Assembly (NCBI GenBank): GCA_021771815.1
Contig: JAETOE010000011.1
Location: forward strand, 1 to 64,000
Direction of reading: 5' to 3'
Source of the DNA: Roseburia hominis
GTDB taxonomy: Bacteria > Bacillota > Clostridia > Lachnospirales > Lachnospiraceae
Length of the DNA: 64,000 bases
In this document: positions 1 through 64,000 of the stretch, in pieces
How the letters are laid out: every line of letters begins with the position of its first letter
Numbering within the stretch: position 1 is the stretch's first letter
Program-made: the position numbers and the translations under genes
The notes under the pieces: model-generated
Database searches by the model: none
What the model was told of the DNA's origin: nothing
What the model saw: the letters and a program-made list of their open reading frames with translations, nothing else

Positions 1-51
1 CAGGTCTATGGCGAACTCAGTATTATGTACGAAGGACGGCTACCGGAATAA
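1..51 (+). CDS. 3' end of an unidentified gene
   Basis: The first frame is open from the window edge to a TAA at 49-51 and would give the tail QVYGELSIMYEGRLPE. Only 16 residues are visible, so no family can be named. The next 80 bases hold no gene and lead into a hairpin, which fits the end of a transcription unit. It could equally be a chance open frame. Confidence 0.25.
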   Translation, partial: QVYGELSIMYEGRLPE

Positions 52-134
52 AACTGAAAAATCAGCCATTTTGACAGGCGTGGAACCCGCCTGCTCTTGA
101 CATGCATCAGCATGTGTTGTTATATATAAAGCAA

Positions 135-166
135 GGGCTGGAAGCTCATTCGAGAGCCTTCAGCCC
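135..166. terminator. Hairpin between converging units
   Basis: GGGCTGGAA at 135-143 pairs with TTCAGCCC at 159-166 with one bulge, and the loop contains a smaller CTC/GAG pairing. The following bases on the plus strand are not a clean T run. On the minus strand a T-containing stretch follows, so it may end the LysR transcript. It lies about 140 bases beyond the LysR stop codon. Confidence 0.4.
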
Positions 167-306
167 TGTCATTATCATAGAAGATCAGTATTTACAGACT
201 TTTGTTCACACACTCATGAAAACAGGTTAGGAGTCAAGGCGGCTGTTTGCCAGAAATCCTTTTTGAAACACTTTCTCATATGGACAACAAAATGGTTAAC
301 TTCACT

Positions 307-1185
307 TTATACAGCCAGTTCCTGCATTTTCGTCAAAAACTTTTCTGCAGCCTTTGTAAAGGTCTGATATTTTTTCCAAATCACATAAAGAGGTGTTTCG
401 GCTCTTGGCAACAGCGGTCGGAAACAGAGATTGCTGTTGCCGCTGACATTGATAATCTTGTCGAAGCATAGAGCGTATCCAACGCCTTCATCAACCATAA
501 TAGAACCGTTAAACAACAGATTATAAGAAGCTACAATGTTTAGTTTTTCCTGATTGCACTCAAGTATCTTTCCTACGTTGGTGTCACGGATCATCTGTCG
601 GGAGGCAATGAGAGGCTTGTCCCACAGATCCTTCGGTACAACAAAATCTTTCTCGGCAAGAGGGGAATCACGGCGCATCAGAATTCCAAAGGAATCATTT
701 CCCGGAACTTTCAAATATTCATATTTGGCGGTGTCAATTTCCCGGCACATGAAGCCAAAATCGATCAATCCACGGTCCAGATTTTCTTCTACGCTTTCCC
801 CATCACCGCTGATGATGTGCAGATGAATATCAGGATATTGTTCCTGAAGTGTTTTTGCAGCTCGGGCCAGAAAGCGAATACCGTCAGTTTCCCCGGCGCC
901 TATAGTAATATCACCGGCGATGAAATCATCCGAAGTCGCGATTTCATGCTCGGCTTTTTGTACCAGTTCCATGATTTCCTCCGCCCGTTTGCGGAGAATC
1001 ATACCTTCTTCTGTCAGAGTGATCCGGCGATTCCCCCGGATTAAAAGCTGCTTGCCTAATTCGTCTTCCAAATCCTTTAGCTGCCTTGAAAGTGTCGGTT
1101 GCGACAGATGTAAGGATTCTGCTGCACCGGAAATACTCTGTTCTCTTGTGACCGCCAGAAAATATTGTAATACTCTCAGTTCCAT
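307..1185 (-). CDS. LysR-family transcriptional regulator
   Basis: This 292-residue protein has the usual LysR layout. The N-terminal winged helix-turn-helix is clear (AAESLHLSQPTLSRQLKDLE, about residues 21-40), followed by a linker helix and a periplasmic-binding-like effector domain from about residue 90. The ATG at 1185 has an AAAGGAG ribosome site about nine bases upstream. It is divergent from a four-gene operon starting at 1373, and the 187-base gap holds repeated TGAATGCA elements, so it probably controls that operon and itself. The effector cannot be deduced; a product of the hydrolase/aminotransferase pathway is a reasonable guess. Confidence 0.93.
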   Translation of the reverse strand: MELRVLQYFLAVTREQSISGAAESLHLSQPTLSRQLKDLEDELGKQLLIRGNRRITLTEEGMILRKRAEEIMELVQKAEHEIATSDDFIAGDITIGAGETDGIRFLARAAKTLQEQYPDIHLHIISGDGESVEENLDRGLIDFGFMCREIDTAKYEYLKVPGNDSFGILMRRDSPLAEKDFVVPKDLWDKPLIASRQMIRDTNVGKILECNQEKLNIVASYNLLFNGSIMVDEGVGYALCFDKIINVSGNSNLCFRPLLPRAETPLYVIWKKYQTFTKAAEKFLTKMQELAV

Positions 1186-1270
1186 AAAATCTGTCTCCTT
1201 TGTTGGGGATGTCTATGAAATATCCACACGCTGCTTCATCTATTATAATGCGCCAATCCATGCCTGTCAA

Positions 1271-1315
1271 CTATATGAATGCATTCAATATAAGCATTTG
1301 CTATAGTTGAATGCA
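1271..1315. promoter_or_regulatory. Probable LysR operator, repeated TGAATGCA
   Basis: A perfect 12-base palindrome TGAATGCATTCA sits at 1276-1287. The half-site TGAATGCA recurs at 1308-1315, 32 bases from the first copy or about three helical turns, and each copy is preceded by CTATA. The second copy overlaps the spacer of the plus-strand promoter. This arrangement between a LysR gene and a divergent operon is typical of a recognition site plus activation site. Confidence 0.55.
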
Positions 1316-1326
1316 GACATTATACT
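1298..1326 (+). promoter_or_regulatory. Sigma-A promoter of the 1373-4676 operon
   Basis: TTGCTA at 1298-1303 and TATACT at 1321-1326 are separated by 17 bases. Transcription would start near 1333, about 40 bases before the first start codon. One LysR half-site lies in the spacer. Confidence 0.6.
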
Positions 1327-1372
1327 ATAACCAGAAACGGAAAACAAAGGCGGTTCAGAAAAGAGGTGAAAC

Positions 1373-1597
1373 ATGAAAGTAAATCGTTCCGAACTTCAAA
1401 TCGTGCAGAACTTAAAGGACGCGGGCTGTACCGATGAGGTTATCCAGACTTTCATGGAAGATCTGGAGCAGGGGAAATTTTCGGATGGAGTTAAGCTGCT
1501 GCAGAAGCATCGAAGTTTTCTTTTGAACAACACACATGAATGGCAAAAGAAAATCGATTGTCTGGACTATTTAATTTATCAGATGAAAGAAAATTAG
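1373..1597 (+). CDS. Small helical protein, first gene of LysR-linked operon
   Basis: A 74-residue soluble protein, probably all helical, with a preceding AGAGGTGA ribosome site. It has no signal peptide, membrane segment or cysteine cluster. Its sequence (for example DEVIQTFMEDLEQGKFSDGV) resembles short proteins of clostridia that accompany regulators, but I cannot name a characterised family. It is 16 bases upstream of the DUF3737 gene and clearly shares its operon. It could be a small adaptor or regulator of the downstream enzymes; nothing in the sequence decides this. Confidence 0.75.
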   Translation: MKVNRSELQIVQNLKDAGCTDEVIQTFMEDLEQGKFSDGVKLLQKHRSFLLNNTHEWQKKIDCLDYLIYQMKEN

Positions 1598-1613
1598 ACG
1601 AGGAGAGAATGCA

Positions 1614-2471
1614 ATGAAGGAAATCAGACAAGCAATGTTGACCGGCGAGCGGGCTCTGTTTCAGGGAAGACAGCTTCGTGTTTTCGATTCCATCTTTGCT
1701 GATGGCGAGTCCCCGCTGAAGGAAAGCTGTGATATTGAACTGTTTGGGAGTATGTTCAAGTGGAAGTATCCGTTGTGGTACGCAAAGGATATTGCGGTGA
1801 AGGATTGTACGTGGTTTAAGATGGCAAGAGCAGGAGTCTGGTATACGGACCGCATTTGCGTCGAGGATTCCGCGATCGAAGCCCCAAAGAACTTCCGCCG
1901 CTGTCATGATGTGACTCTTCGCAGGGTATCCTTTGCCGATGCGGCGGAAACTCTTTGGAACTGTGACGGTGTTACTATGGAACAGGTGACTGCGAAAGGC
2001 GATTACTTTGCCATGAACAGTCAGAATATGGTTATCCGTAACCTGACCCTGTATGGGAACTATTCCTTTGACGGGGCAAAGAATGTGGAAATTCGTAATT
2101 CCCGACTTCTCTCGAAGGATGCCTTTTGGAACAGTGAGAACGTGACAGTGTACGATTCCTTTATCTCCGGTGAGTATCTGGGCTGGAACGCAAAGAATCT
2201 GACTCTTGTGAACTGTACTATCGAGAGTCTGCAGGGAATGTGCTATATTGACAATCTGGTTATGAAAGACTGCCGCCTGCTGAATACAACGCTGGCGTTC
2301 GAATATTCCACGGTGGACGCAGAGATTACCGGCAAGGTGGACAGTGTATTAAACCCGACCAGCGGAGTGATCCGGGCTGATGAAATTGGAGAACTGATGA
2401 TTGAGCAGGATAAGGTAGATCCGGCAAAGACAAAGATCATCTGTAAACAGGGAACGACGGAAGCAGCATAA
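1614..2471 (+). CDS. DUF3737-family beta-helix protein
   Basis: This 285-residue protein matches the DUF3737 family, which is predicted to form a right-handed parallel beta-helix. The repeating short strands with alternating hydrophobics and regular N and C residues (CDGVTMEQV, SQNMVIRNLTLYG, AKNVEIRNS, SENVTVYDS, AKNLTLVNC) run from about residue 60 to 230. No signal peptide is present, so it acts in the cytoplasm. Its biochemical role is not known. It sits between a small protein and an alpha/beta hydrolase in an operon, about 16-20 bases from each, which suggests a role tied to the hydrolase and aminotransferase. The family identification is firm, the function is not. Confidence 0.9.
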   Translation: MKEIRQAMLTGERALFQGRQLRVFDSIFADGESPLKESCDIELFGSMFKWKYPLWYAKDIAVKDCTWFKMARAGVWYTDRICVEDSAIEAPKNFRRCHDVTLRRVSFADAAETLWNCDGVTMEQVTAKGDYFAMNSQNMVIRNLTLYGNYSFDGAKNVEIRNSRLLSKDAFWNSENVTVYDSFISGEYLGWNAKNLTLVNCTIESLQGMCYIDNLVMKDCRLLNTTLAFEYSTVDAEITGKVDSVLNPTSGVIRADEIGELMIEQDKVDPAKTKIICKQGTTEAA

Positions 2472-2490
2472 TTGTTAAGGAGGAATCATT

Positions 2491-3441
2491 ATGAGCGGAC
2501 ATATTGCAGCGTTGAGCGAGGGAATCGAAAGGAAAAGAGTTGTATACAAAAATCGTTGCGGTTTGGACATTGTGGGGGAACTGTATCATAGCAGGGGGAT
2601 GGATTTGAGCGAAAAGCATCCGGCTCTGATCGTAGGCGCGCCCTATGGAGGTGTGAAAGAGCAGGGACCTTGTGTGTATGGCAATGAACTGGCACAAAAG
2701 GGCTTTGTTATCCTGACCTTTGATCAGTCCTTCATGGGCGAATCGGGCGGGTTTCCAAGGAATCTGTCTTCGCCGGACATTTTCGTAGAAAATTTCAGTG
2801 CGGCAGTGGACTATCTGGGCTTGCAGCCTTTTGTGGACCGGGAGAAAATCGGCGTGATTGGAATCTGTGGTTCCGGCGGATTCGCTCTTTCTGCCGCCCA
2901 GTGTGACACTCGTATCAAAGCGGTTGCTACCATGAGTATGTATGATATGAATGCCGCCGTCCGGGGCGGAATGGACAAAGACGCTATTCGCGCAGCGAAG
3001 GAGAAGCTTTCCAGACAGAGATGGATCGACGCGGAGAACGGCTATCCGGAATATCTGCCCAGTTTTCCGGAGCAGCCCTTGGAGGAAGTTCCTGCGGATA
3101 TTCCGGAGCCGGGAGCGGAATGGATGCGGTTCTACGCCGTAAAACGCGGTCATCATCCCAATGCCAGAGGCGGATTTACCACAACCAGCGATATGGCGAT
3201 GATGAACTTCCCGCTGCTTTCCTATATTGATGAGATTTCTCCACGGCCGATTTTGTTCGTAGTCGGAGATCGCGCTCATTCCCGTTTCTTTAGCGAGAAT
3301 GCCTATGCTGCTGCAGCAGAACCAAAGGAGATGGTTGTGGTAGAGGATGCGGAGCATATCGATCTGTACGACCGGACGGACCGGATTCCTTTTGATAAGC
3401 TGGCGGATTTTTTCAATGCGAATCTGAAATACGGGATGTGA
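2491..3441 (+). CDS. Alpha/beta hydrolase with possible Cys nucleophile
   Basis: A 316-residue cytoplasmic alpha/beta hydrolase of the dienelactone-hydrolase/YcjY-like group. The nucleophile elbow is GICGSGG at residues 124-130; Cys126 occupies the position of the nucleophile in dienelactone hydrolases, although the nearby Ser128 cannot be excluded. The likely acid is Asp260 (VVGDRAHS) and the catalytic base His289 (AEHIDLYD). The start ATG follows an AAGGAGG site. The substrate is unknown; the neighbouring MalY-type C-S lyase suggests a thioester or small organic compound. It overlaps an upstream in-frame extension of the next gene, but the real start of that gene is 54 bases downstream. Confidence 0.88.
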   Translation: MSGHIAALSEGIERKRVVYKNRCGLDIVGELYHSRGMDLSEKHPALIVGAPYGGVKEQGPCVYGNELAQKGFVILTFDQSFMGESGGFPRNLSSPDIFVENFSAAVDYLGLQPFVDREKIGVIGICGSGGFALSAAQCDTRIKAVATMSMYDMNAAVRGGMDKDAIRAAKEKLSRQRWIDAENGYPEYLPSFPEQPLEEVPADIPEPGAEWMRFYAVKRGHHPNARGGFTTTSDMAMMNFPLLSYIDEISPRPILFVVGDRAHSRFFSENAYAAAAEPKEMVVVEDAEHIDLYDRTDRIPFDKLADFFNANLKYGM

Positions 3442-3494
3442 CTGTAACCTTTTCATTAGACGAACCATTCAAAGCAGCAGTTTGGAGGTGCGAA

Positions 3495-4676
3495 ATGTTA
3501 TATGATTTTGATAAGCAGATCAATCGGAGGAACACCAATTCCCTGAAGTGGGAGGTAGGGGAAAATGAACTTCCCATGTGGGTGGCGGATATGGACTTTG
3601 AAACAGCGCCGGAGATTTGTGCAGCAATCCGAAAGAGGGCGGCTCACGGCGTGTTTGGATATTCCACTGTACCGGAGGAATGGTATCAGGCGTATATAGG
3701 ATGGTGGAAACGCCGCCATGATTTTCAGATGGAAAAGGACTGGCTGATTTTTTGCACCGGAGTAGTTCCCACTATTTCCAGTATGGTGCGGAAGCTGACG
3801 ACTCCGGCGGAAAAGGTGCTTGTACTGACGCCGGTTTATAATATCTTTTTCAATTCCATCCTCAATAACGGACGGCAGGTGTTGGAAAGCCGGATGGAAT
3901 ATGACGGGGAGACATATCAGATCAATTTTGAGGACCTGGAGCAGAAGCTTTCCGATCCGCAGACTTCTATGATGATTCTCTGCAATCCGCATAATCCGGT
4001 AGGAAAGATTTGGGACAGAGAAACGCTCGGGCGGATCGGAGAACTGTGCTGGAAGCATCATGTAGTTGTAATATCGGATGAAATTCATTGCGATTTGACA
4101 GAGCCCGGATGCGCTTATGTTCCCTTCGCATCCGTATCGAAGCATTGCCGGGATAACAGCGTCACCTGCGTTGCTCCGACCAAAACGTTTAACCTGGCGG
4201 GACTGCAGACAGCGGCGGTGGCAGTTCCCGACCCGGTTCTGCGCCACAAAGTGAGGCGCGGATTAAATACCGATGAAGCAGCGGAGCCGAACGCTTTTGC
4301 CATAGATGCGGCGATTGCTGCCTTTACAGAGGGTGAAGCGTGGTTAGATGCGCTGCGAGGATATATTCTGGAAAATAAAAAAGCGGCGGCAGAATATATC
4401 CGCGGGCAGATTCCTCAGATTGAGGTAGTTCCCTCCAAGGCAACCTACCTTTTGTGGCTGCACTGCAGCAGGATGGTGGGATTTGCCGCAGAAGCGGCAG
4501 AATATATGCGGGAGAAAACCGGCTTGTACTTATCAGCCGGAAACAGGTTCGGCGCGGGCGGCGGGGATTTCCTGCGGATGAATATCGCCTGTCCGCGGGC
4601 GGTACTGGAGGATGGTCTTTGCAGACTGAAAGAAGGAATTGCAGCCTATGAAGAATTTGCCGTAAACCGGTGTTAA
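3495..4676 (+). CDS. MalY/PatB-type PLP-dependent aminotransferase or C-S lyase
   Basis: A 393-residue fold-type I PLP enzyme of the MalY/PatB group, which cleaves cystathionine or cysteine conjugates or acts as an aminotransferase. Key features are the N-terminal LPMWVADMDF, the NPHNPVGK loop at 164-171, the PLP-phosphate-binding DEIHCDL around 195, and the Schiff-base Lys230 in PTKTFNLAG. The start at 3495 is preferred over an earlier in-frame ATG at 3438 because GGAGGTGCGA precedes it and MLYDFDKQINR is the normal family start. It is the last gene of the LysR-linked operon. Substrate specificity cannot be told from sequence. Confidence 0.9.
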   Translation: MLYDFDKQINRRNTNSLKWEVGENELPMWVADMDFETAPEICAAIRKRAAHGVFGYSTVPEEWYQAYIGWWKRRHDFQMEKDWLIFCTGVVPTISSMVRKLTTPAEKVLVLTPVYNIFFNSILNNGRQVLESRMEYDGETYQINFEDLEQKLSDPQTSMMILCNPHNPVGKIWDRETLGRIGELCWKHHVVVISDEIHCDLTEPGCAYVPFASVSKHCRDNSVTCVAPTKTFNLAGLQTAAVAVPDPVLRHKVRRGLNTDEAAEPNAFAIDAAIAAFTEGEAWLDALRGYILENKKAAAEYIRGQIPQIEVVPSKATYLLWLHCSRMVGFAAEAAEYMREKTGLYLSAGNRFGAGGGDFLRMNIACPRAVLEDGLCRLKEGIAAYEEFAVNRC

Positions 4677-4679
4677 AGG

Positions 4680-4939
4680 AGCAATAGTACTTCCTTTATT
4701 TTCCATCAGCAATAAAAGTAAAAGATATTCCGGCTGGCTTATTGTGATTTCCTTCTGCCCGAAGTAGACAGCTATTTTTTCTTTATCCAGTGTCAGGTTG
4801 TCGAAAGCCAGCTTTGTTTCACTGGCTTTCCCGCCCTGCGCAGCAGCGCCAGCATTTTCGTTTCTTTGTCCGTCCGGCATATTCCAGTAAAAGGACAGTG
4901 GGAAGATGACTTCTCAATGCACTTTTAACATCAGCAATT
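4680..4939 (-). pseudogene. Remnant of an OmpR-type response regulator
   Basis: On the minus strand, codons reading LTLDKEKIAVYFGQKEITI and then EYLLLLLLMENKG match the start of an OmpR/PhoB winged-helix effector domain. Just upstream a second frame reads TKMLALLRRAGK, the typical linker between receiver and effector. So at least one frameshift separates the two parts, most of the receiver is missing, and the DNA-binding domain stops before its recognition helix. The remnant runs between the 3' ends of the aminotransferase and XRE genes. No histidine kinase remnant is recognisable nearby. Confidence 0.7.
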
Positions 4940-5425
4940 TTACTCTAAGCCCGAAGCATCCGTCTTTGGAGCAGATGCGTTCTTAACATTCCATACATGT
5001 GCTAAAATATCTTTTAAAACCAGCATAGCGTCTAAATCATTGTAGCCATAACGATTTTTCAGACTGTCGAGCAGCTCTCTTAGTCGGACAGCGTAATCAT
5101 CAACCTCAACTCTTTGCTGGTAGGTAGTGAGAACCGGATATTTTTTCCCCCACATACTTGTCCAGTCGATTTTTTGTTCTGTTTCTTCGCTTGTGTTTTC
5201 AATAGCCTGTTCAATCTCTTTTACGTCAATGTCAAAGTCTATCAATTCATCTAAAGTAAGATGATAAATGGCGGATAGCTTTTTGGATTGCCGTATGTCT
5301 GGAAGTGTTTCGTCGAGCTCCCACTTTGAAATCGTCTGTCGGCTTACTCCTAATTTTTCAGCAACTTCTTCCTGTGATAGTCCGCTCTTTTTGCGGGCAT
5401 TAAAAAGGCTGTTTCCCAAATTCAT
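4940..5425 (-). CDS. XRE-family helix-turn-helix regulator
   Basis: A 161-residue regulator. Residues about 4-60 form a Cro/C1-type helix-turn-helix (SQEEVAEKLGVSRQTISKWE is the core), followed by LPDIRQSKKLSAIYHLTLDELI. The remaining 90 residues are acidic and helical without a known enzymatic motif. The ATG at 5425 has a clear AGGAGG site. A perfect 14-base palindrome at 5444-5457 lies immediately upstream, so it is probably autoregulated. The target beyond itself is unknown; the response regulator that once lay downstream is broken. Confidence 0.9.
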   Translation of the reverse strand: MNLGNSLFNARKKSGLSQEEVAEKLGVSRQTISKWELDETLPDIRQSKKLSAIYHLTLDELIDFDIDVKEIEQAIENTSEETEQKIDWTSMWGKKYPVLTTYQQRVEVDDYAVRLRELLDSLKNRYGYNDLDAMLVLKDILAHVWNVKNASAPKTDASGLE

Positions 5426-5443
5426 AGTCAGAACCTCCTGCGT

Positions 5444-5457
5444 TTTGTTTAAACAAA
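5444..5457. promoter_or_regulatory. Palindromic operator before the XRE gene
   Basis: TTTGTTTAAACAAA is a perfect 14-base palindrome ending 18 bases upstream of the XRE start codon. A minus-strand TATAAT-like hexamer (plus-strand ATTATA at 5457-5462) touches its edge, so binding there would block transcription of the regulator gene. Confidence 0.45.
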
Positions 5458-5615
5458 TTATAAGTGATGTGCGAATGAAAATCTACCAATGCAAAGTTTC
5501 AATTTTGCCCGTTTTTTTAACATTCTATTGGAAGAAGACGTGAAGTGTGGTATCTTAGAGATGGTGAAGAGATTCGATAAGCGCTCTTGCCGCTGCGCTT
5601 TATGGAGGGGGAAAA

Positions 5616-6359
5616 TTGAAAGAGAGTTTAAGAGAAATATTTGAAAGCTGGAATGATACACTCATATGGTCCTGCTTACAGGGAATAATGGGAGAAATAC
5701 ATATGAACTCCACAGAAGATGCTGCGGTGGCAATATTAGGAGATTTTGCATTTTTTGCAGGGAATCCAAGTGAGGAGTTGGTTCGATGGAAGTCGGAAAA
5801 CTGCAGGCAGGATTTTATGATTATGGTTCCGCAGAACGATGAGTGGGCTAAATTAATCGAAGCGTGTTTTGGGGATAAAGCCAGAAAAGTTACGAGGTAT
5901 GCAACGAAAAAGAAACAAAATGTTTTTGATGTATCTAAATTAGAGAGTGCAGTTTCGGACTTGTCGGAGGATTATCAATTAAAAATGTTGGGAGCACAGG
6001 AATATAACATGTGCCGCAACAGTGATTGGGCGAAGGATCTGGTATCCCAATATAAGGATTATGATACATACAGAGGGTTAGGCTTGGGAGTGGTCGCCTT
6101 AAAGGATGGAGAACTGGTCGCAGGAGCTTCATCTTATAGCACCTACAACGCAGGGATTGAAATCGAAATCGACACGAGAGAAGATCACCGGAGAAAAGGA
6201 CTGGCATATGCGTGCGGTGCGAAACTGGTTTTGGAATGTTTGAAGAAGGGCTTATATCCGAGCTGGGATGCGCAGAATAAGTGGTCGATAGCGTTGGCGG
6301 AAAAATTGGGCTATCAATTTAGTCATGAATACACTGCTTATGAAATTACGGAATATTAA
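5616..6359 (+). CDS. GNAT-family N-acetyltransferase
   Basis: A 247-residue acetyltransferase of the GNAT_acetyltran type. The acetyl-CoA binding region is in the C-terminal third: GLGVVALKDGELVAGASSY followed by IEIEIDTREDHRRKGLAYA, with the R/Q-x-x-G-x-A/G loop as HRRKGLA. The N-terminal half lacks an obvious motif, as is usual in this group. The start is a TTG at 5616 preceded by GGAGGGGG; no better ATG exists nearby. The substrate is unknown. The next gene (DUF3795) begins 27 bases downstream, so the two are probably co-transcribed. Confidence 0.88.
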   Translation: MKESLREIFESWNDTLIWSCLQGIMGEIHMNSTEDAAVAILGDFAFFAGNPSEELVRWKSENCRQDFMIMVPQNDEWAKLIEACFGDKARKVTRYATKKKQNVFDVSKLESAVSDLSEDYQLKMLGAQEYNMCRNSDWAKDLVSQYKDYDTYRGLGLGVVALKDGELVAGASSYSTYNAGIEIEIDTREDHRRKGLAYACGAKLVLECLKKGLYPSWDAQNKWSIALAEKLGYQFSHEYTAYEITEY

Positions 6360-6386
6360 GCGTTGTGTAATGGGGAGATTTTGTTT

Positions 6387-6764
6387 ATGGAAGAAAAGAT
6401 TACTTTATGCGGAGATAATTGTATCTGGTGTCCAAGATATAACGCACATAGCGAAGCGGAATTAAGAAAAGTCGCAGAGTTGTGGCATCGGGTTGGATGG
6501 CGTGATACAGTGGTATCGAATGATGAAATTGTTTGTGAGGGGTGTTCCTCGCATAAAACCTGTACATATGGTCTGGTGGATTGTACAAGAACGCACGGTG
6601 TGGAAAAATGTAATCAATGCGAAGCGTTTCCGTGCGATAAGATTGAGGAAATGCTGAAGCGCTCAGAAAAATATCAGGAAAAATGCAAAGAAGTGTGCTC
6701 ACAAGAGGAATATATTGCGTTAGCGAAGGCTTTTTTTGATAAGGAACACAATTTAAGGAAATGA
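6387..6764 (+). CDS. DUF3795-type cysteine-rich protein
   Basis: A 125-residue protein with the DUF3795 pattern: CGDNCIWCPRY near the N terminus, CEGC...KTC in the middle, and CNQCEAFPCDKI near residue 85. The cysteines are probably metal or iron-sulfur ligands, but the function of the family is not established. The ATG at 6387 is chosen because GGGGAG lies about ten bases upstream and the family normally starts close to the first Cys cluster. A longer reading starting at 6363 adds an unconserved hydrophobic stretch. It follows a GNAT gene closely. Confidence 0.85.
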   Translation: MEEKITLCGDNCIWCPRYNAHSEAELRKVAELWHRVGWRDTVVSNDEIVCEGCSSHKTCTYGLVDCTRTHGVEKCNQCEAFPCDKIEEMLKRSEKYQEKCKEVCSQEEYIALAKAFFDKEHNLRK

Positions 6765-6785
6765 AATTAAGAAGGGAACAGAGCC

Positions 6786-7707
6786 ATGCAATATGCAAGA
6801 AAATTAAGAAAAGGTGACAAGGTGGCAATCGTAAGCTTATCAAGCGGAATGCTAGGCGAAGATTTTTGCAGCCACAATATAGAAATAGGCGTAAAGCGAT
6901 TAAAGGAATATGGACTAAAGCCGGTGTTTATGCCGAACGCCTTAAAGGGGATTGAATATTTAAAGGAGAATCCCAAAGCAAGAGCAGAGGACTTAAAGGA
7001 TGCTTTATAAGCTTGGGCTGTCTACATATTATGGTCCGAATTTTATATGCGATTTAGGAGAAATTGTAGAGGAAATGCTGCCATACAGCAAAAAGGCATT
7101 TGAAAGTTACTTAGAAGGAAATGAATGCAGAGAGATTGTATCCAGTGAAATATGGTACGAAGAGCGGCAGGATTTTTCCAGGAAAGCAGTCGGAACAGAC
7201 AGAATAGCACACAAGGAAGAACGGGGTTTCGAACTTTTACAGGGCGGTGAAGTTTTTCAAGGGGAGCTGCTGGGCGGATGTCTGGAAAGCTTTTATGATG
7301 TATTGACAACGACTAGATATGAAGACGAAAAAGAAGTCTGCGAAAAATACGGGCTATTTCCGGGCAAGGAGGAGTGGACAGGAAAAGTTCTGTTTATAGA
7401 AACTTGTGAAGAAAAGCCTGCACCGGAATTGTTTGAAAAGGAAATAATTGCGCTTAAGAATAAAGGCGTATTTGATGTGGTAAAAGGTGTTTTGGTCGGA
7501 AAGCCGCAGGATGAAGCTTATTATCAGGAATATAAAGAAATTCTTATAAGAGTGATAGATAATGAGAAGCTTCCGATTGTTTATAATGTGAATTTCGGTC
7601 ATGCGACGCCACGATGTGCATTGCAGTATGGCGTTGTGGCAAAAGTAGACATGAGGGAGAAAAAGATATATCTGGAAAATCTACGAAGTGATGAGGAGGC
7701 AGGTTAA
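6786..7707 (+). pseudogene. LD-carboxypeptidase (S66) with internal deletion
   Basis: The first part (6786-7010, 74 codons) is the N-terminal domain of an S66 LD-carboxypeptidase/MccF-like protein (KGDKVAIVSLSSG). The second part begins in another frame at 7000 as MLYKLGLSTYYGPNF and continues to the normal C terminus, including the Glu region FIETCEE and the His in NFGHATPRC. The family segment between, which carries the nucleophile Ser in a GxSD motif, is absent. The join lies in GATGCTTTATAAGC around 6999-7010, where the two lost flanks would both have carried ATGCTTT. Without the Ser the enzyme cannot be active. The gene normally acts in peptidoglycan recycling or microcin immunity. Confidence 0.85.
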
Positions 7708-7778
7708 TAGTGGGAACTTGCCAAACCTTAACTAAAGGTGTAAAATAACCCCATCAAGCGAACGAAAAGAGGAAGCCC

Positions 7779-8357
7779 ATGAATACAGTTTTCCGGGACA
7801 TATTCCGTGCCATCCACAAGGGAAAATGGTTAAGCATTGAATATCGCAATAAAGAGGAACAGATCACGAAATACTGGATCGGAATCCGTGACCTCGATAT
7901 TCGTGGGCGCAGTCTGACGGTCGACGGACTCCACCTTGGCAAATACACGGTGGAGTCGTTTCCGAAAATCAAGATCGATTCTATTTTATCTTCCCGCATT
8001 GTGGAAGGCTCTTATTGTCCTGTCAATGAAGCTCTGGTCGAAGACATCTACTTAAATCCTCGCAAATACAGTTCCCTGTTTGATAATACGGCAAATTTAA
8101 AAATACTAAGCTATCTGGATCGTGAACGATTAATGGGGGAATTCTACGAGTTGACGCAGGAACAATTCCAGACCATTGTAAAGAATTTCCAATATCGCGT
8201 GGAGGGGGAGGAACGCCAGGACGGAGGACTGCGCATCAAACAGCTTGCCATGAATGTTTTGAGCGTACATACCTCAAACGGGTTATATGTTCTGGCATAC
8301 CGCAAGCTGAATCTGGATGTAAAACGGCGCGTGTTAAAACCGGGCATCGTCGACTGA
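7779..8357 (+). pseudogene. 5' fragment of a large helicase-type protein
   Basis: A 192-codon reading frame with a normal start. The N-terminal sequence (FRAIHKGKWLSIEYRNKEE, IGIRDLDIRGRSLTVDGLHL) resembles the beginning of large AAA/DNA2-type helicase proteins common in lachnospiral genomes, where a WYL-like beta domain precedes the ATPase. Here the frame ends after about 190 residues with no Walker motif, so the bulk of the protein is missing. An internal deletion around residue 115 is also likely. This assignment relies on memory of the family and needs a search; the alternative is a small intact protein of unknown role. Confidence 0.5.
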
Positions 8358-8439
8358 TGACAACGCAGTCCGATGGGCAATCAGGCAAGGAGGTTTCCCT
8401 GATTATCAATGAGACAAGACACTAGAATAAAGGAGGAAC

Positions 8440-10731
8440 ATGACAAAACACGAAGTACTAAAGAAATATTTTGGTTACGATTCCTTTCGAGAGGGACAGG
8501 AAACACTGGTGAATGCCATTCTTGCAGGACAGGATGTACTGGGTATTATGCCGACCGGAGCGGGGAAATCTATCTGCTATCAGGTTCCGGCGTTGCTGCT
8601 GTCCGGCATTACATTAGTCATTTCACCGCTGATTTCCCTGATGAAGGATCAGGTGCAGGCGCTGAACGAGGCGGGAATTCACGCGGCATTTATCAACAGC
8701 TCTTTATCGGAGACGCAGATTGCAAAAGCGCTGTCTCTTGCGGTAAACGGTCAATATAAAATTATTTATGTTGCGCCGGAGCGGTTGGAGACGGAGAATT
8801 TTCTTCGGTTTGCGTATTCTGTGGAAATCAGCATGGTGGCGGTGGATGAAGCGCATTGTATTTCCCAGTGGGGACAGGATTTCAGACCGAGCTACTTAAA
8901 AATCGTACAGTTTGTAAAAGCACTGCCGAAACGTCCGATTTTAAGTGCTTTTACCGCAACTGCGACCGAGGAAGTAAAAAATGATATCGTCTGCGTTCTG
9001 GGGTTAAACAACCCTAAGGTGCTTGTGACCGGATTCGACCGGAAAAATCTCTTCTTTTCTGTCGAACATGCAAGGCAGAAGGAAAGTTATATATTGGATT
9101 ATGTCAAAACGCATTTGGCAGACAGCGGAATCATATATTGTGCGACCAGAAAGAATGTAGAGAAGCTTTATGAAATACTTGCGTCGGAGAAGATTGAAGT
9201 TACAAAATACCACGCAGGTCTTTCGGGGGAGGAGCGGAAACAGAATCAGGATGCGTTCATTTATGATGAAAAGCCGGTGATTGTAGCGACGAACGCTTTT
9301 GGAATGGGAATCGACAAATCCAATGTGCGCTATGTGATCCATTATAATATGCCGCAGAGCATGGAGAATTATTATCAGGAAGCGGGACGTGCGGGAAGGG
9401 ATGGAGAGCCGTCGGAATGTGTGCTGCTCTTTTCGCCGCAGGATCTGGTAATCAATCGCTTTTTGCTGGAGAGTAAGGAGCAGAACACGGAGTTTTCCGC
9501 TGAGGAAATAGAGAGCATCAGGGAACGGGACGAGCAGCGGCTTCGGGTGATGAATTACTATTGTAATACTACGGGCTGTCTGCGGAGTTATATCCTGCAC
9601 TATTTTGGAGAAACATCTGCGGGAAATTGTGGAAACTGCGGGAATTGCCAGAAAGAGTTTGTGGAAAAAGACGTTACGGAGGCGGCAAAGCTTATCGTGC
9701 AGTGTATCGGAGAACAGGGACAGCGTTACGGTATGAACGTGGTGATCGGTACACTTCTGGGAAGGAAAAATGCGAAGCTGCGTGAGTATGGTGTGGAGCG
9801 TTACGCGACATTTGGATTGCTGGCGAATTACAGGGAGACGGAAATCAGGCAGATCATAGGACAGATGCTTGAAGAAGGACTTTTGCGGCAGACGAATGAT
9901 AAATATGCGTTGCTAAAAATTACCTCTTCCAGTCGGGAGCTTGCTTTGGGAGAATGCAGTCTGATGCTTCGCATGGAAAAAGAAAGTGCAGCGGAGCACA
10001 AGCGGGGAGGAGATACGGGTAACGGGACAAAACGAAAATCTGACATCTTAAACTCGAAGGGATTGGATTTCTTTGAAATCCTGCGGGGCCTGCGCACGGA
10101 GATCGCAAGGGAGGAGAGTCTTCCGCCGTACCTTATTTTCTCGGACCGCACTTTAGTTGACATGTGCGTGAAGCTGCCGATGAACCGTGAGGAGATGTTG
10201 AATGTAGCCGGTGTCGGAGAACGTAAATATGAAAAGTACGGAGAGCGTTTCTTAAACCGCATTCAGGAGTATGCGGGCGGAAAAAAAGAAAAGCTATATT
10301 TTGGTGAGCAGGCAGAAGCGGCAGCTTCGTCTGAGGACACAGGAAAGCGTGAGCGTAATCGTGAGCGCAGGCAGAAGACAGAGTTTTTCATCACGGAGGA
10401 GATGGAGAAGCAAATTGTCTATTCGGATGGAAGCTATCTGGGTGATTTTGTGGAGCAGCTCAATCATCTGCGGGATGAGAGTACGATAAAACGCCTTGCA
10501 GGCGCTAAGGTTCTGGAATGGCTCACGGAGGAAGGTTATGTGGAGAGCAGGAGAATAGACGGACGCTTTTACGACAGACCAACGGAAAAAGGCGAGGCAG
10601 TGGGGATCCGCATCGGGACGCGGGTAAGTGCGAAAGGAAATACATATGAGACGTTGTGCTATGGGGAACAGATACAGAGAATGATTGTGGAGAGATATAG
10701 GAATTTAGAGGAGGTAAATACATATGAATGA
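8440..10731 (+). CDS. recQ: RecQ-family DNA helicase
   Basis: A 763-residue 3'-5' DNA helicase. Walker A is MPTGAGKS at 37-44, the DEAH box is at 136-139 (VDEAHCISQWG), and motif VI is the QEAGRAGRDG region near 315. The zinc-binding site is the CLRSYILHYFGE...CGNCGNC stretch around 385-410. A winged-helix RQC region and an HRDC domain (about 535-620) follow. The last 110 residues form an extra winged-helix-like tail. It has an AAAGGAGG site. Its stop overlaps the start of the SIR2/nuclease gene by eight bases, so the two are translationally coupled. It could be the housekeeping RecQ or a dedicated partner in a defence system. Confidence 0.93.
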   Translation: MTKHEVLKKYFGYDSFREGQETLVNAILAGQDVLGIMPTGAGKSICYQVPALLLSGITLVISPLISLMKDQVQALNEAGIHAAFINSSLSETQIAKALSLAVNGQYKIIYVAPERLETENFLRFAYSVEISMVAVDEAHCISQWGQDFRPSYLKIVQFVKALPKRPILSAFTATATEEVKNDIVCVLGLNNPKVLVTGFDRKNLFFSVEHARQKESYILDYVKTHLADSGIIYCATRKNVEKLYEILASEKIEVTKYHAGLSGEERKQNQDAFIYDEKPVIVATNAFGMGIDKSNVRYVIHYNMPQSMENYYQEAGRAGRDGEPSECVLLFSPQDLVINRFLLESKEQNTEFSAEEIESIRERDEQRLRVMNYYCNTTGCLRSYILHYFGETSAGNCGNCGNCQKEFVEKDVTEAAKLIVQCIGEQGQRYGMNVVIGTLLGRKNAKLREYGVERYATFGLLANYRETEIRQIIGQMLEEGLLRQTNDKYALLKITSSSRELALGECSLMLRMEKESAAEHKRGGDTGNGTKRKSDILNSKGLDFFEILRGLRTEIAREESLPPYLIFSDRTLVDMCVKLPMNREEMLNVAGVGERKYEKYGERFLNRIQEYAGGKKEKLYFGEQAEAAASSEDTGKRERNRERRQKTEFFITEEMEKQIVYSDGSYLGDFVEQLNHLRDESTIKRLAGAKVLEWLTEEGYVESRRIDGRFYDRPTEKGEAVGIRIGTRVSAKGNTYETLCYGEQIQRMIVERYRNLEEVNTYE

Positions 10732-12496
10732 TAAAAATGGTGTTCCGACTTTTGATAAGATGATGCAGCCGGTGATAGCTGTATTGCATAAGAACGGAGG
10801 CATGGCTGAGAATGATGTCATCGACAGGGAAGTGGTTTCCATCATGAAGCTTTCTGATGAAATCGCAAAGATTCCTCACGGTCACGGCAGGCAGACGGAG
10901 GTTTCTTACAGGATTGCTTGGGCGAAGACATATTTGAAAAAATATGGATTGATTTATAATCCGAAACGTGGCGTTTGGAAGCTGACAGAGCAGTTCACAA
11001 GAAATGCATCAGAAATAGATCCCAGACAAATTGTTGCAGAGGTAAGCCATCAGACACTGAAAAAATTCAAAGATCAGGATATGACGAAGTTGGAATCGGC
11101 AGAAGCGTTTGAACGTTTTGTGCTTTCAGGTTTACAAAGATATGCAACGTTAAATAATATCACATGCAAACTGTCGGATGGAGAAGAGCAATACGACATG
11201 TTTTTTCCGAGCGGTATCATTGACACAATGCCAACCTATATAGAGGTAAAGTACGTGGCAGGCATGCAGGCAGATAAAAATTATTACAGGAGTGTTGTCG
11301 GAAAAACGGTTGAAAGGTTTGCGGATAGGGATGAAAAGATAGGGATAGTAGTCATTTTGGGTGCAGAAATTTCAGAGGAAACCAAAAAAGAACTAAATGA
11401 GATATCCGTTTCTGAAAATGTTAAGGTGGTAGTTTGGGATTATGTAGACTTCGTAGAAAAGATGAAGGATACAGGAATGAATGTAGAATATTTGACGAAT
11501 CCCAAAAGAATGATGTTGGAAGAGACCCTGTTATCTGCATCGTCTCAAACGGAGCAGAAACGCAAAAGAGAAGAACTGATTCGTAGGTTAAAGACGGCAT
11601 ATGACAAGGAGGATGTATCTCTGTTTTTGGGAGCGGGAGTTTCAGCGGATGCGGGAGTTCCTTTATGGGATGATTTGATTCACAAGCTCCTGATCAATAT
11701 GATAAATGTCAATTTAGGTGTCAGCGAGTTGGAAGAGGATGTGGAGAAGATAAGTAAATTGGCATATGGTGACAGAGAAGATTCGCCGATTATTCAAATG
11801 AGATATATTCGCTCTGCCTTTGAGGATGAAGAGTATTTTGAACTGGTGCATAAAATATTATACGAGAAAAAGCCGAAGTGGAATACGAAGCTGCTGAACG
11901 CGATTGCTAATCTGGCGACACCGCGACGCAATCATATTGGGGTAAAAAGCATTGTAAGCTATAATTTCGATGATCTCGTTGAACTGAACCTAAAAAATAA
12001 GGTTGCATACAAAACGATATACAGAGAAGAAGATATTCCGGATATTAATATATTGAGTGTGTATCATGTACACGGATTTTTACCGATGGAAGCAGAAGAG
12101 GAAGATTTGAAGAACTGTGAATTGGTTTTTTCAGAAGAGGATTATCATAAAGTTTACAGAGATGCTTATTGTTGGTCGAATATCGTACAGCTAAATGCTT
12201 TTCGGGATAGTACATGCCTTTTTATCGGCAGCTCGTTGACAGACCCGAATATGCGGAGACTTTTGGATGTGGCATCCAGAAACGAGGAGAAACCGCGGCA
12301 TTTTGCGATTGTAAAAAAGAAAGAATATCCCATAACAGGAGACAAAAAGCAAAAAGAACTACTTCAGAAATATAGTGAGATGGATTATCGTATTCAAGAG
12401 GAATATTACAAGTCTCTTGGTATTAATATTTTGTGGGTTGACAAGTATGAGGAAATTCCAGAGCTTTTAAATTCTTTAATGCGGGAACGGGTTTAA
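10724..12496 (+). CDS. Winged helix - nuclease - SIR2 three-domain protein
   Basis: A 590-residue fusion. Residues 8-90 look like the Mrr N-terminal winged helix (MMQPVIAVLHKNGG...AKTYLKKYGLI). Residues 125-255 resemble a PD-(D/E)XK fold with Asp158 (YDMFF) and Glu174-x-Lys176 (YIEVKYV). Residues 295-590 form a SIR2-like domain: GAGVSADAGVP at 303-313, Asn414 (SYNFDD), His450 (VYHVHG) and GSSLTD at 502-507, the positions used by NAD-cleaving SIR2 defence proteins such as ThsA. The ATG lies inside the recQ stop overlap and has GAGGAGG upstream. Domains and active-site residues all look intact. A role as a phage-sensing NADase is inferred. The domain order is not one I recognise from a named system. 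Confidence 0.85.
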   Translation: MNDKNGVPTFDKMMQPVIAVLHKNGGMAENDVIDREVVSIMKLSDEIAKIPHGHGRQTEVSYRIAWAKTYLKKYGLIYNPKRGVWKLTEQFTRNASEIDPRQIVAEVSHQTLKKFKDQDMTKLESAEAFERFVLSGLQRYATLNNITCKLSDGEEQYDMFFPSGIIDTMPTYIEVKYVAGMQADKNYYRSVVGKTVERFADRDEKIGIVVILGAEISEETKKELNEISVSENVKVVVWDYVDFVEKMKDTGMNVEYLTNPKRMMLEETLLSASSQTEQKRKREELIRRLKTAYDKEDVSLFLGAGVSADAGVPLWDDLIHKLLINMINVNLGVSELEEDVEKISKLAYGDREDSPIIQMRYIRSAFEDEEYFELVHKILYEKKPKWNTKLLNAIANLATPRRNHIGVKSIVSYNFDDLVELNLKNKVAYKTIYREEDIPDINILSVYHVHGFLPMEAEEEDLKNCELVFSEEDYHKVYRDAYCWSNIVQLNAFRDSTCLFIGSSLTDPNMRRLLDVASRNEEKPRHFAIVKKKEYPITGDKKQKELLQKYSEMDYRIQEEYYKSLGINILWVDKYEEIPELLNSLMRERV

Positions 12497-13448
12497 GAGC
12501 AGAAATGTTGGCAGCGAAAGAAAAAGTTGATTCAATCATTCGTGATGAGCGAATTAGGGTAGACAATAGAAAAATCTACGCTATTATGCTGCGATGTAAA
12601 AATAAGGATAAAAACACAAACGTATGAGCTTTTATGCAGATACGGTAGGTAGTCTGTACGCATTCTGTGGAAGATAAGTAGTCTGCTCTTCTTGGGTCGC
12701 CCATTCTTTGTATATTACGGCTTGTAGGAAACGCAAGACATAAAGGCAGAATTTGTTATGGACAAGTTAGGAAAATTGACAAAGGAATCGGGGCTTTTTC
12801 GGCGTCGGGAATATTGAAAATATTTTTTTGAAGAACCTTTTTTGGTAGATACTTTCAAAAGGCTTGAAAGGGTAAATTTTTTGTATGCAAGGTTACATTT
12901 GACGCAAAGCCGAAGGAATATGAAGTGTCTGAGTTTATTGGAAAGTATTGTTTTCAATTATGATTTAGTCCGGCTGTGGTAACAGTTGTAAAGGAACAGA
13001 AGGTGAATCCCAAGCGCAAGCATCGGGAACACGAAAGTAGATGGAAGATGCCGGAGTGGGAACGAAATCGTAGTAGACATTGAAATTGCAGCAGGAGTAG
13101 TTGAAAACAGAGCATAAGCTCATCGTCAAGGAGCAGAGAAGCGGCGTCAGTTTGAACTGAAACAGTAGAAAAGGAAAGAGAAGCATAGGGGAGAGGTAAT
13201 ACCTGTTCCGGCTTTTCATGATGAAAATTTGTATTGGCTATAGTTATGCTTTTGAATGTCTGGAGCGATTAATTTACAAGGATATTTAAGCATACAAATA
13301 ACAGTGACGATACTTTATACTTTAACGTTAAAATACAGTTTTTGTTGCATGACAGGATGTTTACAAATTTCCTTTTTGATGGATATTGGTAAAAATAATG
13401 ATGAAGGCATTACAGATTATTTGAAATTATTGTTAGAGGAGGTTGTTT
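12497..13448. other. Gene-poor eroded stretch
   Basis: No convincing intact gene lies in these 950 bases. A 40-codon reading frame at 12505-12627 starts nine bases after the SIR2 gene but has no recognisable motif. Further on, short plus-strand stretches look like decayed coding sequence interrupted by stops, for example EEPFLVDTFKRLERVNFLYA near 12830 and QFELKQ-stop-KRKEKH at 13148-13184. A 12-base palindrome TTTAACGTTAAA lies near 13320, upstream of the lipoprotein gene and possibly part of its control region. Confidence 0.5.
13148..13184 (+). repeat. Copy 1 of a 37-base coding relic
   Basis: This 37-base stretch matches 17597-17633 at 32 of 37 positions; all five differences are transitions. 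In the shared frame both read QFxxKQxKRKEK, here with an internal TAG. Both copies stand in intergenic DNA just before an unrelated gene, so they look like the 3' ends of two lost members of the same gene family, perhaps a mobile-element protein. Confidence 0.45.
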
Positions 13449-14678
13449 ATGAAAGACCGAGTTTGGTTTATAGCTTTGTTAGCTGGTATGGTATTATCAG
13501 GATGTGGAGTAGAGACAGATGTTTTAGAAAATAATGATACTGATTTATTGCATGATGCCAGAGTTACAGAAACAGAACGCATAGAGAATACAGAAAAGAG
13601 TGGAGAAATAGAAGATGCAGGAGACGAAGTAGATGAAGAAACTTTTGCCCAGAATGAGGAATATTTAGCATATAAAACATTTCTGGAAAAGGCTATTGAT
13701 AGTGGAGTGATTGAATGGAAAAATGAGAGTGTTGATATTGTTGAGTCAGGAGATTTTGCTTCATATGAGAGTGATACTTTTGCAATTGCCGATATAGATC
13801 TTGATGGGGTATCAGAGTTGATTTTTAATCGGGAGGCAGCATCGATGGCGGGAATGGTACAGCTTGTATATCGATATGATATAGAGACAGATGAGGTTGT
13901 TCCATATTTCCAATCGGGAGTGTTTGATCGATTTTATGATACAGGTTTAATCGTTAATGATTCATATCATAGCCAGGGACTTGCAGGGGATGCGGTATGG
14001 CCGTTTACGGTTAGCATTCTTGACAATGGCGAATTGGTGGATGTTTCTTCTATTGATGGTTGGGATAAAAGTTTGGGAAGTGCAGACTATCAGGGAAATG
14101 CATTTCCGGATGAAGTAGATATAAATGGAGACGGATATATATATTATATATATAATTTTGAAACACAATCGCAAAGAACTGTAGATAATGATGAATATGA
14201 GAAATATCTTGCGACATTAGGAAATGAAATAGAAGTAGAGTATCTTAGCCTGACACATGAAAATGCTGAAAAGATAACAGGTTGTTTATCGAATCGGGTA
14301 ACTGTCACAGATGATTCACTAGAAGAAGAGCTAGCTTCTATAGAGCAAGAAGAAGAGAATATTCTAGCACGACAAAATTCAGAAGATGTTGTGACGCAGT
14401 TGGACTTAGATTCTGTTGCGTCAGATCGATATCATCTATGGGATGATGAGTTAAATTCTATTTGGGCAAGACTCAAAGAAACGCTGAGCGAAGCAGAGAT
14501 GAACCGTTTGGTGGAAGAAGAAAGAGCGTGGATCGTATATCGGGATGAAGAAGCGGAATTTGCTGGAAAACAAGCAGAAGATGAACGTATGAAGCCGATG
14601 CTATACAATGACAGACTTGCCGAGGTGACCAAAGAAAGAGTATATGAATTAGCCGCAATGTTAGTGGAGGCACAATAA
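13449..14678 (+). CDS. Lipoprotein with C-terminal LprI/DUF1311-like domain
   Basis: A 409-residue secreted lipoprotein. The signal sequence MKDRVWFIALLAGMVLSGCG ends in an LSGC lipobox with Cys19. An acidic linker follows, then a calcium-binding-like or VCBS-type region containing ADIDLDGVSELIFN (about 110-125) and VDINGDGYIYY. The last 90 residues match the LprI/DUF1311 lysozyme-inhibitor-like fold (LWDDELNSIWARLKETLS, EEERAWIVYRDEEAEF). The ATG at 13449 has GAGGAGG six bases upstream, better than a TTG two codons earlier. It is anchored to the outer face of the membrane. A role in protection against lysozyme is possible but inferred only from the C-terminal domain. Confidence 0.82.
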   Translation: MKDRVWFIALLAGMVLSGCGVETDVLENNDTDLLHDARVTETERIENTEKSGEIEDAGDEVDEETFAQNEEYLAYKTFLEKAIDSGVIEWKNESVDIVESGDFASYESDTFAIADIDLDGVSELIFNREAASMAGMVQLVYRYDIETDEVVPYFQSGVFDRFYDTGLIVNDSYHSQGLAGDAVWPFTVSILDNGELVDVSSIDGWDKSLGSADYQGNAFPDEVDINGDGYIYYIYNFETQSQRTVDNDEYEKYLATLGNEIEVEYLSLTHENAEKITGCLSNRVTVTDDSLEEELASIEQEEENILARQNSEDVVTQLDLDSVASDRYHLWDDELNSIWARLKETLSEAEMNRLVEEERAWIVYRDEEAEFAGKQAEDERMKPMLYNDRLAEVTKERVYELAAMLVEAQ

Positions 14679-14696
14679 AACTGCTGATTATAATAG

Positions 14697-14951
14697 TTGG
14701 GTATCGGTAGAGATTGCATTAGAGTTATATTATATCATGGTCAGGGTGACCAAGAAAGTGACCAAGATGTAATGAAGCAGATAATTGAATTTTGCAAAGA
14801 ACCAAAATCTGCAAGCGAAATAATGTATAAATTCGAGTTGGAGCGTTCGTATTTTAGAAGACACTATCTAGATAAGATGCTCGAAACTGGTGAGTTGCAG
14901 AGAACCGAGCAAAGGAAAACGAAAAGTAAGAATCAGAGGTATTATTCGTAA
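14697..14951 (+). pseudogene. C-terminal fragment of an AlbA_2/Fic-type regulator
   Basis: About 65 codons encode the C-terminal winged helix typical of Schlafen AlbA_2-type ATP-binding regulators, including the preceding DQESDQDV repeat and IIEFCKEPKSASEIMYKFEL. The reading frame opens just after a stop and has no proper start or ribosome site, and the N-terminal domain is absent. It is therefore a remnant. GTGACCAAGA-like short repeats at 14747-14768 are the DNA of the DQ repeats. Confidence 0.65.
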
Positions 14952-15011
14952 ACATAGTCAACAACTTGGTCAAAGTGACCGAGTTCCAGGAGATTTGGGA
15001 GGATCAAAGCT

Positions 15012-16814
15012 ATGAGCAAATGCATCAAAGAACTGACATTGGATTTAAAAGACTACAGAGAGGGCGGAACTGTTTTTAAGAGACAAGCCGTCAGAGGAAT
15101 TATCAGACACAAGGATAGATATCTTGTCATTCATGGAAAGTACGGAGACTACAAATTCCCCGGCGGCGGCAGGAAGCGCGGAGAGGAGTTGCTCGATACG
15201 CTGATCCGGGAAGTACAGGAAGAAACCGGTTACAGGGTCGTGGCGGACAGTGTGACGGATTACATTCTTGTGCATGAGAAGCGAAAGGGCGATCCTGACG
15301 ATTTGCTGGAAATGGATTCATGGTATTACTTTTGTGATGTGGAGGAAACAGCCGGGAAACGCAATCTGGATGACTACGAAAAAGAATACGATTATCAGGT
15401 CGCGTGGATGTCTTTACCAGAAATCATTCGGAAGAATGAAACTGTGGAACAATATGAGAAGATTCCATGGATCGTGCGGGAGACAATGGTTATGAATGAA
15501 TTATTGAAAATGAATGCGATACGGGCAGCATTGCTCCAGATTGCGCCGACCGGAACATTGGAAGGAAATATGGAAAAGGGTCTTAAGGCTTGCAGGCAGG
15601 CAAAAGAGCTTGGCGCGGATATTGCGCTGTTCCCTGAAATGTGGAGTTGCGGCTATCGGATTCCCGAAGACATAGAAGAACTGAAATCCCTTGCGATCGG
15701 GAAAAACAGTCCCTTTTTGTCAGAATATAAGAAACTGGCAAAAGATCTGAATATGGCAATCGGCGTTACTTTTTTAGAGGCTTACGAACCACGTCCGAGA
15801 AATACGATATGTCTGATTGACCGTTTTGGAAATGAAGTATACACATACGCGAAAGTACATACCTGTGATTTTGGAGATGAGTGCAGGCTCACCCCCGGGG
15901 AGGAATTCTATGTGGCGGAGCTTGACACGGCGAAGGGGAATGTGAAGGTCGGAAGTATGATCTGCTATGACAGGGAATTCCCGGAGAGTGCAAGAATCCT
16001 TATGTTAAAAGGCGCGGAACTTCTGCTTGTTCCGAATGCGTGTCCGATGGAGATTAACCGTATTTCACAGCTTCGGGCGAGAGCTTATGAAAATATGCTA
16101 GGAATTGCGACGGTCAATTATCCGGGGAACTGCCCGGATTGCAACGGACATTCAACTGCATTTGACGGGATTGCATACCGTCCGCAGGATGCAGGCTCAA
16201 GAGACACGCTGCTTCTGGAGGCAGACGAAACAGAGGGTATTTTTACGGTGGATTTCCCGATTGACGAGATGCGGGAATACCGCGGGAGCGAGGTGCACGG
16301 AAATGCTTACAGATGCCCGGAGAAATACGGGCTTCTGTTGTCGGAGGAGATCGCAGAGCCGTTTATAAGGCAGGATCGGAGAAAGACCGTGAGAGTAAAT
16401 TTCTATGAAGAGGTCGAGGACGTATTCTTAAAATTTGCGGTCATCATTGCGAAGACAGAGGGAAAGTATGTATTCTGTAAGCACAGGGACAGAGACACGT
16501 GGGAAGTTCCGGGGGGACACAGAGAACCGGGAGAGGATATTTCAGATACCGCGAAAAGAGAGCTATATGAGGAGACGGGGGCACTGGATTTCGACATAAA
16601 GCCGGTCTGTGTTTACTCTGTGACAGCGAAAGATAATTTCAATGGACAGGAAACTTTCGGAAAGCTTTATTATGCCGAAATCAGGCAATTTGAGCAGGAG
16701 TTACATCGTGAGATAGAGAAAATTGTAATCACGGATGAATTGCCGCTGAATTGGACGTACCCCGAGATACAGCCGAAGCTGATGGAGGAGGCAAAGAAGC
16801 GGGGGCTTCTGTAA
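15012..16814 (+). CDS. Nudix - nitrilase - Nudix fusion enzyme
   Basis: A 600-residue protein with three enzyme domains. The first Nudix domain (about 20-160) has a full Nudix box at 51-73 (GGGRKRGEELL...REVQEETG). A carbon-nitrogen hydrolase domain (about 168-440) has the triad Glu209 (FPEMW), Lys281 (YAKVH) and Cys318 (MICYDREFPE). The second Nudix domain (about 465-600) has the box at 501-523 (GGHREPGEDIS...RELYEETG). All catalytic motifs are intact and no frameshift or linker stop separates them. The gene has a GGAGGATC site and stands alone. Substrates are unknown; a nucleotide-derived amide would fit, but this is inference. Confidence 0.9.
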   Translation: MSKCIKELTLDLKDYREGGTVFKRQAVRGIIRHKDRYLVIHGKYGDYKFPGGGRKRGEELLDTLIREVQEETGYRVVADSVTDYILVHEKRKGDPDDLLEMDSWYYFCDVEETAGKRNLDDYEKEYDYQVAWMSLPEIIRKNETVEQYEKIPWIVRETMVMNELLKMNAIRAALLQIAPTGTLEGNMEKGLKACRQAKELGADIALFPEMWSCGYRIPEDIEELKSLAIGKNSPFLSEYKKLAKDLNMAIGVTFLEAYEPRPRNTICLIDRFGNEVYTYAKVHTCDFGDECRLTPGEEFYVAELDTAKGNVKVGSMICYDREFPESARILMLKGAELLLVPNACPMEINRISQLRARAYENMLGIATVNYPGNCPDCNGHSTAFDGIAYRPQDAGSRDTLLLEADETEGIFTVDFPIDEMREYRGSEVHGNAYRCPEKYGLLLSEEIAEPFIRQDRRKTVRVNFYEEVEDVFLKFAVIIAKTEGKYVFCKHRDRDTWEVPGGHREPGEDISDTAKRELYEETGALDFDIKPVCVYSVTAKDNFNGQETFGKLYYAEIRQFEQELHREIEKIVITDELPLNWTYPEIQPKLMEEAKKRGLL

Positions 16815-16850
16815 CAAAATGGAGACTGGTTCTGCCCTCCGTATTTTTGC

Positions 16851-16930
16851 AAAGAAAACTTTGCAAAAAAGTGTTGACAAGTATACTTGGCATATGTATA
16901 ATGAGGATGTAAAGAAAACTTGGCAAAAAC
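16851..16930 (+). promoter_or_regulatory. Consensus promoter flanked by XRE operators
   Basis: TTGACA at 16874-16879 and TATAAT at 16897-16902 are 17 bases apart, a perfect sigma-A promoter. Inside it, CAAGTATACTTG at 16878-16889 is a 12-base palindrome. AAAGAAAACTTTGC at 16851-16864 and AAAGAAAACTTGGC at 16911-16924 are near-identical direct repeats exactly 60 bases apart that bracket the promoter. All three contain ACTT(T/G)GC. The pattern fits repression by the small XRE protein encoded at 17312-17521. Confidence 0.8.
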
Positions 16931-16956
16931 AAATTAACAAAACGGAGGACGAAAGT

Positions 16957-17298
16957 ATGAACAGAGAGGAAATTTTAGCGAAGGCACAGAAGGAAACAGA
17001 TGAGAGAGAGTTAGTCATCAGGAACACTGGTTACAAGTATGCATCGGAAGTGATGGGCGTATTCGTGGCGGTTATGGCGCTGGGCTTTGTCGTTGACGGA
17101 TATCTGCTAGAGAATGTAAGACAGTTTGGCAGCGCGGCTATCGGCACGGCAATGGCGGGCCTGTACTGTATTTATGGTGCGGTGTATGAGGGGTATACAG
17201 GCTATCACTTAAAGAATAGAATGAACATTATCGGCTGCATCGTGATGTTCTTGGCTGCGGCGGGAATGATCGGGTTATTCCTTTCGAATATTTTCTAA
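16957..17298 (+). CDS. DUF6442-type membrane protein
   Basis: A 113-residue membrane protein. A charged N-terminal segment (MNREEILAKAQKETDERE) is followed by three hydrophobic segments at about 33-52, 62-78 and 90-111. This layout matches the DUF6442 family, whose members are usually paired with a small XRE regulator as here. The ATG at 16957 has CGGAGGA upstream; an earlier in-frame start at 16819 would place the promoter inside the gene. The gene is 13 bases from the regulator and shares its promoter. The function of the family is not known. Confidence 0.87.
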   Translation: MNREEILAKAQKETDERELVIRNTGYKYASEVMGVFVAVMALGFVVDGYLLENVRQFGSAAIGTAMAGLYCIYGAVYEGYTGYHLKNRMNIIGCIVMFLAAAGMIGLFLSNIF

Positions 17299-17311
17299 GG
17301 GAGGAATTCAT

Positions 17312-17521
17312 GTGGAAGACAAACTGATTTTAAGGAATCATTTAAAAGAGATTCGAAAAGAAAAAGGGCTGTCACAGGCAGAACTGGCGGAGATGGTCGG
17401 CGTATCCAGAAACACCATCAGTTCGATCGAGACCGGACAGTTCAATCCGACGGCAAAGCTTGCGCTGATTATCTGTATTGCAGTAGAGAAGAAGTTCGAA
17501 GAGATATTTTATTTTGAATAA
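17312..17521 (+). CDS. Small XRE-family regulator
   Basis: A 69-residue YozG-like regulator made of a single helix-turn-helix domain (SQAELAEMVGVSRNTISSIE core, then NPTAKLALIICIAVEKKFEEIF). The start is a GTG at 17312 with GGGAGGA upstream; the overlapping ATG one base earlier is in another frame. It is the second gene of the DUF6442 operon and probably binds the three ACTT(T/G)GC sites around their shared promoter, giving negative feedback. Confidence 0.92.
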   Translation: MEDKLILRNHLKEIRKEKGLSQAELAEMVGVSRNTISSIETGQFNPTAKLALIICIAVEKKFEEIFYFE

Positions 17522-17596
17522 GGCTTTCATCATGCAGGGTGAAGTTTACGAATCATGACTTTTATGCTAAAATTAAGGGACAACGGGAAATGACAC

Positions 17597-17633
17597 CAGT
17601 TTGGACCAAAACAGCAGAAGAGGAAAGAGAAGC
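17597..17633 (+). repeat. Copy 2 of the 37-base coding relic
   Basis: This stretch matches 13148-13184 at 32 of 37 bases and reads QFGPKQQKRKEK without the internal stop of the other copy. It ends eight bases before the start of the GGDEF gene and overlaps its ribosome-site region (AGAGGAAAGAGAAG), so the relic may have donated that site. Confidence 0.45.
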
Positions 17634-17641
17634 TTTACATT

Positions 17642-18769
17642 ATGGAAGACTTTAGAGAACAGTATAGACAGGAATTGATTTATCAGGAAGTAAAATCGAA
17701 CAAGCATACGCTAAAGGGGTTCATCTGGTTTCTGATTGCAGTTGCATTTGTATGGCTTCTTACGGTGACTGGCTTTTTTGAGGTGGACAAAACGCTCATT
17801 ACAGTGGCGTTTGTGTCCACTTTTGTGCTGTTTTTGCCGCCGCTGTATATTTTCTTTAAGGGGGATTTGGCGAAACCGTGGCTTAAGTATTTTTTTCTGT
17901 CACTGATATGTATTGTTTCGGCGATCATTATATCTTTTTTGTCCTTTCATGCGGTACTTTTATATGTGGTCCCATTGCTGTTTGCCATCCAGTACAGGAG
18001 GCGCAGCACAATATGGTTCGTGTATGTGGTAAATACGGTTACTATGCTGGTTAGCTCGCTTGTGAGTTTTTATTACGGAATCTGTGACCTCAACATTCTT
18101 CTTGAGAGCCAGCATGTGAGAAACTGGTATCTGAACATCATTACGGAGAGCGCGCTCAACATTCCGTTCAATGAAAATCCGGTATTTATTATAATCGTGT
18201 TCGAAGTGTTTCCAAGAAGCATTATCCTTTTTGTATTTTCCATTATGATGCAATATACGGTCGTAAGCAGCAGTGAGGATGCATACAGGATAGCGCAGCT
18301 TACCTATCTTAAGGAAACAGACAGTAAGACAAGAGTTTTCAATAAAAACAAGTATGAGGAAATGGCGGCGGAATACTATCCCAAAATTGAACAGATCGCG
18401 GTAGTATTCTGGGACTTGAACAACCTGAAGTATATTAATGACAAATACGGGCATGCCATGGGAGATAAGGTGATAGAAAAGCTGTCGTCCGTTTTGTATG
18501 ATCATTCAGACGAACGGCATCGTGTATACAGAATAGGCGGGGACGAGTTTTTGATGGTGATCGATAACCCCAGGTGCAATGAGCCGGAGGGTATCATAGA
18601 AGCCGTAAGAGAGAAGCTGGAAGCAGAGAATGCTAAGAAAGAGATAAAAATATCGAGTGCGGCCGGGTTTGCATATGGAAAAGGATCGGATATTGTCAAA
18701 GTAGTAGAAGAAGCAGATGCCCATATGTATGAGAACAAAAAACTTAGCAAGGAGAACAGAAAGCAATGA
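17642..18769 (+). CDS. Membrane diguanylate cyclase (GGDEF)
   Basis: A 375-residue protein with about six membrane segments between residues 26 and 206 and a C-terminal GGDEF domain from about 225. The signature RIGGDEF (GGDEF at 299-303) and the substrate-binding FWDLNNLKYINDKYGH are intact, so it should make cyclic di-GMP. The inhibitory RxxD motif expected just upstream of GGDEF is not seen, so product inhibition may be lacking. The membrane part could sense a signal. It overlaps the next gene by four bases (ATGA), so the cyclase and the hydrolase are translationally coupled. An HD-GYP phosphodiesterase lies about 9 kb downstream. Confidence 0.92.
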   Translation: MEDFREQYRQELIYQEVKSNKHTLKGFIWFLIAVAFVWLLTVTGFFEVDKTLITVAFVSTFVLFLPPLYIFFKGDLAKPWLKYFFLSLICIVSAIIISFLSFHAVLLYVVPLLFAIQYRRRSTIWFVYVVNTVTMLVSSLVSFYYGICDLNILLESQHVRNWYLNIITESALNIPFNENPVFIIIVFEVFPRSIILFVFSIMMQYTVVSSSEDAYRIAQLTYLKETDSKTRVFNKNKYEEMAAEYYPKIEQIAVVFWDLNNLKYINDKYGHAMGDKVIEKLSSVLYDHSDERHRVYRIGGDEFLMVIDNPRCNEPEGIIEAVREKLEAENAKKEIKISSAAGFAYGKGSDIVKVVEEADAHMYENKKLSKENRKQ

Positions 18770-19698
18770 TAACTTTTGTGATCGTGCTGCCGGCCTTAAG
18801 CGCAGTGTTATTGGGGGCAGTGTATGGTTTGTATCGTCTGGTATTCCTTCATCCGCTAAAAAAACGCCCGGATATGCATCAAATTCCAGAGAGCGATCTA
18901 TATAAGGCATATAGGGATATTATGCTGGATGCTGTGTCCGAGATGGAAAGCGCTTCGTATGAAGATGTCAGTATAGAGTCGTCAGACGGCTATAGGCTTT
19001 GTGGAAAATTATATAATATAAAAAACGATGCGCCGCTTGTGATTTTTTTTCATGGATATCACGGTGTGTTTGCGTGGGATGGGTACGGGTTTTTTAAAAT
19101 CTGCCGGAAGTATGGCATGAACATTCTCATGGTAGATGAGAGAGCGCACGGAAAGAGCGAGGGAAGTGCAATTACCTTCGGAGTAAAAGAACGGTATGAC
19201 TGTAAGCAGTGGGCGGAATACGCCGCAAAACGATTTGGGGAAAATACGGACATTTTTCTTGCCGGAGTATCTATGGGTGCCGCTTCGATCATGATGTGTT
19301 CGGAACTTGGTCTGCCCGAAACGGTAAGGGCAATCATAGCGGACTGCGGGTATTCCGAACCGGCCGCGATCATAAAGGAAACGATCAGGAAAATGAGGCT
19401 TCCCGTGCAGCCCTTTTATTGGTTTATAAAACTCGGCGCACGCATTTTCGGACAATTCGATTTGGAGGAAGCTACAGCGTTAAACGCCGTTGGGAAATTG
19501 CAAATCCCGATTTTGTTTATTCATGGGAAACAGGATTCCGTAGTTCCGCTGTCGATGAACGACGAATTATATGAAAGCTGCACAGGGAGAAAAAAGCGGC
19601 TGCTAATAGAAGGAGCAGATCATGCAAACTGCGCAATGACAGATTATGAGACTTATGAGAAAGCAGTGATAGATTTTTTGATGGAAAATAAGCCGTAA
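18766..19698 (+). CDS. Membrane-anchored alpha/beta hydrolase
   Basis: A 310-residue serine hydrolase. Residues 1-27 form an N-terminal membrane anchor, then the hydrolase core: oxyanion strand FFHGYHG at 94-100, nucleophile elbow GVSMGA with Ser169, acid in HGKQDSVVP near 264 and base His in GADHANC near 295. It belongs to the large YqkD-like group of hydrolases. The substrate is unknown. The start overlaps the stop of the GGDEF gene by four bases, so they are likely made together in the membrane. Confidence 0.9.
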   Translation: MITFVIVLPALSAVLLGAVYGLYRLVFLHPLKKRPDMHQIPESDLYKAYRDIMLDAVSEMESASYEDVSIESSDGYRLCGKLYNIKNDAPLVIFFHGYHGVFAWDGYGFFKICRKYGMNILMVDERAHGKSEGSAITFGVKERYDCKQWAEYAAKRFGENTDIFLAGVSMGAASIMMCSELGLPETVRAIIADCGYSEPAAIIKETIRKMRLPVQPFYWFIKLGARIFGQFDLEEATALNAVGKLQIPILFIHGKQDSVVPLSMNDELYESCTGRKKRLLIEGADHANCAMTDYETYEKAVIDFLMENKP

Positions 19699-19716
19699 AG
19701 CAAAGGGGTGTGATGT

Positions 19717-21582
19717 ATGCAGATTGAGTCCTTACATATCAGGAATTTTAAATCTATCCGGGAACTTGAGATAAAAGACATTGAAAGCGCCCTGATTCTG
19801 GTCGGGAAGAATAATACGGGAAAGACCGTCGTTTTGGATGCGATTCGGGCTGTGACCGGCAATTATATTGCGCGGGAGACCGACTTTAATGAAAAGAGAC
19901 AGAATATTGAAATTGCGATGGTTCTTGAACTTACGGAAGAGGATCTGTATCAGTTTCACACGCGTGGAGCTGTCAGCTCCTTCAAGCGGTATGAAACATG
20001 GAAGCATGATTTTTGCGAAAAGCTTCCGTCTTTTTCCGGCGGCAGGCTGACCTTTTGCTGTACGATAAATCATAGCGGGAAAATACGTTATGAGGACGGC
20101 TTCCATAAAAATAACCGCTATATTCCTGAGATTTTGCCAAAGATTCATTTTATTGACACGAATCGGAATCTGACCTCGTTTCAGGAAGATTTGTTGATGT
20201 CCCAGAGATCGGAGGAGCTTATCGCGCTTCGTTCCAACGTCTGTATGTTTGACACGGCGCGGATCTGCAACCACTGTTTTAGCTGTATCGGTCTGATCAA
20301 TCAGAAGAAACCAAAGGAACTGCAGTTATATGAGACGGCGAGACTTTTGGAGTACAAAATGTATCAACTGAACCTCAATGAATTTTCACAGAAGGTAAAT
20401 GAAAATTACCGGAAGAACGGCGGCGCCCAGGAAATCCGTTATACACTCTCCTGCAACATGGACAAAATGTTCGGTGTAGAAGTGAATGCGTGGCATGAAG
20501 AGCTTGGAAACTTAAGTCCTGTGGATCAGCTTGGAAATGGTATGAAAAGTATTTATATGCTTTCGCTTCTAGAAACGTATATTGAGGATGAGAAAAGGAT
20601 TCCAAGTATTATTATGGTGGAATATCCGGAGTTGTTTCTTCACCCCTCCCTGCAGAAGGCGGCAAGCAGAATTCTTTATCGTCTTTCCAGAAAAAATCAG
20701 GTGATTTTTACGACGCATTCGCCCAATATGGTTGCGAATTTTACGAAGGGTCAGATCTGCCAGATTGTTTTGGATGAGGAAGGATATTCGGTAGCGCATC
20801 AGAATACGGATATCGATGATATTTTAAATGATCTCGGTTATAGCGCCAACGATTTTCTGAATGTGGACTTTGTTTTTATCGTGGAGGGAAAGCAGGATAA
20901 GACGAGGCTCCCGCTTCTTCTGGAAAAATATTATCCCGAAGTTCACGACGAGGACGGCGGTCTGTCCCGTATTTCCATTATTACGACCAATAGCTGTACC
21001 AATATCAAAACCTATGCCAATCTGAAATATATGAATCAGCTTTATCTGCGGGATCGTTTTTTGATGATTCGGGATGGAGATGGCAAAGACAGGGAGGAGC
21101 TTGCCGGTCAGCTCTGCCGTTATTACAGTGAGCAGAACCGACAGGATATTGATAAGCTGCCGCAGGTTTCCAGGCAGAATGTGCTGGTATTGAAATACTA
21201 TTCTTTTGAAAATTATTTTTTGAATCCGGGAATTATGGCGCAGCTTGGAATTGTGGAGAGCGAGGAGAAGTTTTGGGAAATACTGTTTGCAAAATGGGAA
21301 CAGTATTTGCACCGGCTTACGAGCGGGCAGCATCTTACGGAGGTTCTGGGAAAAGAAATCCGTTCTGTCGATGACTTAAAAGAGCATTTTGAAGAATTTA
21401 AGATCTATATGCGCGGACATAATCTGTATGATATTTTTTACGGACGGTATCGGGCGAAGGAAACAGAAATTCTTCAAAAATATCTGGAGCTTGCACCGAG
21501 AGAAGAATTTGAGGATATATTGGATGCGATTGATGCGTTTGTTTACTTTAATAAATACTCCGGGGGAAATGACGGCAGATGA
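19717..21582 (+). CDS. OLD-family ATP-dependent nuclease
   Basis: A 621-residue protein with an ABC/SMC-like ATPase and a TOPRIM nuclease domain. Walker A is GKNNTGKT at 30-37, the signature-like region QLGNGMKS is near 271, Walker B is SIIMVEYPE at 297-304, and the H-loop is THSPN at 333-337. TOPRIM carries Glu390 (FIVEGKQDK) and the DGD at 453-455. A cysteine cluster (Cys176, 184, 187, 190) inserted in the ATPase part could bind a metal. No UvrD-like gajB neighbour exists, so it is a stand-alone class 1 OLD nuclease like phage P2 Old. Anti-phage function is plausible but not shown by context. Confidence 0.9.
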   Translation: MQIESLHIRNFKSIRELEIKDIESALILVGKNNTGKTVVLDAIRAVTGNYIARETDFNEKRQNIEIAMVLELTEEDLYQFHTRGAVSSFKRYETWKHDFCEKLPSFSGGRLTFCCTINHSGKIRYEDGFHKNNRYIPEILPKIHFIDTNRNLTSFQEDLLMSQRSEELIALRSNVCMFDTARICNHCFSCIGLINQKKPKELQLYETARLLEYKMYQLNLNEFSQKVNENYRKNGGAQEIRYTLSCNMDKMFGVEVNAWHEELGNLSPVDQLGNGMKSIYMLSLLETYIEDEKRIPSIIMVEYPELFLHPSLQKAASRILYRLSRKNQVIFTTHSPNMVANFTKGQICQIVLDEEGYSVAHQNTDIDDILNDLGYSANDFLNVDFVFIVEGKQDKTRLPLLLEKYYPEVHDEDGGLSRISIITTNSCTNIKTYANLKYMNQLYLRDRFLMIRDGDGKDREELAGQLCRYYSEQNRQDIDKLPQVSRQNVLVLKYYSFENYFLNPGIMAQLGIVESEEKFWEILFAKWEQYLHRLTSGQHLTEVLGKEIRSVDDLKEHFEEFKIYMRGHNLYDIFYGRYRAKETEILQKYLELAPREEFEDILDAIDAFVYFNKYSGGNDGR

Positions 21583-21697
21583 TGAGTGACCGTCCGCCCG
21601 GCAAATTTAAGAAAGTCATAAGAAAACCTTAACGGTGAACCGCTTGAACCCTTTGCATTTCTTTTTTATCATAAAAAGAAAACAAAGGAGGATCACA

Positions 21698-22255
21698 ATG
21701 TTTCTGGGTTATCTGATATTTACATTTCCGGTGGTGGCAGTTATATCCCTGCTCTGCTATCTGCCCGTCTATCTGTATGGTAGAAAAAGGGGGCGTAAGC
21801 TGCCGCTCATCCGGCATCTGACGGTCTATGCGTTGCTTGGTGTTGTGTGGAGTATTTTGTTTCTGACGATTTTCTGGGGAGGATTTCCCGGGCAGTTTCC
21901 GGTGGAATATCATTTCTTAAACTTGATTCCGTTTATATGGGTAAAGGAAACTTATGCGATGGGATTTCAGAAAATGATTCAGCAGCTTCTGTTAAATATT
22001 GCAATGTTCGTTCCTCTGGGGTTGTTTGGGGCGGCTGTGTTTCCGTCCCTGAGAAAGTGGTGGCGCGTGATGTGCAGCGTACTGCTTTTTGCGCTGTGCA
22101 TCGAAACGGTGCAGTACTTTATCGGACGGTCGGCGGATGTGGATGACCTCATCATGAACACGGTCGGCGGTGTGATCGGCTATGGGATATTTAAGCTGCT
22201 TGATCTTGGATTCCATAAGAAAGCATGGTGGAAAAATGCCATAGACCGGCAATAG
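21698..22255 (+). CDS. VanZ-family membrane protein
   Basis: A 185-residue protein with four or five membrane segments and the VanZ signature in the C-terminal half (CIETVQYFIGRSADVDDLIMNTVGGVIGY, of which EtvQ, DvDDLi and NtvGG are the conserved parts). The ATG at 21698 has AAAGGAGG six bases upstream; an earlier in-frame start at 21635 has no such site. VanZ itself gives low-level teicoplanin resistance, but most members of the family have no known role. A hairpin with a T run follows at 22262. Confidence 0.85.
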   Translation: MFLGYLIFTFPVVAVISLLCYLPVYLYGRKRGRKLPLIRHLTVYALLGVVWSILFLTIFWGGFPGQFPVEYHFLNLIPFIWVKETYAMGFQKMIQQLLLNIAMFVPLGLFGAAVFPSLRKWWRVMCSVLLFALCIETVQYFIGRSADVDDLIMNTVGGVIGYGIFKLLDLGFHKKAWWKNAIDRQ

Positions 22256-22261
22256 TATGAA

Positions 22262-22288
22262 GGATCCGGCTCTGCCGGGTTCTTTTTT
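22262..22288 (+). terminator. Terminator after the VanZ-like gene
   Basis: GGATCCGGC (22262-22270) pairs with GCCGGGTTC (22274-22282), including G-T pairs, across a three-base loop and is followed by six T residues. Confidence 0.75.
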
Positions 22289-22380
22289 GATTCAATGAAA
22301 GGAACTTCTTGCTGTACGGGACAGCACCAGTGAGGTATAATAGCATCAAATATTTCAAATGCGCGGAGGAGAAACGTCAC

Positions 22381-23331
22381 TTGATTTATATATTTACTGC
22401 ACTCTACCATGAGGCGCACTGCTTCATTTCGTATTATCATTTAAAAAGGGACGCCGCAGATACGCGTTTTCAGGTATTTTGCAGCGAGGACGGTGAAATC
22501 TGTCTTACTGTAACCGGGGCGGGTGAGATCGCGGCGGCGGCAGCAGTCGCGAGTATCTGCACCGGACGTCAGCCGGGGCGGGGGGACTTTCTGATAAATA
22601 TAGGCATATGTGCCGCGGCTGGCGGGCAGATTTTTTTGTGCAATAAAATAACGGAACAGGAGACGGGCAGAACATTTTACCCCGATATGATTTACCGGCA
22701 TGAGTTTGCGGAGGACTGCGTGATTACCGGGAGAAATTTGTGGATGCGCCAGGGCGGGACGGAGGGGTCCGTATGTGGTATGCAGATACCAAAACACATA
22801 GAATCCGCCGTCAGTGAGGACTGTGCAGAAATTCGCAATCTTTCGGACGATTTACAGCAGGTCCTCTACGACATGGAAGCCGCCGCCATTTATCAGGCGG
22901 GGGCGTACTTCTTCGCGCCGCATCAGATGTCTTTCTTAAAAATCGTATCGGATGACGGAAATGCAGACGGCGTGTCGCCGGAGCAGGTCGAACATCTGAT
23001 GGAGGAGAATAGAGAGAAAATCGTCTCTTATATTGGGGCGCTGCGCCGTGCGGGAGAGAGGGAGCGGGAAGTTGGGAAAGGTCGGACATTTCCCGGGCTC
23101 CTGCCAGAGACAGCGGAAGATGAGGCGGATATGTCAGACAGGCTCTGCGCTGATTTGCACTGTACTGCGGTCATGCGTGCCTCGGTGCAGCAGCATTTGA
23201 GGTACTGCGAGCTGTCCAGTACGGATTACATTGGAGTTGTCCGCCGGATGTATGAGGACGGCAGACTGCCGTGCAGGGATAAGAGAGAGGGGAAGATGCG
23301 TTTTGAAGAGCTTAAACGGGAACTTTTATAA
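22381..23331 (+). CDS. Nucleoside phosphorylase-superfamily protein
   Basis: A 316-residue protein. The first 200 residues match the PNP/UDP phosphorylase superfamily: TVTGAGEIAAAAAVASI, LINIGICAA, and the substrate-binding YDMEAAAIYQAG. Such enzymes split the glycosidic bond of nucleosides, futalosine or S-adenosylhomocysteine. The last 100 residues form a helical extension of unknown role. The likely start is a TTG at 22381 with GCGGAGGAG upstream; translations from 22309 include a non-conserved tail. It overlaps the radical SAM gene by 29 bases, so the operon is translationally coupled. A DNA- or nucleoside-repair function with spore photoproduct lyase is an inference. Confidence 0.8.
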   Translation: MIYIFTALYHEAHCFISYYHLKRDAADTRFQVFCSEDGEICLTVTGAGEIAAAAAVASICTGRQPGRGDFLINIGICAAAGGQIFLCNKITEQETGRTFYPDMIYRHEFAEDCVITGRNLWMRQGGTEGSVCGMQIPKHIESAVSEDCAEIRNLSDDLQQVLYDMEAAAIYQAGAYFFAPHQMSFLKIVSDDGNADGVSPEQVEHLMEENREKIVSYIGALRRAGEREREVGKGRTFPGLLPETAEDEADMSDRLCADLHCTAVMRASVQQHLRYCELSSTDYIGVVRRMYEDGRLPCRDKREGKMRFEELKRELL

Positions 23332-24340
23332 TCCGCCGTTCTCACATATTTATGTGGAGCAGGAAGCCCTCGCGCATAATAGGACGGGGGAGATTCTTGC
23401 ACGGTTTCCACACGCCAAGGTGGTAGTGATCGACCACTACAAGGATGTGTTCTGCCGGAGCAGGCAGGATTACACGGCGCAGCACATGGCGCAGAACATG
23501 ATTCTTGCGGTAAAGCACGGCAGTCTTTTGTACGAGGGCGCACCGGTCTGCCAGAGCTTCGGAAATGAATATTTCTATTATACTTCCTGCGCGATGAACT
23601 GTGTTTATGACTGTGAGTACTGCTATCTCAAGGGGATGTATCCGTCGGGAAACCTGGTGGTATTTGTGAATCTGGAAGATATATTTGCGGAGATAGAGGA
23701 GACATTAAAGAGACATCCGATGTATCTTTGTGTGTCTTATGATACGGATTTGCTTGCAATCGAGCATATGACGGGGTATGCTTCCAGATGGATAGAATTT
23801 GTACGGCAGCAGAATGAGAGACGGCCGGGCAGCCTTAAGATTGAGCTTCGCACAAAATGTGCGGGCAGAGAATTTTGGAAAAATGTACAGCCGCATCCGG
23901 GCGTCATCTGTGCTTTTACCTTATCGCCGCAGGCGGTGATCGACGCCTGTGAGCACCGCACGCCGTCCCTGGAGCAGCGGATACTCGGCGCGGCGGAGGC
24001 AATGCGGGCGGGCTTTCCGGTACGGCTCTGCTTCGATCCGATGCTTTATTGCCGGGATTGGAGAAAGCAGTATGAGGATATGCTCGCGCAGGTAGATGCG
24101 CGTATCGACATGGAACAGCTTGTAGATGTGAGCGTGGGTACGTTCCGCGTCTCGCAGGATTATCTGAAAAAGATGCGAAAGAACGAACCGTATTCCGCAG
24201 TGGTACAGTTTCCCTATCAGAATGACGGCGGTGTCTATCATTATCCCACGGAGCTGATGGAGGAGATGGAGCAGTTTATGGTGGAACGTCTCGCAGAGCG
24301 GATCGGGAGAGAGAAGATTTTTCAGTGGCAGGAAACGTAA
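23303..24340 (+). CDS. splB: Spore photoproduct lyase-family radical SAM protein
   Basis: A 345-residue radical SAM enzyme. Cys100, Cys104 and Cys107 (CVYDCEYC) bind the 4Fe-4S cluster. The whole-length similarity (FFYYTSCAMNC, FPVRLCFDPMLY, the late VSVGTFRVSQDYLKKMRKN) points to spore photoproduct lyase, which repairs 5-thyminyl-5,6-dihydrothymine in germinating spores by direct reversal. The start is taken as TTG 23303 after AGGGGAAG because the upstream in-frame region lies inside the phosphorylase gene and is not conserved. Presence of dpaAB at 52 kb supports a spore former. Some family members have other substrates. Confidence 0.85.
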   Translation: MKSLNGNFYNPPFSHIYVEQEALAHNRTGEILARFPHAKVVVIDHYKDVFCRSRQDYTAQHMAQNMILAVKHGSLLYEGAPVCQSFGNEYFYYTSCAMNCVYDCEYCYLKGMYPSGNLVVFVNLEDIFAEIEETLKRHPMYLCVSYDTDLLAIEHMTGYASRWIEFVRQQNERRPGSLKIELRTKCAGREFWKNVQPHPGVICAFTLSPQAVIDACEHRTPSLEQRILGAAEAMRAGFPVRLCFDPMLYCRDWRKQYEDMLAQVDARIDMEQLVDVSVGTFRVSQDYLKKMRKNEPYSAVVQFPYQNDGGVYHYPTELMEEMEQFMVERLAERIGREKIFQWQET

Positions 24341-24360
24341 TATGAAAATAAGGAGTCGGC

Positions 24361-25128
24361 ATGGGGCAGAGAGAAGCGGAAGGGAAAATAACAAACGTAG
24401 CGGGCGCAGCGATCGTCACGGGCGCGTCGTCGGGAATTGGTCTGGAGATCGCAAAGACCCTGTGTCAGCTTGGATATGAGGTGTACGGGTTTGGAAGAGA
24501 TTTTTCGAATATCCGGCAGCCTTTGGAGGAATTACCCAAAGAGCGTTTTCATGTTGTGCGCTGTGAACTGACGGACACGGGAAAGCTCTGTGAGCAGGTA
24601 AAGAGCATTGCGAGTGAAAAGGAAGTGCGGGTTCTTGTGAACAATGCGGGGGCAGCTTACTACGGACTGCATGAGGAATTGAACCCGAAGAAGATACAGG
24701 AAATGGTGCGCACGAATCTGGAAGTGCCGATGATTCTGACACAGCAGCTTCTGCGCGATCTGAAAAAGCATACGGGCTGCATTATCAACATTGCCTCCGT
24801 CACGGCAAACCAGTCCAATCCACATGGCTGTGCCTACGGAGCGACGAAGGCGGGTCTTGCCAGCTTTTCGCGCAGTCTGTTCGACGAAGCGAGAAAATAC
24901 GGGGTGCGTGTGGCTGTGATATACCCGGATATGACAAAAACGGAGCTTTATCGGAACGCCGACTTTACCGTGGGAGAGGAAGCGGAAAGCTATCTGCTGC
25001 CGCAGGAAGTCGCGCAGGCGGTAGAATTTGTCTTAAGCCAGAGGGACGGGCTGGTCGTTTCGGAGATTGCGCTGCGCCCGCAGCTTCACAGGATAAAGAG
25101 AAAGGAACGAGAGGAAAAAAGGCAATGA
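24361..25128 (+). CDS. Short-chain dehydrogenase/reductase
   Basis: A 255-residue classical SDR. The cofactor-binding TGASSGIG is at about 20-27, NNAGAAYYG near 95, and the catalytic YGATKAG (Tyr-x3-Lys) near 159, with the Ser in IASVTAN. It is 20 bases downstream of the SPL gene and overlaps the MATE gene by four bases. The N-terminal 17 residues before the nucleotide-binding strand are unusual but a later start would cut the fold. Substrate unknown. Confidence 0.9.
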   Translation: MGQREAEGKITNVAGAAIVTGASSGIGLEIAKTLCQLGYEVYGFGRDFSNIRQPLEELPKERFHVVRCELTDTGKLCEQVKSIASEKEVRVLVNNAGAAYYGLHEELNPKKIQEMVRTNLEVPMILTQQLLRDLKKHTGCIINIASVTANQSNPHGCAYGATKAGLASFSRSLFDEARKYGVRVAVIYPDMTKTELYRNADFTVGEEAESYLLPQEVAQAVEFVLSQRDGLVVSEIALRPQLHRIKRKEREEKRQ

Positions 25129-26465
25129 AGGATCTCACAAAAGGAAAACCATCGATACTGATTCTGACGTTCGCGCTGCCGATTTTTCTCGGGAATCTTC
25201 TGCAGCTTACTTACAGCCTGATCGATACGCGTATCGTCGGGTCATTTCTGGGGGAGGACGCGCTCGCGGCGGTGGGAGCGACCACGACGCTTGGTAATCT
25301 GATTATCGGCTTTCTCATGGGGCTTGCGAACGGTTTTGCCATCATCGCGTCGCAGCGGTTCGGAGCGAAGGATATGCCCGGGTTAAAGAAATCCTTCGCC
25401 GCGTCTCTGAGGATCGGAATTATTATCGCAGCGACGCTTACGGTTGTCGGACTCGTGTTTTTGAACCCGATTCTTCGCTTCTTAAATGTCCCGGAAGATC
25501 TGCTTTCCGTGGCGGGGGAATACAGCTTTGTTATTATTGCAGGGCTTTTAGCGACGTTGCTTTATGACGTGTGTGCGGCGACGCTGCGCGCGCTCGGGGA
25601 TACGGTGACGCCGTTAATAATTCTGACGGTATCGGTCGTGTTAAATATTGCGGGCGATCTGTTTTTTATCATTGTCTTAAAGACCGGAGTGCGGGGCGCG
25701 GCGATTGCTACGGTGTTGTCGCAGCTTTTTGCGTTCGTGATCTGCTGGTTCTATATGCTGCGAAAATATGAAATTCTGCGTCTGTCGCGTGCGGACTTTA
25801 AAGGGATGGAGACGGGGCAGATACGGTTCATGTTAAGCTCGGGCTTATCCATGGGCTTTATGAGCTCACTGGTGAATATCGGCTCTTTAACACTGCAGAC
25901 AGCAATCAACAGGCTCGGGCAGGATGTCATTGTGGCGCATACCGCCGCGCGTAAGATTTCTGAGATTTATATGATAATGTTCAGCGTGTTCGGACAGACA
26001 ATGGCGACTTACTGCGGGCAGAATCTCGGTGCGGGTGAGACCGGCCGCGTCAAAAGAGGAATTGGGATTGCAATTTTATATACCTGTATCTGGTGCACGC
26101 TTGCTGTTGTCGCGAGCTACACGATCGGTGGACAGCTTGTCTATCTCGTGACCGGCAGCAGAAATGAGACAGTACTTCTCAACGCGACGAATTATCTTAA
26201 GTTCAATACGCTTTTTTATTATGTGACCGCGGTCATCTGTGTGCTCAGAAATGCTATGCAGGGGCTGGGAGAGCACATCACGCCCCTAGTGTCAAGTTCA
26301 CTTGAGATGCTCGGGAAAATTGTGATTGCGGCGACGCTTGTTCCATGGCTCGGCTACACGGGAGTGATCGTGGCGGAGCCGCTCGTGTGGTTTATTATGG
26401 TGGTACCGCTTCTTGTAAAAATTTGCCGGATGCCCGTACTGCGGGAACAGAAGCAGGAGGGGTGA
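25125..26465 (+). CDS. MATE-family efflux transporter
   Basis: A 446-residue inner-membrane protein with the twelve hydrophobic segments of a MATE antiporter. The start (ILILTFALPIFLGNLLQLTYSLIDTRIVG) and the second-half repeat (SGLSMGFMSSLVNIGSLTLQ) are typical of the DinF/NorM group. Such proteins export drugs or metabolites using sodium or proton gradients. It overlaps the SDR gene by four bases (ATGA) and is followed two bases later by a radical SAM gene, so it belongs to the five-gene operon starting at 22381. The exported compound is unknown. Confidence 0.93.
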   Translation: MKDLTKGKPSILILTFALPIFLGNLLQLTYSLIDTRIVGSFLGEDALAAVGATTTLGNLIIGFLMGLANGFAIIASQRFGAKDMPGLKKSFAASLRIGIIIAATLTVVGLVFLNPILRFLNVPEDLLSVAGEYSFVIIAGLLATLLYDVCAATLRALGDTVTPLIILTVSVVLNIAGDLFFIIVLKTGVRGAAIATVLSQLFAFVICWFYMLRKYEILRLSRADFKGMETGQIRFMLSSGLSMGFMSSLVNIGSLTLQTAINRLGQDVIVAHTAARKISEIYMIMFSVFGQTMATYCGQNLGAGETGRVKRGIGIAILYTCIWCTLAVVASYTIGGQLVYLVTGSRNETVLLNATNYLKFNTLFYYVTAVICVLRNAMQGLGEHITPLVSSSLEMLGKIVIAATLVPWLGYTGVIVAEPLVWFIMVVPLLVKICRMPVLREQKQEG

Positions 26466-26467
26466 AC

Positions 26468-27337
26468 ATGCATTTTGTGGAAGCGAAAGGAATCTTGTCT
26501 GCCGGAAATAGTATGAATATTTACCGGGGCTGCACGCACGGGTGTATCTATTGCGACAGCCGCAGCAGGTGTTATCAGTTTACGCATGAGTTTGAGGATA
26601 TCGAGGTGAAACAGAATGCGCCGCAGCTATTGGAACAGGCGCTTCGCTCGAAACGGAAACGCTGCATGATTCAGACGGGCGCCATGTGCGATCCCTATAT
26701 GCACTGCGAGACAGAGCTTGGACTTACCAGACGCTGTCTGGAAATCATTGATGAGTATGGCTTCGGGCTGGCGATCCAGACGAAATCCGATCGTATCCTG
26801 CGCGATCTAAAGCTTCTTTGCAGCATTAACCGCAAGGCAAAATGTGTCGTGCAGATAACAATGACTACGTATGACGAGAAACTATGCCGGATTGTGGAGC
26901 CTGCGGTCTGTACGACAGCGCGGCGCTTTGAAGTCTTGGAGATCCTTCGGGAGAGCGGGATTCCTACCGTCGTGTGGATGACGCCGTTTCTTCCGTATAT
27001 CAATGACACGCGGGAAAATATCGAGGGAATCCTGGATTACTGCATTCGGGCGGGCGTGTGCGGGATTATTTGTCCGCAAATCGGACTGACGCTCAGAGAG
27101 GGCGACCGCGAGTATTTTTATGAAGCGCTTGATAAGTATTTTCCGGGGATGAAGGGGCGCTATCATCGGAAATATGGTTACGCGTACGAGGTTACGAGCG
27201 AGCGCAGCGGGAAGTTGATGCAGCTTATACGGGAGAAATGCCGGGAAACGGGGATCGAAAGCGACGCTTCAAAGGTTTTTGCCTATCTGCACGAGTTTCC
27301 GGAAGATCAAGGATTTGAGCAGATGAGCTTATTTTAG
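26468..27337 (+). CDS. SPL-family radical SAM protein (Rv2578c-like)
   Basis: A 289-residue radical SAM enzyme with Cys22, Cys26 and Cys29 (GCTHGCIYCDSR) very near the N terminus. The YRGCTHGCIYCDSR start and QTGAMCDPY segment are typical of the Rv2578c-like group related to spore photoproduct lyase. The ATG at 26468 has AGGAGGGG directly upstream; an earlier in-frame start at 26345 lies inside the MATE gene. The reaction is not known. It ends the operon that also holds the SPL homologue, so two related radical SAM enzymes are co-expressed. Confidence 0.87.
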   Translation: MHFVEAKGILSAGNSMNIYRGCTHGCIYCDSRSRCYQFTHEFEDIEVKQNAPQLLEQALRSKRKRCMIQTGAMCDPYMHCETELGLTRRCLEIIDEYGFGLAIQTKSDRILRDLKLLCSINRKAKCVVQITMTTYDEKLCRIVEPAVCTTARRFEVLEILRESGIPTVVWMTPFLPYINDTRENIEGILDYCIRAGVCGIICPQIGLTLREGDREYFYEALDKYFPGMKGRYHRKYGYAYEVTSERSGKLMQLIREKCRETGIESDASKVFAYLHEFPEDQGFEQMSLF

Positions 27338-27515
27338 GCGTGGGATCAAAAAAATTTTTTTCAAAAATGCAGGAATGGGTAATAAACCAGATGAATTTCG
27401 TCGAAATATTAGGTATAATATACACACAGGAAAAGGGCAGTGTCAGGAGAATTGGTTCAGATTTTTTGTTCGCGCCGAAAGATTTGTATTAAATTTTTTT
27501 CTGAGGGTGATAAGA

Positions 27516-28604
27516 GTGAAGAGACGGAGATTTGTCAGGGTAAGCAGTTTAAAAGAGGGAATGTGCATCGATCAGGCAATTATCGATAAGATGGGGCGTA
27601 AGCTCATTGTGCGCGGCACCGAATTGAATGCCTATCTGATCGAGGGACTTCAGAAATTAAATATCACAGGCGTCTATATCGTCGAGGGAGAGGATGAACC
27701 GGAGGAGAAGGTCAGTCCGAAGGCGAAGGCGAATATCAGCAGATACTCCGTCCCGGACCGCGCGAAGGTTCAGCTCTCGGAAAGCGTGAAAAAGCGTGTC
27801 TCGGAGGGAATTCAGTATCTGTACAATGACACGGAGTCCGACGATTTTGTGCAGACGACCAACGGGATAGCAGACGATCTGATGCGTGCAATCACGGAGA
27901 ATGATGCGGTGGCAGTGGATATCGAGGCGCTTAAGGTCTGTGATGAGTACACCTTCACGCACTGTGTCGATGTGGCGACGATGTCGATGGTGATTGCGAA
28001 AAGATATGGGCTTTCCGATCGTCAGATTCATGAGATCGGGATTGCCGGTCTGCTCCATGATGTCGGCAAGTCCAAGATTCCGAACGAGGTGCTTAACAAA
28101 GCGGGGAAGCTGAACGACGAGGAGTTCAGCATTATGCGTGAACATGCGAGACTAGGGTACAACCTTTTGATGGAAAAGAAGGATGTTCCGGAGGAGATTG
28201 CGCTTGGTGTTCTGCAGCATCATGAGAAGATCAATGGAATGGGCTATCCGCTTGGATTGGCGGGCGATGAGATCACGCTCTATGCCAAGATTATTTCCGT
28301 AGCGGATATTTATGACGCGCTTGTAACGGAGCGTCCATACAAGAAGCCGATGTCAAAGCGCGATGCGGTCGAGATGATTATGGCGCTCACGAATGAACTG
28401 GATATTACGGCGCTAAAGAGCTTTTTGGATAGTGTGATTCTCTATCCGGTGGGATGTGAGGTGAAACTCAGCAATGGGGAGAATGCGCAGGTCGTCGAGA
28501 ACAACGACGGCTATATCCTTCGCCCGAAGGTTGTGGGCTTAAGCTCGGGCAGGCTGTATGATCTGGCGGGTGATTTGACCTGCGCGAGCATTGTCATTGA
28601 GTAA
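27516..28604 (+). CDS. HD-GYP cyclic-di-GMP phosphodiesterase
   Basis: A 362-residue cytoplasmic protein. The N-terminal part (RRRFVRVSSLKEGMCIDQ) is a DUF3391-like domain. The HD-GYP domain covers about 140-320 with His150 in THCVD, HDVGK at 181-185 and HHEKINGMGYP at 235-245, all canonical for cyclic-di-GMP hydrolysis. The start is a GTG at 27516 with GAGGGTGAT upstream; the frame is open further back but lacks a ribosome site. It stands as a single gene. It would counter the GGDEF protein encoded at 17642. Confidence 0.9.
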   Translation: MKRRRFVRVSSLKEGMCIDQAIIDKMGRKLIVRGTELNAYLIEGLQKLNITGVYIVEGEDEPEEKVSPKAKANISRYSVPDRAKVQLSESVKKRVSEGIQYLYNDTESDDFVQTTNGIADDLMRAITENDAVAVDIEALKVCDEYTFTHCVDVATMSMVIAKRYGLSDRQIHEIGIAGLLHDVGKSKIPNEVLNKAGKLNDEEFSIMREHARLGYNLLMEKKDVPEEIALGVLQHHEKINGMGYPLGLAGDEITLYAKIISVADIYDALVTERPYKKPMSKRDAVEMIMALTNELDITALKSFLDSVILYPVGCEVKLSNGENAQVVENNDGYILRPKVVGLSSGRLYDLAGDLTCASIVIE

Positions 28605-28684
28605 GGGAAGATAATGCCCGCGCAGAGTTAGAAAGCTGTATGAAATACGAGAACGGAAGACGGATGCCGGATGAAAGGGGATTC

Positions 28685-29530
28685 TTACCGTTTTACCACC
28701 GGAATCCAGACCTCGAACTTCGCATTCTGTGGGTCGGGGTTGAGGTAGACCTCGATGTCCGGCGCATTTCCGTACTCATAGCCCGACGTCGGGAGCCATT
28801 CGGTGACAATGCGTTGTTCTAAGTCCTGAATGGACAGATTCGTTCCTTCCCCTGCAAATACTGCCCATGTTGCCGCAGGTACGGTGTATTCTTCAAATTC
28901 GCCCGCAGGCTTTGTGCTGGAAACCGCGATAAAATATTTCCAGTCTTCCTCTTCGCCGCAGGCGCTTACGCCCAGAAGTCCCATAGGCTCTGCATCCATC
29001 AACGCCGCAAGCTTCTGTACGGTGCCGTCTGTCGCGGCGGTCTGCCACATCGTGGGCACGACGGCAAAATTTTTCTCAAGTTCTCTGTGCAGCGGCTGTG
29101 ATACGCCGATGACGCGAAATGCATCTTTTGTTTCAATCCGATAATTCATTTCTTCCACACCTTTCACTGTAATTTTGAACACAAGAGGCGGAAACGATTT
29201 TACAGAGACGCCCTCGCTTTTTACTGCGGACGGAGCGATTCCGTGAACCGACTGAAACGCCCGGTTGAACGCGGTAGGGGAGCTGTAGCCGTATTTTGCT
29301 GCAACGTCGATGATCTTTGCATCGCCGCCCTGTAAGTCCACCGCCGCCAGAGACATTTTCCTTCTGCGGATATACTCGGACAGCGGAACGCCCGCCATGT
29401 AAGTGAACATCCGCTGGAAATGATACGCCGAACAGCAGGCGATCCTGCCAAGCTGCTCGTATTCGATTTCCTCCGTCAGATGCTCTTCAATGTAGTCGAT
29501 TGCGTGGTTCAGTCTTTCAATCCATTCCAT
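28685..29530 (-). CDS. AraC-family regulator with GyrI-like effector domain
   Basis: A 281-residue regulator. Residues 1-105 form the two helix-turn-helix motifs of AraC proteins (YEQLGRIACCSAYHFQRMF and IDVAAKYGYSSPTAFNRAF). Residues about 125-281 are a GyrI-like ligand-binding domain of the kind that binds small hydrophobic compounds (YRIETKDAFRVIGVSQPL, WAVFAGEG, DIEVYLNPDPQNAKFEVWIPV). It is therefore probably a multidrug- or toxin-sensing activator like Rob or BmrR. It converges on the HD-GYP gene. The regulated transporter is not obvious; no pump gene is adjacent. Confidence 0.9.
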   Translation of the reverse strand: MEWIERLNHAIDYIEEHLTEEIEYEQLGRIACCSAYHFQRMFTYMAGVPLSEYIRRRKMSLAAVDLQGGDAKIIDVAAKYGYSSPTAFNRAFQSVHGIAPSAVKSEGVSVKSFPPLVFKITVKGVEEMNYRIETKDAFRVIGVSQPLHRELEKNFAVVPTMWQTAATDGTVQKLAALMDAEPMGLLGVSACGEEEDWKYFIAVSSTKPAGEFEEYTVPAATWAVFAGEGTNLSIQDLEQRIVTEWLPTSGYEYGNAPDIEVYLNPDPQNAKFEVWIPVVKR

Positions 29531-29562
29531 TTTCCTCTTCTCCTTGTCAAGAATGATTATAC

Positions 29563-29581
29563 AGCGCCGGGGCGCTTTTTT
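29563..29581 (+). terminator. Terminator-like hairpin of unclear use
   Basis: AGCGC-CGGG-GCGCT at 29563-29576 is followed by six T residues on the plus strand. It faces away from the AraC gene and lies downstream of no plus-strand gene other than the distant HD-GYP gene. It may stop antisense transcription or act in the leader of the AraC mRNA when read on the other strand. Confidence 0.4.
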
Positions 29582-29582
29582 C

Positions 29583-29626
29583 CTCTCATTTGATGCACCA
29601 AAATGAGAGCCTGTTATATTATAACA
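29583..29626 (-). promoter_or_regulatory. AraC gene promoter with adjacent inverted repeat
   Basis: On the minus strand an extended -10 element TGT-TATAAT lies at 29618-29626, itself within the palindrome TGTTATATTATAACA (29612-29626). Immediately downstream, CTCTCATTT (29583-29591) and AAATGAGAG (29601-29609) form a 9-base inverted repeat with a nine-base gap across the expected transcription start. This is a likely operator for the AraC protein itself. Confidence 0.45.
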
Positions 29627-29811
29627 TAATTCATGATACTATGTGGTTAAGCAATGAACAGTGTCGGGGCGGAGAGCAGAAAAAAGCAGCAAATATCAGT
29701 GAAGCGGTAAGCCCGGCAATGTAAATATCACAGTTTATAAAGTTTTTAGAAATCTGCAATCCCGCTAAAATCAAGCCTTTACAGAGATAAAAATAAAGTT
29801 ATCAGAAAATA

Positions 29812-29854
29812 TTAGCACTCAACTATTGACAGTGCTAACAAACGGTGCTATAAC
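29812..29854 (+). promoter_or_regulatory. CIRCE element and sigma-A promoter of hsp20
   Basis: TTAGCACTC (29812-29820), nine bases, then CAGTGCTAA (29830-29838) match the CIRCE inverted repeat bound by the heat-shock repressor HrcA with one changed base in the right arm. TTGACA at 29826-29831 and TATAAC at 29849-29854 are 17 bases apart, and the -35 box lies inside CIRCE. Transcription would start near 29861, leaving a leader of about 135 bases with hairpins at about 29903-29921 and 29949-29972 (CCGCATCC/GGATGCGG). Confidence 0.88.
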
Positions 29855-29995
29855 ATAACCAGAACAAAGGAGAGGAACAAAGCAGGAACGAGAATCCTGC
29901 GAGCTCTTAAAACATCCCGGTTCCAAAGAAACAAGGTAAACAGCATACCCGCATCCACAGAACGGATGCGGTGAAAAGAAAAGGAGAGATGACTT

Positions 29996-30460
29996 ATGTT
30001 AATGCCGAGTATTTTTGGAGAGAATTTGTTTGATGATTGGTTTGACGGTTTCCCGTTTTATGATGACAGGGATATGCAGAAGATGGAGAAGCAGTTGTAC
30101 GGCAGAAGGGCGAATAACCTGATGAAGACCGATATACAGGAGCTTTCAGACGGTTATAAGGTAGAAGTTGATCTGCCGGGCTTTAAGAAGGACGAGGTTA
30201 CGGTACAGCTTGAGGATGGTTATCTGACCATCAGCGCAGCGAAAGGACTTGAGAAGGAAAAGAAGGATGAGAAGAGCGGACGCTATATCCGCAGAGAGCG
30301 TTATGCAGGAGCCTGCAAGCGAAGCTTCTATGTCGGGGACGCAGTGACCGAGACAGATATTAAGGCTGAATTCAAGCATGGTATTCTTACCCTTTCAATT
30401 CCAAAGATGGAGGAAAAGCCGCAGGTAGAGCAGAAGAAATATATTGCGATTGAAGGATAA
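29996..30460 (+). CDS. hsp20: Small heat-shock protein Hsp20
   Basis: A 154-residue member of the alpha-crystallin family. The alpha-crystallin domain spans about 43-140 (KTDIQELSDGYKVEVDLPGFKKDEV, YAGACKRSFYVG, and the C-terminal GILTLSIPK). These proteins hold unfolding proteins in the cytoplasm for later refolding by DnaK. The ATG follows AAGGAGAG. It is monocistronic, with a CIRCE-overlapped promoter upstream and a terminator 21 bases after the stop, so HrcA control is strongly suggested. Confidence 0.95.
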   Translation: MLMPSIFGENLFDDWFDGFPFYDDRDMQKMEKQLYGRRANNLMKTDIQELSDGYKVEVDLPGFKKDEVTVQLEDGYLTISAAKGLEKEKKDEKSGRYIRRERYAGACKRSFYVGDAVTETDIKAEFKHGILTLSIPKMEEKPQVEQKKYIAIEG

Positions 30461-30480
30461 TCGTATAAGAAATAAGATGC

Positions 30481-30517
30481 AGGAGCCGTTTGCGAAAAAT
30501 CACAGGCGGCTCCTTTT
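30481..30517 (+). terminator. Terminator after hsp20
   Basis: AGGAGCCG at 30481-30488 pairs with CGGCTCCT at 30506-30513 and is followed by five T residues. Confidence 0.85.
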
Positions 30518-30583
30518 TATAAATAGATACGAAATGGGTAAAATAGTATTCAGAACAGAGAAAAAGAAAAGGAGAAAACACAT

Positions 30584-30895
30584 ATGGGAGCATTACATGT
30601 TACAACTGCAACATTCGAAAACGAGGTATTGAAAGCGGACAAGCCGGTATTAGTCGATTTCTGGGCGTCCTGGTGCGGACCGTGTCAGATGTTGCTTCCG
30701 GTCATCGAGGAGCTTGCAGACGAGGTCACAGACGCAAAAATCTGCAAGGTGAACGTTGACGAGGAGCCGGAGCTTGCCGGGAGATATAAGGTGATGACGA
30801 TCCCGACGCTCATGGTCGTAAAGGACGGCAAGGTCGCGGATACTTCCGTCGGGGTGATTCCGAAGGATGCGATCTTAAAGATGCTGAAAGCGTAA
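30584..30895 (+). CDS. trxA: Thioredoxin
   Basis: A 103-residue thioredoxin with the active-site WCGPC at about 30-34, the cis-proline in MTIPTLMV and the usual single-domain length. It reduces disulfides in cytoplasmic proteins with electrons from thioredoxin reductase, which is not encoded in this window. The start has an AAAGGAGAA site. It is transcribed separately from hsp20, from which a terminator separates it. Confidence 0.95.
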   Translation: MGALHVTTATFENEVLKADKPVLVDFWASWCGPCQMLLPVIEELADEVTDAKICKVNVDEEPELAGRYKVMTIPTLMVVKDGKVADTSVGVIPKDAILKMLKA

Positions 30896-30908
30896 GAAAA
30901 GCGGAAGT

Positions 30909-31184
30909 TTATCGCTTGATATCTATCTCAATTTTTCGATCCTTATAATAATATTCCCTGTCATGCGCGTTGATTTCGCGCATGACGCGGCAGGGATTTC
31001 CGACGGCGACAACATTGGCGGGAATGTCTTCTGTCACGATACTGCCTGCTCGCGCAGTTCGGGCAGAATCGGGTGTCCGGCGGTGGCGATCGTTACATTT
31101 CTTTTGACATATCAGCTCTTTTTTGGGCTTCGGACAGTTTCGTCAGATTGTAATCGCACAGCATATCCTGATAAACGACCTGTT
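30909..31184 (-). pseudogene. Sugar O-acetyltransferase with two internal deletions
   Basis: The minus strand carries three blocks of a maltose/galactoside O-acetyltransferase. The N-terminal part starts MLCDYNLTKLSEAQKRAD (about 31164 downward), then NVTIATAGHPILPELREQA (about 31100-31045), then GSIVTEDIPANVVAVGNP to the stop at 30909. The blocks are joined by deletions near 31087-31105 and near 31033-31054 that change frame and remove most hexapeptide repeats. Both joins lie in short sequences that would have occurred on each side (AATG and GCAGGCAGT-like). The enzyme is not functional. Confidence 0.85.
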
Positions 31185-31266
31185 ATGACTTTCGCGGAAG
31201 CAACCGCAGCATAATAAAATATGCATAGTTTATCCCGTTAGTGTACCATCATATTGCCATGATGAC

Positions 31267-31345
31267 TTGCGTTTACGGGAAAATTGTAGTAATCTAATTC
31301 GAAACGGTGTCCTGCCGCAGACAGCGGCAGGGAGACCGTTTGAAA
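31267..31345 (+). promoter_or_regulatory. Weak promoter and long leader hairpin
   Basis: TTGCGT (31267-31272) and TAATCT (31290-31295) are 17 bases apart and could start transcription near 31301. From there a two-part stem forms: AAACGGT (31302-31308) with ACCGTTT, and CCTGCCGC (31312-31319) with GCGGCAGG (31325-31332). The following CCGTTTGAAACGG is also self-complementary and touches the ribosome site CGGAGG. The leader could therefore modulate translation of the VanZ-like/YitT/LysR unit. Confidence 0.4.
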
Positions 31346-31357
31346 CGGAGGACCTAT

Positions 31358-31765
31358 ATGAAAGAGCTTTTGTATTGGATTGTGGAGTGCATCGCGAAGA
31401 TTCACAGTTATATTTTGCGGCTGAATGACGCCTACGAATACAATTTTACAGACAAGGAACTGCATTTTCTTGTCATAGGTGTGATGGGGATGGCGTTCAT
31501 CTTCGTTGTCTATCCGATTTTCAAATGGCTGGCAAAGCACGATCATGTGATGATAATTGCGTGGATTTATGTGTTTACGCTCATTATTGTGATCACTTTT
31601 GCGATTGAGATCGGACAGAAGGTGACGAATACCGGAAATATGGAGTTTGAAGACATTATGATGGGCGTGATGGGCTTCGTCGTGATGTTCGTCATTTTTG
31701 CGTTGCTGCGGGAAGTGTATAAGGGTATCAAAAGCTTAATACGGAGGGAGAAGAAAGATGAATAA
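31358..31765 (+). CDS. Small VanZ-like membrane protein
   Basis: A 135-residue protein with three clear membrane segments at about 29-50, 60-80 and 95-118. The late motif EIGQKVTNTGNMEFEDIMMG resembles the E-x-x-Q...D-x-x-x-N/G signature of VanZ-like proteins, but similarity is weak. The ATG at 31358 has CGGAGG upstream. It overlaps the YitT-family gene by eight bases, so they are co-translated. No defined function. Confidence 0.75.
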   Translation: MKELLYWIVECIAKIHSYILRLNDAYEYNFTDKELHFLVIGVMGMAFIFVVYPIFKWLAKHDHVMIIAWIYVFTLIIVITFAIEIGQKVTNTGNMEFEDIMMGVMGFVVMFVIFALLREVYKGIKSLIRREKKDE

Positions 31766-32636
31766 GATTTATCGGCGGATTTTTGAGACGTTTCTTGTGT
31801 TGTTCGGAAATTTTTTGTATGCGTTTGGAATCGGGATGTTCATTCTGCCCGGCGGATTGATTACCGGAGGAACGACGGGAATCGCGCTTTTTATGAACCA
31901 GGTGGCGGGGATTCCGGTTTCTGCGTTCGTGTTTGGGGTTAACTCGCTCTTATTTTTGCTCGGGTTTGCGGTGTTCGGGCGGAAATTTGCGGCGAATACG
32001 TTGATCAGTACGATCAGTTATCCGATCGCACTGGAGATCGTTCAGCGTATCGCGGATGTAGGAATCCTGACGGACGATCTGTTTTTGTGCACGGTATTCG
32101 GCGGAATCTGCATTGGCGCCGCGATGGGAATTGTGATACGCGCCGGCGCGTCCAGCGGAGGAATGGATATCCCGCCGCTCGTGTTGAACCACTATTTTAA
32201 GATCCCGGTATCGCGTTCCATCTACGTGTTCGACATGCTGATTTTGCTGCTGCAGGCGACGAGGAGCACCGGGGAGCAGATTTTGTACGGTATCCTGCTC
32301 GTGATTATATACAGCACGGTGATAGACAAATGTCTGATGATGGGTACGGCGAAGATGCAGCTTAAGGTCGTCAGCGATAAGATCGAAGAAATCCGCAGCG
32401 CCATCATAACGGACATTGACCGCGGCGTTACAATGCTAAAGAGCGAGACGGGGTACATGGGGCAGCACACCCAGATGCTGCTTACCGTTGTCTCCATGCG
32501 GGAATTGACGAAGACGGAGAAGGTGATTCACGAAGTGGACGAGAATGCTTTTGTCATTATAAATCGTGTCAGTGAGGTGTCCGGGCGCGGTTTCTCAAGC
32601 AAGAAACGGTATTTGGAAAAGGAAGAACAGGAATGA
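31758..32636 (+). CDS. YitT-family membrane protein
   Basis: A 292-residue protein of the YitT/DUF161 family. The first 190 residues hold five or six membrane helices with the conserved LPGGLITGGTTGIAL and RAGASSGGMDI motifs. The last 90 residues are the soluble DUF2179 domain (GVTMLKSETGYMGQHTQML, ENAFVIINRVSEVSGRGF). The family is thought to transport a small molecule, but the substrate is not established. It overlaps both neighbours, including a four-base ATGA overlap with the LysR gene. Confidence 0.93.
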   Translation: MNKIYRRIFETFLVLFGNFLYAFGIGMFILPGGLITGGTTGIALFMNQVAGIPVSAFVFGVNSLLFLLGFAVFGRKFAANTLISTISYPIALEIVQRIADVGILTDDLFLCTVFGGICIGAAMGIVIRAGASSGGMDIPPLVLNHYFKIPVSRSIYVFDMLILLLQATRSTGEQILYGILLVIIYSTVIDKCLMMGTAKMQLKVVSDKIEEIRSAIITDIDRGVTMLKSETGYMGQHTQMLLTVVSMRELTKTEKVIHEVDENAFVIINRVSEVSGRGFSSKKRYLEKEEQE

Positions 32637-33538
32637 CACTTCAACAGCTATATTATGCACTGACAATCGCGGACTGCGGTTCCATGAACGAAGCGGCAAA
32701 ACGGCTCTTTCTGTCGCAGCCGAGCCTTTCCGAGACGGTGAAGGAACTGGAACAGGAGATCGGTTTGCAGATTTTCCTGCGCTCGAACAGAGGAATCGTC
32801 ATTACCCCGGAGGGCGAGGAGTTCTTAGGATATGCGAGACAGGTAACGGAGCAGTTCGGCATCTTAAAGGCGCGCTATATTGAGAAACAGCGCAAAGAAA
32901 AGTTCAGCGTTTCCATGCAGCACTACACCTTTGCGGTTAAGGCGTTCGTGGAGACGGTGAAGAAAGCCGGGATGGACAGCTATGAGTTCGCGGCGCATGA
33001 GACGACGACCTACGATGTCATGGAAAATGTCCGCAATTTCAAGAGTGAGATCGGTGTGCTGTATCTGAACGATTTCAATGAGAAAGTCATGACGAAGATC
33101 ATCCGGGAAAAGGGACTGGAATTTATAGAACTGTTTTCGTGCGATACCTATGTGTATCTCTGGTCGGGGCATCCGCTTGCAGGAAAGCCTTTGATTTCTA
33201 TGGAAGAACTGGACGAGTATCCCTGTCTTTCGTTTGACCAGGGAGCGAATAATTCGCTCTATCTCGCTGAGGAGATGAAGAGCACATATGATTACAAACG
33301 CCTTATCAAGGCGAACGACCGCGCGACGCTCTTAAATTTTATGATCGGGTTAAATGCTTATACGCTCTGCTCCGGCATTATCTGCGAGGAACTAAACGGC
33401 AGTGATTATATGGCGGTTCCGCTTGCGGAGACGGAGAAAATGCGGATTGGCTATGTGAAGCGCAAGGGCGCGGGCATCAGCCACATCGGTGAGATTTATA
33501 TAGAAGAGTTGAAGAAATACAGAGAGAAGATCATGTAG
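32633..33538 (+). CDS. LysR-family regulator, CysL-like
   Basis: A 301-residue LysR protein with the N-terminal winged helix (MNEAAKRLFLSQPSLSETVK, about 17-36) and a C-terminal effector-binding domain. Overall it looks closest to the CysL/CbbR-type branch. It is the last gene of the VanZ-like/YitT unit, which it overlaps by four bases. The next unit downstream is a methionine transporter with a Met/Cys-rich leader ORF, so sulfur control is conceivable, but LysR regulators usually act on a divergent gene and none is present here. Confidence 0.9.
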   Translation: MTLQQLYYALTIADCGSMNEAAKRLFLSQPSLSETVKELEQEIGLQIFLRSNRGIVITPEGEEFLGYARQVTEQFGILKARYIEKQRKEKFSVSMQHYTFAVKAFVETVKKAGMDSYEFAAHETTTYDVMENVRNFKSEIGVLYLNDFNEKVMTKIIREKGLEFIELFSCDTYVYLWSGHPLAGKPLISMEELDEYPCLSFDQGANNSLYLAEEMKSTYDYKRLIKANDRATLLNFMIGLNAYTLCSGIICEELNGSDYMAVPLAETEKMRIGYVKRKGAGISHIGEIYIEELKKYREKIM

Positions 33539-33551
33539 AGTACAGAAAGTA

Positions 33552-33600
33552 GAAGCCGATAGTTGATTATAGGGAAAACCTATAGCTAACTATCGGCTTC
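33552..33600. repeat. Nested 49-base inverted repeat
   Basis: The outer arms GAAGCCGATAGTT (33552-33564) and AACTATCGGCTTC (33588-33600) are perfectly complementary over 13 bases. Within them TATAGG and CCTATA flank a GAAAA loop. No T run follows closely on either strand, so it is a poor intrinsic terminator. It could be an operator for the adjacent LysR protein, an RNA structure, or a small mobile palindrome. Confidence 0.75.
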
Positions 33601-33626
33601 ATGTATTAACACCTTTTTTGATGACT

Positions 33627-33635
33627 TGCTATAAT
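33627..33635 (+). promoter_or_regulatory. Extended -10 promoter of the met leader
   Basis: TGC-TATAAT at 33627-33635 is an extended -10 element. No good -35 box is seen at the right distance. Transcription would start near 33642, giving the leader that contains the Met/Cys-rich ORF, the terminator and metNIQ. Confidence 0.55.
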
Positions 33636-33674
33636 AGCTTTTGTAAACAGGGAGCAAAACAAGGAGGATCTGTT

Positions 33675-33833
33675 ATGATGAATACAACACGCCGAATGAG
33701 AACAGAATGTATGATGTGCCGGACAATGTGCATGTGCAAGGGTATCATGCGCTGTGGTATGGCTGTCTTTTGCGCACGGTTTTCCCCGGAGTTCGCTGTT
33801 TCCTGTGACAGGAGAGAAGAACAGGCGGGATAA
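33675..33833 (+). CDS. Met/Cys-rich leader peptide upstream of metNIQ
   Basis: A 52-codon reading frame with a strong AAGGAGG site seven bases upstream. Nine of its first 29 codons are ATG (1, 2, 8, 13, 14, 18, 20, 25, 29) and Cys codons are at 12, 15, 19, 21, 27, 33 and 44. It ends 17 bases before an intrinsic terminator that precedes the methionine transporter. GGCTGTC at 33761-33767, inside the ORF, can pair with GGCAGCC at 33850-33856, the left arm of that terminator, giving an alternative antiterminator. This looks like ribosome-mediated attenuation sensing charged Met or Cys tRNA. A small metal-binding protein is the main alternative. Confidence 0.65.
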   Translation: MMNTTRRMRTECMMCRTMCMCKGIMRCGMAVFCARFSPEFAVSCDRREEQAG

Positions 33834-33850
33834 AACATCTGTGAGTACGG

Positions 33851-33873
33851 GCAGCCGATAGGCTGCTTTTTTT
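33851..33873 (+). terminator. Intrinsic terminator between leader ORF and metN
   Basis: GCAGCC (33851-33856), loop GATA, GGCTGC (33861-33866), then seven T residues. It lies 70 bases before metN and would stop most transcripts from the leader promoter unless an antiterminator forms. No second promoter of good quality is seen between it and metN. Confidence 0.88.
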
Positions 33874-33942
33874 CTGTCAATTTCGATATCCTTGACAGAA
33901 AATTCGAATTTAAGATGAGCAAGGATGGGAGAGGGTTCACAT

Positions 33943-35022
33943 ATGCCAGCAATCGAGGTACGCCATTTATCAAAGACCTTCGAGCAGAAGGGGAACAGCG
34001 TGGAAGCGCTGAAGGATATTTCACTGACAATTGAAGAGGGAGATATCTATGGAATCATCGGAATGTCGGGCGCCGGAAAAAGTACTCTGGTGCGATGTCT
34101 CAATTACCTTGAGAAACCGACGAGCGGTGAGGTCATTGTTGATGGAAGGGAGCTTGGAACGTTAAGCGGGAGGGAGCTTCGGGCGCAGCGGAGCAATATC
34201 GCCATGATTTTCCAGAATTTTAATCTGCTGATGCAGAAAAACGTCATCGACAATGTGTGCTTCCCGATGCAGATTCAAAAAGTAAAGAAAAAAGATGCGA
34301 GGGGAAAGGCGTTAGAGCTTCTTCGGACGGTCGGGCTATCCGATAAGGCGCGCGCATATCCTTCGCAGCTTTCGGGAGGACAGCGGCAGAGAGTCGCGAT
34401 TGCGAGAGCACTCGCATCCGACCCGAAGATTCTGCTCTGCGACGAGGCGACGAGCGCGTTGGACCCGCAGACGACGGCGTCGATTCTTGCGCTGCTTAAG
34501 GAAATCAATCAGAGGCTCGGCATCACGATCGTGATTATCACACATCAGATGTCGGTGATCCGTGAAATCTGCAGTCATGTAGCGATTGTGGAGCAGGGAC
34601 AGATCGCAGAGCAGGGATTGGTCGAGGAAATCTTCAACCACCCCCGTTCGAAGGTAGCGCGAAGCCTGATCTTAGGTGACCGCGCGGAGGGAAGCTGGGA
34701 AGGCAATCCGGAAGCTTCCTCCACGGCAGGAAGGGCGCCTGGCGAAAAGGACCTTGAATGTAAGACGCTTCTCGGAGACAGAAAGCTGCGTATCGTCTTT
34801 TCGGAAAATTCGGCGTTCGAGCCGGTCATTGCCAATATGGTGTTGAAATTCGGCGTTCCGGTGAATATCCTTCGGGCGGACACCAAGAATGTCGGCGGCT
34901 TTGCCAAGGGAGAGATGATATTGGGACTTCCTCCGGAGCGTGAGCTTTGGGCGGAAATGGAAGCTTATCTTGTAGAAAAGGGACTTGAGATTGAGGAGGT
35001 GACAGAGGATGTGGAGCAGTGA
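33943..35022 (+). CDS. metN: Methionine ABC transporter, ATP-binding subunit
   Basis: A 359-residue ATPase that powers methionine uptake. Walker A is GMSGAGKS at 40-47, the ABC signature LSGGQ at 143-147, Walker B ILLCDEATSALD at about 163-174. The last 85 residues form the NIL domain (LRIVFSENSAFEPVIANMV) that binds methionine and gives feedback inhibition. The ATG at 33943 with GGGAGAGGG upstream is preferred to one six codons earlier. Overlaps metI by 14 bases. Confidence 0.95.
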   Translation: MPAIEVRHLSKTFEQKGNSVEALKDISLTIEEGDIYGIIGMSGAGKSTLVRCLNYLEKPTSGEVIVDGRELGTLSGRELRAQRSNIAMIFQNFNLLMQKNVIDNVCFPMQIQKVKKKDARGKALELLRTVGLSDKARAYPSQLSGGQRQRVAIARALASDPKILLCDEATSALDPQTTASILALLKEINQRLGITIVIITHQMSVIREICSHVAIVEQGQIAEQGLVEEIFNHPRSKVARSLILGDRAEGSWEGNPEASSTAGRAPGEKDLECKTLLGDRKLRIVFSENSAFEPVIANMVLKFGVPVNILRADTKNVGGFAKGEMILGLPPERELWAEMEAYLVEKGLEIEEVTEDVEQ

Positions 35023-35668
35023 AGTGACGGAAATGATTATCCGGGGAATCGGGGAATCACTCTATATGACGATCGGGGCGACGGTATTCGGCTATCTGCT
35101 CGGGCTTCCGGCGGGAATCCTGCTCGCAGTGACGGATAAGGACGGCATTCATCCGAACGCCGCCGTCTACAAGGTGCTTGATGTCATCGTTAATATCTTA
35201 AGGAGCATTCCGTTTCTGATTCTTCTGATACTGCTGATCCCGTTTACCAGAGCGATTGTCGGAAAAAGCTACGGACCGACAGCGACGATTGTGCCGCTCG
35301 TGATCGCGGCGGCGCCGTTTATCGCCCGCATGGTGGAATCCTCTTTAAAGGAGGTGGACGCCGGAGTCGTGGAGGCGGCGCGTTCGATGGGTGCAGATAA
35401 TTTTACGATTATCACAAAGGTGCTTCTGGTGGAGGCGCGGACGTCCCTGGTCGTGGGGAGCACGATCGCGCTCGGTACGATCCTCGGCTACTCGGCGATG
35501 GCGGGAAGTGTTGGCGGAGGCGGGCTCGGCGATATTGCGATCCGCTACGGATATCATCGGTATGAGACGGACATCATGGCTGTGACGGTGATTTTGCTTA
35601 TTGTGTTGGTACAGATTTTCCAGACCATCGGAATGCGTGTGGCATCCCGTCTGGATAAACGAAAATAA
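35009..35668 (+). CDS. metI: Methionine ABC transporter, permease subunit
   Basis: A 219-residue inner-membrane permease with five membrane segments and the conserved EAA-type loop (EAARSMGADNFTIITKVLLVEA, of which EAArsmGA is the core). It pairs with MetN and MetQ. The start lies inside the end of metN, indicating coupling. Family length and arrangement are normal. Confidence 0.95.
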   Translation: MWSSEVTEMIIRGIGESLYMTIGATVFGYLLGLPAGILLAVTDKDGIHPNAAVYKVLDVIVNILRSIPFLILLILLIPFTRAIVGKSYGPTATIVPLVIAAAPFIARMVESSLKEVDAGVVEAARSMGADNFTIITKVLLVEARTSLVVGSTIALGTILGYSAMAGSVGGGGLGDIAIRYGYHRYETDIMAVTVILLIVLVQIFQTIGMRVASRLDKRK

Positions 35669-35698
35669 TTTATGGAGAAAAACAAGGAGGATGATATT

Positions 35699-36622
35699 AT
35701 GAAAAAGAAAATTTTAACAGGTATTTTAGCAGGTGTATTGGCAATCGGAACACTTACGGGCTGCGGAAACAGCGGCACGGGCGCAGCGGAGAACGGACCG
35801 GCGCAGGGAGAGACGGCGGCAGATGCAGGGAGCGCGCAGGCGACGGAGCATACCGCAGACGCAGTCGCGGCAGGGCAGCCGGAGTCGAAGGGGACGATCA
35901 CGGTGGCGGCGTCGGCAACGCCGCACGCGGAAATCTTAGAGCAGGCAAAGGCGATCCTTGCAGAGCAGGGATGGGATCTTCAGGTAACGGTATTTGATGA
36001 TTATATACAGCCGAATGAGGTGGTGGAGAGCGGAGAATTTGACGCGAACTATTTCCAGCATATCCCGTATCTCGAAGAATTTAATGAGACAAAGGGCACG
36101 CATTTAGTCAACGTGGGCGGCATTCACTATGAGCCGTTCGGCATTTACCCGGGCACAAAGAAGGATTTATCGGAACTGGCGGAGGGCGATGTGATCGCCG
36201 TGCCGAACGATACCACGAACGAGGCGAGGGCGCTGCTTCTGCTTGAGGCGAACGGCATCATCACCCTGAAGGAGGATGCGGGGCTTACCGCGACGGTTAA
36301 CGATATCGTCGAGAATCCGTACGGCATCAAGATCGAGGAGCTTGAGGCAGCGCAGGTCGCAAGAGTCGTGCCGGAGGTCGCATTCGTCGTATTAAACGGC
36401 AATTATGCACTGCAGGCGGGCTATACCGTGGCAAATGATTCGATTGCCTATGAGACAGGCGATTCCGAGGCGGCAAAGACTTACGTGAATGTGATCGCCG
36501 TGAAGGAAGGAAATGAGCAGAACGAAGGTATTCAGGCACTTGTTGAGGTGCTTAGGTCCGATGCGGTGAAGCAGTACATCAATGATACTTATAACGGTGC
36601 GGTAATTCCGTCCGGGGAGTAA
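35699..36622 (+). CDS. metQ: Methionine ABC transporter, substrate-binding lipoprotein
   Basis: A 307-residue NlpA/MetQ lipoprotein. The signal peptide ends in the lipobox LTGC with Cys22. A short low-complexity linker rich in A, G and E follows, then the binding domain from about 65 (ITVAASATPHAEILEQAKAI, DDYIQPNEVVESGEFDANYFQH, NVGGIHYEPFGIYPG). It is tethered outside the membrane and delivers D/L-methionine to MetI. The ATG at 35699 has AAGGAGG upstream; an ATG nine codons earlier does not. Confidence 0.94.
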   Translation: MKKKILTGILAGVLAIGTLTGCGNSGTGAAENGPAQGETAADAGSAQATEHTADAVAAGQPESKGTITVAASATPHAEILEQAKAILAEQGWDLQVTVFDDYIQPNEVVESGEFDANYFQHIPYLEEFNETKGTHLVNVGGIHYEPFGIYPGTKKDLSELAEGDVIAVPNDTTNEARALLLLEANGIITLKEDAGLTATVNDIVENPYGIKIEELEAAQVARVVPEVAFVVLNGNYALQAGYTVANDSIAYETGDSEAAKTYVNVIAVKEGNEQNEGIQALVEVLRSDAVKQYINDTYNGAVIPSGE

Positions 36623-36693
36623 CGGAGAAAGGATAGAATGTGCGGTTGAGTGTGCGGCTGAGTAAGCGCGCCGACAAATAGCATCAAGTAAGA

Positions 36694-36751
36694 ACCTCCA
36701 ATGATATTATAAGTGCAGGCTTGTCAAACGCACTAAGATAGCATTGGAGGT
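36694..36751. repeat. 58-base imperfect inverted repeat
   Basis: ACCTCCAATG at 36694-36703 is complementary to CATTGGAGGT at 36742-36751, and the pairing continues inward with TAT/ATA and AGTGC/GCACT. It lies between the converging metQ and MFS genes. No T run follows on either strand. It may act as a bidirectional terminator or be a small palindromic repeat. Confidence 0.7.
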
Positions 36752-36771
36752 GTGTCTGAAAAAATATATTT

Positions 36772-37962
36772 CTAATACAAATCTTTCTTTTTATTCGCAG
36801 ATATTTTAAATAGCATTTTTTCATGCATCGCAGCCATAAGAACCAGTATTGCCAGTAAATAAACCGGAAACAGGGATACGCTGATATGGTTTGCGATAAA
36901 TCCGAAGATTGGCGGCATGATGCAAGTTCCCACATAGGCAGAGGCCATTTGTACGCCAATCATAGCCTGTGACTTATCTGCGCCAAAATGTTCCGGCGTG
37001 GAATGTATAATGGAAGGATAGACAGGGGCGCAGCCCAACCCAACCAAAATCAACCCTGACAATGAACTTGCGTTGCCAAACGGCAAAAACAGAAGTGCAA
37101 TGCCAGATAAGATAAAGCCCTGTCCAAGCCGTATCATCTGCGTATCATTTAACTTTAATGTCAAAAATCCACTGAAAGCCCTGCCCGCCGTAATGCCCAT
37201 AAAAAACAGGCTTGCGAATCCGGCGGCGGTTTCTGCCGACAATCCCCGGCGCAATACAAGATAGCTGCTTGCCCATAAGCCGGCTGTCTGTTCCAGAGCG
37301 CAATAGCAGAAAAAAGTAATCATGATTTCTTTTGCCCCCGGAATCGTAAGAATCTGGCGCAAAGAAAGCGGTTTTATTGCAGCTTCTCCGCCCGTCTGTC
37401 CCGTATCATTGTTACTCTGTTTTTTCCATAATGGCAGACTGAAAATCAATATAGCGGTCAATGCAACTTGAAGAATGGCGATATAGCGATACCCCATATT
37501 CCAACCCTGCCCGCCAGTCAGGGCATAACCCATGATGTACGGGCTAAGCGAAGCTCCAACGCCCCACATACAATGCAGCCAGCTCATGTGCCTGCTTGCA
37601 TAATGGAGCGCAACATAGTTATTCAAAGAAGCGTCTACACTCCCTGCGCCAAGCCCGTAAGGAATAGCCCATAAGCATAATACAGCATAGGAATGGCTGA
37701 TCGAAAATCCGAACAATGCAACGGCAGTCATTAGCACACTGGCAGCCGTAACTTTGCCCGTTCCAAATTTTCTGGTTAATCTGTCACTTTGCAGACTGGA
37801 AATAATCGTTCCTACGGCTATGATCATGGAAATGCCGCCCGCATAAGAAACGGGTACGGAAAATTCCTGATACATTGTCGGCCACGCTGAACCTAAAAGG
37901 GAATCTGGAAGCCCCAGACTGATAAAAGCGAGGTAAATAATAATCAACAGTAGATGAATCAT
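36772..37962 (-). CDS. MFS transporter
   Basis: A 396-residue major facilitator with twelve hydrophobic segments. The loop between helices 2 and 3 has the MFS motif as SDRLTRKFGTGKV. The N-terminal LAFISLGLPDSLLGSAWP resembles the FucP/glucose-mannose transporter-like group, so a sugar substrate is plausible. The ATG has AAGGAGG upstream. It is single and converges on metNIQ. Confidence 0.9.
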   Translation of the reverse strand: MIHLLLIIIYLAFISLGLPDSLLGSAWPTMYQEFSVPVSYAGGISMIIAVGTIISSLQSDRLTRKFGTGKVTAASVLMTAVALFGFSISHSYAVLCLWAIPYGLGAGSVDASLNNYVALHYASRHMSWLHCMWGVGASLSPYIMGYALTGGQGWNMGYRYIAILQVALTAILIFSLPLWKKQSNNDTGQTGGEAAIKPLSLRQILTIPGAKEIMITFFCYCALEQTAGLWASSYLVLRRGLSAETAAGFASLFFMGITAGRAFSGFLTLKLNDTQMIRLGQGFILSGIALLFLPFGNASSLSGLILVGLGCAPVYPSIIHSTPEHFGADKSQAMIGVQMASAYVGTCIMPPIFGFIANHISVSLFPVYLLAILVLMAAMHEKMLFKISANKKKDLY

Positions 37963-38105
37963 TTTATTGTCCTCCTTTTTTGCTTATTAAAAGAATACCG
38001 TCAAATGCCACTTGATACAATACATTTTCGTACAAAATACAAAAAACACCAGGTAGAAAAAAATATGCCATTAAATTTTACTAAAATATTAAAATGTTTT
38101 TATAA

Positions 38106-38126
38106 CTGTATTCCACGGGAATACAG
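38106..38126. promoter_or_regulatory. 21-base palindrome between divergent genes
   Basis: CTGTATTCC (38106-38114) and GGAATACAG (38118-38126) are perfect 9-base arms around ACG. The site lies between the MFS gene (minus) and the Cys-cluster gene (plus), in an AT-rich intergenic region. It looks like a repressor operator; which protein binds it cannot be told. Confidence 0.45.
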
Positions 38127-38241
38127 TAATCAGAACGGTCAGGGGCGTAGGATACCGATGGGCACAGGTTGATTCTTCGCGGCAAATCGATTAAGATAGA
38201 AGACAGAATTGATAATCCGGGACGAAAGCAGAGGGAGAGAT

Positions 38242-38916
38242 ATGCTGCAGGATTTACACGAGATATCGGACGGAAAGATATATGGCATAAACGACATGGT
38301 GCGGGCAGCATGCAGGGATTGCGAGGGCTGCCATGCCTGCTGTGAGCAAATGGGGGATTCCATCGTTTTGGACCCCCTTGATGTGTTTCGGCTGACAAAA
38401 GCCACGGGGAAGAACTTTGAGGCGCTGCTTGCCGATACAATCGAGCTTCATGTTACAGACGGATTGATTCTGCCGAGCCTTAAGATGGCGGGAGAGAATG
38501 AGCGGTGCGTATTCTTGGATGAAGCGGGCAGATGCAGCATTCATGCACTGCGCCCGGGACTGTGTCGTGCATTTCCGTTGGGAAGGATTTACGAGGAACG
38601 GCAGATTCGGTATTTTCTGCAGGCGGATGCATGCAGGAGACCTGGGAAAAGCAAGGTGAAGGTCGGCAGATGGCTGGATGCGTCCGAACCAAAGAAGTAC
38701 GAGCAGTTTCTTCTTGCATGGCATGGGCTTCGCGGGAGCATGCAAAAGCGTCTGACGGATATGTGGAACGAGCAGACGGCAAAGACAGCCAATATGTTAA
38801 TTCTAAATTTATTTTTTGCAAATCTGTTCCGGGAAGAGATGGATTTCTATGTGCAGTTTGAAAATCGGATGGAGCAGGCGAAGCGGGCGCTTGGCATAGC
38901 GCCGGGACGGGAGTGA
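38242..38916 (+). CDS. YkgJ-family cysteine cluster protein
   Basis: A 224-residue protein of the CxxxCxxCC type: CRDCEGCHACC near residue 25 and CSIHALRPGLCRAFPLG near 100. The cysteines probably bind zinc or an iron-sulfur cluster. The C-terminal half is helical. The ATG at 38242 has GAGGGAGAG upstream, better than the reading from 38209. It is followed after four bases by the helicase gene, so the two are co-transcribed. Family function is not established. Confidence 0.85.
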   Translation: MLQDLHEISDGKIYGINDMVRAACRDCEGCHACCEQMGDSIVLDPLDVFRLTKATGKNFEALLADTIELHVTDGLILPSLKMAGENERCVFLDEAGRCSIHALRPGLCRAFPLGRIYEERQIRYFLQADACRRPGKSKVKVGRWLDASEPKKYEQFLLAWHGLRGSMQKRLTDMWNEQTAKTANMLILNLFFANLFREEMDFYVQFENRMEQAKRALGIAPGRE

Positions 38917-38920
38917 AACG

Positions 38921-41527
38921 ATGGGATATGACGGAATACTACAGTTTAAGGGCATATGGCGCGATTATCAGGCGCGCGTGTTAAAAAATGCGGGGAAATA
39001 TATGGCGGACGGACGCATCCACATTGTCGCCGCGCCCGGTTCCGGCAAGACGACGCTCGGAATCGAGTTGATCCGCCGGATGGGACAGCCCGCGCTTGTG
39101 CTTACGCCGTCGGTTACGATCCGGGAGCAGTGGGCGTCGCGTATTGAAGAAGCATTTCTGTGTGAAGGGATAAATGCGGGGGATTACATATCACAGGATT
39201 TAAAGAAGCCGAAGCTGATTACGATTGCGACCTATCAGGCGCTTCACAGCGCAATTTCAAATTTTGATTTAATTTCCACGATGAGGGAGAACTGTCTCGG
39301 CGTGCTCTGTCTGGACGAGTGCCATCATCTGCGCAGCGAGTGGTGGAAAGCACTGGAGAAATTTAAGGCGCAGTCCGACAGCCTTAAGGTCATTGCGCTT
39401 ACAGCGACGCCGCCGTACGATTCCACGCCTGCCATGTGGAAACGTTACATGGAGATGTGCGGAGAGATCGACGAGGAGATTACGATTCCCGAACTTGTGA
39501 AAGAGGGGAGTCTCTGTCCGCATCAGGATTTTGTCTATTTCAATTATCCGACGAAGGAGGAGGAGGCGGAGCTCGCACACTTTGCGGAGCGGAGCAAGGC
39601 TATGTTCGTGAGCTTGATGCAGGATGTGGAGTTCTCGGCGCAGATTTGCACGCATGCTTGCCTAAACGGCAGGGCGACGGATGAGGAGCTTTTGGAAAAT
39701 CCGTCTGCACTTGCGGCGCTTCTCGTTTATCTGCAGGCAAAGGGACTTCCGTTCCCCGGAAGATTAAAAAAGCTTCTGGGAGCTGCGAAACTGCCGCAGA
39801 TGAACGCGGCGTGGATGGAAAAGCTTCTGATGGGCTATCTCTATGAGGATACAGATTCCTACGCCGAGGCGAAGGAGTACCGCCGGAAGCTGACAGAGGA
39901 ATTGAAAGCGGAAGGCCTGATTGAGAAGCGGAAGGTCTGTTTTACGGTGAATGATTCCATGGAGAAGCTGCTCCTTTCTTCTAAGGGGAAGAGCCAGAGT
40001 ATCCGTGCCATCGTTTCGGAGGAATATGGAATGCTTGGAGCGGATCTCCGGCTGCTCGTGCTGACGGATTATATCCGTGGCGAGTACGAGAAAGCGGTCG
40101 GCGGCGCTGATGGAGAGATATCGTCGCTTGGCGTCGTTCCGTTCTTTGAATTGCTGCGCCGCGACGCAGCGTCGGCAGGCAGCGGGCTTCGACTCGGAAT
40201 CCTCTGCGGCACCGTGGTCGTGATTCCTGCGGAGGCAAAAGATGCGCTTACGGCGGCGGTGGATGGCGTTGGAAAAGTGACGTTCGCACCATTTGGATCG
40301 CTGCCGGAGACGGATTACGTGAAGGTCACAGCCGTCGGGGATGCACATTTCCTGACCGGCGCGGTGACGGAGCTTTTTGGCGCGGGACTGTTTCAGGTTC
40401 TGATCGGCACGAAGTCGCTGCTTGGTGAGGGCTGGGATTCGCCATGTGTGAATTCGCTGATCTTAGCAAGTTTTGTGGGTTCGTTCATGCTGAGCAACCA
40501 GATGCGCGGGCGTGCCATACGTGTCTTTCGGGATCAGCCGGAGAAGACGAGCAATATCTGGCATCTGGTCTGTCTGCAACCGGGGAGCGAAGAGGGGACG
40601 GGGCCGGAAAATGTCAGCGCCGACTATGCGCTGCTTGTCCGCAGAATGGAACATTTTCTGGGGCTGAATTATACGCAGGACACCATTGAGAGTGGGATGG
40701 AACGCCTAACACATATTAAACCTCCATTTAACAAAGAAAATTCGGAGCGTATGAATCAGCAGACGCTTGCGCTTTCCGGACAGAGGGAATTGCTGAAAGA
40801 GCGCTGGAAGCGTGCACTCTTCCTTGCACGCAAGACGGAGATCGTCGAGGAGACAGAGGTCGCCGACCGCGCAGTTACGGCAGCCGTATTTAAAGGTACA
40901 TTTAAGAAAGCAGTTATTCTCGGTGTGGGAGCCGTGCTGTTGTTTGCAGTTTCGACACTGTTTATCCCGAAGGGTGTATTCGGGACGGCGTTACGGTTGT
41001 GTGCCGGAGTTCTTTTGGCGCTGTTGCTTCTTTTGGCGCCGACGCTTTATCGCCTCGCCAATCCATGCCGCAGACTAAAGGCGCTCGGAGGAGGCGTCAG
41101 AAAAGCACTTTTGAACTGCGGCTTCTTTGAAAGCCCCAAATGTTCTGTGGTGACAGAGGAATCTGCCGCGGGTGTTCATTCCGTTGGGTTGATTTCGGAA
41201 AGCGGAAGGGATAAGGCGCTGTTCGCGCAGTGCATGAAAGAATTTTTTGCTCCGATCGATAATCAGCGTTATCTTCTGGTGAAAGAGGGCGGGCATAAAG
41301 GGGTGGATGGATTCTATTGTGTGCCGGAATGCTTTGGCAGAAAGAAGGAGGACGCAGAAAGGTTCCTGGCGGAGATCAGGCAGGTCATCGGATCGTACGA
41401 GCTTGTGTATACAAGAAGTGAGAAGGGCAGGGCACTGCTGCTTGAGGGAAGGATGTATGCGCTTGGCAACAGGCAGGAGCGATGCGTTTCCCACAGGAAG
41501 GTGCGCGTATCCCGCGAAGCCGAATGA
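38921..41527 (+). CDS. SF2 helicase with C-terminal membrane segments
   Basis: An 868-residue helicase. Walker A AAPGSGKTT at 37-45, DECH at 132-135, motif III ALTATPP near 165, and motif VI NQMRGRAIR near 525 define a DEAD/DEAH-type superfamily 2 core with a long insert (about 200-430). After residue 650 two adjacent hydrophobic helices follow (AVILGVGAVLLFAVSTLFI and a Leu-rich one), then a soluble C-terminal domain of 150 residues. A helicase tethered to the membrane is unusual. It is coupled to the YkgJ-type gene four bases upstream. Role unknown; phage defence or DNA uptake are possible but only inference. Confidence 0.85.
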   Translation: MGYDGILQFKGIWRDYQARVLKNAGKYMADGRIHIVAAPGSGKTTLGIELIRRMGQPALVLTPSVTIREQWASRIEEAFLCEGINAGDYISQDLKKPKLITIATYQALHSAISNFDLISTMRENCLGVLCLDECHHLRSEWWKALEKFKAQSDSLKVIALTATPPYDSTPAMWKRYMEMCGEIDEEITIPELVKEGSLCPHQDFVYFNYPTKEEEAELAHFAERSKAMFVSLMQDVEFSAQICTHACLNGRATDEELLENPSALAALLVYLQAKGLPFPGRLKKLLGAAKLPQMNAAWMEKLLMGYLYEDTDSYAEAKEYRRKLTEELKAEGLIEKRKVCFTVNDSMEKLLLSSKGKSQSIRAIVSEEYGMLGADLRLLVLTDYIRGEYEKAVGGADGEISSLGVVPFFELLRRDAASAGSGLRLGILCGTVVVIPAEAKDALTAAVDGVGKVTFAPFGSLPETDYVKVTAVGDAHFLTGAVTELFGAGLFQVLIGTKSLLGEGWDSPCVNSLILASFVGSFMLSNQMRGRAIRVFRDQPEKTSNIWHLVCLQPGSEEGTGPENVSADYALLVRRMEHFLGLNYTQDTIESGMERLTHIKPPFNKENSERMNQQTLALSGQRELLKERWKRALFLARKTEIVEETEVADRAVTAAVFKGTFKKAVILGVGAVLLFAVSTLFIPKGVFGTALRLCAGVLLALLLLLAPTLYRLANPCRRLKALGGGVRKALLNCGFFESPKCSVVTEESAAGVHSVGLISESGRDKALFAQCMKEFFAPIDNQRYLLVKEGGHKGVDGFYCVPECFGRKKEDAERFLAEIRQVIGSYELVYTRSEKGRALLLEGRMYALGNRQERCVSHRKVRVSREAE

Positions 41528-41581
41528 GCTGCGGATAATACGCGGCACCCTTTTGACATGTGCCGGTAGACAGCGAGCGGT

Positions 41582-42439
41582 CTACGCTTCCTTTGTTGCA
41601 AAAAAGGAGACAGCGATAGCGCCCGGACCGGCGTGAGTTCCGATGGTACTTCCAATGGTGGTAATCGGAAGCTCCTTTGCATGTTCTTTCCAGAGAGAAT
41701 CATTGTCGACAATATATTTTTGCAGCATGGTATCGTCAAGACCGCTGTAGGCAAGACGGTACGGCATCGTGAAGTCAACGCCCCCTGCCTTTTTTATTTC
41801 TTCGCGAAGCATATTGTTGCCGTTTTTGGAACCGCGTGCCTTTCCGAGAATCACCACCTCGCCGCGCTCAATGGCGATGACCGGTTTGATGGAGAGCAGC
41901 GTTCCTGCGATTGCGGCGGTGTTGGAGATTCTTCCGCCGCGCTTTAGGTACTCAAGCGTGTCGAAAAGCGCGACAACGCGTACATCTTTCTTGTGCTGTT
42001 CTAATGCTGCGGCAATCTCTGCCGCGTCCTTTCCCTCATCCCTGAGGTGAAACGCGTATTGTACCAGAATTTGTTCCCCAAGGCTGACATTTTCACTGTC
42101 TATGAGCCAGATACAGTCCTCATATCCGTCGCGTGCGATGTTAGCGCTCTGAAAGCAGCCGGATAACTTGGAGGAGAGGGTGATAACAACCGCTGTGTCT
42201 CCGGCGGTCTTTATCTGTTTGTAAAGTTCCTCGTACTCGATGGGAGGAATCTGGCTGGTGGTCGGCATACAGTCGGTCTCGATCAGCTTCTCATAAAATT
42301 GCTCATGTGACAGCGTTACGCCGTCTAAGTATTCTTCCTCCCCGAAAATCGTCTTTAACGGCAGGTACATTGCACCAAAAGAATCTGCCTGTGTCTTTGT
42401 CAGGTCCGATGCGGAGTCTATAATAATTCGAACACTCAT
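41582..42439 (-). CDS. DegV-family fatty acid-binding protein
   Basis: A 285-residue DegV/FakB-type protein. The N-terminal IIIDSASDL and TLSSKLSG motifs, the ALFDTLEYLKRGGRI segment and the C-terminal HAGPGAIAVSF are characteristic. Such proteins bind a fatty acid and present it to the kinase FakA for activation. No fakA is nearby. The gene has a good minus-strand promoter, TTGACA-17-TATAGT, with FabT-like boxes on both sides, which fits control by fatty acid levels. Confidence 0.92.
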   Translation of the reverse strand: MSVRIIIDSASDLTKTQADSFGAMYLPLKTIFGEEEYLDGVTLSHEQFYEKLIETDCMPTTSQIPPIEYEELYKQIKTAGDTAVVITLSSKLSGCFQSANIARDGYEDCIWLIDSENVSLGEQILVQYAFHLRDEGKDAAEIAAALEQHKKDVRVVALFDTLEYLKRGGRISNTAAIAGTLLSIKPVIAIERGEVVILGKARGSKNGNNMLREEIKKAGGVDFTMPYRLAYSGLDDTMLQKYIVDNDSLWKEHAKELPITTIGSTIGTHAGPGAIAVSFFATKEA

Positions 42440-42461
42440 GTGATAACCTCTTTTCTCACAA

Positions 42462-42554
42462 ATATTTTGACAGTCAAACTATTTGCAACTATATACGAGT
42501 TGGGAGCATCTGTCAAGATATTTTGATTGTCAAACTAAAATTTCGTGCTATAAT
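42462..42554. promoter_or_regulatory. Divergent promoters with two FabT-like boxes
   Basis: ATATTTTGACAGTCAAACTA (42462-42481) and ATATTTTGATTGTCAAACTA (42518-42537) agree at 18 of 20 bases; the core TTTGACAGTCAAA is a perfect palindrome. Such TTTGA-N3-TCAAA boxes are typical of MarR-type FabT. The minus-strand degV promoter lies between them, TTGACA at 42511-42516 and TATAGT at 42488-42493 (17 apart), so the first box covers its start site. The plus-strand promoter TTGTCA (42527-42532), 16 bases, TATAAT (42549-42554) has its -35 inside the second box. Confidence 0.75.
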
Positions 42555-42606
42555 GAGCGAAGGCAAAAGGACATGCCGTAATTGAGTGACAAAGGAGAGA
42601 CTGACG

Positions 42607-42960
42607 ATGAAATATCTGAGACAATTTTTATGGATTTTATTTTTTTCTTTTCTTGGGGAAGCCTTAAGAGCGTTACTGCCGCTGCCGGTTCCTGCGAGTA
42701 TCTATGGACTGGTACTTTTATTTGCGGCGTTGGAACTTGGGATTTTAAAGCTTTCCGCAGTGCAGGAGACAGGGAAATTTCTGATAGAGATTATGCCGGT
42801 TCTGTTTATTCCGGCGGGGGCAGGCTTGATTGATTCATGGGACGCGCTGCGGCCTATGTGTATTCCGGTGATTGTCATTATGATCGTATCTACGGTTATC
42901 GTGATGGCGATTTCAGGAAGTGTGACGCAATTTGTAATCCGCAGGGGGCAGAGAGACTGA
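42607..42960 (+). CDS. CidA/LrgA-family holin-like protein
   Basis: A 117-residue protein with four membrane segments and the family start YLRQFLWILFFSFLGEAL...LPLPVPASIYGL. CidA/LrgA proteins form membrane pores or export small acids and affect autolysis and overflow metabolism. The ATG at 42607 has AAAGGAGAG upstream. It is followed two bases later by its usual partner, the CidB/LrgB homologue. Confidence 0.9.
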   Translation: MKYLRQFLWILFFSFLGEALRALLPLPVPASIYGLVLLFAALELGILKLSAVQETGKFLIEIMPVLFIPAGAGLIDSWDALRPMCIPVIVIMIVSTVIVMAISGSVTQFVIRRGQRD

Positions 42961-42962
42961 AA

Positions 42963-43655
42963 ATGAGAGAATTTTTAAATGAATCCATATTTTGGGGCGT
43001 GGCAATCAGTGTTGTCACCTATGAACTGGGCGTATTTTTGAAGAAAAAACTGAGCTGGCCAATCTGTAATCCGCTTCTGATTTCGATTGTAGCGGTCATT
43101 ATTTTTCTGGCGGCGTTTGATATTCCTTACGAGAGTTATAATGCAGGAGCAAAATATTTAAGTTATCTGCTGACTCCCGCGACGGTGTGCCTTGCGATTC
43201 CGCTCTATGAGCAGACGCAGCTTCTAAAGAAGAATTTTAAGGCGATTGCTGCAGGATTGATTTCCGGGGTAATGACAAGCGGGATCTGTGTGTTTGTACT
43301 TGCACTGCTGTTTGGACTAAACCACACAGAGTATGTGACACTTCTGCCGAAGTCGATTACGACGGCAATCGGAATGGGAATCTCGGAGGAGCTTGGCGGC
43401 TATGTGACGATTACTGTGGCGGTTATTGTCATCACAGGGGTAATCGGTAATATTCTTGCGGAGACGGTATGCCGTCTTTTTCGAATCGAGGAACCTGTCG
43501 CGAAAGGAATCGCCATCGGTTCTTCTTCTCATGCACTTGGAACGGTCAAGGCACTGGAAATGGGGGAAATTGAGGGCGCGATGAGCAGCCTCTCGATTGC
43601 TGTGGCGGGACTGCTCACCGTCATTGCCGCACCGCTGTTTGCGAATTTTCTATAA
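42963..43655 (+). CDS. CidB/LrgB-family membrane protein
   Basis: A 230-residue protein with six or seven membrane segments and the LrgB signature (LLPKSITTAIGMGISEELGG; GIAIGSSSHALGTVKALEMGEIEGAMSSL, of which SHALGTvkA is the core). It works with the CidA/LrgA protein encoded just upstream. The ATG at 42963 is chosen because the longer open frame lies inside cidA. A GAATCCG/CGGATTC hairpin lies about 10 bases after the stop. Confidence 0.92.
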   Translation: MREFLNESIFWGVAISVVTYELGVFLKKKLSWPICNPLLISIVAVIIFLAAFDIPYESYNAGAKYLSYLLTPATVCLAIPLYEQTQLLKKNFKAIAAGLISGVMTSGICVFVLALLFGLNHTEYVTLLPKSITTAIGMGISEELGGYVTITVAVIVITGVIGNILAETVCRLFRIEEPVAKGIAIGSSSHALGTVKALEMGEIEGAMSSLSIAVAGLLTVIAAPLFANFL

Positions 43656-43747
43656 AAATAGAATCCGGCCCTGACGGATTCTGCGTGCCTGAGCGGTGCT
43701 GTTTACAACAACATGGTATTTCCTATAGAGTAAGAAAGCGGATTGGC

Positions 43748-43775
43748 ACAAGCGGCGGGGTTCTGACATACGATA
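43748..43775 (+). promoter_or_regulatory. Possible mother-cell (SigK/SigE) promoter
   Basis: AC at 43748-43749 and CATACGATA at 43767-43775 with 17 bases between match the SigK pattern AC-N16/17-CATANNNTA. The -10 also resembles SigE. It would start transcription near 43783, 20 bases before the LysM gene. No sigma-A promoter of similar quality is seen in this gap. Confidence 0.4.
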
Positions 43776-43803
43776 TAGGGAAAAAAGATAGTGATGGAAC
43801 GAT

Positions 43804-44745
43804 ATGAATTGTCAGAATAGAATGGTGCACACAATACAGGAGGGAGATTCGCTGTATCGATTAGCGAGACAGTACCACACGACGGTGACAGATCTGATTC
43901 TCGGGAATCCGGGAGTCAATCCTTATAATCTGCAGATCGGAATGCGGCTTTTTGTCTGCCCGGGAGAGGGGTATGAAATTCCGGGGCAAAACGTCGACGG
44001 AATGAATTCCGGTGAATCGAATGCGAATAACCGGATGCCTGGGATGAATCAGGGCGGGCAGGTGCCGGGAATGCCTGGAATGAACCAGGGCGGACAGATG
44101 CCGGGAATGCCTGGGATGAATCAGGGCGGACAGATGCCGGGAATGTCGGGAATGCCTGGAATGAACCGGGGCGGACAGATGCCGGGAATGAATCGGGAAA
44201 GCGAAGAAACACAGAATGAAATGGAGAACAGCGTTCAAAATATGACGGAGACAATGCGGCTGGCATGGCTTTCCTTGATTTACTGGACGCGCATGTATCT
44301 GATGAGCGTGGACGCAGACGCGAAGGATCAGCAGGCAGTGGAAGAGCGCCTGATCGAGGCGGCAGATGAGATTACGGATGTCTTTGCGAGGACTCTGCCG
44401 ATTCAGGCAGTCAGACAGATGCGGAATCTGTTTATGGAGCATGTGGAATTGACGGGCGAAATCATACGCACATTGAAATCAGGGGAAATGGAGAACTATG
44501 ATGAGCTGATTAAACAGTGGTATGCAAATGCAAATCAGCTTGCAGAGCTTTTAGCGAACCAGAACCCATATTTCGGAAACAGGGAGACGCGCAACGTGCT
44601 GCTCAACTATCTTGATATGACCAGGGAGGCAATCGAGCATCAGATTAATGGCGAGTACGGGCAGAGCATCGATACTTTCCGCGATATAAAGGATCTGGTG
44701 CTGAAATTTGCTGATTATCTTGCGAGAGGTCTTTTAGCACGCTGA
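43804..44745 (+). CDS. LysM protein with Gly-Met-Pro repeat linker
   Basis: A 313-residue protein. Residues 8-52 are a LysM domain (VHTIQEGDSLYRLARQYHTTVTDLI). Residues about 75-135 are low-complexity repeats of the form MNQGGQMPGMPG. Residues about 140-313 form a helical domain of the kind seen in clostridial coat-like proteins (HVELTGEIIRTLKSG). There is no signal peptide, so it may reach the spore surface from the mother cell; a possible SigK-type promoter precedes it. Peptidoglycan binding is inferred from LysM. It is the first gene of a three-gene unit. Confidence 0.82.
   Translation: MNCQNRMVHTIQEGDSLYRLARQYHTTVTDLILGNPGVNPYNLQIGMRLFVCPGEGYEIPGQNVDGMNSGESNANNRMPGMNQGGQVPGMPGMNQGGQMPGMPGMNQGGQMPGMSGMPGMNRGGQMPGMNRESEETQNEMENSVQNMTETMRLAWLSLIYWTRMYLMSVDADAKDQQAVEERLIEAADEITDVFARTLPIQAVRQMRNLFMEHVELTGEIIRTLKSGEMENYDELIKQWYANANQLAELLANQNPYFGNRETRNVLLNYLDMTREAIEHQINGEYGQSIDTFRDIKDLVLKFADYLARGLLAR
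44037..44190 (+). repeat. 36-base in-frame tandem repeats
   Basis: Four units of about 36 bases encode MNQGGQMPGMPG-like repeats, the third lengthened by nine bases. The units are nearly identical at the DNA level (ATGCCTGGAATGAACCAGGG-type), so copy number probably varies between strains by slippage or recombination. Confidence 0.85.
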
Positions 44746-45707
44746 TGAACCGGGAGCAAATCTGCATTTTCGTATGTGGGGTTCTGATTCTTTTTATTCT
44801 TGCTGTGCTGATCCTGGCAGTGCTGCGCAGAATCAGAAGCAAACGAAAAGTGCGCTCTATGGGAATGTCCGAGAAAATTCGGAAATTAAATGAACTGGCG
44901 GAGCCGTTCGGATTTCAATATCTGTGGGAGGAAGACATTTTTACTTCCAACATCGACGCATGGCAGAGAAAAAGCGGATATGAAACGCTGTATGACCGGG
45001 CGGCGATTAATGCAAATATGGTAATCGACGCGTGGCCGGTCTATTTTGACTACGACGGAAGGACGTGGCTGATCGAATTTTGGATCGGGCAGTATGGGAT
45101 CAACACAGGCGGAGAGGTGGGAGTATATCATGCCAAGAATATCGTTCCGCCGCATCTGTATAAGACGGCGCATTATGATGCGGTAAAAAGTATGGAGATG
45201 CCGCATATTTGCTGCAGGCTGGAGCGAAAAGGGGCGAAGGTCTATGAAATCTATGCGAGGCATTGGTGGCTGACCGGATTTCGGATGGGAACGTTTTCCA
45301 AGCCGTCCGAACTGCGGATGATGACGACGCTTTCCTTTGAAGATACGGCGATGGCGCAGGCTTTTTTTGAAGGGCTGCAGAAATCGGGGCGGCCGAGAAA
45401 TCGTTTTCGTATTTGCGGGAGAGAGGTGTACGTGCGGATGGAGCCGTGTCAGCGGTATCCGCTCCTTCGCCGGATTCATCGCGCGCTGGTGCAGTTCGTG
45501 AATCATATTTACTGCCTGCTGTATCGCGGTGTGACAAGACCGTTTGTGCAGACGGCTGACCGGATGCTGTTTTTGTACTATCAGATTCCATTCTGTTTCA
45601 GGAGGATGCTGCGTCTTGCAGACGGGCGTTACCGGACGAAGAGAAGAAAAAGATGGCGGGAAGAACGTTTTTCCCGAAAGGAGAAAAGGAGAGATGGGAT
45701 GTCATAA
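44745..45707 (+). CDS. DUF4474-family membrane-anchored protein
   Basis: A 320-residue protein with one N-terminal membrane segment (about 5-28) and a DUF4474 domain from about 45 to 230 (GFQYLWEEDIFTSNIDAWQRK, YDRAAINANMVIDAWPVYFDYDGR, WLIEFWIGQYGINTGGEVGVY). The last 90 residues are basic. The domain has no known activity. The start overlaps the stop of the LysM gene by one base, and the next gene overlaps its end by 14 bases, so all three are co-translated. Sporulation-associated envelope function is a guess. Confidence 0.85.
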   Translation: MNREQICIFVCGVLILFILAVLILAVLRRIRSKRKVRSMGMSEKIRKLNELAEPFGFQYLWEEDIFTSNIDAWQRKSGYETLYDRAAINANMVIDAWPVYFDYDGRTWLIEFWIGQYGINTGGEVGVYHAKNIVPPHLYKTAHYDAVKSMEMPHICCRLERKGAKVYEIYARHWWLTGFRMGTFSKPSELRMMTTLSFEDTAMAQAFFEGLQKSGRPRNRFRICGREVYVRMEPCQRYPLLRRIHRALVQFVNHIYCLLYRGVTRPFVQTADRMLFLYYQIPFCFRRMLRLADGRYRTKRRKRWREERFSRKEKRRDGMS

Positions 45708-46491
45708 ACGAATCGACAGGGCATTGGAACATGCCCTGCATCTCCCTTTGTGCGGTCAGAGCCGCTACGTCATCATCAGCGACTGCCATAGGGGAGAAGG
45801 GACGTCGAATGATAATTTTCTGAAAAACCAGTATTTGTATTCCGCGGCGATGAATTATTATGTAAAGCGCGGTTTCTTCTATCTCGAACTTGGGGACGGC
45901 GAGGAACTGTGGGAAAACAGGTGCAGGCGGCGTATTGAGAACTGTCATGAGGATGTGTACGAACTGTTCGACCGGTTGGAAAAAAGATGCAGAATTGTGC
46001 GCCTGTATGGGAATCACAATATGGAACTGAAAGGGGAACTGCCGGAGGCGCTTATTTTGGATAATATGGAGGGCGGACGGAATATATGCATGATACACGG
46101 ACATCAGGCGGATTTTTTTAACTCGGTGTGCTGGAAGCTTTCCAGATTCCTCGTGCGCTATCTGTGGAAACCGCTGGAGCGTTCCGGCGTCAATGATCCG
46201 ACGAGCGCGGCGCGCAATTATAAGAAAACCGTTCGCTATGAGAAATGTCTTGAGAACTGGACGAGACAAAAGGACGTCTATCTGGCGGCGGGGCATTCGC
46301 ACCGTCCGAGGCTTCCGCAGGATGGCGGAAGGTATCTAAATGCAGGGAGCTGCGTGCATCCGGGCTGTATTACGGCAATTGAGATTGAGAATATGCAGCT
46401 TGCTCTGGTAAAGTGGAAGCTTGAGACGAGAGCGGATATGTCGCTCTATGTTGCGCGGGAAAATATGGCGCCGTTCGTGGCGATCGAGTAG
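45694..46491 (+). CDS. Metallophosphoesterase
   Basis: A 265-residue calcineurin-like phosphoesterase. Metal-binding motifs are Asp30-x-His32 (SDCHRGE), Gly-Asp68 (LGDGEE), Gly-Asn107-His108 (GNHN), HGH at 135-137 and GHSH at 200-203, all intact. The ATG at 45694 has AAAGGAGA upstream and overlaps the DUF4474 gene. The order of motifs resembles UDP-2,3-diacylglucosamine hydrolase LpxH, but a monoderm Firmicute has no lipid A, so another phosphodiester or pyrophosphate is cleaved. Confidence 0.88.
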   Translation: MGCHKRIDRALEHALHLPLCGQSRYVIISDCHRGEGTSNDNFLKNQYLYSAAMNYYVKRGFFYLELGDGEELWENRCRRRIENCHEDVYELFDRLEKRCRIVRLYGNHNMELKGELPEALILDNMEGGRNICMIHGHQADFFNSVCWKLSRFLVRYLWKPLERSGVNDPTSAARNYKKTVRYEKCLENWTRQKDVYLAAGHSHRPRLPQDGGRYLNAGSCVHPGCITAIEIENMQLALVKWKLETRADMSLYVARENMAPFVAIE

Positions 46492-46520
46492 AGAAAAACA
46501 TCATTTTTCAAAAAAATCAT

Positions 46521-46548
46521 TTGACGGAACCGTCATTTATGATAATAT
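46521..46548 (+). promoter_or_regulatory. Probable promoter of lysC
   Basis: TTGACG at 46521-46526 and TAATAT at 46543-46548 are 16 bases apart. Transcription would begin near 46555, giving a leader of about 70 bases. No lysine riboswitch fits in so short a leader. Confidence 0.45.
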
Positions 46549-46625
46549 ATATATCGTTATATGAACCGTGAAAGCGCAGAGCGAGAAGCTTTTGACGGGA
46601 CCAGTAATCGGAGGAGCAGAAGAAA

Positions 46626-47945
46626 ATGATTAAAGTTGTGAAATTCGGCGGCAGTTCTCTTGCAAGCGCAGAGCAGTTTGCAAAGGTCGGCAAGATCATT
46701 CAGGCGGACAAGGAGAGAAGATATGTAGTTCCGAGCGCCCCTGGCAAGCGCAATTCGAAGGATACAAAAGTGACGGATATGCTCTATGCCTGCTACGCAC
46801 TGGTGGAGGCGGAAGAGGATTTTCGAGTTCCGTTGATGAAGATCAAGGATCGTTATGATACGATTATCAATGGGTTGAACCTCAAGCTGTCATTGGAGGA
46901 GGAGTTCCGCAAGATCACCGAGAATTTTAAGAATAAAGCGGGCGTGGATTATGCGGCATCCCGCGGCGAGTACTTAAACGGCATTATTATGGCAAATTAT
47001 CTCGGTTACGAGTTTGTGGACGCCGCAGAAGTCATCTTTTTTGATAAGGACGGCATTTTTGACGCCGATAAGACGAACAAGGTTCTCGGGAAGAGGCTGG
47101 CGAAGACGGAGCGCGCTGTCATTCCGGGATTTTACGGTTCGATGCCGGATGGAATGATAAGAACATTTTCAAGAGGCGGTTCCGATATCACAGGTTCCAT
47201 TGTTGCGCGTGCGGTGCGTGCGTCCTGTTATGAGAACTGGACGGATGTATCCGGGTTCCTCGTTGCGGATCCGCGCATCATCGACAACCCGCAGACGATC
47301 AAGACGATTACTTACCGCGAGCTGCGCGAGCTGTCCTACATGGGGGCGGGCGTGCTTCATGAGGATGCGGTATTTCCAGTGCGAAAGGCGGGAATTCCGA
47401 TCAATATTCGCAATACGAACGCGCCGGAGGATGAGGGTACATGGATTGTGGAGAGCACCTGTCATCAGTCCAAGTATACTATTACCGGCATCGCGGGCAA
47501 GAAGGGATTTGTGTCGGTCAATATTGATAAGGATATGATGAATGCAGAGGTGGGCTTTGGGAGAAAAGTGCTCGCTGCGTTTGAGGAGAATGCTATTTCG
47601 TTTGAACATATGCCGTCCGGTATTGACACGATGACGGTTTTTGTTCATCAGCCGGAGTTTGAGGGCAAGGAGCAGGCGGTCATTTCCGCAATTCATCGGC
47701 TGGCGCAGCCGGATAGCATTGAGCTGGAGGGAGATCTGGCGTTGATCGCTGTTGTGGGACGCGGTATGAAGTCCACAAGAGGTACGGCGGGAAGGATCTT
47801 TTCCGCATTGGCGCATGCTAACATTAATGTCAAAATGATCGATCAGGGTTCTTCGGAGCTGAATATTATTATCGGCGTCAGCAACGCGGACTTTGAGAAT
47901 GCGATTCGTGCGATTTATGATATTTTCGTTGAGACTCAGCTTTAA
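46626..47945 (+). CDS. lysC: Aspartate kinase
   Basis: A 439-residue monofunctional aspartokinase, the first enzyme of lysine, threonine and methionine synthesis. The kinase domain begins VKFGGSSLASAEQF and contains SRGEYLNGII and FSRGGSDITGSIVA. Two ACT domains follow (about 300-439, for example ITGIAGKKGFVSVNI and LIAVVGRGMKST), which sense amino acid end products. The length matches class III-type enzymes. The start has GGAGGAGCAG upstream. It stands alone. Confidence 0.95.
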   Translation: MIKVVKFGGSSLASAEQFAKVGKIIQADKERRYVVPSAPGKRNSKDTKVTDMLYACYALVEAEEDFRVPLMKIKDRYDTIINGLNLKLSLEEEFRKITENFKNKAGVDYAASRGEYLNGIIMANYLGYEFVDAAEVIFFDKDGIFDADKTNKVLGKRLAKTERAVIPGFYGSMPDGMIRTFSRGGSDITGSIVARAVRASCYENWTDVSGFLVADPRIIDNPQTIKTITYRELRELSYMGAGVLHEDAVFPVRKAGIPINIRNTNAPEDEGTWIVESTCHQSKYTITGIAGKKGFVSVNIDKDMMNAEVGFGRKVLAAFEENAISFEHMPSGIDTMTVFVHQPEFEGKEQAVISAIHRLAQPDSIELEGDLALIAVVGRGMKSTRGTAGRIFSALAHANINVKMIDQGSSELNIIIGVSNADFENAIRAIYDIFVETQL

Positions 47946-47961
47946 TTGATATATTTGATAT

Positions 47962-49011
47962 ATGAAGAGAGAACAGAAGACTGACAACGACATAAAGCGT
48001 ATTATGAAAGGCAGGGCTGCCCGCACTCTTGCGGCTGCAGTCTCTGTCTTTTTGTGTATTCTGACGTTGTTTGAATACACGGCGCTGCGGATGGAGTGGG
48101 ATGTTCCGGCACTTGCGGTCATCAGTGGCGGTGACGGCTTTTGGAGCGGTGTGTATCAGAAAGAGGAACTTGCGTTTGATGACAGCACGGAAAACATATT
48201 GCTTGGGGATGAAGGAGAAACGCCCGAGGATGGCAATCGGCAGCGCGATGACGTCACGCAGGGCGGAGCAGAAGCATCCGATGCGGGGAAAGCGCAGGAT
48301 GGCGGGACAGGAGCAGAGACATCTGATGTGGGGAGAGCGCAGGATGGTGGGACAGGAGCAGATACACGAGAAGAGAAAATGTCGGAGGGCACTGAGGCAG
48401 ACTCTGGCACTGGTGAGAATGCACAGGAGAGCGATGCTCCGCAGGACGGAAAAGAAGCATCCGATGTGGGGGAAACGAAGGAGGAACTGGAATTTCCGTA
48501 CTACATCCGCATTAATCGCAGGCAGAATTGTATCACAGTCTATACGCCGGATGAGGATGGAGAATATACCGTTCCCTACAAGGCAATGATCTGCTCGACC
48601 GGGCTTTATAATGCAACGCCCCGCGGAACGTATCAGATTTCGACCAAATATCTTTGGCGGGAACTGTACGGCGGTGTGTACGGGCAATATGCGACCCGTA
48701 TTCACGGCGGCGTGCTGTTTCATTCCGTGCCATATTACAGCAGATCAAAAAATTCCCTGTGTACGGACAAGTACAATAAGCTGGGGCAGCAGGCGTCTAT
48801 GGGCTGTGTGCGCCTGACTGTGGAGGACGCCAAGTGGATTGCGGAGAATTGCCCGGAGGGGACGACCGTTGAGATTTATGACGATGACGACCCCGGACCG
48901 CTCGGCAAACCGGAGGCGATGAAAATTGATTCCGATAACCCGAATAGGGGCTGGGATCCGACAGACCCGGATGAGGACAACCCGTGGCATGAAGCTTCGC
49001 AGGATGAGTAA
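47962..49011 (+). CDS. L,D-transpeptidase (YkuD)
   Basis: A 349-residue enzyme that makes 3-3 cross-links in peptidoglycan or attaches proteins to it. A membrane anchor is at about 22-42. A long acidic linker (75-175) includes a duplicated unit, KAQDGGTGAETSDVGRAQDG. The YkuD domain follows with His248, His254, Ser279 and Cys282 (IHGGVLFHS and SMGCVRL). No clear ribosome site precedes the ATG at 47962, and it starts only 17 bases after lysC, so coupling or weak expression is likely. A later ATG at 48004 would shorten the cytoplasmic tail but keep the membrane anchor. Confidence 0.9.
   Translation: MKREQKTDNDIKRIMKGRAARTLAAAVSVFLCILTLFEYTALRMEWDVPALAVISGGDGFWSGVYQKEELAFDDSTENILLGDEGETPEDGNRQRDDVTQGGAEASDAGKAQDGGTGAETSDVGRAQDGGTGADTREEKMSEGTEADSGTGENAQESDAPQDGKEASDVGETKEELEFPYYIRINRRQNCITVYTPDEDGEYTVPYKAMICSTGLYNATPRGTYQISTKYLWRELYGGVYGQYATRIHGGVLFHSVPYYSRSKNSLCTDKYNKLGQQASMGCVRLTVEDAKWIAENCPEGTTVEIYDDDDPGPLGKPEAMKIDSDNPNRGWDPTDPDEDNPWHEASQDE
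48265..48363 (+). repeat. Tandem duplication in the transpeptidase linker
   Basis: Two adjacent copies of a 48-base unit (GCATCCGATGCGGGGAAAGC type, then ACATCTGATGTGGGGAGAGC) encode the ASDAGKAQDGGTGAE/TSDVGRAQDGGTGAD repeat. A decayed third partial copy is near 48460. The linker is probably variable between strains. Confidence 0.7.
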
Positions 49012-49070
49012 TATCCGTGTCTGCAGGACAGTGCTTTTTACATGGTCGAGAGCAGAAACACGACGAAGAA

Positions 49071-49101
49071 GGCGACATCAAACATTCATTTTGATGCCGC
49101 C
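49071..49101 (-). terminator. Hairpin ending the minus-strand transcript
   Basis: On the minus strand GGCGGCATCAAA pairs with TTTGATGTCGCC across a seven-base loop with one mismatch, followed by TTCTTCG. It would end a transcript from the promoter at 49535-49563. It also lies 60 bases beyond the transpeptidase gene and may act for it. Confidence 0.55.
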
Positions 49102-49528
49102 TCCTAAACTATCTCATCCATGGGACTGTACCTCTCTTTACTTCTTTTGAATTTTTCTTCTTCTCTTCGAACTGCTTTTTCTTCGAACTACTTCTTCTCT
49201 TCGAACTTCTCTTTTTCTTCGAACTGCTTCTTACTTCTGGAAAACCAAGTTTCCTCTTTTGGACTTCTTCGCTTCTTCTCTCTCCTTACGAGTATCTTCT
49301 TATGACGATTGCAATCGTACCATATCTGATTAATTCATCTGATACTGATTCCACATTTTCATGATTTGAAATGTCATGTTGACTTCTCTGGTTCAAGAAA
49401 AATCGAATGCGCTTACGTGTTCTTTGGACCGTACCTCCTTTACTTAATATCGTTTGGGATAAATCGTTACTTTTCCGGTGGTCTGTACCTTCCTTTCTTC
49501 TTATTTGCTTTCGCTGTTTTCTTTTGTT
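49071..49528 (-). ncRNA. Candidate minus-strand RNA of about 450 nt
   Basis: A strong promoter and a terminal hairpin bound a transcript with no good protein start. The RNA is very rich in A and G and carries three copies of an AAAGGAGGTAC-type block near 49490, 49438 and 49132, and four GTTCGAAGA repeats between 49160 and 49230. One frame is open for two long stretches separated by a single TAA and ends in KRGTVPWMR, but lacks an ATG with a ribosome site, so a decayed gene is the alternative. The many GGA triplets could bind CsrA, which is speculation. Confidence 0.45.
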
Positions 49529-49534
49529 GAGTTT

Positions 49535-49563
49535 ATTCTATCTGATTTATGAGAAAATGTCAA
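49535..49563 (-). promoter_or_regulatory. Sigma-A promoter facing left
   Basis: On the minus strand TTGACA (49563-49558) and TAGAAT (49540-49535) are exactly 17 bases apart. Transcription would start near 49528 and run toward 49071. No gene for it is annotated. Confidence 0.7.
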
Positions 49564-49688
49564 GTATAAAATTAGAAAAAATATAAAAAAGTTTAAAAGA
49601 ATTTATAAATTGAACGAAAAAGAGAAAATATTCTGAAAATAATAAACCGGCAGAATCGACCGGAAAACGAACAAATACAGGGAAACAC

Positions 49689-49717
49689 TTGTGGACAAAC
49701 GCTTGCGCAATTATAAT
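49689..49717 (+). promoter_or_regulatory. Promoter of the GH53 gene
   Basis: TTGTGG at 49689-49694 and TATAAT at 49712-49717 are 17 bases apart. Transcription would start near 49724, about 78 bases before the start codon. The preceding 120 bases are very AT-rich and could serve as an UP element. Confidence 0.55.
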
Positions 49718-49801
49718 GGAAAAGGATAGCAAAAGAAGGAAATGTATGAACTATTATGATATTTCCGACAGAAAAGAATAGGGAAAACAGGGAGGATTTT
49801 T

Positions 49802-51883
49802 ATGAGAGGGAAAAGAAGAATCGCATCCTGGCTTCTGGCGTCCGTCATGGCGATTGGAATGCTTTCCGGCTGCGGCGGTACGGCGGAGACAGGAGATGGC
49901 AGTGCGGCAGAGAATCAGGTGACGGCAGAGAACAGCGGGGCAGCGGACACGGAAGCGCCAGGAGGACAGGCAAAGGAGCAGGGAGAGTATGTACCGGAAC
50001 TTCCCACTGCGTCGGAGGAAGCGGATATTTTCGTGGAGCCGGTTTCCGGGCTTTCGGATGATTTTATCATGGGGATGGATGTTTCCAGCGTGATCGCGGA
50101 AGAGGAGAGCGGCGTTGTCTATTATGATGAGGATGGCAGCGAGGCGGATCTTTTTCAGGTGCTTGCGGATGCGGGGGTGAATTATATCCGTGTGCGCGTG
50201 TGGAACGATCCGTATGATGCGGACGGCAACGGCTACGGCGGTGGGAACAATGACGTGGAGAAGGCAGTGCAGATCGGTTCGCGCGCGGCAAAGTACGGAA
50301 TGAAGCTTCTGGTGGATTTCCATTATTCGGATTTCTGGGCGGACCCGGCGAAGCAGATGGCGCCGAAGGGGTGGGAGGGTTACACCCCTGCCGAGAAACA
50401 GGACGCGCTTTATGAGTATACGAAGGAAAGCCTTCAGGCGATCATTGACGGCGGAGCCGACGTCGGTATCGTTCAGATCGGAAATGAAATCAATAACGGG
50501 CTTGCAGGAGAGACGGAATGGGAGAACGTGACACGGCTTTTGGAGCGGGGCAGTGCGGCGGTGCGTGAGGTGGCGCAGGCAAATGGACAGGAGATTCAGA
50601 TTGCCGTTCATTTTACGGATATCAACGATTATGACCAGACAATGCAGCGTGCGAAAGAGCTTGCGGACGCGGGGCTGGATTACGATATTTTCGGTGTTTC
50701 TTACTATGCGTTCTGGCACGGAACCATGGAAAATCTTACGCAGGTGCTCACCGATATTACGGAGAAATACGGCAAGAAAACGGCAGTGTTGGAGACGTCC
50801 TACGCGTATACGTTAGAGAGCGGAGACGGCTTTGCGGACAGTGTTTCGGAGACGGATCTGGTGGAAGGCTATGCGGCGACCGTACAGAGTCAGGCAAATT
50901 GCGTGCGAGATGTGATCGCGGCGACGGCGGCAGCGGGCGAGGACGCGCTCGGCGTATTCTACTGGGAGGGCGCATGGATTCCGGTCGGCTCTGCCGATGC
51001 GGCCGCTGAGAATGAAAAGCTTTGGGAAGCACATGGTTCCGGATGGGCGAGCAGCTATGCGGCGGAATACGATCCGAATGATGCGGGCGCATATTATGGA
51101 GGATGTTCCTGGGATAATCAGGCGTTGTTTGATTTTAACGGACATCCGCTGGCGTCGTTGGATGTGTTCAAATATGTCCGTTACGGTGCGACCTGCGAAC
51201 TGTCAGTGGACTATGTAAGAGAATGTGCCGTAGAAATAGGTATCGGCGGAGAAGTGGCTCTGCCGGAGACGGTCGACGTCGTGTATAACGATCGTTCGAA
51301 GTCCGGCGAAGTTTCCGTGACATGGAACGAGGAGGAATACGCGGATATCGATACCGACGTGGGCGGCACTTATACGGTAGGCGGCACATTGGGGGACGGA
51401 ACACCCGTCACCTGTGAACTGAATATTGCAAACGTCAACTGTGTCCTGAACCCGGGCTTCGAGGAGGCGGACACCTCGATGTGGATCGTTTCTTATGAGG
51501 GAAATGTGAATCCGACAGACGTGCAGGATAAGGAAATTGATGCGTTAAGCGGTACGAAAGCCTTTCATTTCTGGGATGAAAACGGGCAGGAATTTTCGGT
51601 GGAACAGACCATAGAGGAGCTTGCGGCAGGCGATTATACGCTTAAGGCAAATCTGCAGGGCGGTGATGTCGGAAACGATGCCGTGGTTTATCTGTATGCG
51701 ACGGTAAACGGAACGACTTATCAGTCCGACCCTGTGACGCTGGATGGCTGGTGTAACTGGAAGACGCCCCAGATTACGGATATACCGCTCGATGGTGCGT
51801 CGGATATCACGATCGGCGTGTATGTAAAATGCGCCGGAGGCGGCTGGGGAACGATTGATGATTTTAATTTGTTCTGCCAGTAG
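49802..51883 (+). CDS. GH53 endo-beta-1,4-galactanase lipoprotein
   Basis: A 693-residue extracellular lipoprotein. The signal peptide ends at LSGC with Cys24, then a short acidic linker. The GH53 catalytic domain spans about 85-460 with acid/base Glu229 (QIGNEINNG) and nucleophile Glu331 (VLETSYAYT), and the family start GMDVSSV. It hydrolyses beta-1,4-galactan of pectic side chains. After it come a bacterial Ig-like (Big_4) domain (about 470-545) and a carbohydrate-binding module-like domain (about 550-693). The start has GGGAGGAT upstream. No transporter or other glycosidase is next to it, which is less usual for a galactan system. Confidence 0.93.
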   Translation: MRGKRRIASWLLASVMAIGMLSGCGGTAETGDGSAAENQVTAENSGAADTEAPGGQAKEQGEYVPELPTASEEADIFVEPVSGLSDDFIMGMDVSSVIAEEESGVVYYDEDGSEADLFQVLADAGVNYIRVRVWNDPYDADGNGYGGGNNDVEKAVQIGSRAAKYGMKLLVDFHYSDFWADPAKQMAPKGWEGYTPAEKQDALYEYTKESLQAIIDGGADVGIVQIGNEINNGLAGETEWENVTRLLERGSAAVREVAQANGQEIQIAVHFTDINDYDQTMQRAKELADAGLDYDIFGVSYYAFWHGTMENLTQVLTDITEKYGKKTAVLETSYAYTLESGDGFADSVSETDLVEGYAATVQSQANCVRDVIAATAAAGEDALGVFYWEGAWIPVGSADAAAENEKLWEAHGSGWASSYAAEYDPNDAGAYYGGCSWDNQALFDFNGHPLASLDVFKYVRYGATCELSVDYVRECAVEIGIGGEVALPETVDVVYNDRSKSGEVSVTWNEEEYADIDTDVGGTYTVGGTLGDGTPVTCELNIANVNCVLNPGFEEADTSMWIVSYEGNVNPTDVQDKEIDALSGTKAFHFWDENGQEFSVEQTIEELAAGDYTLKANLQGGDVGNDAVVYLYATVNGTTYQSDPVTLDGWCNWKTPQITDIPLDGASDITIGVYVKCAGGGWGTIDDFNLFCQ

Positions 51884-51902
51884 AATGCCGGCAATACGAG
51901 TG

Positions 51903-51951
51903 ACAGAAATGCGCTCCCTTCATATAATAGAGTGAAGGGAGCGTAATTTTT
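51903..51951 (+). promoter_or_regulatory. SigK-type promoter inside a terminator hairpin before dpaA
   Basis: CGCTCCCTTCA (51912-51922) and TGAAGGGAGCG (51933-51943) form an 11-base stem followed by TAATTTTT, a terminator for the GH53 transcript. AC at 51903-51904, 16 bases, CATATAATA at 51921-51929 match the SigK consensus exactly, with the -10 in the loop. Transcripts starting near 51936 would lack the left arm and leave the ribosome site AGGGAG (51937-51942) free, while read-through from GH53 would bury it. Confidence 0.65.
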
Positions 51952-52794
51952 ATGAACAGACAGACAATACTTCTTATAAGTGATATGCGTCAGGTGTATC
52001 TGGCGGAAATACTGACCAAAAAAGGAATCAATGTACGCTGCCTGGATATCAGAAACAGTGAGACTGTCAAGGAGCAGCTCGGAAAGCTCAAAGGCTTTCT
52101 GGCAGAGGCGGACAGATTGATACTTCCGATTCCAGTATCCAAGGTTCCGGAACAGGGGATCCTGAATGATATATTAAATAAAAGTCTGACAAATGACACG
52201 CTTGTGCTCGGCGGATGTTTCTCACCGGAGCAGGTGGAGCTTTTGGAAAGGCGCGACATCCGTTATCTCGACTTTATGAAAGATGAGATCGTGACGGAGG
52301 AAAATGCGGTGGCGACCGCTGAGGGTGTTATTGCAGAGCTGGTAAATCACAGCCCGTACAACATTGACGAGGCGAAAATTATTGTGACGGGTTACGGCTG
52401 CTGCGGAAAAGCGATCGCAGAGCGTCTGCGGGCGCTCGGAGCGCGTGTGACCGTGCTCGCAAGGCGGAGAGAAGTGCGCAAGGAAGCGAAAAAAGCGGGA
52501 TTTTATGCGGCAGATTTTGCATTCGGACCGGAGGAGGCAATGGGGGCGGCAATGGTTGTGAACACTGTGCCGGCGCCGGTCATCACGAGAGCGATCATCC
52601 GCGAACTGCCGCGTGACGCCTATATCCTTGACATTGCGTCGTATCCGGGCGGGACGGATTTTGCCTGTGCGAAAGAATGTGGAATCCGGGCGGATCTGGC
52701 GCTTAGCCTGCCCGGAAAATATGCACCGAAGGAGAGCGCCTACATTCTGGATCGGGCGATTGAGAGATTTGCGCCAAAGGAGGATGAGGCGTAA
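51952..52794 (+). CDS. dpaA: Dipicolinate synthase subunit A
   Basis: A 280-residue NAD(P)-binding oxidoreductase subunit. The Rossmann motif is VTGYGCCGKAIAERLRALGA (about 144-163). With DpaB it oxidises a dihydrodipicolinate-pathway intermediate to dipicolinic acid in the mother cell; dipicolinate loads the spore core with calcium. It overlaps dpaB by one base (TAATG). A SigK-type promoter precedes it. The gene order dpaA-dpaB is the standard one. Confidence 0.94.
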   Translation: MNRQTILLISDMRQVYLAEILTKKGINVRCLDIRNSETVKEQLGKLKGFLAEADRLILPIPVSKVPEQGILNDILNKSLTNDTLVLGGCFSPEQVELLERRDIRYLDFMKDEIVTEENAVATAEGVIAELVNHSPYNIDEAKIIVTGYGCCGKAIAERLRALGARVTVLARRREVRKEAKKAGFYAADFAFGPEEAMGAAMVVNTVPAPVITRAIIRELPRDAYILDIASYPGGTDFACAKECGIRADLALSLPGKYAPKESAYILDRAIERFAPKEDEA

Positions 52795-53381
52795 TGGATT
52801 TTTCAAATTATAATATCGGGCTCGGAATCACCGGGTCATTTTGTACCTTCGCGAAGACGAGAAAAGAGATACAGCGGTTATGCGATATGGGAGCCAATGT
52901 TGTGCCGGTCTTTTCGTTCAATGCACAGACCTGCGATACGCGGTTCGGAAGTGCCAAGGAATATGTGGACGGCATATGTGACATTACGGGAAATGAGGGT
53001 ATCCGCACAATCTGTGCGGCGGAGCCGATCGGACCGAACAATTTTCTGGATATCATGGTAATTGCGCCGTGCACCGGTAATACGGCGGCAAAGCTCTGCA
53101 ACGGCATCACCGACACGCCGGTTCTGATGGCGACCAAGGCGCATATGAGGAACGGCAAGCCGCTTGTGATTGCAATTTCTACAAATGACGCGCTCGGCGC
53201 AAGCTTTAAGAACATCGGGATGCTTATGAATATGAAGAATATTTACTTTGTTCCGTTCGGGCAGGATAACTGTAAGAGTAAGCCGAATTCCATGATTGCG
53301 AAGATGGAGCTTCTGCCGGACACGATCGAAGCGGCGCTTGCGGGAAAGCAGTTACAGCCGATTCTGCAGACGCCAGTCTGA
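52794..53381 (+). CDS. dpaB: Dipicolinate synthase subunit B
   Basis: A 195-residue flavoprotein-like subunit (SpoVFB type). GITGSFCTFAKT near residue 12 and IAPCTGNTAAKLCNGITDTPV near 85 are the flavin-binding and conserved family motifs. It acts with DpaA to make dipicolinic acid. Coupled to dpaA and followed by a strong terminator, so the two-gene operon is closed. Confidence 0.95.
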   Translation: MDFSNYNIGLGITGSFCTFAKTRKEIQRLCDMGANVVPVFSFNAQTCDTRFGSAKEYVDGICDITGNEGIRTICAAEPIGPNNFLDIMVIAPCTGNTAAKLCNGITDTPVLMATKAHMRNGKPLVIAISTNDALGASFKNIGMLMNMKNIYFVPFGQDNCKSKPNSMIAKMELLPDTIEAALAGKQLQPILQTPV

Positions 53382-53417
53382 AGATAGGAATTATAAAAAA
53401 GAAATTGTATGAAAAAA

Positions 53418-53455
53418 GAGAGATTTCTCCGGGCAGCGGGAAATCTCTCCTTTTC
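53418..53455 (+). terminator. Terminator after dpaB
   Basis: GAGAGATTTC (53418-53427) pairs with GAAATCTCTC (53440-53449), ten base pairs, then CTTTTCC. Read on the other strand the run of A before it gives a T run as well, so it may also end the minus-strand gene at 53456. Confidence 0.85.
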
Positions 53456-53833
53456 CTAATTTATATTAATTACATACAATGGAACAATAACAATAATAAT
53501 GCTAAATAATAAAGTCGCTATTTTTAATATGTTATTCTTTTTCCAAAGAATAGAATACATTACAAACAGCAATATCGTGCTTATTGTAAAATAGAATATC
53601 CACATTAAACCCCATTTAACAATAGCTATTATAGATTCGTAATAAAATTCAGTAACTATTGTACATACAATCAATATCCAGAAAAAAGGTATGCACATAA
53701 TAAACTCATAACCTGCAAATGCAAATACTTTTTTTCTGATACTTGCATTTCGCATAGAAAAAGCAAATACCATAGACAGTATACACAATAAAAATGTTCT
53801 ATAATAATCTGAAAAAATTATTTCCGTAATCAT
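53456..53833 (-). CDS. Small four-helix membrane protein
   Basis: A 125-residue protein with four hydrophobic segments (about 10-28, 37-60, 70-92 and 100-122) and few charged residues. No family is recognised. The ATG at 53833 has AAAGGAGACA upstream; a start seven codons earlier would include the ribosome site in the gene. The base composition is clearly AT-richer than dpaAB, like its neighbour at 53896, which suggests acquisition. It lies 62 bases downstream of that gene. Confidence 0.65.
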   Translation of the reverse strand: MITEIIFSDYYRTFLLCILSMVFAFSMRNASIRKKVFAFAGYEFIMCIPFFWILIVCTIVTEFYYESIIAIVKWGLMWIFYFTISTILLFVMYSILWKKNNILKIATLLFSIIIVIVPLYVININ

Positions 53834-53895
53834 ACTTTTGTCTCCTTTTACCATTACTGGTATCGGCTTTCGGCTGCTACGCTTGGCGGCAACCC

Positions 53896-54621
53896 CTATT
53901 CTTTTTGTTGCAAATAAGTATAAACATTTTCGATGGTTCTGTCTTTTTCCACTATATTTTCTTCCACGTCTTCTATCATATCCATCGCAACATAAAATTC
54001 ATTTTCTCCTGCTAAATATATTGTAACACCGGGACGTGGAACCATACCTGTTGGACCTGCTCCTGAATAATAATATGTTATGATAATAATGTCCTCTTTT
54101 TTATCATCATTTATATCACGAAAACCAACTGCACCAACACTAGCATATATTCCTATATACCCCCTGGAACTATTATTTTCAAACCGATAGGGAAATTTAT
54201 ATAATATCTGGTCATCTCTGATTAAATAAAACGAAGCAACTTTCCAATCTCTAAGCTCATACGGCGACGGATCGCAAGATACAAATGTGACCTCGCCCCA
54301 GTCATCTAAGTAAACATCAAATGATTGTTCCGGTATCTTATATTTTTCTATTTTTTCTATGGAATCACTTTCATCCGAATTTTCTTCTTCCTCATTTGTT
54401 TGTATAATTTCTTCATCTTCTGATTCGTTTGCATATGATTCCTGCAACGCTGTTCCTTTTGTTTCACCTTCACTACTTGTTTCTGTCGTCTCGCCGATTT
54501 CATTTCCTGTTTCACAACATCCTGTCAAGCAAAACGTATAAATTAGAATCACAGCTCCGATCATTAAAACTGCTACTACACCCTTTTTTGTCTTCTTAAA
54601 GGTTGCCAGATTCTTAAACAT
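53896..54621 (-). CDS. Hypothetical lipoprotein
   Basis: A 241-residue protein with an N-terminal basic stretch and hydrophobic signal (GVVAVLMIGAVILIYTFCLTGCC) ending in an LTGC lipobox around residue 32. An acidic, low-complexity linker of Glu, Ser and Thr (about 35-85) is followed by a 150-residue domain containing FRDINDDKKEDIIIITYYYSG, similar to the FG-GAP/VCBS-like calcium motif DxNxDxxxD. The function is unknown. The start at 54621 gives a normal lipoprotein; a longer reading to 54750 would begin inside an inverted repeat. AT-rich like its neighbour. Confidence 0.65.
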   Translation of the reverse strand: MFKNLATFKKTKKGVVAVLMIGAVILIYTFCLTGCCETGNEIGETTETSSEGETKGTALQESYANESEDEEIIQTNEEEENSDESDSIEKIEKYKIPEQSFDVYLDDWGEVTFVSCDPSPYELRDWKVASFYLIRDDQILYKFPYRFENNSSRGYIGIYASVGAVGFRDINDDKKEDIIIITYYYSGAGPTGMVPRPGVTIYLAGENEFYVAMDMIEDVEENIVEKDRTIENVYTYLQQKE

Positions 54622-54718
54622 GTCCTTCGTATCCCCTTCCCCTGTAATAATCAAACTTGCCGCCGGGCTCATATCTATTAGTTTCAGAATTTTATTAAGA
54701 AAAGTGTAAAGTAAACAT

Positions 54719-54761
54719 GGGCTGTCATTTTGATTATAAAATGTAATCAAAGTGACAGCCC
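54719..54761. repeat. 43-base near-perfect hairpin repeat
   Basis: GGGCTGTCA (54719-54727) pairs with TGACAGCCC (54753-54761) and the pairing continues with TTTTGATTA against TAATCAAAG around a seven-base loop, so about 18 bases pair in all. It stands upstream of the lipoprotein gene. No T run follows. It may be a terminator-like element, an operator or a palindromic repeat. Confidence 0.75.
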
Positions 54762-54810
54762 TGTTGATCCAATGGCAAGATATAGAATAGAGTTCCTTTT
54801 TTATGCAATC

Positions 54811-55071
54811 TTATGCCTGCTTTGACAACTCAAGCGCTTCGCGGCAGGCTCTCGCGAGCTGATCGCCGCAGGAGGTCGGGCGTCCGTTGCAGGAGATGCC
54901 GCCGATCTTCTCCTCCACCTGCTCGACGGTGAGCCCTTCCACGAGCTTTGGAATCGCCTGCAGATTGCCGTTGCAGCCTCCGGTGAACTTTACGTTGTGA
55001 ACGATGTTACCCTCAAGCTCCAGCTCGATCTTCGTGGAGCAGGTTCCTTTTGTCTTGTATGTATACGTCAT
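54811..55071 (-). CDS. TSCPD-domain protein (TIGR03905 type)
   Basis: An 86-residue protein whose whole length is a TSCPD domain: YKTKGTCSTKIELELEGN, FTGGCNGNL and SCNGRPTSCGDQLA. The same domain is found at the C terminus of ribonucleotide reductases. The three cysteine-containing motifs suggest metal binding. The ATG at 55071 has AAGGAGG upstream; the frame remains open to 55170 but without a ribosome site. Role unknown. Confidence 0.88.
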   Translation of the reverse strand: MTYTYKTKGTCSTKIELELEGNIVHNVKFTGGCNGNLQAIPKLVEGLTVEQVEEKIGGISCNGRPTSCGDQLARACREALELSKQA

Positions 55072-55308
55072 GACAATCCTCCTTGTTTTCCGAAGGAAAA
55101 TGCATGCCCTGCGGCGGGCAGTGATTTCCTTTCCTGATTCGATAATATATGCTGCCTGTCGGCGTTTCAATACTTATGAGTATATACAGGGAAAGGAAAC
55201 TATGCAAGAGGAAAATTCCATGAAATTGTGCAAAATACGGGTTTATTGTTCGGATCAGATTGAGGTTGTCGATGGGGAGAAGCCCCAGGCAAGACCGGGG
55301 CGCAGAGC

Positions 55309-55860
55309 TTAAATATTCAGATTGCCGAAATTGATTGATAAATCCGGGTATATGCCGGCATTCACGGTATCGGCAAAGGTATATTCATTCATATCTTCAT
55401 GTTCCAGATCATATACAAGAATACGTTTCTTCTCAGGGTCTACGATCCAGTATTCCCGCACGCCGGCAGTGCGGTACTTAAATAGCTTTATACTGTAGTC
55501 CATCCGCCTGCTTCCGGGAGACACTACTTCGATGATCCAATCGGGAGCGCCGGAGCATCCCTTGTCTGTGAGCTTGGCTTTATCGCAGATAACGCTTATA
55601 TCCGGCTCGACATAGTTTTTATCATCCTTGTTCAAAAATACGGCAAAGGGGGCAATATACGGCTCACAGGAACCACCCTTTGATTTGATGTAGTTGTTGA
55701 TGATGGTAAAAAGCTCCCCGGAAATAAGTTGGTGCTTACGGCCAGGTGGTGCCATGTAGTAGATTTGTCCGTCAATTAGCTCAGCACGTTCTCCGTCCGG
55801 CAGGGCGTAGATATCATCGGTTGTATAGATTCTTTCCTGTGGCAATGGCATGGTAATCAC
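55309..55860 (-). CDS. Uma2-family PD-(D/E)XK endonuclease
   Basis: A 183-residue Uma2 (DUF820) protein. YVEPDISVICD (about 82-92) and DWIIEVVSPGSRRMDY (about 106-121) contain the Asp and Glu of the nuclease motif, and REYWIVDPEKKRILVY is the usual late strand. Such proteins are common, often in many copies, in cyanobacteria and some Firmicutes, and their role is poorly known. The active residues look intact. It is a single gene with an AGGAG site. Confidence 0.88.
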   Translation of the reverse strand: MITMPLPQERIYTTDDIYALPDGERAELIDGQIYYMAPPGRKHQLISGELFTIINNYIKSKGGSCEPYIAPFAVFLNKDDKNYVEPDISVICDKAKLTDKGCSGAPDWIIEVVSPGSRRMDYSIKLFKYRTAGVREYWIVDPEKKRILVYDLEHEDMNEYTFADTVNAGIYPDLSINFGNLNI

Positions 55861-55986
55861 TCCTTTCGCCGAAACAGATTCTGCTGTTTCGTATCAACGT
55901 ATTTTTCTTTGGATATATCTTAGCACAGATTATCTGAAAAGTAAGCAGTTAATAAAAAATTTACATTTCATTTACGCTTGTTTTTA

Positions 55987-56015
55987 TTGTGATGGCTCTG
56001 GAAAAGTGTTACAAT
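55987..56015 (+). promoter_or_regulatory. Promoter of secA
   Basis: TTGTGA (55987-55992) and TACAAT (56010-56015) are 17 bases apart. Transcription would start near 56022. The leader of about 90 bases contains a GGAC...TCCC/GGGA..GGTCC hairpin (56031-56054) and a repeated CTGCAG. Confidence 0.6.
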
Positions 56016-56113
56016 AACAATATTGTGCAGGACTGTCCCCTTTTGGGAGGTCCATAACGAAACGGGGCTGCAGGAGGATATTTCCCGTCTGCAGACCGGG
56101 GATAGGAGTTTTT

Positions 56114-58684
56114 ATGAGTGCAATTACAAAGATTTTCGGAACCCACAGCGAGCGTGAATTAAAGAGGATCACCCCGATTGTTGACAAGGTGGAGTCTTAC
56201 CGTGACGCGATGGCGGCGCTTTCCGATGAAGAATTAAAGAACAAAACGAAGGAATTCAAGGAGAGGCTGGATGGCGGGGAGACACTTGACGATCTGCTGC
56301 CGGAGGCTTATGCGACGGTGCGTGAGGCGGCGAAGCGTGTGCTTGGCATGGAGCATTACCGCGTGCAGATCATCGGCGGAGTCATCCTGCATCAGGGACG
56401 TATCGCGGAGATGAAGACCGGCGAAGGTAAGACGCTCGTTTCCACACTCCCGGCATACTTAAACGCGTTGGAAGGCAAGGGCGTGTGTATCGTAACGGTC
56501 AACGATTATCTGGCGAAGCGTGATGCTGAGTGGATGGGAAAGGTACATGAGTTTCTGGGGCTTAAGGTCGGCGTAGTCTTAAATTCCATGACGAACGACG
56601 AGCGCCGCGAGGCTTATAGCTGCGATATTACTTATGTGACGAACAACGAACTCGGCTTCGATTATCTGAGAGATAACATGGTCATTTATAAGGAGCAGCT
56701 CGTACAGCGCGGACTGCACTACGCTATCATCGACGAGGTGGACTCTGTATTGATCGACGAGGCGAGAACACCGCTCATCATTTCCGGTCAGAGCGGCAAG
56801 TCCACAAGGCTTTATGAGGCATGCGATATTCTGGCGCGTCAGATGAAGCGCGGTGAGGATGTGCCGGAGTATTCCAAGATGGACGCTATCATGGGAATCG
56901 AGCAGGAGGAGACGGGAGACTTTGTCGTTAACGAGAAGGATAAAGTGGTCAGTCTCACGCAGGAAGGTGTAAAGAGGGTCGAGCAGTTCTTTAAGATCGA
57001 TAATCTTGCGGATGCGGAGAATCTTGAGATTCAGCACAATATTATCCTGGCGCTGCGCGCCCACAATCTGATGTTCCGCGATCAGGATTATGTTGTAAAG
57101 GACGATCAGGTCATGATCGTTGATGAGTTCACCGGACGTATCATGCCGGGACGCCGTTACTCGGACGGTCTGCATCAGGCGATCGAGGCGAAGGAGCATG
57201 TAAAGGTAAAGCGCGAGAGCAAGACACTTGCGACGATCACATTCCAGAACTTCTTCAATAAGTTCGAGAAGAAAGCGGGTATGACGGGTACGGCGCTGAC
57301 CGAGGAGAAGGAGTTCCGCGATATTTACGGCATGGATGTCGTCGAGATTCCGACGAACCGTCCGATTGCGCGTATCGATCATCACGATGTGGTGTATAAG
57401 ACGAAGAAGGAGAAATATAAGGCAGTTGTCGATGAGGTCATTGAATCGCACAAGAAGGGACAGCCTGTTCTGGTCGGTACGATCAATATTGATACATCCG
57501 AACTGATCAGCGGTATGCTAAAACGCGAGGGCATCCAGCATACTGTCTTGAATGCGAAGTTCCATGAGATGGAGGCGGAAATTGTAGCGGGTGCGGGAGC
57601 GCACGGCGCAGTGACGATTGCGACCAACATGGCGGGACGTGGTACGGATATTAAGCTGGACGACGAAGCGAAGGCGGCAGGCGGTCTTAAGATCATCGGT
57701 ACGGAACGTCATGAGTCCAGACGTATTGATAACCAGTTACGCGGACGTTCCGGTCGTCAGGGAGATCCGGGTGAATCCCAGTTCTTTATCTCCCTGGAGG
57801 ACGATCTGATGCGTCTGTTCGGTTCTGAAAAGCTGATGGACGTATTTAACGCGCTCGGTGTGCCGGAGGGCGAGCAGATTCAGCATAAGATGCTGACTTC
57901 GGCAATCGAGAAGGCACAGCAGAAGATTGAGGGTAACAACTTCGGTATCCGTAAGAATCTTCTTGAGTACGATCAGGTCATGAACGACCAGAGAGAGATT
58001 ATATACAAAGAGCGCCGCCGTGTACTCGATGGTGAGAGTATGCGCGATGCGATTTTCAAGATGATTACCGACCGCGTGGAGGGCAGTGTGGACACCTGCA
58101 TTTCCGCGGATATTCCGAAGGACGAGTGGGATATAAATGAACTGAACCAGCTTTTGATTTCGCTTATTCCGATGCAGCCTGTGACGCAGGAGGACGTGGA
58201 TTCCGTCAAGAGTAATAAGGAACTCAAGCACCTGTTAAAGGAGCGTGCGGTCAAGCTCTATGAGGCAAAGGAGACGGAGTTCCCGGAGCCGGAGCAGTTC
58301 CGCGAATTGGAGCGTGTGGTTCTCTTAAAGGTCATCGACCGCAAGTGGATGGATCACATTGACGATATGGATCAGCTTCGTCAGGGTATTGGCTTACAGT
58401 CCTACGGACAGCGCAATCCGCTGGTGGAATATAAGATGGCGGGCTTTGACATGTTCGACGATATGACTGCGAGCATTCAGGAGGATACGATCCGCCTGCT
58501 CTACCATGTCAAGATCGAACAGAAAGTAGAGCGTGAGCAGGTGGCGAAGGTGACCGGAACGAATAAGGACGAGTCAGCTGCGAATGCACCGAAGAAGCGT
58601 GCGGCGGCGAAGATTTATCCAAATTCCCCGTGCCCGTGCGGTTCCGGTAAGAAATATAAGCAGTGCTGCGGAAGGAATGCGTAA
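56114..58684 (+). CDS. secA: Preprotein translocase ATPase SecA
   Basis: An 856-residue motor protein that drives preproteins through SecYEG. Walker A is MKTGEGKT at about 100-107, the DEAD-like [15 protein letters not shown] near 205, and the second ATPase half includes [12 protein letters not shown] and [11 protein letters not shown]. The C-terminal SEC-C zinc motif [13 protein letters not shown] is present and binds SecB or ribosomes. Length is typical of Firmicutes. The start has an AGGAG site. It is a single gene closed by a terminator. Confidence 0.98.
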
Positions 58685-58707
58685 GAACATTTCCTGCTTG
58701 GCGAGGG

Positions 58708-58755
58708 AAACTGCCTTTTGGCATACGGTTTTTGCCGATGTGCCAAGGGGCAGTT
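58708..58755 (+). terminator. Terminator after secA
   Basis: AACTGCC (58709-58715) plus TTGGCA pair with TGCCAA plus GGGCAGTT (58740-58754), followed by five T residues. The loop is about 17 bases long. Confidence 0.7.
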
Positions 58756-58844
58756 TTTGTATATGATAAATAAAAAGGCTGCGATTCCGTATTTTGAAGT
58801 TATGGGAATATGGCAAATAAAATCAGAAATTAGTACTTTCGTCA

Positions 58845-58873
58845 TTGAAACGCTTACTTTGATGTGATATGAT
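58845..58873 (+). promoter_or_regulatory. Promoter of fprA
   Basis: TTGAAA at 58845-58850 and TATGAT at 58868-58873 are 17 bases apart, giving a start near 58880 and a leader of about 40 bases. Confidence 0.65.
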
Positions 58874-58918
58874 TTTGCAGGAAAAAGATTTTATTTCATA
58901 GAGAAGGAGACGGAACAT

Positions 58919-60118
58919 ATGTATAACGTGAGAAATGTAACCGATGATATCGTATGGGTCGGCGCAAGCGACAGAAGACTCGCGCTGTTTGAAAATATTT
59001 TCCCGATTCCGCGCGGCGTGTCCTATAATTCCTATGTGTTGTTGGACGAGAAGACAGTGCTGCTTGACACAGTAGACGCGGGAGTGGCGGGACAGTTCTT
59101 TGAAAATCTGGAGCATGTATTGGGCGGACGGAAGCTGGATTATCTGGTGGTGAACCACATGGAGCCGGATCACTGCGCGATGATCGGCGATATTGTGCGC
59201 AGATATCCCGAGGTGCAGGTGGTCGGCAACGCGAAGACATTTACAATGATGAAGCAGTTTTTCGGAACGGATTTCGCGGAACGTGCGGTGACAGTAAAAG
59301 AGGGGGACACGCTCTCGAGCGGAAAGCACACGCTTCATTTCGTGATGGCGCCGATGGTGCACTGGCCGGAGGCTATGGTGACTTATGATGAGATGGACAA
59401 GGTTCTTTTTTCGGCGGACGGATTCGGAACTTTCGGTGCGTTAAACGGCAACATTTTCGCGGACGAAGTAGACTTTGACCGCGACTGGCTGGACGATGCG
59501 AGACGCTATTACACGAACATTGTCGGCAAGTACGGCGCATCGGTGCAGGCGCTGCTTAAGAAGGCGGCAGGGCTCGATATCGCAGTAATCTGCCCGCTGC
59601 ACGGTCCGGTATGGAGAGAGAATCTCGATTACATTCTGGAGAAATATCAGAAGTGGAGTACTTATGAGTCGGAGGATCAGGCGGTTGTCATTATGTATGC
59701 TTCGATGTACGGAAATACGGCGTCGGCAGCGGATGCGCTTGCCGGAAGGCTTGCGGCGAAGGGTGTGAAGAAGATCGCGGTCTACGATGTTTCCAACACG
59801 CATGTCTCCGAGCTGATCAGCGAAATTTTCCGCGCGAGCCATCTGGTATTTGCGGCGCCGACCTACAACGCGGGCATTTATCCGGTGATGGATAATCTGC
59901 TTTCCGATATGAAGGCACTGGCGGTCCAGAAGAAGACCGTAGCCCTGATGGAGAACGGCACATGGGCAGCTATGACAGCGAAGCAGATGCGTGAGAAGCT
60001 TTCTGAGCTTAAGGATATGACGATCCTCGATGCGCAGGTAACGGTCAAGTCGTCGATGGCGGCAGACCAGGCGGATGAGCTGGAAGCGTTTGCGGATGCG
60101 ATTGTGGAGAGTATGTAA
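58919..60118 (+). CDS. fprA: FprA-type diiron flavoprotein
   Basis: A 399-residue A-type flavoprotein that reduces oxygen or nitric oxide to protect anaerobes. The N-terminal metallo-beta-lactamase fold (1-245) has the diiron ligands His80, Glu82, Asp84 and His85 (HMEPDH), then HWPEAM and GPVW. The C-terminal flavodoxin domain (about 255-399) binds FMN (MYASMYGNTASAADAL). No rubredoxin domain is fused. The start has GAAGGAGAC upstream. Confidence 0.95.
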   Translation: MYNVRNVTDDIVWVGASDRRLALFENIFPIPRGVSYNSYVLLDEKTVLLDTVDAGVAGQFFENLEHVLGGRKLDYLVVNHMEPDHCAMIGDIVRRYPEVQVVGNAKTFTMMKQFFGTDFAERAVTVKEGDTLSSGKHTLHFVMAPMVHWPEAMVTYDEMDKVLFSADGFGTFGALNGNIFADEVDFDRDWLDDARRYYTNIVGKYGASVQALLKKAAGLDIAVICPLHGPVWRENLDYILEKYQKWSTYESEDQAVVIMYASMYGNTASAADALAGRLAAKGVKKIAVYDVSNTHVSELISEIFRASHLVFAAPTYNAGIYPVMDNLLSDMKALAVQKKTVALMENGTWAAMTAKQMREKLSELKDMTILDAQVTVKSSMAADQADELEAFADAIVESM

Positions 60119-60146
60119 GAGAATAAAATGCATTTATTTCGGAAAG

Positions 60147-60188
60147 AGTATAGAAGTGTAATTTGCCTCTATACTTTTTCTTTTTTTG
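60147..60188 (+). terminator. Terminator after fprA
   Basis: AGTATAGA (60147-60154) pairs with TCTATACT (60168-60175) over a 13-base loop and is followed by TTTTCTTTTTTT. Confidence 0.85.
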
Positions 60189-60236
60189 CCGGTTAGAATT
60201 TGTAATAAAGAGATATTGAATATTATAAACAACTGA

Positions 60237-60265
60237 TTGTTTGTGTGTAAGAAATATATTATAAT
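60237..60265 (+). promoter_or_regulatory. Promoter of the SDR gene at 60307
   Basis: TTGTTT at 60237-60242 and TATAAT at 60260-60265 are 17 bases apart. Start near 60272, about 35 bases before the gene. Confidence 0.6.
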
Positions 60266-60306
60266 TTATATAAAAACTAGGACTTTAAGGGAAAGGAGAT
60301 TTATTG

Positions 60307-61050
60307 ATGCTGAAAAACAAAGTGGCAGTAATCACCGGAGGAACACGCGGTATCGGGTATGCAACGGTAAAGAAGTTCCTGGAAAATGGAGCAAAAGTAG
60401 TATTGTTCGGTTCACGTCAGGAAACCGTAGACAAGGCACTTGCTTCTTTAAAGGGGGAGAACCCGGAATGGGAAGTGTCTGGAGCATGGCCGAATCTGAG
60501 TAAAGCCGATGAAGTTGCAAAAGAGATTGAACTGGTAAAAGAAAAGTACGGGAGAATCGACATTCTGATCAATAATGCAGGTATCTCCGACAGCACAAAG
60601 ATCGACGATTACACATCTGAGAAGTTTGCGGAGATCATGCAGTTAAATGTCAATGCAATCATGAACAGCGTGATGCCAACTGTAAAGATTATGAAAGAAC
60701 AGGGCGGCGGTGTAATTCTGAATACCAGCTCTATGGTCAGTATCTGTGGACAGCCGAGCGGAGTTGCATATCCGACCAGCAAATCAGCAGTAAACGGACT
60801 CACCTGGTCGCTGGCAAGGGAATTAGGTCCAAGCCATATCCGCGTAAATGCAGTAGCGCCTGGAATTACGAAGACCGATATGGTGGCGGCGCTTCCGGAT
60901 GAGATGATCCAGCCATTGATCAAAGCGATTCCGCTGCGTCGTGTGGGAGAAGCGGAAGATATTGCAAATGCGTTCCTGTTCCTGGCAAGTGATATGGCAA
61001 GTTATGTAACGGGCGAAATCTTGTCTGTTGATGGTGCAATGAGAACTTAA
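60307..61050 (+). CDS. SDR oxidoreductase, FabG/BaiA-like
   Basis: A 247-residue classical SDR. The NAD(P)-binding TGGTRGIG is at about 11-18, NNAGISDSTK near 90, the catalytic Ser in NTSSMVS, Tyr and Lys in YPTSKSAV, and the C-terminal SDMASYVTGEILSVDGA. It resembles 3-oxoacyl-ACP reductases and the bile-acid 3-alpha-hydroxysteroid dehydrogenase BaiA of gut clostridia, but the substrate cannot be fixed. The ATG at 60307 has AAAGGAGAT upstream; a TTG one codon earlier is possible. Single gene between a terminator on each side. Confidence 0.9.
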   Translation: MLKNKVAVITGGTRGIGYATVKKFLENGAKVVLFGSRQETVDKALASLKGENPEWEVSGAWPNLSKADEVAKEIELVKEKYGRIDILINNAGISDSTKIDDYTSEKFAEIMQLNVNAIMNSVMPTVKIMKEQGGGVILNTSSMVSICGQPSGVAYPTSKSAVNGLTWSLARELGPSHIRVNAVAPGITKTDMVAALPDEMIQPLIKAIPLRRVGEAEDIANAFLFLASDMASYVTGEILSVDGAMRT

Positions 61051-61083
61051 GTCCCAATTTTAGTTTCCGTTTTGTCGGTATAG

Positions 61084-61114
61084 CGGAGGAGGCGTTTTGC
61101 TTCCTCCGTTTTTT
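61084..61114 (+). terminator. Terminator after the SDR gene
   Basis: CGGAGGAGGC (61085-61094) pairs with GCTTCCTCCG (61099-61108) and is followed by six T residues. Confidence 0.9.
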
Positions 61115-61157
61115 ACAAGAAAAAGCGAACATCTGTTTGCAAATATAAATATATATG

Positions 61158-61181
61158 GTATAATGTCGTCAGACATTATAC
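61158..61181. promoter_or_regulatory. 24-base palindrome over a -10 box
   Basis: GTATAATGTC (61158-61167), GTCA, GACATTATAC (61172-61181). The left arm contains TATAAT, so a bound repressor would block transcription of the following nuclease/ATPase genes. The shape is typical of TetR-type or phage-repressor operators; no such regulator is encoded next to it. Confidence 0.6.
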
Positions 61182-61306
61182 GCGCCGAAGTGCGCATCGG
61201 TCGTCCACGGCGAATGCCATGGGCGGTAATGGGAATTGAACATGCAGAAAATGTGCAAGATGGTAGATGGGAGATTTTTTGGAGAGTTAGAAAGGAAGTG
61301 ATGAAA

Positions 61307-62404
61307 ATGAGAATAAAAGATGAGCTTGAATTGAAAGAATATGATATTGAACCTTTGTATGGTCAAGTAAGTAAAATTGTTGACAATGCACGTTTTAATG
61401 CGTTTAAACAGGTGAACTTTTTGCAGATACTTACTAATTTGTTGATTGGGAGACAGATTGTTGAAGATGAACAGCAAGGAAATGTTCGTGCAAAGTATGG
61501 AAAATCTATTTTAAAAAAGTTATCTGTTAGGCTAACAGAAAGATATGGACGAGGCTTTTCTGTTGACAACTTGGAAAACATGAGGAAATTCTACTTAAAA
61601 TTTGGTGACAGAATTTCCGAATCAGTGCTTCGGAAATTAGAAAAATTAAAATCCGAATCAATGCTTCGGATTTTGGGGCAGGAAGAAATTCCATATAAAC
61701 TGACGTGGACACATTATTTGATTTTGATGAGAATCGAGAATATAGCAGAAAGGGATTTTTATGAGGTAGAAGCTTATAATGAAGGGTGGGATTATAGAAC
61801 TTTGCAAAGACAGTATAATTCTAGTCTTTATGAGAGATTGGCTTTGAGCAGGAATAAAGATTCGGTATTGCAGTTGTCGTGTCAGGGAAATGTGATAAAG
61901 AGACCGGAAGATTTATTAAAACAGCCGACAGTGCTAGAATTTTTAGGATTAGAAGAAAAATCAGAATATGTGGAAAGTGATTTAGAGGCAGCAATTATTG
62001 ATAAGTTGCAAGCATTTCTTATGGAAATGGGGAAAGGTTTTCTTTTTGAAAAGAGACAGAAAAGATTTACTTTTGATGAAGATAACTACTATGTAGATCT
62101 TGTACTATATAACCGTTTGCTCCGATGTTATGTATTGATAGATTTGAAAGTAGATACATTAACACATCAGGATTTGGGACAGATGCAAATGTATGTTAAT
62201 TATTATGATCGAGAGGTGCGTACTGAATTTGAAAACCCAACAATAGGAATATTGCTTTGCAAAGAGAATAAAGAGGCGATGGTAAAATTAACTTTACCAC
62301 CCGATGCCAATATTTATGCATCAGAATACAAACTATATTTGCCAGATAAAAAATTGCTCCAGGACAAGTTAAAGGAATGGCTTGAAGAAGCAGATTGTAT
62401 GTAG
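61307..62404 (+). CDS. YhcG-type PDDEXK nuclease (DUF1016)
   Basis: A 365-residue protein. The N-terminal half is the DUF1016 DNA-binding region (FSVDNLENMRKFYLKFGDRIS, LTWTHYLILMRIENIAERDFY). The C-terminal half is a PD-(D/E)XK nuclease with Asp264 (YYVDLVLYN) and Asp279-x-Lys281 (IDLKVD). YhcG proteins lie near restriction and mobile loci and are thought to cut or repair DNA. The start at 61307 has AAAGGAAG nine bases upstream; the frame is open to 61097 but without conserved sequence. AT-rich compared with secA. The next gene is a broken P-loop ATPase. Confidence 0.87.
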   Translation: MRIKDELELKEYDIEPLYGQVSKIVDNARFNAFKQVNFLQILTNLLIGRQIVEDEQQGNVRAKYGKSILKKLSVRLTERYGRGFSVDNLENMRKFYLKFGDRISESVLRKLEKLKSESMLRILGQEEIPYKLTWTHYLILMRIENIAERDFYEVEAYNEGWDYRTLQRQYNSSLYERLALSRNKDSVLQLSCQGNVIKRPEDLLKQPTVLEFLGLEEKSEYVESDLEAAIIDKLQAFLMEMGKGFLFEKRQKRFTFDEDNYYVDLVLYNRLLRCYVLIDLKVDTLTHQDLGQMQMYVNYYDREVRTEFENPTIGILLCKENKEAMVKLTLPPDANIYASEYKLYLPDKKLLQDKLKEWLEEADCM

Positions 62405-62435
62405 TGGCGTGTTTAATTATAAGTGGATAAGAGAG

Positions 62436-63217
62436 GAGAAAAATATATATGAGAGTAAGGCAGAATTGTTAAACGCTTTAGAATTTGGTAGTGTTGATTC
62501 AGAATCAGAGAAAGATTTAGATAGTAAGTTTATTAAAACGAAGGATTTTAATGATTTTATTAAGCCTCAAAAAGCGTTGGTACTTGGATCAAAGGGATCA
62601 GGGAAAAGTGCTTTATTTCAAATGCTTGCTAAATATGAAGACAGTGCTAGAAAATTAGCAGACTTGAAAAAAAGTGAAGCGTTAATTGTTACAGGAACTG
62701 GATTTAATGATATTAAAGAGCTTCAAACAGATGATTTTAAAAAGTTGTTAAGACAAAAGGAAGAAGAGAAGCAACGGTAATAAATTGGTCATTGGCTAGA
62801 ATAACTGATGGGTTAGGTGGCAAATATCCAAGAGAATTAATAAATTTATCGAATTACGCAAAGGAAGCGCAAACAGCAATTAGTGGATTTGAAGAGGGAT
62901 GCTTAATTAGCGGAAGTGCAATAAAAAACGCTTTTAATAAAGTATCTGTTACAAAGCGTGATACATATCTAAGTGATTTTCCCTCATTAAGAACGCATTT
63001 TGAAAGATTTAGAGGTAAAGATACTGCGAAATATACAAGAGTATCATTAGGAAAATTAATGGATGGATTGGAGCCTTCAGGAGATGAAATGATTAGACGT
63101 TTGTATGAAACGGGAATGTTAGAGGCACAACACGGGAAAGGTTCTGCAGATAGTAGCTTTGAAGTGCCTAAATTATTTCGTTTTGGGTTGGGTCTGGTAT
63201 TAAGAGGAAGACCATAA
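62436..63217 (+). pseudogene. P-loop ATPase (Sll1717-like) with central deletion
   Basis: The first part (to 62780) encodes LNALEFGSVDSESEKDLDSKF and a Walker A GSKGSGKS, the usual start of Sll1717-type P-loop ATPases. The second part, in another frame from about 62767 (ATVINWSLARITDGL, then KYPRELINLSNYAKEAQ), matches the C-terminal third. The Walker B and central segment are missing, so about 150-200 residues were lost with a frameshift. The normal ATG after AGAGGAGA (62450) also runs into a stop after seven codons. The protein is not functional. Confidence 0.75.
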
Positions 63218-63259
63218 AATAAAAAAACAATTATAAATGTATTCATAAAGGAGAATTTC

Positions 63260-64000
63260 ATGGATCATTTTGTACTGCATTCACAATACAAGCCCACCGG
63301 CGACCAGCCGCAGGCGATCGAGGCGCTTGTCCGTGGTTTTAAGGAGGGCAATCAGTTTCAGACGCTGCTTGGTGTGACGGGATCGGGCAAGACCTTTACG
63401 ATGGCGAATGTTATCGAGCAGCTCAATAAGCCGACGCTCATTATTTCACATAATAAGACGCTGGCGGCGCAGCTTTACGGTGAATTCAAGGAGTTTTTTC
63501 CGGAAAATGCGGTAGAATATTTTGTGTCCTACTACGATTATTATCAGCCGGAGGCGTATGTGCCGCAGACGGACACATACATCGCTAAGGACTCAGCGAT
63601 CAATGAAGAAATTGATAAGCTGCGCTTATCCGCAACGGCTGCGCTCGTGGAACGGAAGGATGTGATCGTCGTCGCTTCGGTTTCCTGTATCTACGGTCTG
63701 GGCAGCCCGGACGACTATCTGGGGATGATGGTATCTTTACGCCCGGGGATGGAGAAGGACAGGGATGAGGTCATCCGCGCGCTGATCGACATCCAGTACA
63801 CGAGAAATGAGATGGATTTTCACCGCGGTACATTCCGGGTGCGCGGCGACGTGCTTGAGATTTTTCCGGCGAACTACGGAGATACGGCGATCCGCGTAGA
63901 GTTTTTTGGAGACGAGATTGACCGCATCACGGAGATTGATGTGCTCACCGGAGAAATCAAGTGCAGGCTGGAGCATTTTGCAGTGTTTCCGGCGTCGCAC
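63260..64000 (+). CDS. uvrB: Excinuclease ABC subunit B, 5' part
   Basis: The first 247 codons of uvrB, running off the window end without a stop. Walker A is GVTGSGKT at 38-45, followed by [20 protein letters not shown] and the beta-hairpin region [21 protein letters not shown] that clamps damaged DNA. With UvrA and UvrC it carries out nucleotide excision repair. The ATG has AAAGGAGA upstream. The GC content rises again compared with the preceding accessory genes, marking return to the core genome. Confidence 0.97.

Follow-up and report, generated by a model that had tools for sequence, protein, structure and literature searches.

The window, the whole stretch of 64,000 nucleotides analysed here from the 3.74 Mb genome of Roseburia hominis, contains the methionine uptake operon metNIQ on its forward strand. 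metN (33943–35022) encodes the ATPase of a methionine ABC transporter with a NIL domain, as judged by profile and domain matches; its match to NCBIfam TIGR02314 (E 3.9e-105, 351.6 bits) is below the cut-off of 499.7. The permease gene metI (35009–35668; NF008049, above cut-off) and a gene for a metQ/NlpA-type substrate-binding lipoprotein (35672–36622; PF03180) follow. The nearest named MetN relative found is from a Lachnospiraceae MAG (67% identity), and close records are possibly absent from the comparison.

A LysR-type regulator gene (32633–33538; domains PF00126/PF03466) lies just upstream of an inverted repeat, TATAGG-n5-CCTATA (33568–33584). By eye, relatives show a similar repeat at the same place before their metN promoters, whether or not they have a leader; it is probably the operator of the adjoining regulator. 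A 13-bp inverted repeat, GAAGCCGATAGTT/AACTATCGGCTTC (33552–33600, by eye), encloses this putative operator and could have a second role as the end of the regulator transcript. The predicted promoter (33606–33635, forward strand) consists of a −35 element, TTAACA (33606–33611), an 18 nt spacer and an extended −10 element, TGCTATAAT, of the form TG-n-TATAAT (33630–33635). It matches the consensus in 11 of 12 positions, has TG before the −10 and is situated about 40 nt upstream of the leader open reading frame. Similar promoter-like blocks precede metN in relatives (by eye).

The leader open reading frame (33675–33833, forward strand) has 52 codons and a TAA stop, is preceded by the Shine-Dalgarno (SD) sequence AAGGAGG (33661–33667), and its translation is MMNTTRRMRTECMMCRTMCMCKGIMRCGMAVFCARFSPEFAVSCDRREEQAG. 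Codons 1–33 include nine Met and six Cys, and a seventh Cys is at codon 44. No other of the 184 SD-led open reading frames of 15–60 codons on both strands of the window is as Met/Cys-rich (at least six Met/Cys codons, at least 25% of the frame), nor is any of 264 SD-led small frames in 29 control loci. An intrinsic terminator follows, with a stem formed by 33849–33856 and 33861–33868 and seven T residues at 33867–33873. The promoter, Shine-Dalgarno sequence, 52-codon frame, Met/Cys counts, terminator and metN listed in an earlier note on this DNA were all found again on the sequence; the terminator, there placed at 33851–33873, keeps its 3′ end and starts two bases earlier, at 33849.

The same note had seen no S-box, T-box or other riboswitch, and Rfam at gathering thresholds likewise finds nothing at the metN leader of the window. 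Elsewhere in the genome, the only SAM riboswitch (S-box) match is before metK, and 13 T-box matches are present, four of them above cut-off. The sole Rfam match of the window is an azaaromatic (yjdF) riboswitch aptamer (12598–12720, forward strand); the next open reading frame of at least 60 amino acids, on the forward strand, starts at 13256.

Folding of the leader RNA

The RNA was folded from 12 nt beyond the ribosomal A site, position by position. In the folds obtained for this leader, protector, antiterminator and terminator are arranged in four segments in the classical manner, and the MCMC codons coincide with segment 1. Segment 1 (33733–33750) is the 5′ strand of the protector hairpin and pairs with 33757–33776 in the minimum free energy fold; a closely similar hairpin appears in another fold. 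Segment 2 (33757–33779) is the 5′ strand of the antiterminator and consists of GGCTGTCT (33761–33768), TGC (33771–33773) and CACGG (33775–33779). Segment 3 (33839–33856) is the 3′ strand, and within it GGGCAGCC (33849–33856) doubles as the 5′ arm of the terminator. The pairing proposed earlier between the interior of the open reading frame and the left terminator arm is thus borne out, as GGCTGTCT can pair with GGGCAGCC; with the outer pairs the antiterminator has 8 + 3 + 5 pairs. Segment 4 (33861–33873) comprises the terminator 3′ arm and the T tract.

In this model the ribosome positions that dissolve the terminator are around codons 18–23 (MCMCKG, 33726–33743). Of all A-site positions, only M20–I24, just past MCMC, give a terminator probability of less than 0.5, with a minimum of 0.01. 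The probability is 0.5–0.7 at codons 11–13 and 18–19, 0.97 without a ribosome and 0.99 with the ribosome at the stop codon. With assumed footprints of 6–18 nt the opening shifts between M18 and R26, and the effect survives. When the stretch from the Met/Cys run to the terminator is shuffled, loss of the terminator (probability below 0.1) occurs in 4 of 150 sequences, and loss together with an intact free state in one of 150; a separate shuffle test of the ribosome-position fold gives p 0.033. The 8-bp pairing of the window taken alone is no better than in shuffles (p 0.40), and its own arm ranks 24th of 40 against the arms of other leaders.

Leaders upstream of metN in related bacteria

Relatives were surveyed with metN as the anchor. 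In the genus, 34 of 62 genomes have a MetN match (E 1e-60) and 30 loci were read. In the family MetN was found in 125 of 250 genomes, about one per genus (E 1e-95), and 109 regions were read, which leaves out the genome of the window and 15 other matching genomes. A leader was defined as an SD-led open reading frame that has five or more further Met/Cys codons, making up 20% or more of its codons, and is followed by a terminator. Such a leader precedes metN at nine of the 30 genus loci (window included), at 28 of the 109 family loci from other genera and at three of 80 named loci (L063, L095 and L121), some of which hold little DNA upstream of metN (131 nt in L103, for example). The majority of relatives thus have no leader at metN. 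Outside the family in the same order, leaders are present in two of 57 usable metN regions (from 100 matching genomes; L306, taken from the wrong side of metN, and L271, read out of frame, are excluded), both of one genus. One further candidate there, L323, has no terminator and was rejected as a chance occurrence.

A terminator lies between the frame and metN in 40 of 44 candidates, 33 detected by scan (at most 160 nt past the frame) and seven by eye. The remaining four (L053, L055, L057 and L079), with no terminator found and TTG or GTG starts, were judged by eye to be chance and are omitted from all counts of 40 leaders, and L237, with a Met/Cys frame and a terminator, is below the leader threshold and outside the counts. 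Leaders range from 19 to 52 codons. Met and Cys account for 447 of 1409 non-start codons, in a set chosen for Met/Cys; Met exceeds Cys in 38 of the 40, and no leader is without Cys. At L303, one of the two loci outside the family, two Met/Cys leaders stand in tandem (about −378 to −31 relative to metN), and both are followed by a terminator of their own. In L038, in the 250 nt that precede metN, a terminator and the tail of an open reading frame are seen as in L039, with the Met/Cys part absent (by eye); this is perhaps a decayed leader, judging from the sequence.

At a stricter threshold, Met+Cys-rich SD-led small frames are found upstream of metN in seven of the 30 regions of the genus and 25 of the 109 of the family. 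On the opposite strand there are none in all three sets, and 20 dinucleotide shuffles give means of 0.0, 0.0 and 0.1. Among amino-acid pairs, Met+Cys ranks first in the family (tied with Met+Ser), third in the genus and outside the eight commonest in the 80 named regions; since shuffled sequences yield comparable counts for some other pairs, Leu+Arg among them, the rank alone is weak proof. When the leader peptide of the window was used as query against 295 genomes of the order, 99 other genomes had matches, which were weak (best E 7.8e-4) and often interrupted by stops; these were taken as unspecific without each being read, and it was metN as anchor that worked.

Neither a SAM riboswitch (RF00162) nor a T-box (RF00230) is found at the 36 of the 40 leader loci that were scanned with Rfam gathering thresholds. 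Among 43 leaderless loci scanned, a T-box precedes metN in L215 and L232, where related genera carry a Met/Cys leader, an exchange of sensors at one operon. A third leaderless locus, L037, has the orphan Rfam motif TwoAYGGAY (RF01731) at 1172–1481, and the motif also occurs near metN in L039, which has a leader (2618–2853 and 3301–3634). The genomes concerned, G326 and G317, have 39 and 22 matches, the genome of the window none, and those near metN are inside inverted repeats; by its sequence context TwoAYGGAY resembles a mobile repeat of high copy number (MITE-like) and not a gene-specific regulator.

Codons, peptide and alternative pairing

Selection on codons was compared in ten hand-picked pairs of related leaders, in alignments that themselves favour Met/Cys matches. 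Codons other than Met/Cys have pN/pS of about 0.4–1.1, for example pN 0.45 and pS 0.45 in L040/L044, pN 0.29 and pS 0.31 in L217/L223, and pN 0.08 and pS 0.16 in L031/L032 (few sites); Met/Cys codons have pN 0.20 in the first of these pairs and 0.00 in the second. MetN itself is constrained (pN 0.13 and pS 0.80 in L040/L044; pN/pS of 0.11 and 0.16 in two pairs). The conservation of Met/Cys codons, which the earlier note had suggested checking in orthologous leaders, is seen in nine of ten pairs, in which these codons change residue less than the remaining peptide; the difference is clear in seven and slight in L031/L032 and L212/L214. In L246/L248 the trend is reversed and Met/Cys codons are not better kept. 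The pair nearest to the window, L031/L032, keeps 14 of 17 Met/Cys residues and 27 of 32 others and is too close to separate the two classes.

Part of the peptide, AMQMNM..MMNGM, is common to one sub-clade; beyond Met and Cys, no residue pattern common to the 40 leaders is apparent by eye, and NCBIfam/Pfam profile searches give no domain match to the leader peptide. It had been argued that a peptide occurring away from metN would be a small functional protein. No second leader was detected in the genome of the window or in 18 others, by a search of limited sensitivity that gave one weak, stop-interrupted match. A search of 16 genomes with a clade peptide yielded a single match in each of nine, always at the metN position; the known leader was missed in the other seven, so that diverged copies could escape. 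Three metN leaders and the one interrupted match came from two further genomes. In the genome of the window, the peptide search found no second copy, and the motif ATGTGYATGTGY has four other matches, two at one place, none of which is a leader by eye (leaders without MCMC would escape). Near-neutral drift outside Met/Cys together with leader matches at metN suggests that the codons matter rather than the peptide, and that the unit is tied to metN.

The alternative pairing was assessed leader by leader between the stretch past the middle of the Met/Cys run and the terminator 5′ arm, with an arm-swap permutation as a substitute for formal covariation statistics. Leaders prefer their own terminator arm over those of other leaders (p = 5e-5, the lowest value attainable with 20,000 draws), both in the 40 leaders and in 25 after thinning. 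Measured from the sixth codon, pairing is better than in shuffles at p below 0.05 in 11 of 40 leaders, with a combined test of 8e-9, although the leaders are related and combined p values therefore overstate independence. In transcripts cut after the arm, the terminator 5′ arm is sequestered at 0.65 versus 0.51 in shuffles (Wilcoxon 4e-5). In 29 of 40 leaders the partner of this arm starts 12–75 nt downstream of the midpoint of the run, with 17.5 expected (p 0.0003); in the model this would be the stretch left free by a stalled ribosome. The alternative pairing sought in orthologous leaders is accordingly present, kept in place while the sequence changes and with own arms preferred.

Ten leaders have a TGTATGGATTGTGA-like element (at least 11 of 14 bases) near the stop codon, six inside the frame and four across or after the stop. 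It is the best partner of the arm in six of the ten, the exceptions being L212, L242, L246 and L248; in L212 it pairs in the stalled-ribosome fold. Elements inside open reading frames occupy all three frames, and this indifference to frame argues for a role of the RNA and against one of the peptide. In equilibrium folds the terminator probability drops below 0.5 at some Met/Cys codon in only eight of the 40 leaders and is 0.5 or more throughout in the other 32, in which, by the model, the antiterminator would need to win by forming first.

Proposed attenuation and comparison with known systems

We consider it highly probable that metNIQ is controlled by ribosome-mediated transcription attenuation in response to methionine, and very likely to cysteine too. 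This reading, put forward in the earlier note, is supported in silico by the conservation of Met/Cys codons, by terminators in 40 of 44 candidates and by a pairing conserved in place. From the anatomy, the conservation and the alternative pairing, all established computationally, we infer translation of the leader, stalling, termination and the amino acids sensed, as follows. RNA polymerase would start at the LysR-type promoter and a ribosome would translate the Met/Cys-rich leader. With Met and Cys plentiful, the ribosome would clear the MCMC codons and reach the stop codon near segment 3, the hairpin at 33849–33868 would form and transcription would end at about 33873. With charged Met-tRNA or Cys-tRNA scarce, the ribosome would wait at about codons 18–23 and cover segment 1, leaving segment 2 (33757–33779) free to pair with segment 3 (33839–33856), and the polymerase would continue into metN. 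Without a ribosome, segment 1 would pair with segment 2 and the terminator would stand. As a counterpoint, Met starvation would lower fMet-tRNA and with it leader initiation, which would favour the terminator. Methionine is expected to dominate, with cysteine as a second input, since Met exceeds Cys in nearly all leaders and Cys is present in each. Attenuation seems to supplement LysR-type control, because the repeat and promoter precede metN with and without a leader.

Three other readings were weighed. The nascent chain itself might arrest the ribosome, a Met/Cys-rich peptide sensing methionine, SAM or an oxidant in the tunnel and acting through the same antiterminator. The part of the peptide shared by one sub-clade is in keeping with this, but known arrest peptides keep specific residues, and conserved nascent-chain residues of the TnaC/SecM type are not seen; by eye the 40 leaders have no common pattern beyond Met and Cys, and the rest of the peptide drifts in most pairs. 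Arrest is therefore rated as very unlikely. Even less credence is given to a small functional protein, for example a metal-binding one, which would be Met/Cys-rich and located before metN by chance, with the terminator as the end of its own transcript. A frame of 52 codons is long for a leader peptide, and several nearby Cys residues could bind metal, to judge from the sequence. A functional protein is nonetheless hard to reconcile with codons that are near-neutral outside Met/Cys in most pairs, with a length that varies from 19 to 52 codons and the lack of a domain match, or with peptide searches that, within their limited sensitivity, gave metN leaders only apart from the one weak interrupted match. 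The stretch past the Met/Cys run, moreover, pairs with the terminator arm.

The lowest probability, close to negligible, is assigned to an arrangement without amino-acid sensing, in which the LysR-controlled promoter provides the regulation and the terminator is constitutive or coupled to translation as a general sensor of slow translation. A LysR-type promoter already gives control, and in the model any ribosome halted at about codons 18–26 opens the switch. Met/Cys codons would however be needless in such a device, yet they form nearly a third of the non-start codons in the 40 leaders, albeit in leaders chosen for this, and the count of Met+Cys frames over all regions exceeds that in shuffles.

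The attenuator preferred here might be extended to a two-input sulfur-amino-acid gate, in which the mixing of Met and Cys codons lets a shortage of either amino acid open the switch, the Cys codons preserving its function where lack of Met cripples leader initiation. Such a gate would regulate methionine uptake widely among Lachnospiraceae-type bacteria and evolve fast, trading places with T-boxes and standing two in series in one lineage. This broader proposal is tentative, and we hold it somewhat less probable than an even chance.

Control by riboswitches and T-boxes is classically illustrated by the methionine genes of Firmicutes. There, T-box and SAM riboswitch leaders serve a comparable function, but they bind tRNA or SAM directly and need no leader translation. 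If the attenuator is real, it represents a third sensor for Firmicutes methionine genes, one that reads tRNA charging via the ribosome and is repeated across many genera of one family. It also raises the puzzle of leader translation reporting a shortage of the amino acid that begins every protein. The operon offers diverged leaders, relatives without a leader, T-boxes in its place and a tandem copy, so that the gain, loss and replacement of sensors can be compared directly. Titles and abstracts of the open-licence literature gave no recognisable Met leader peptide in Firmicutes.

The trpL/hisL-type attenuators of Proteobacteria have regulatory codons at segment 1, followed by 1:2, 2:3 and 3:4 hairpins. 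The window leader has the same four-segment design; it differs in its proposed sensing of Met (and Cys), in controlling uptake and not synthesis, and in belonging to Firmicutes. Cysteine leaders of actinobacteria were reportedly also described by Canestrari in 2020.

Within Firmicutes, a His leader has been predicted before hisZ/hisS paralogues in bacilli (PMC2965389) and a leucine-rich attenuator is reported at ilvD of S. aureus (PMC5794164). These have a leader peptide and a terminator in common with the window leader but concern other amino acids, and no Met leader is mentioned in the available portions of either paper. In actinobacteria, short open reading frames with runs of Cys codons precede sulfur genes (PMC1262725); according to the accessible part of that source the codons are for Cys only, and the Mycobacterium regions do not have a conserved terminator hairpin.

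Among the published systems found, metL of Streptomyces lividans comes closest; it is a predicted leader of 29 residues before metNIQ that ends in CMCRRMCAF (PMC8079986). The authors of that paper include it in their list of Met-dependent leader peptides and remark on Met and Thr. As far as the available sections of that paper go, metL is similar in being a short open reading frame with a Met/Cys cluster (MSTTSDRTPATEATTTPGARCMCRRMCAF) at its end, before the same operon; it differs in being leaderless, in having no typical Rho-independent terminator and in being described from one species (PMC8079986). The window leader, by comparison, is SD-led and comes with a promoter and predicted protector, antiterminator and terminator, and leaders of its kind occur across many genera within a single Clostridia family.
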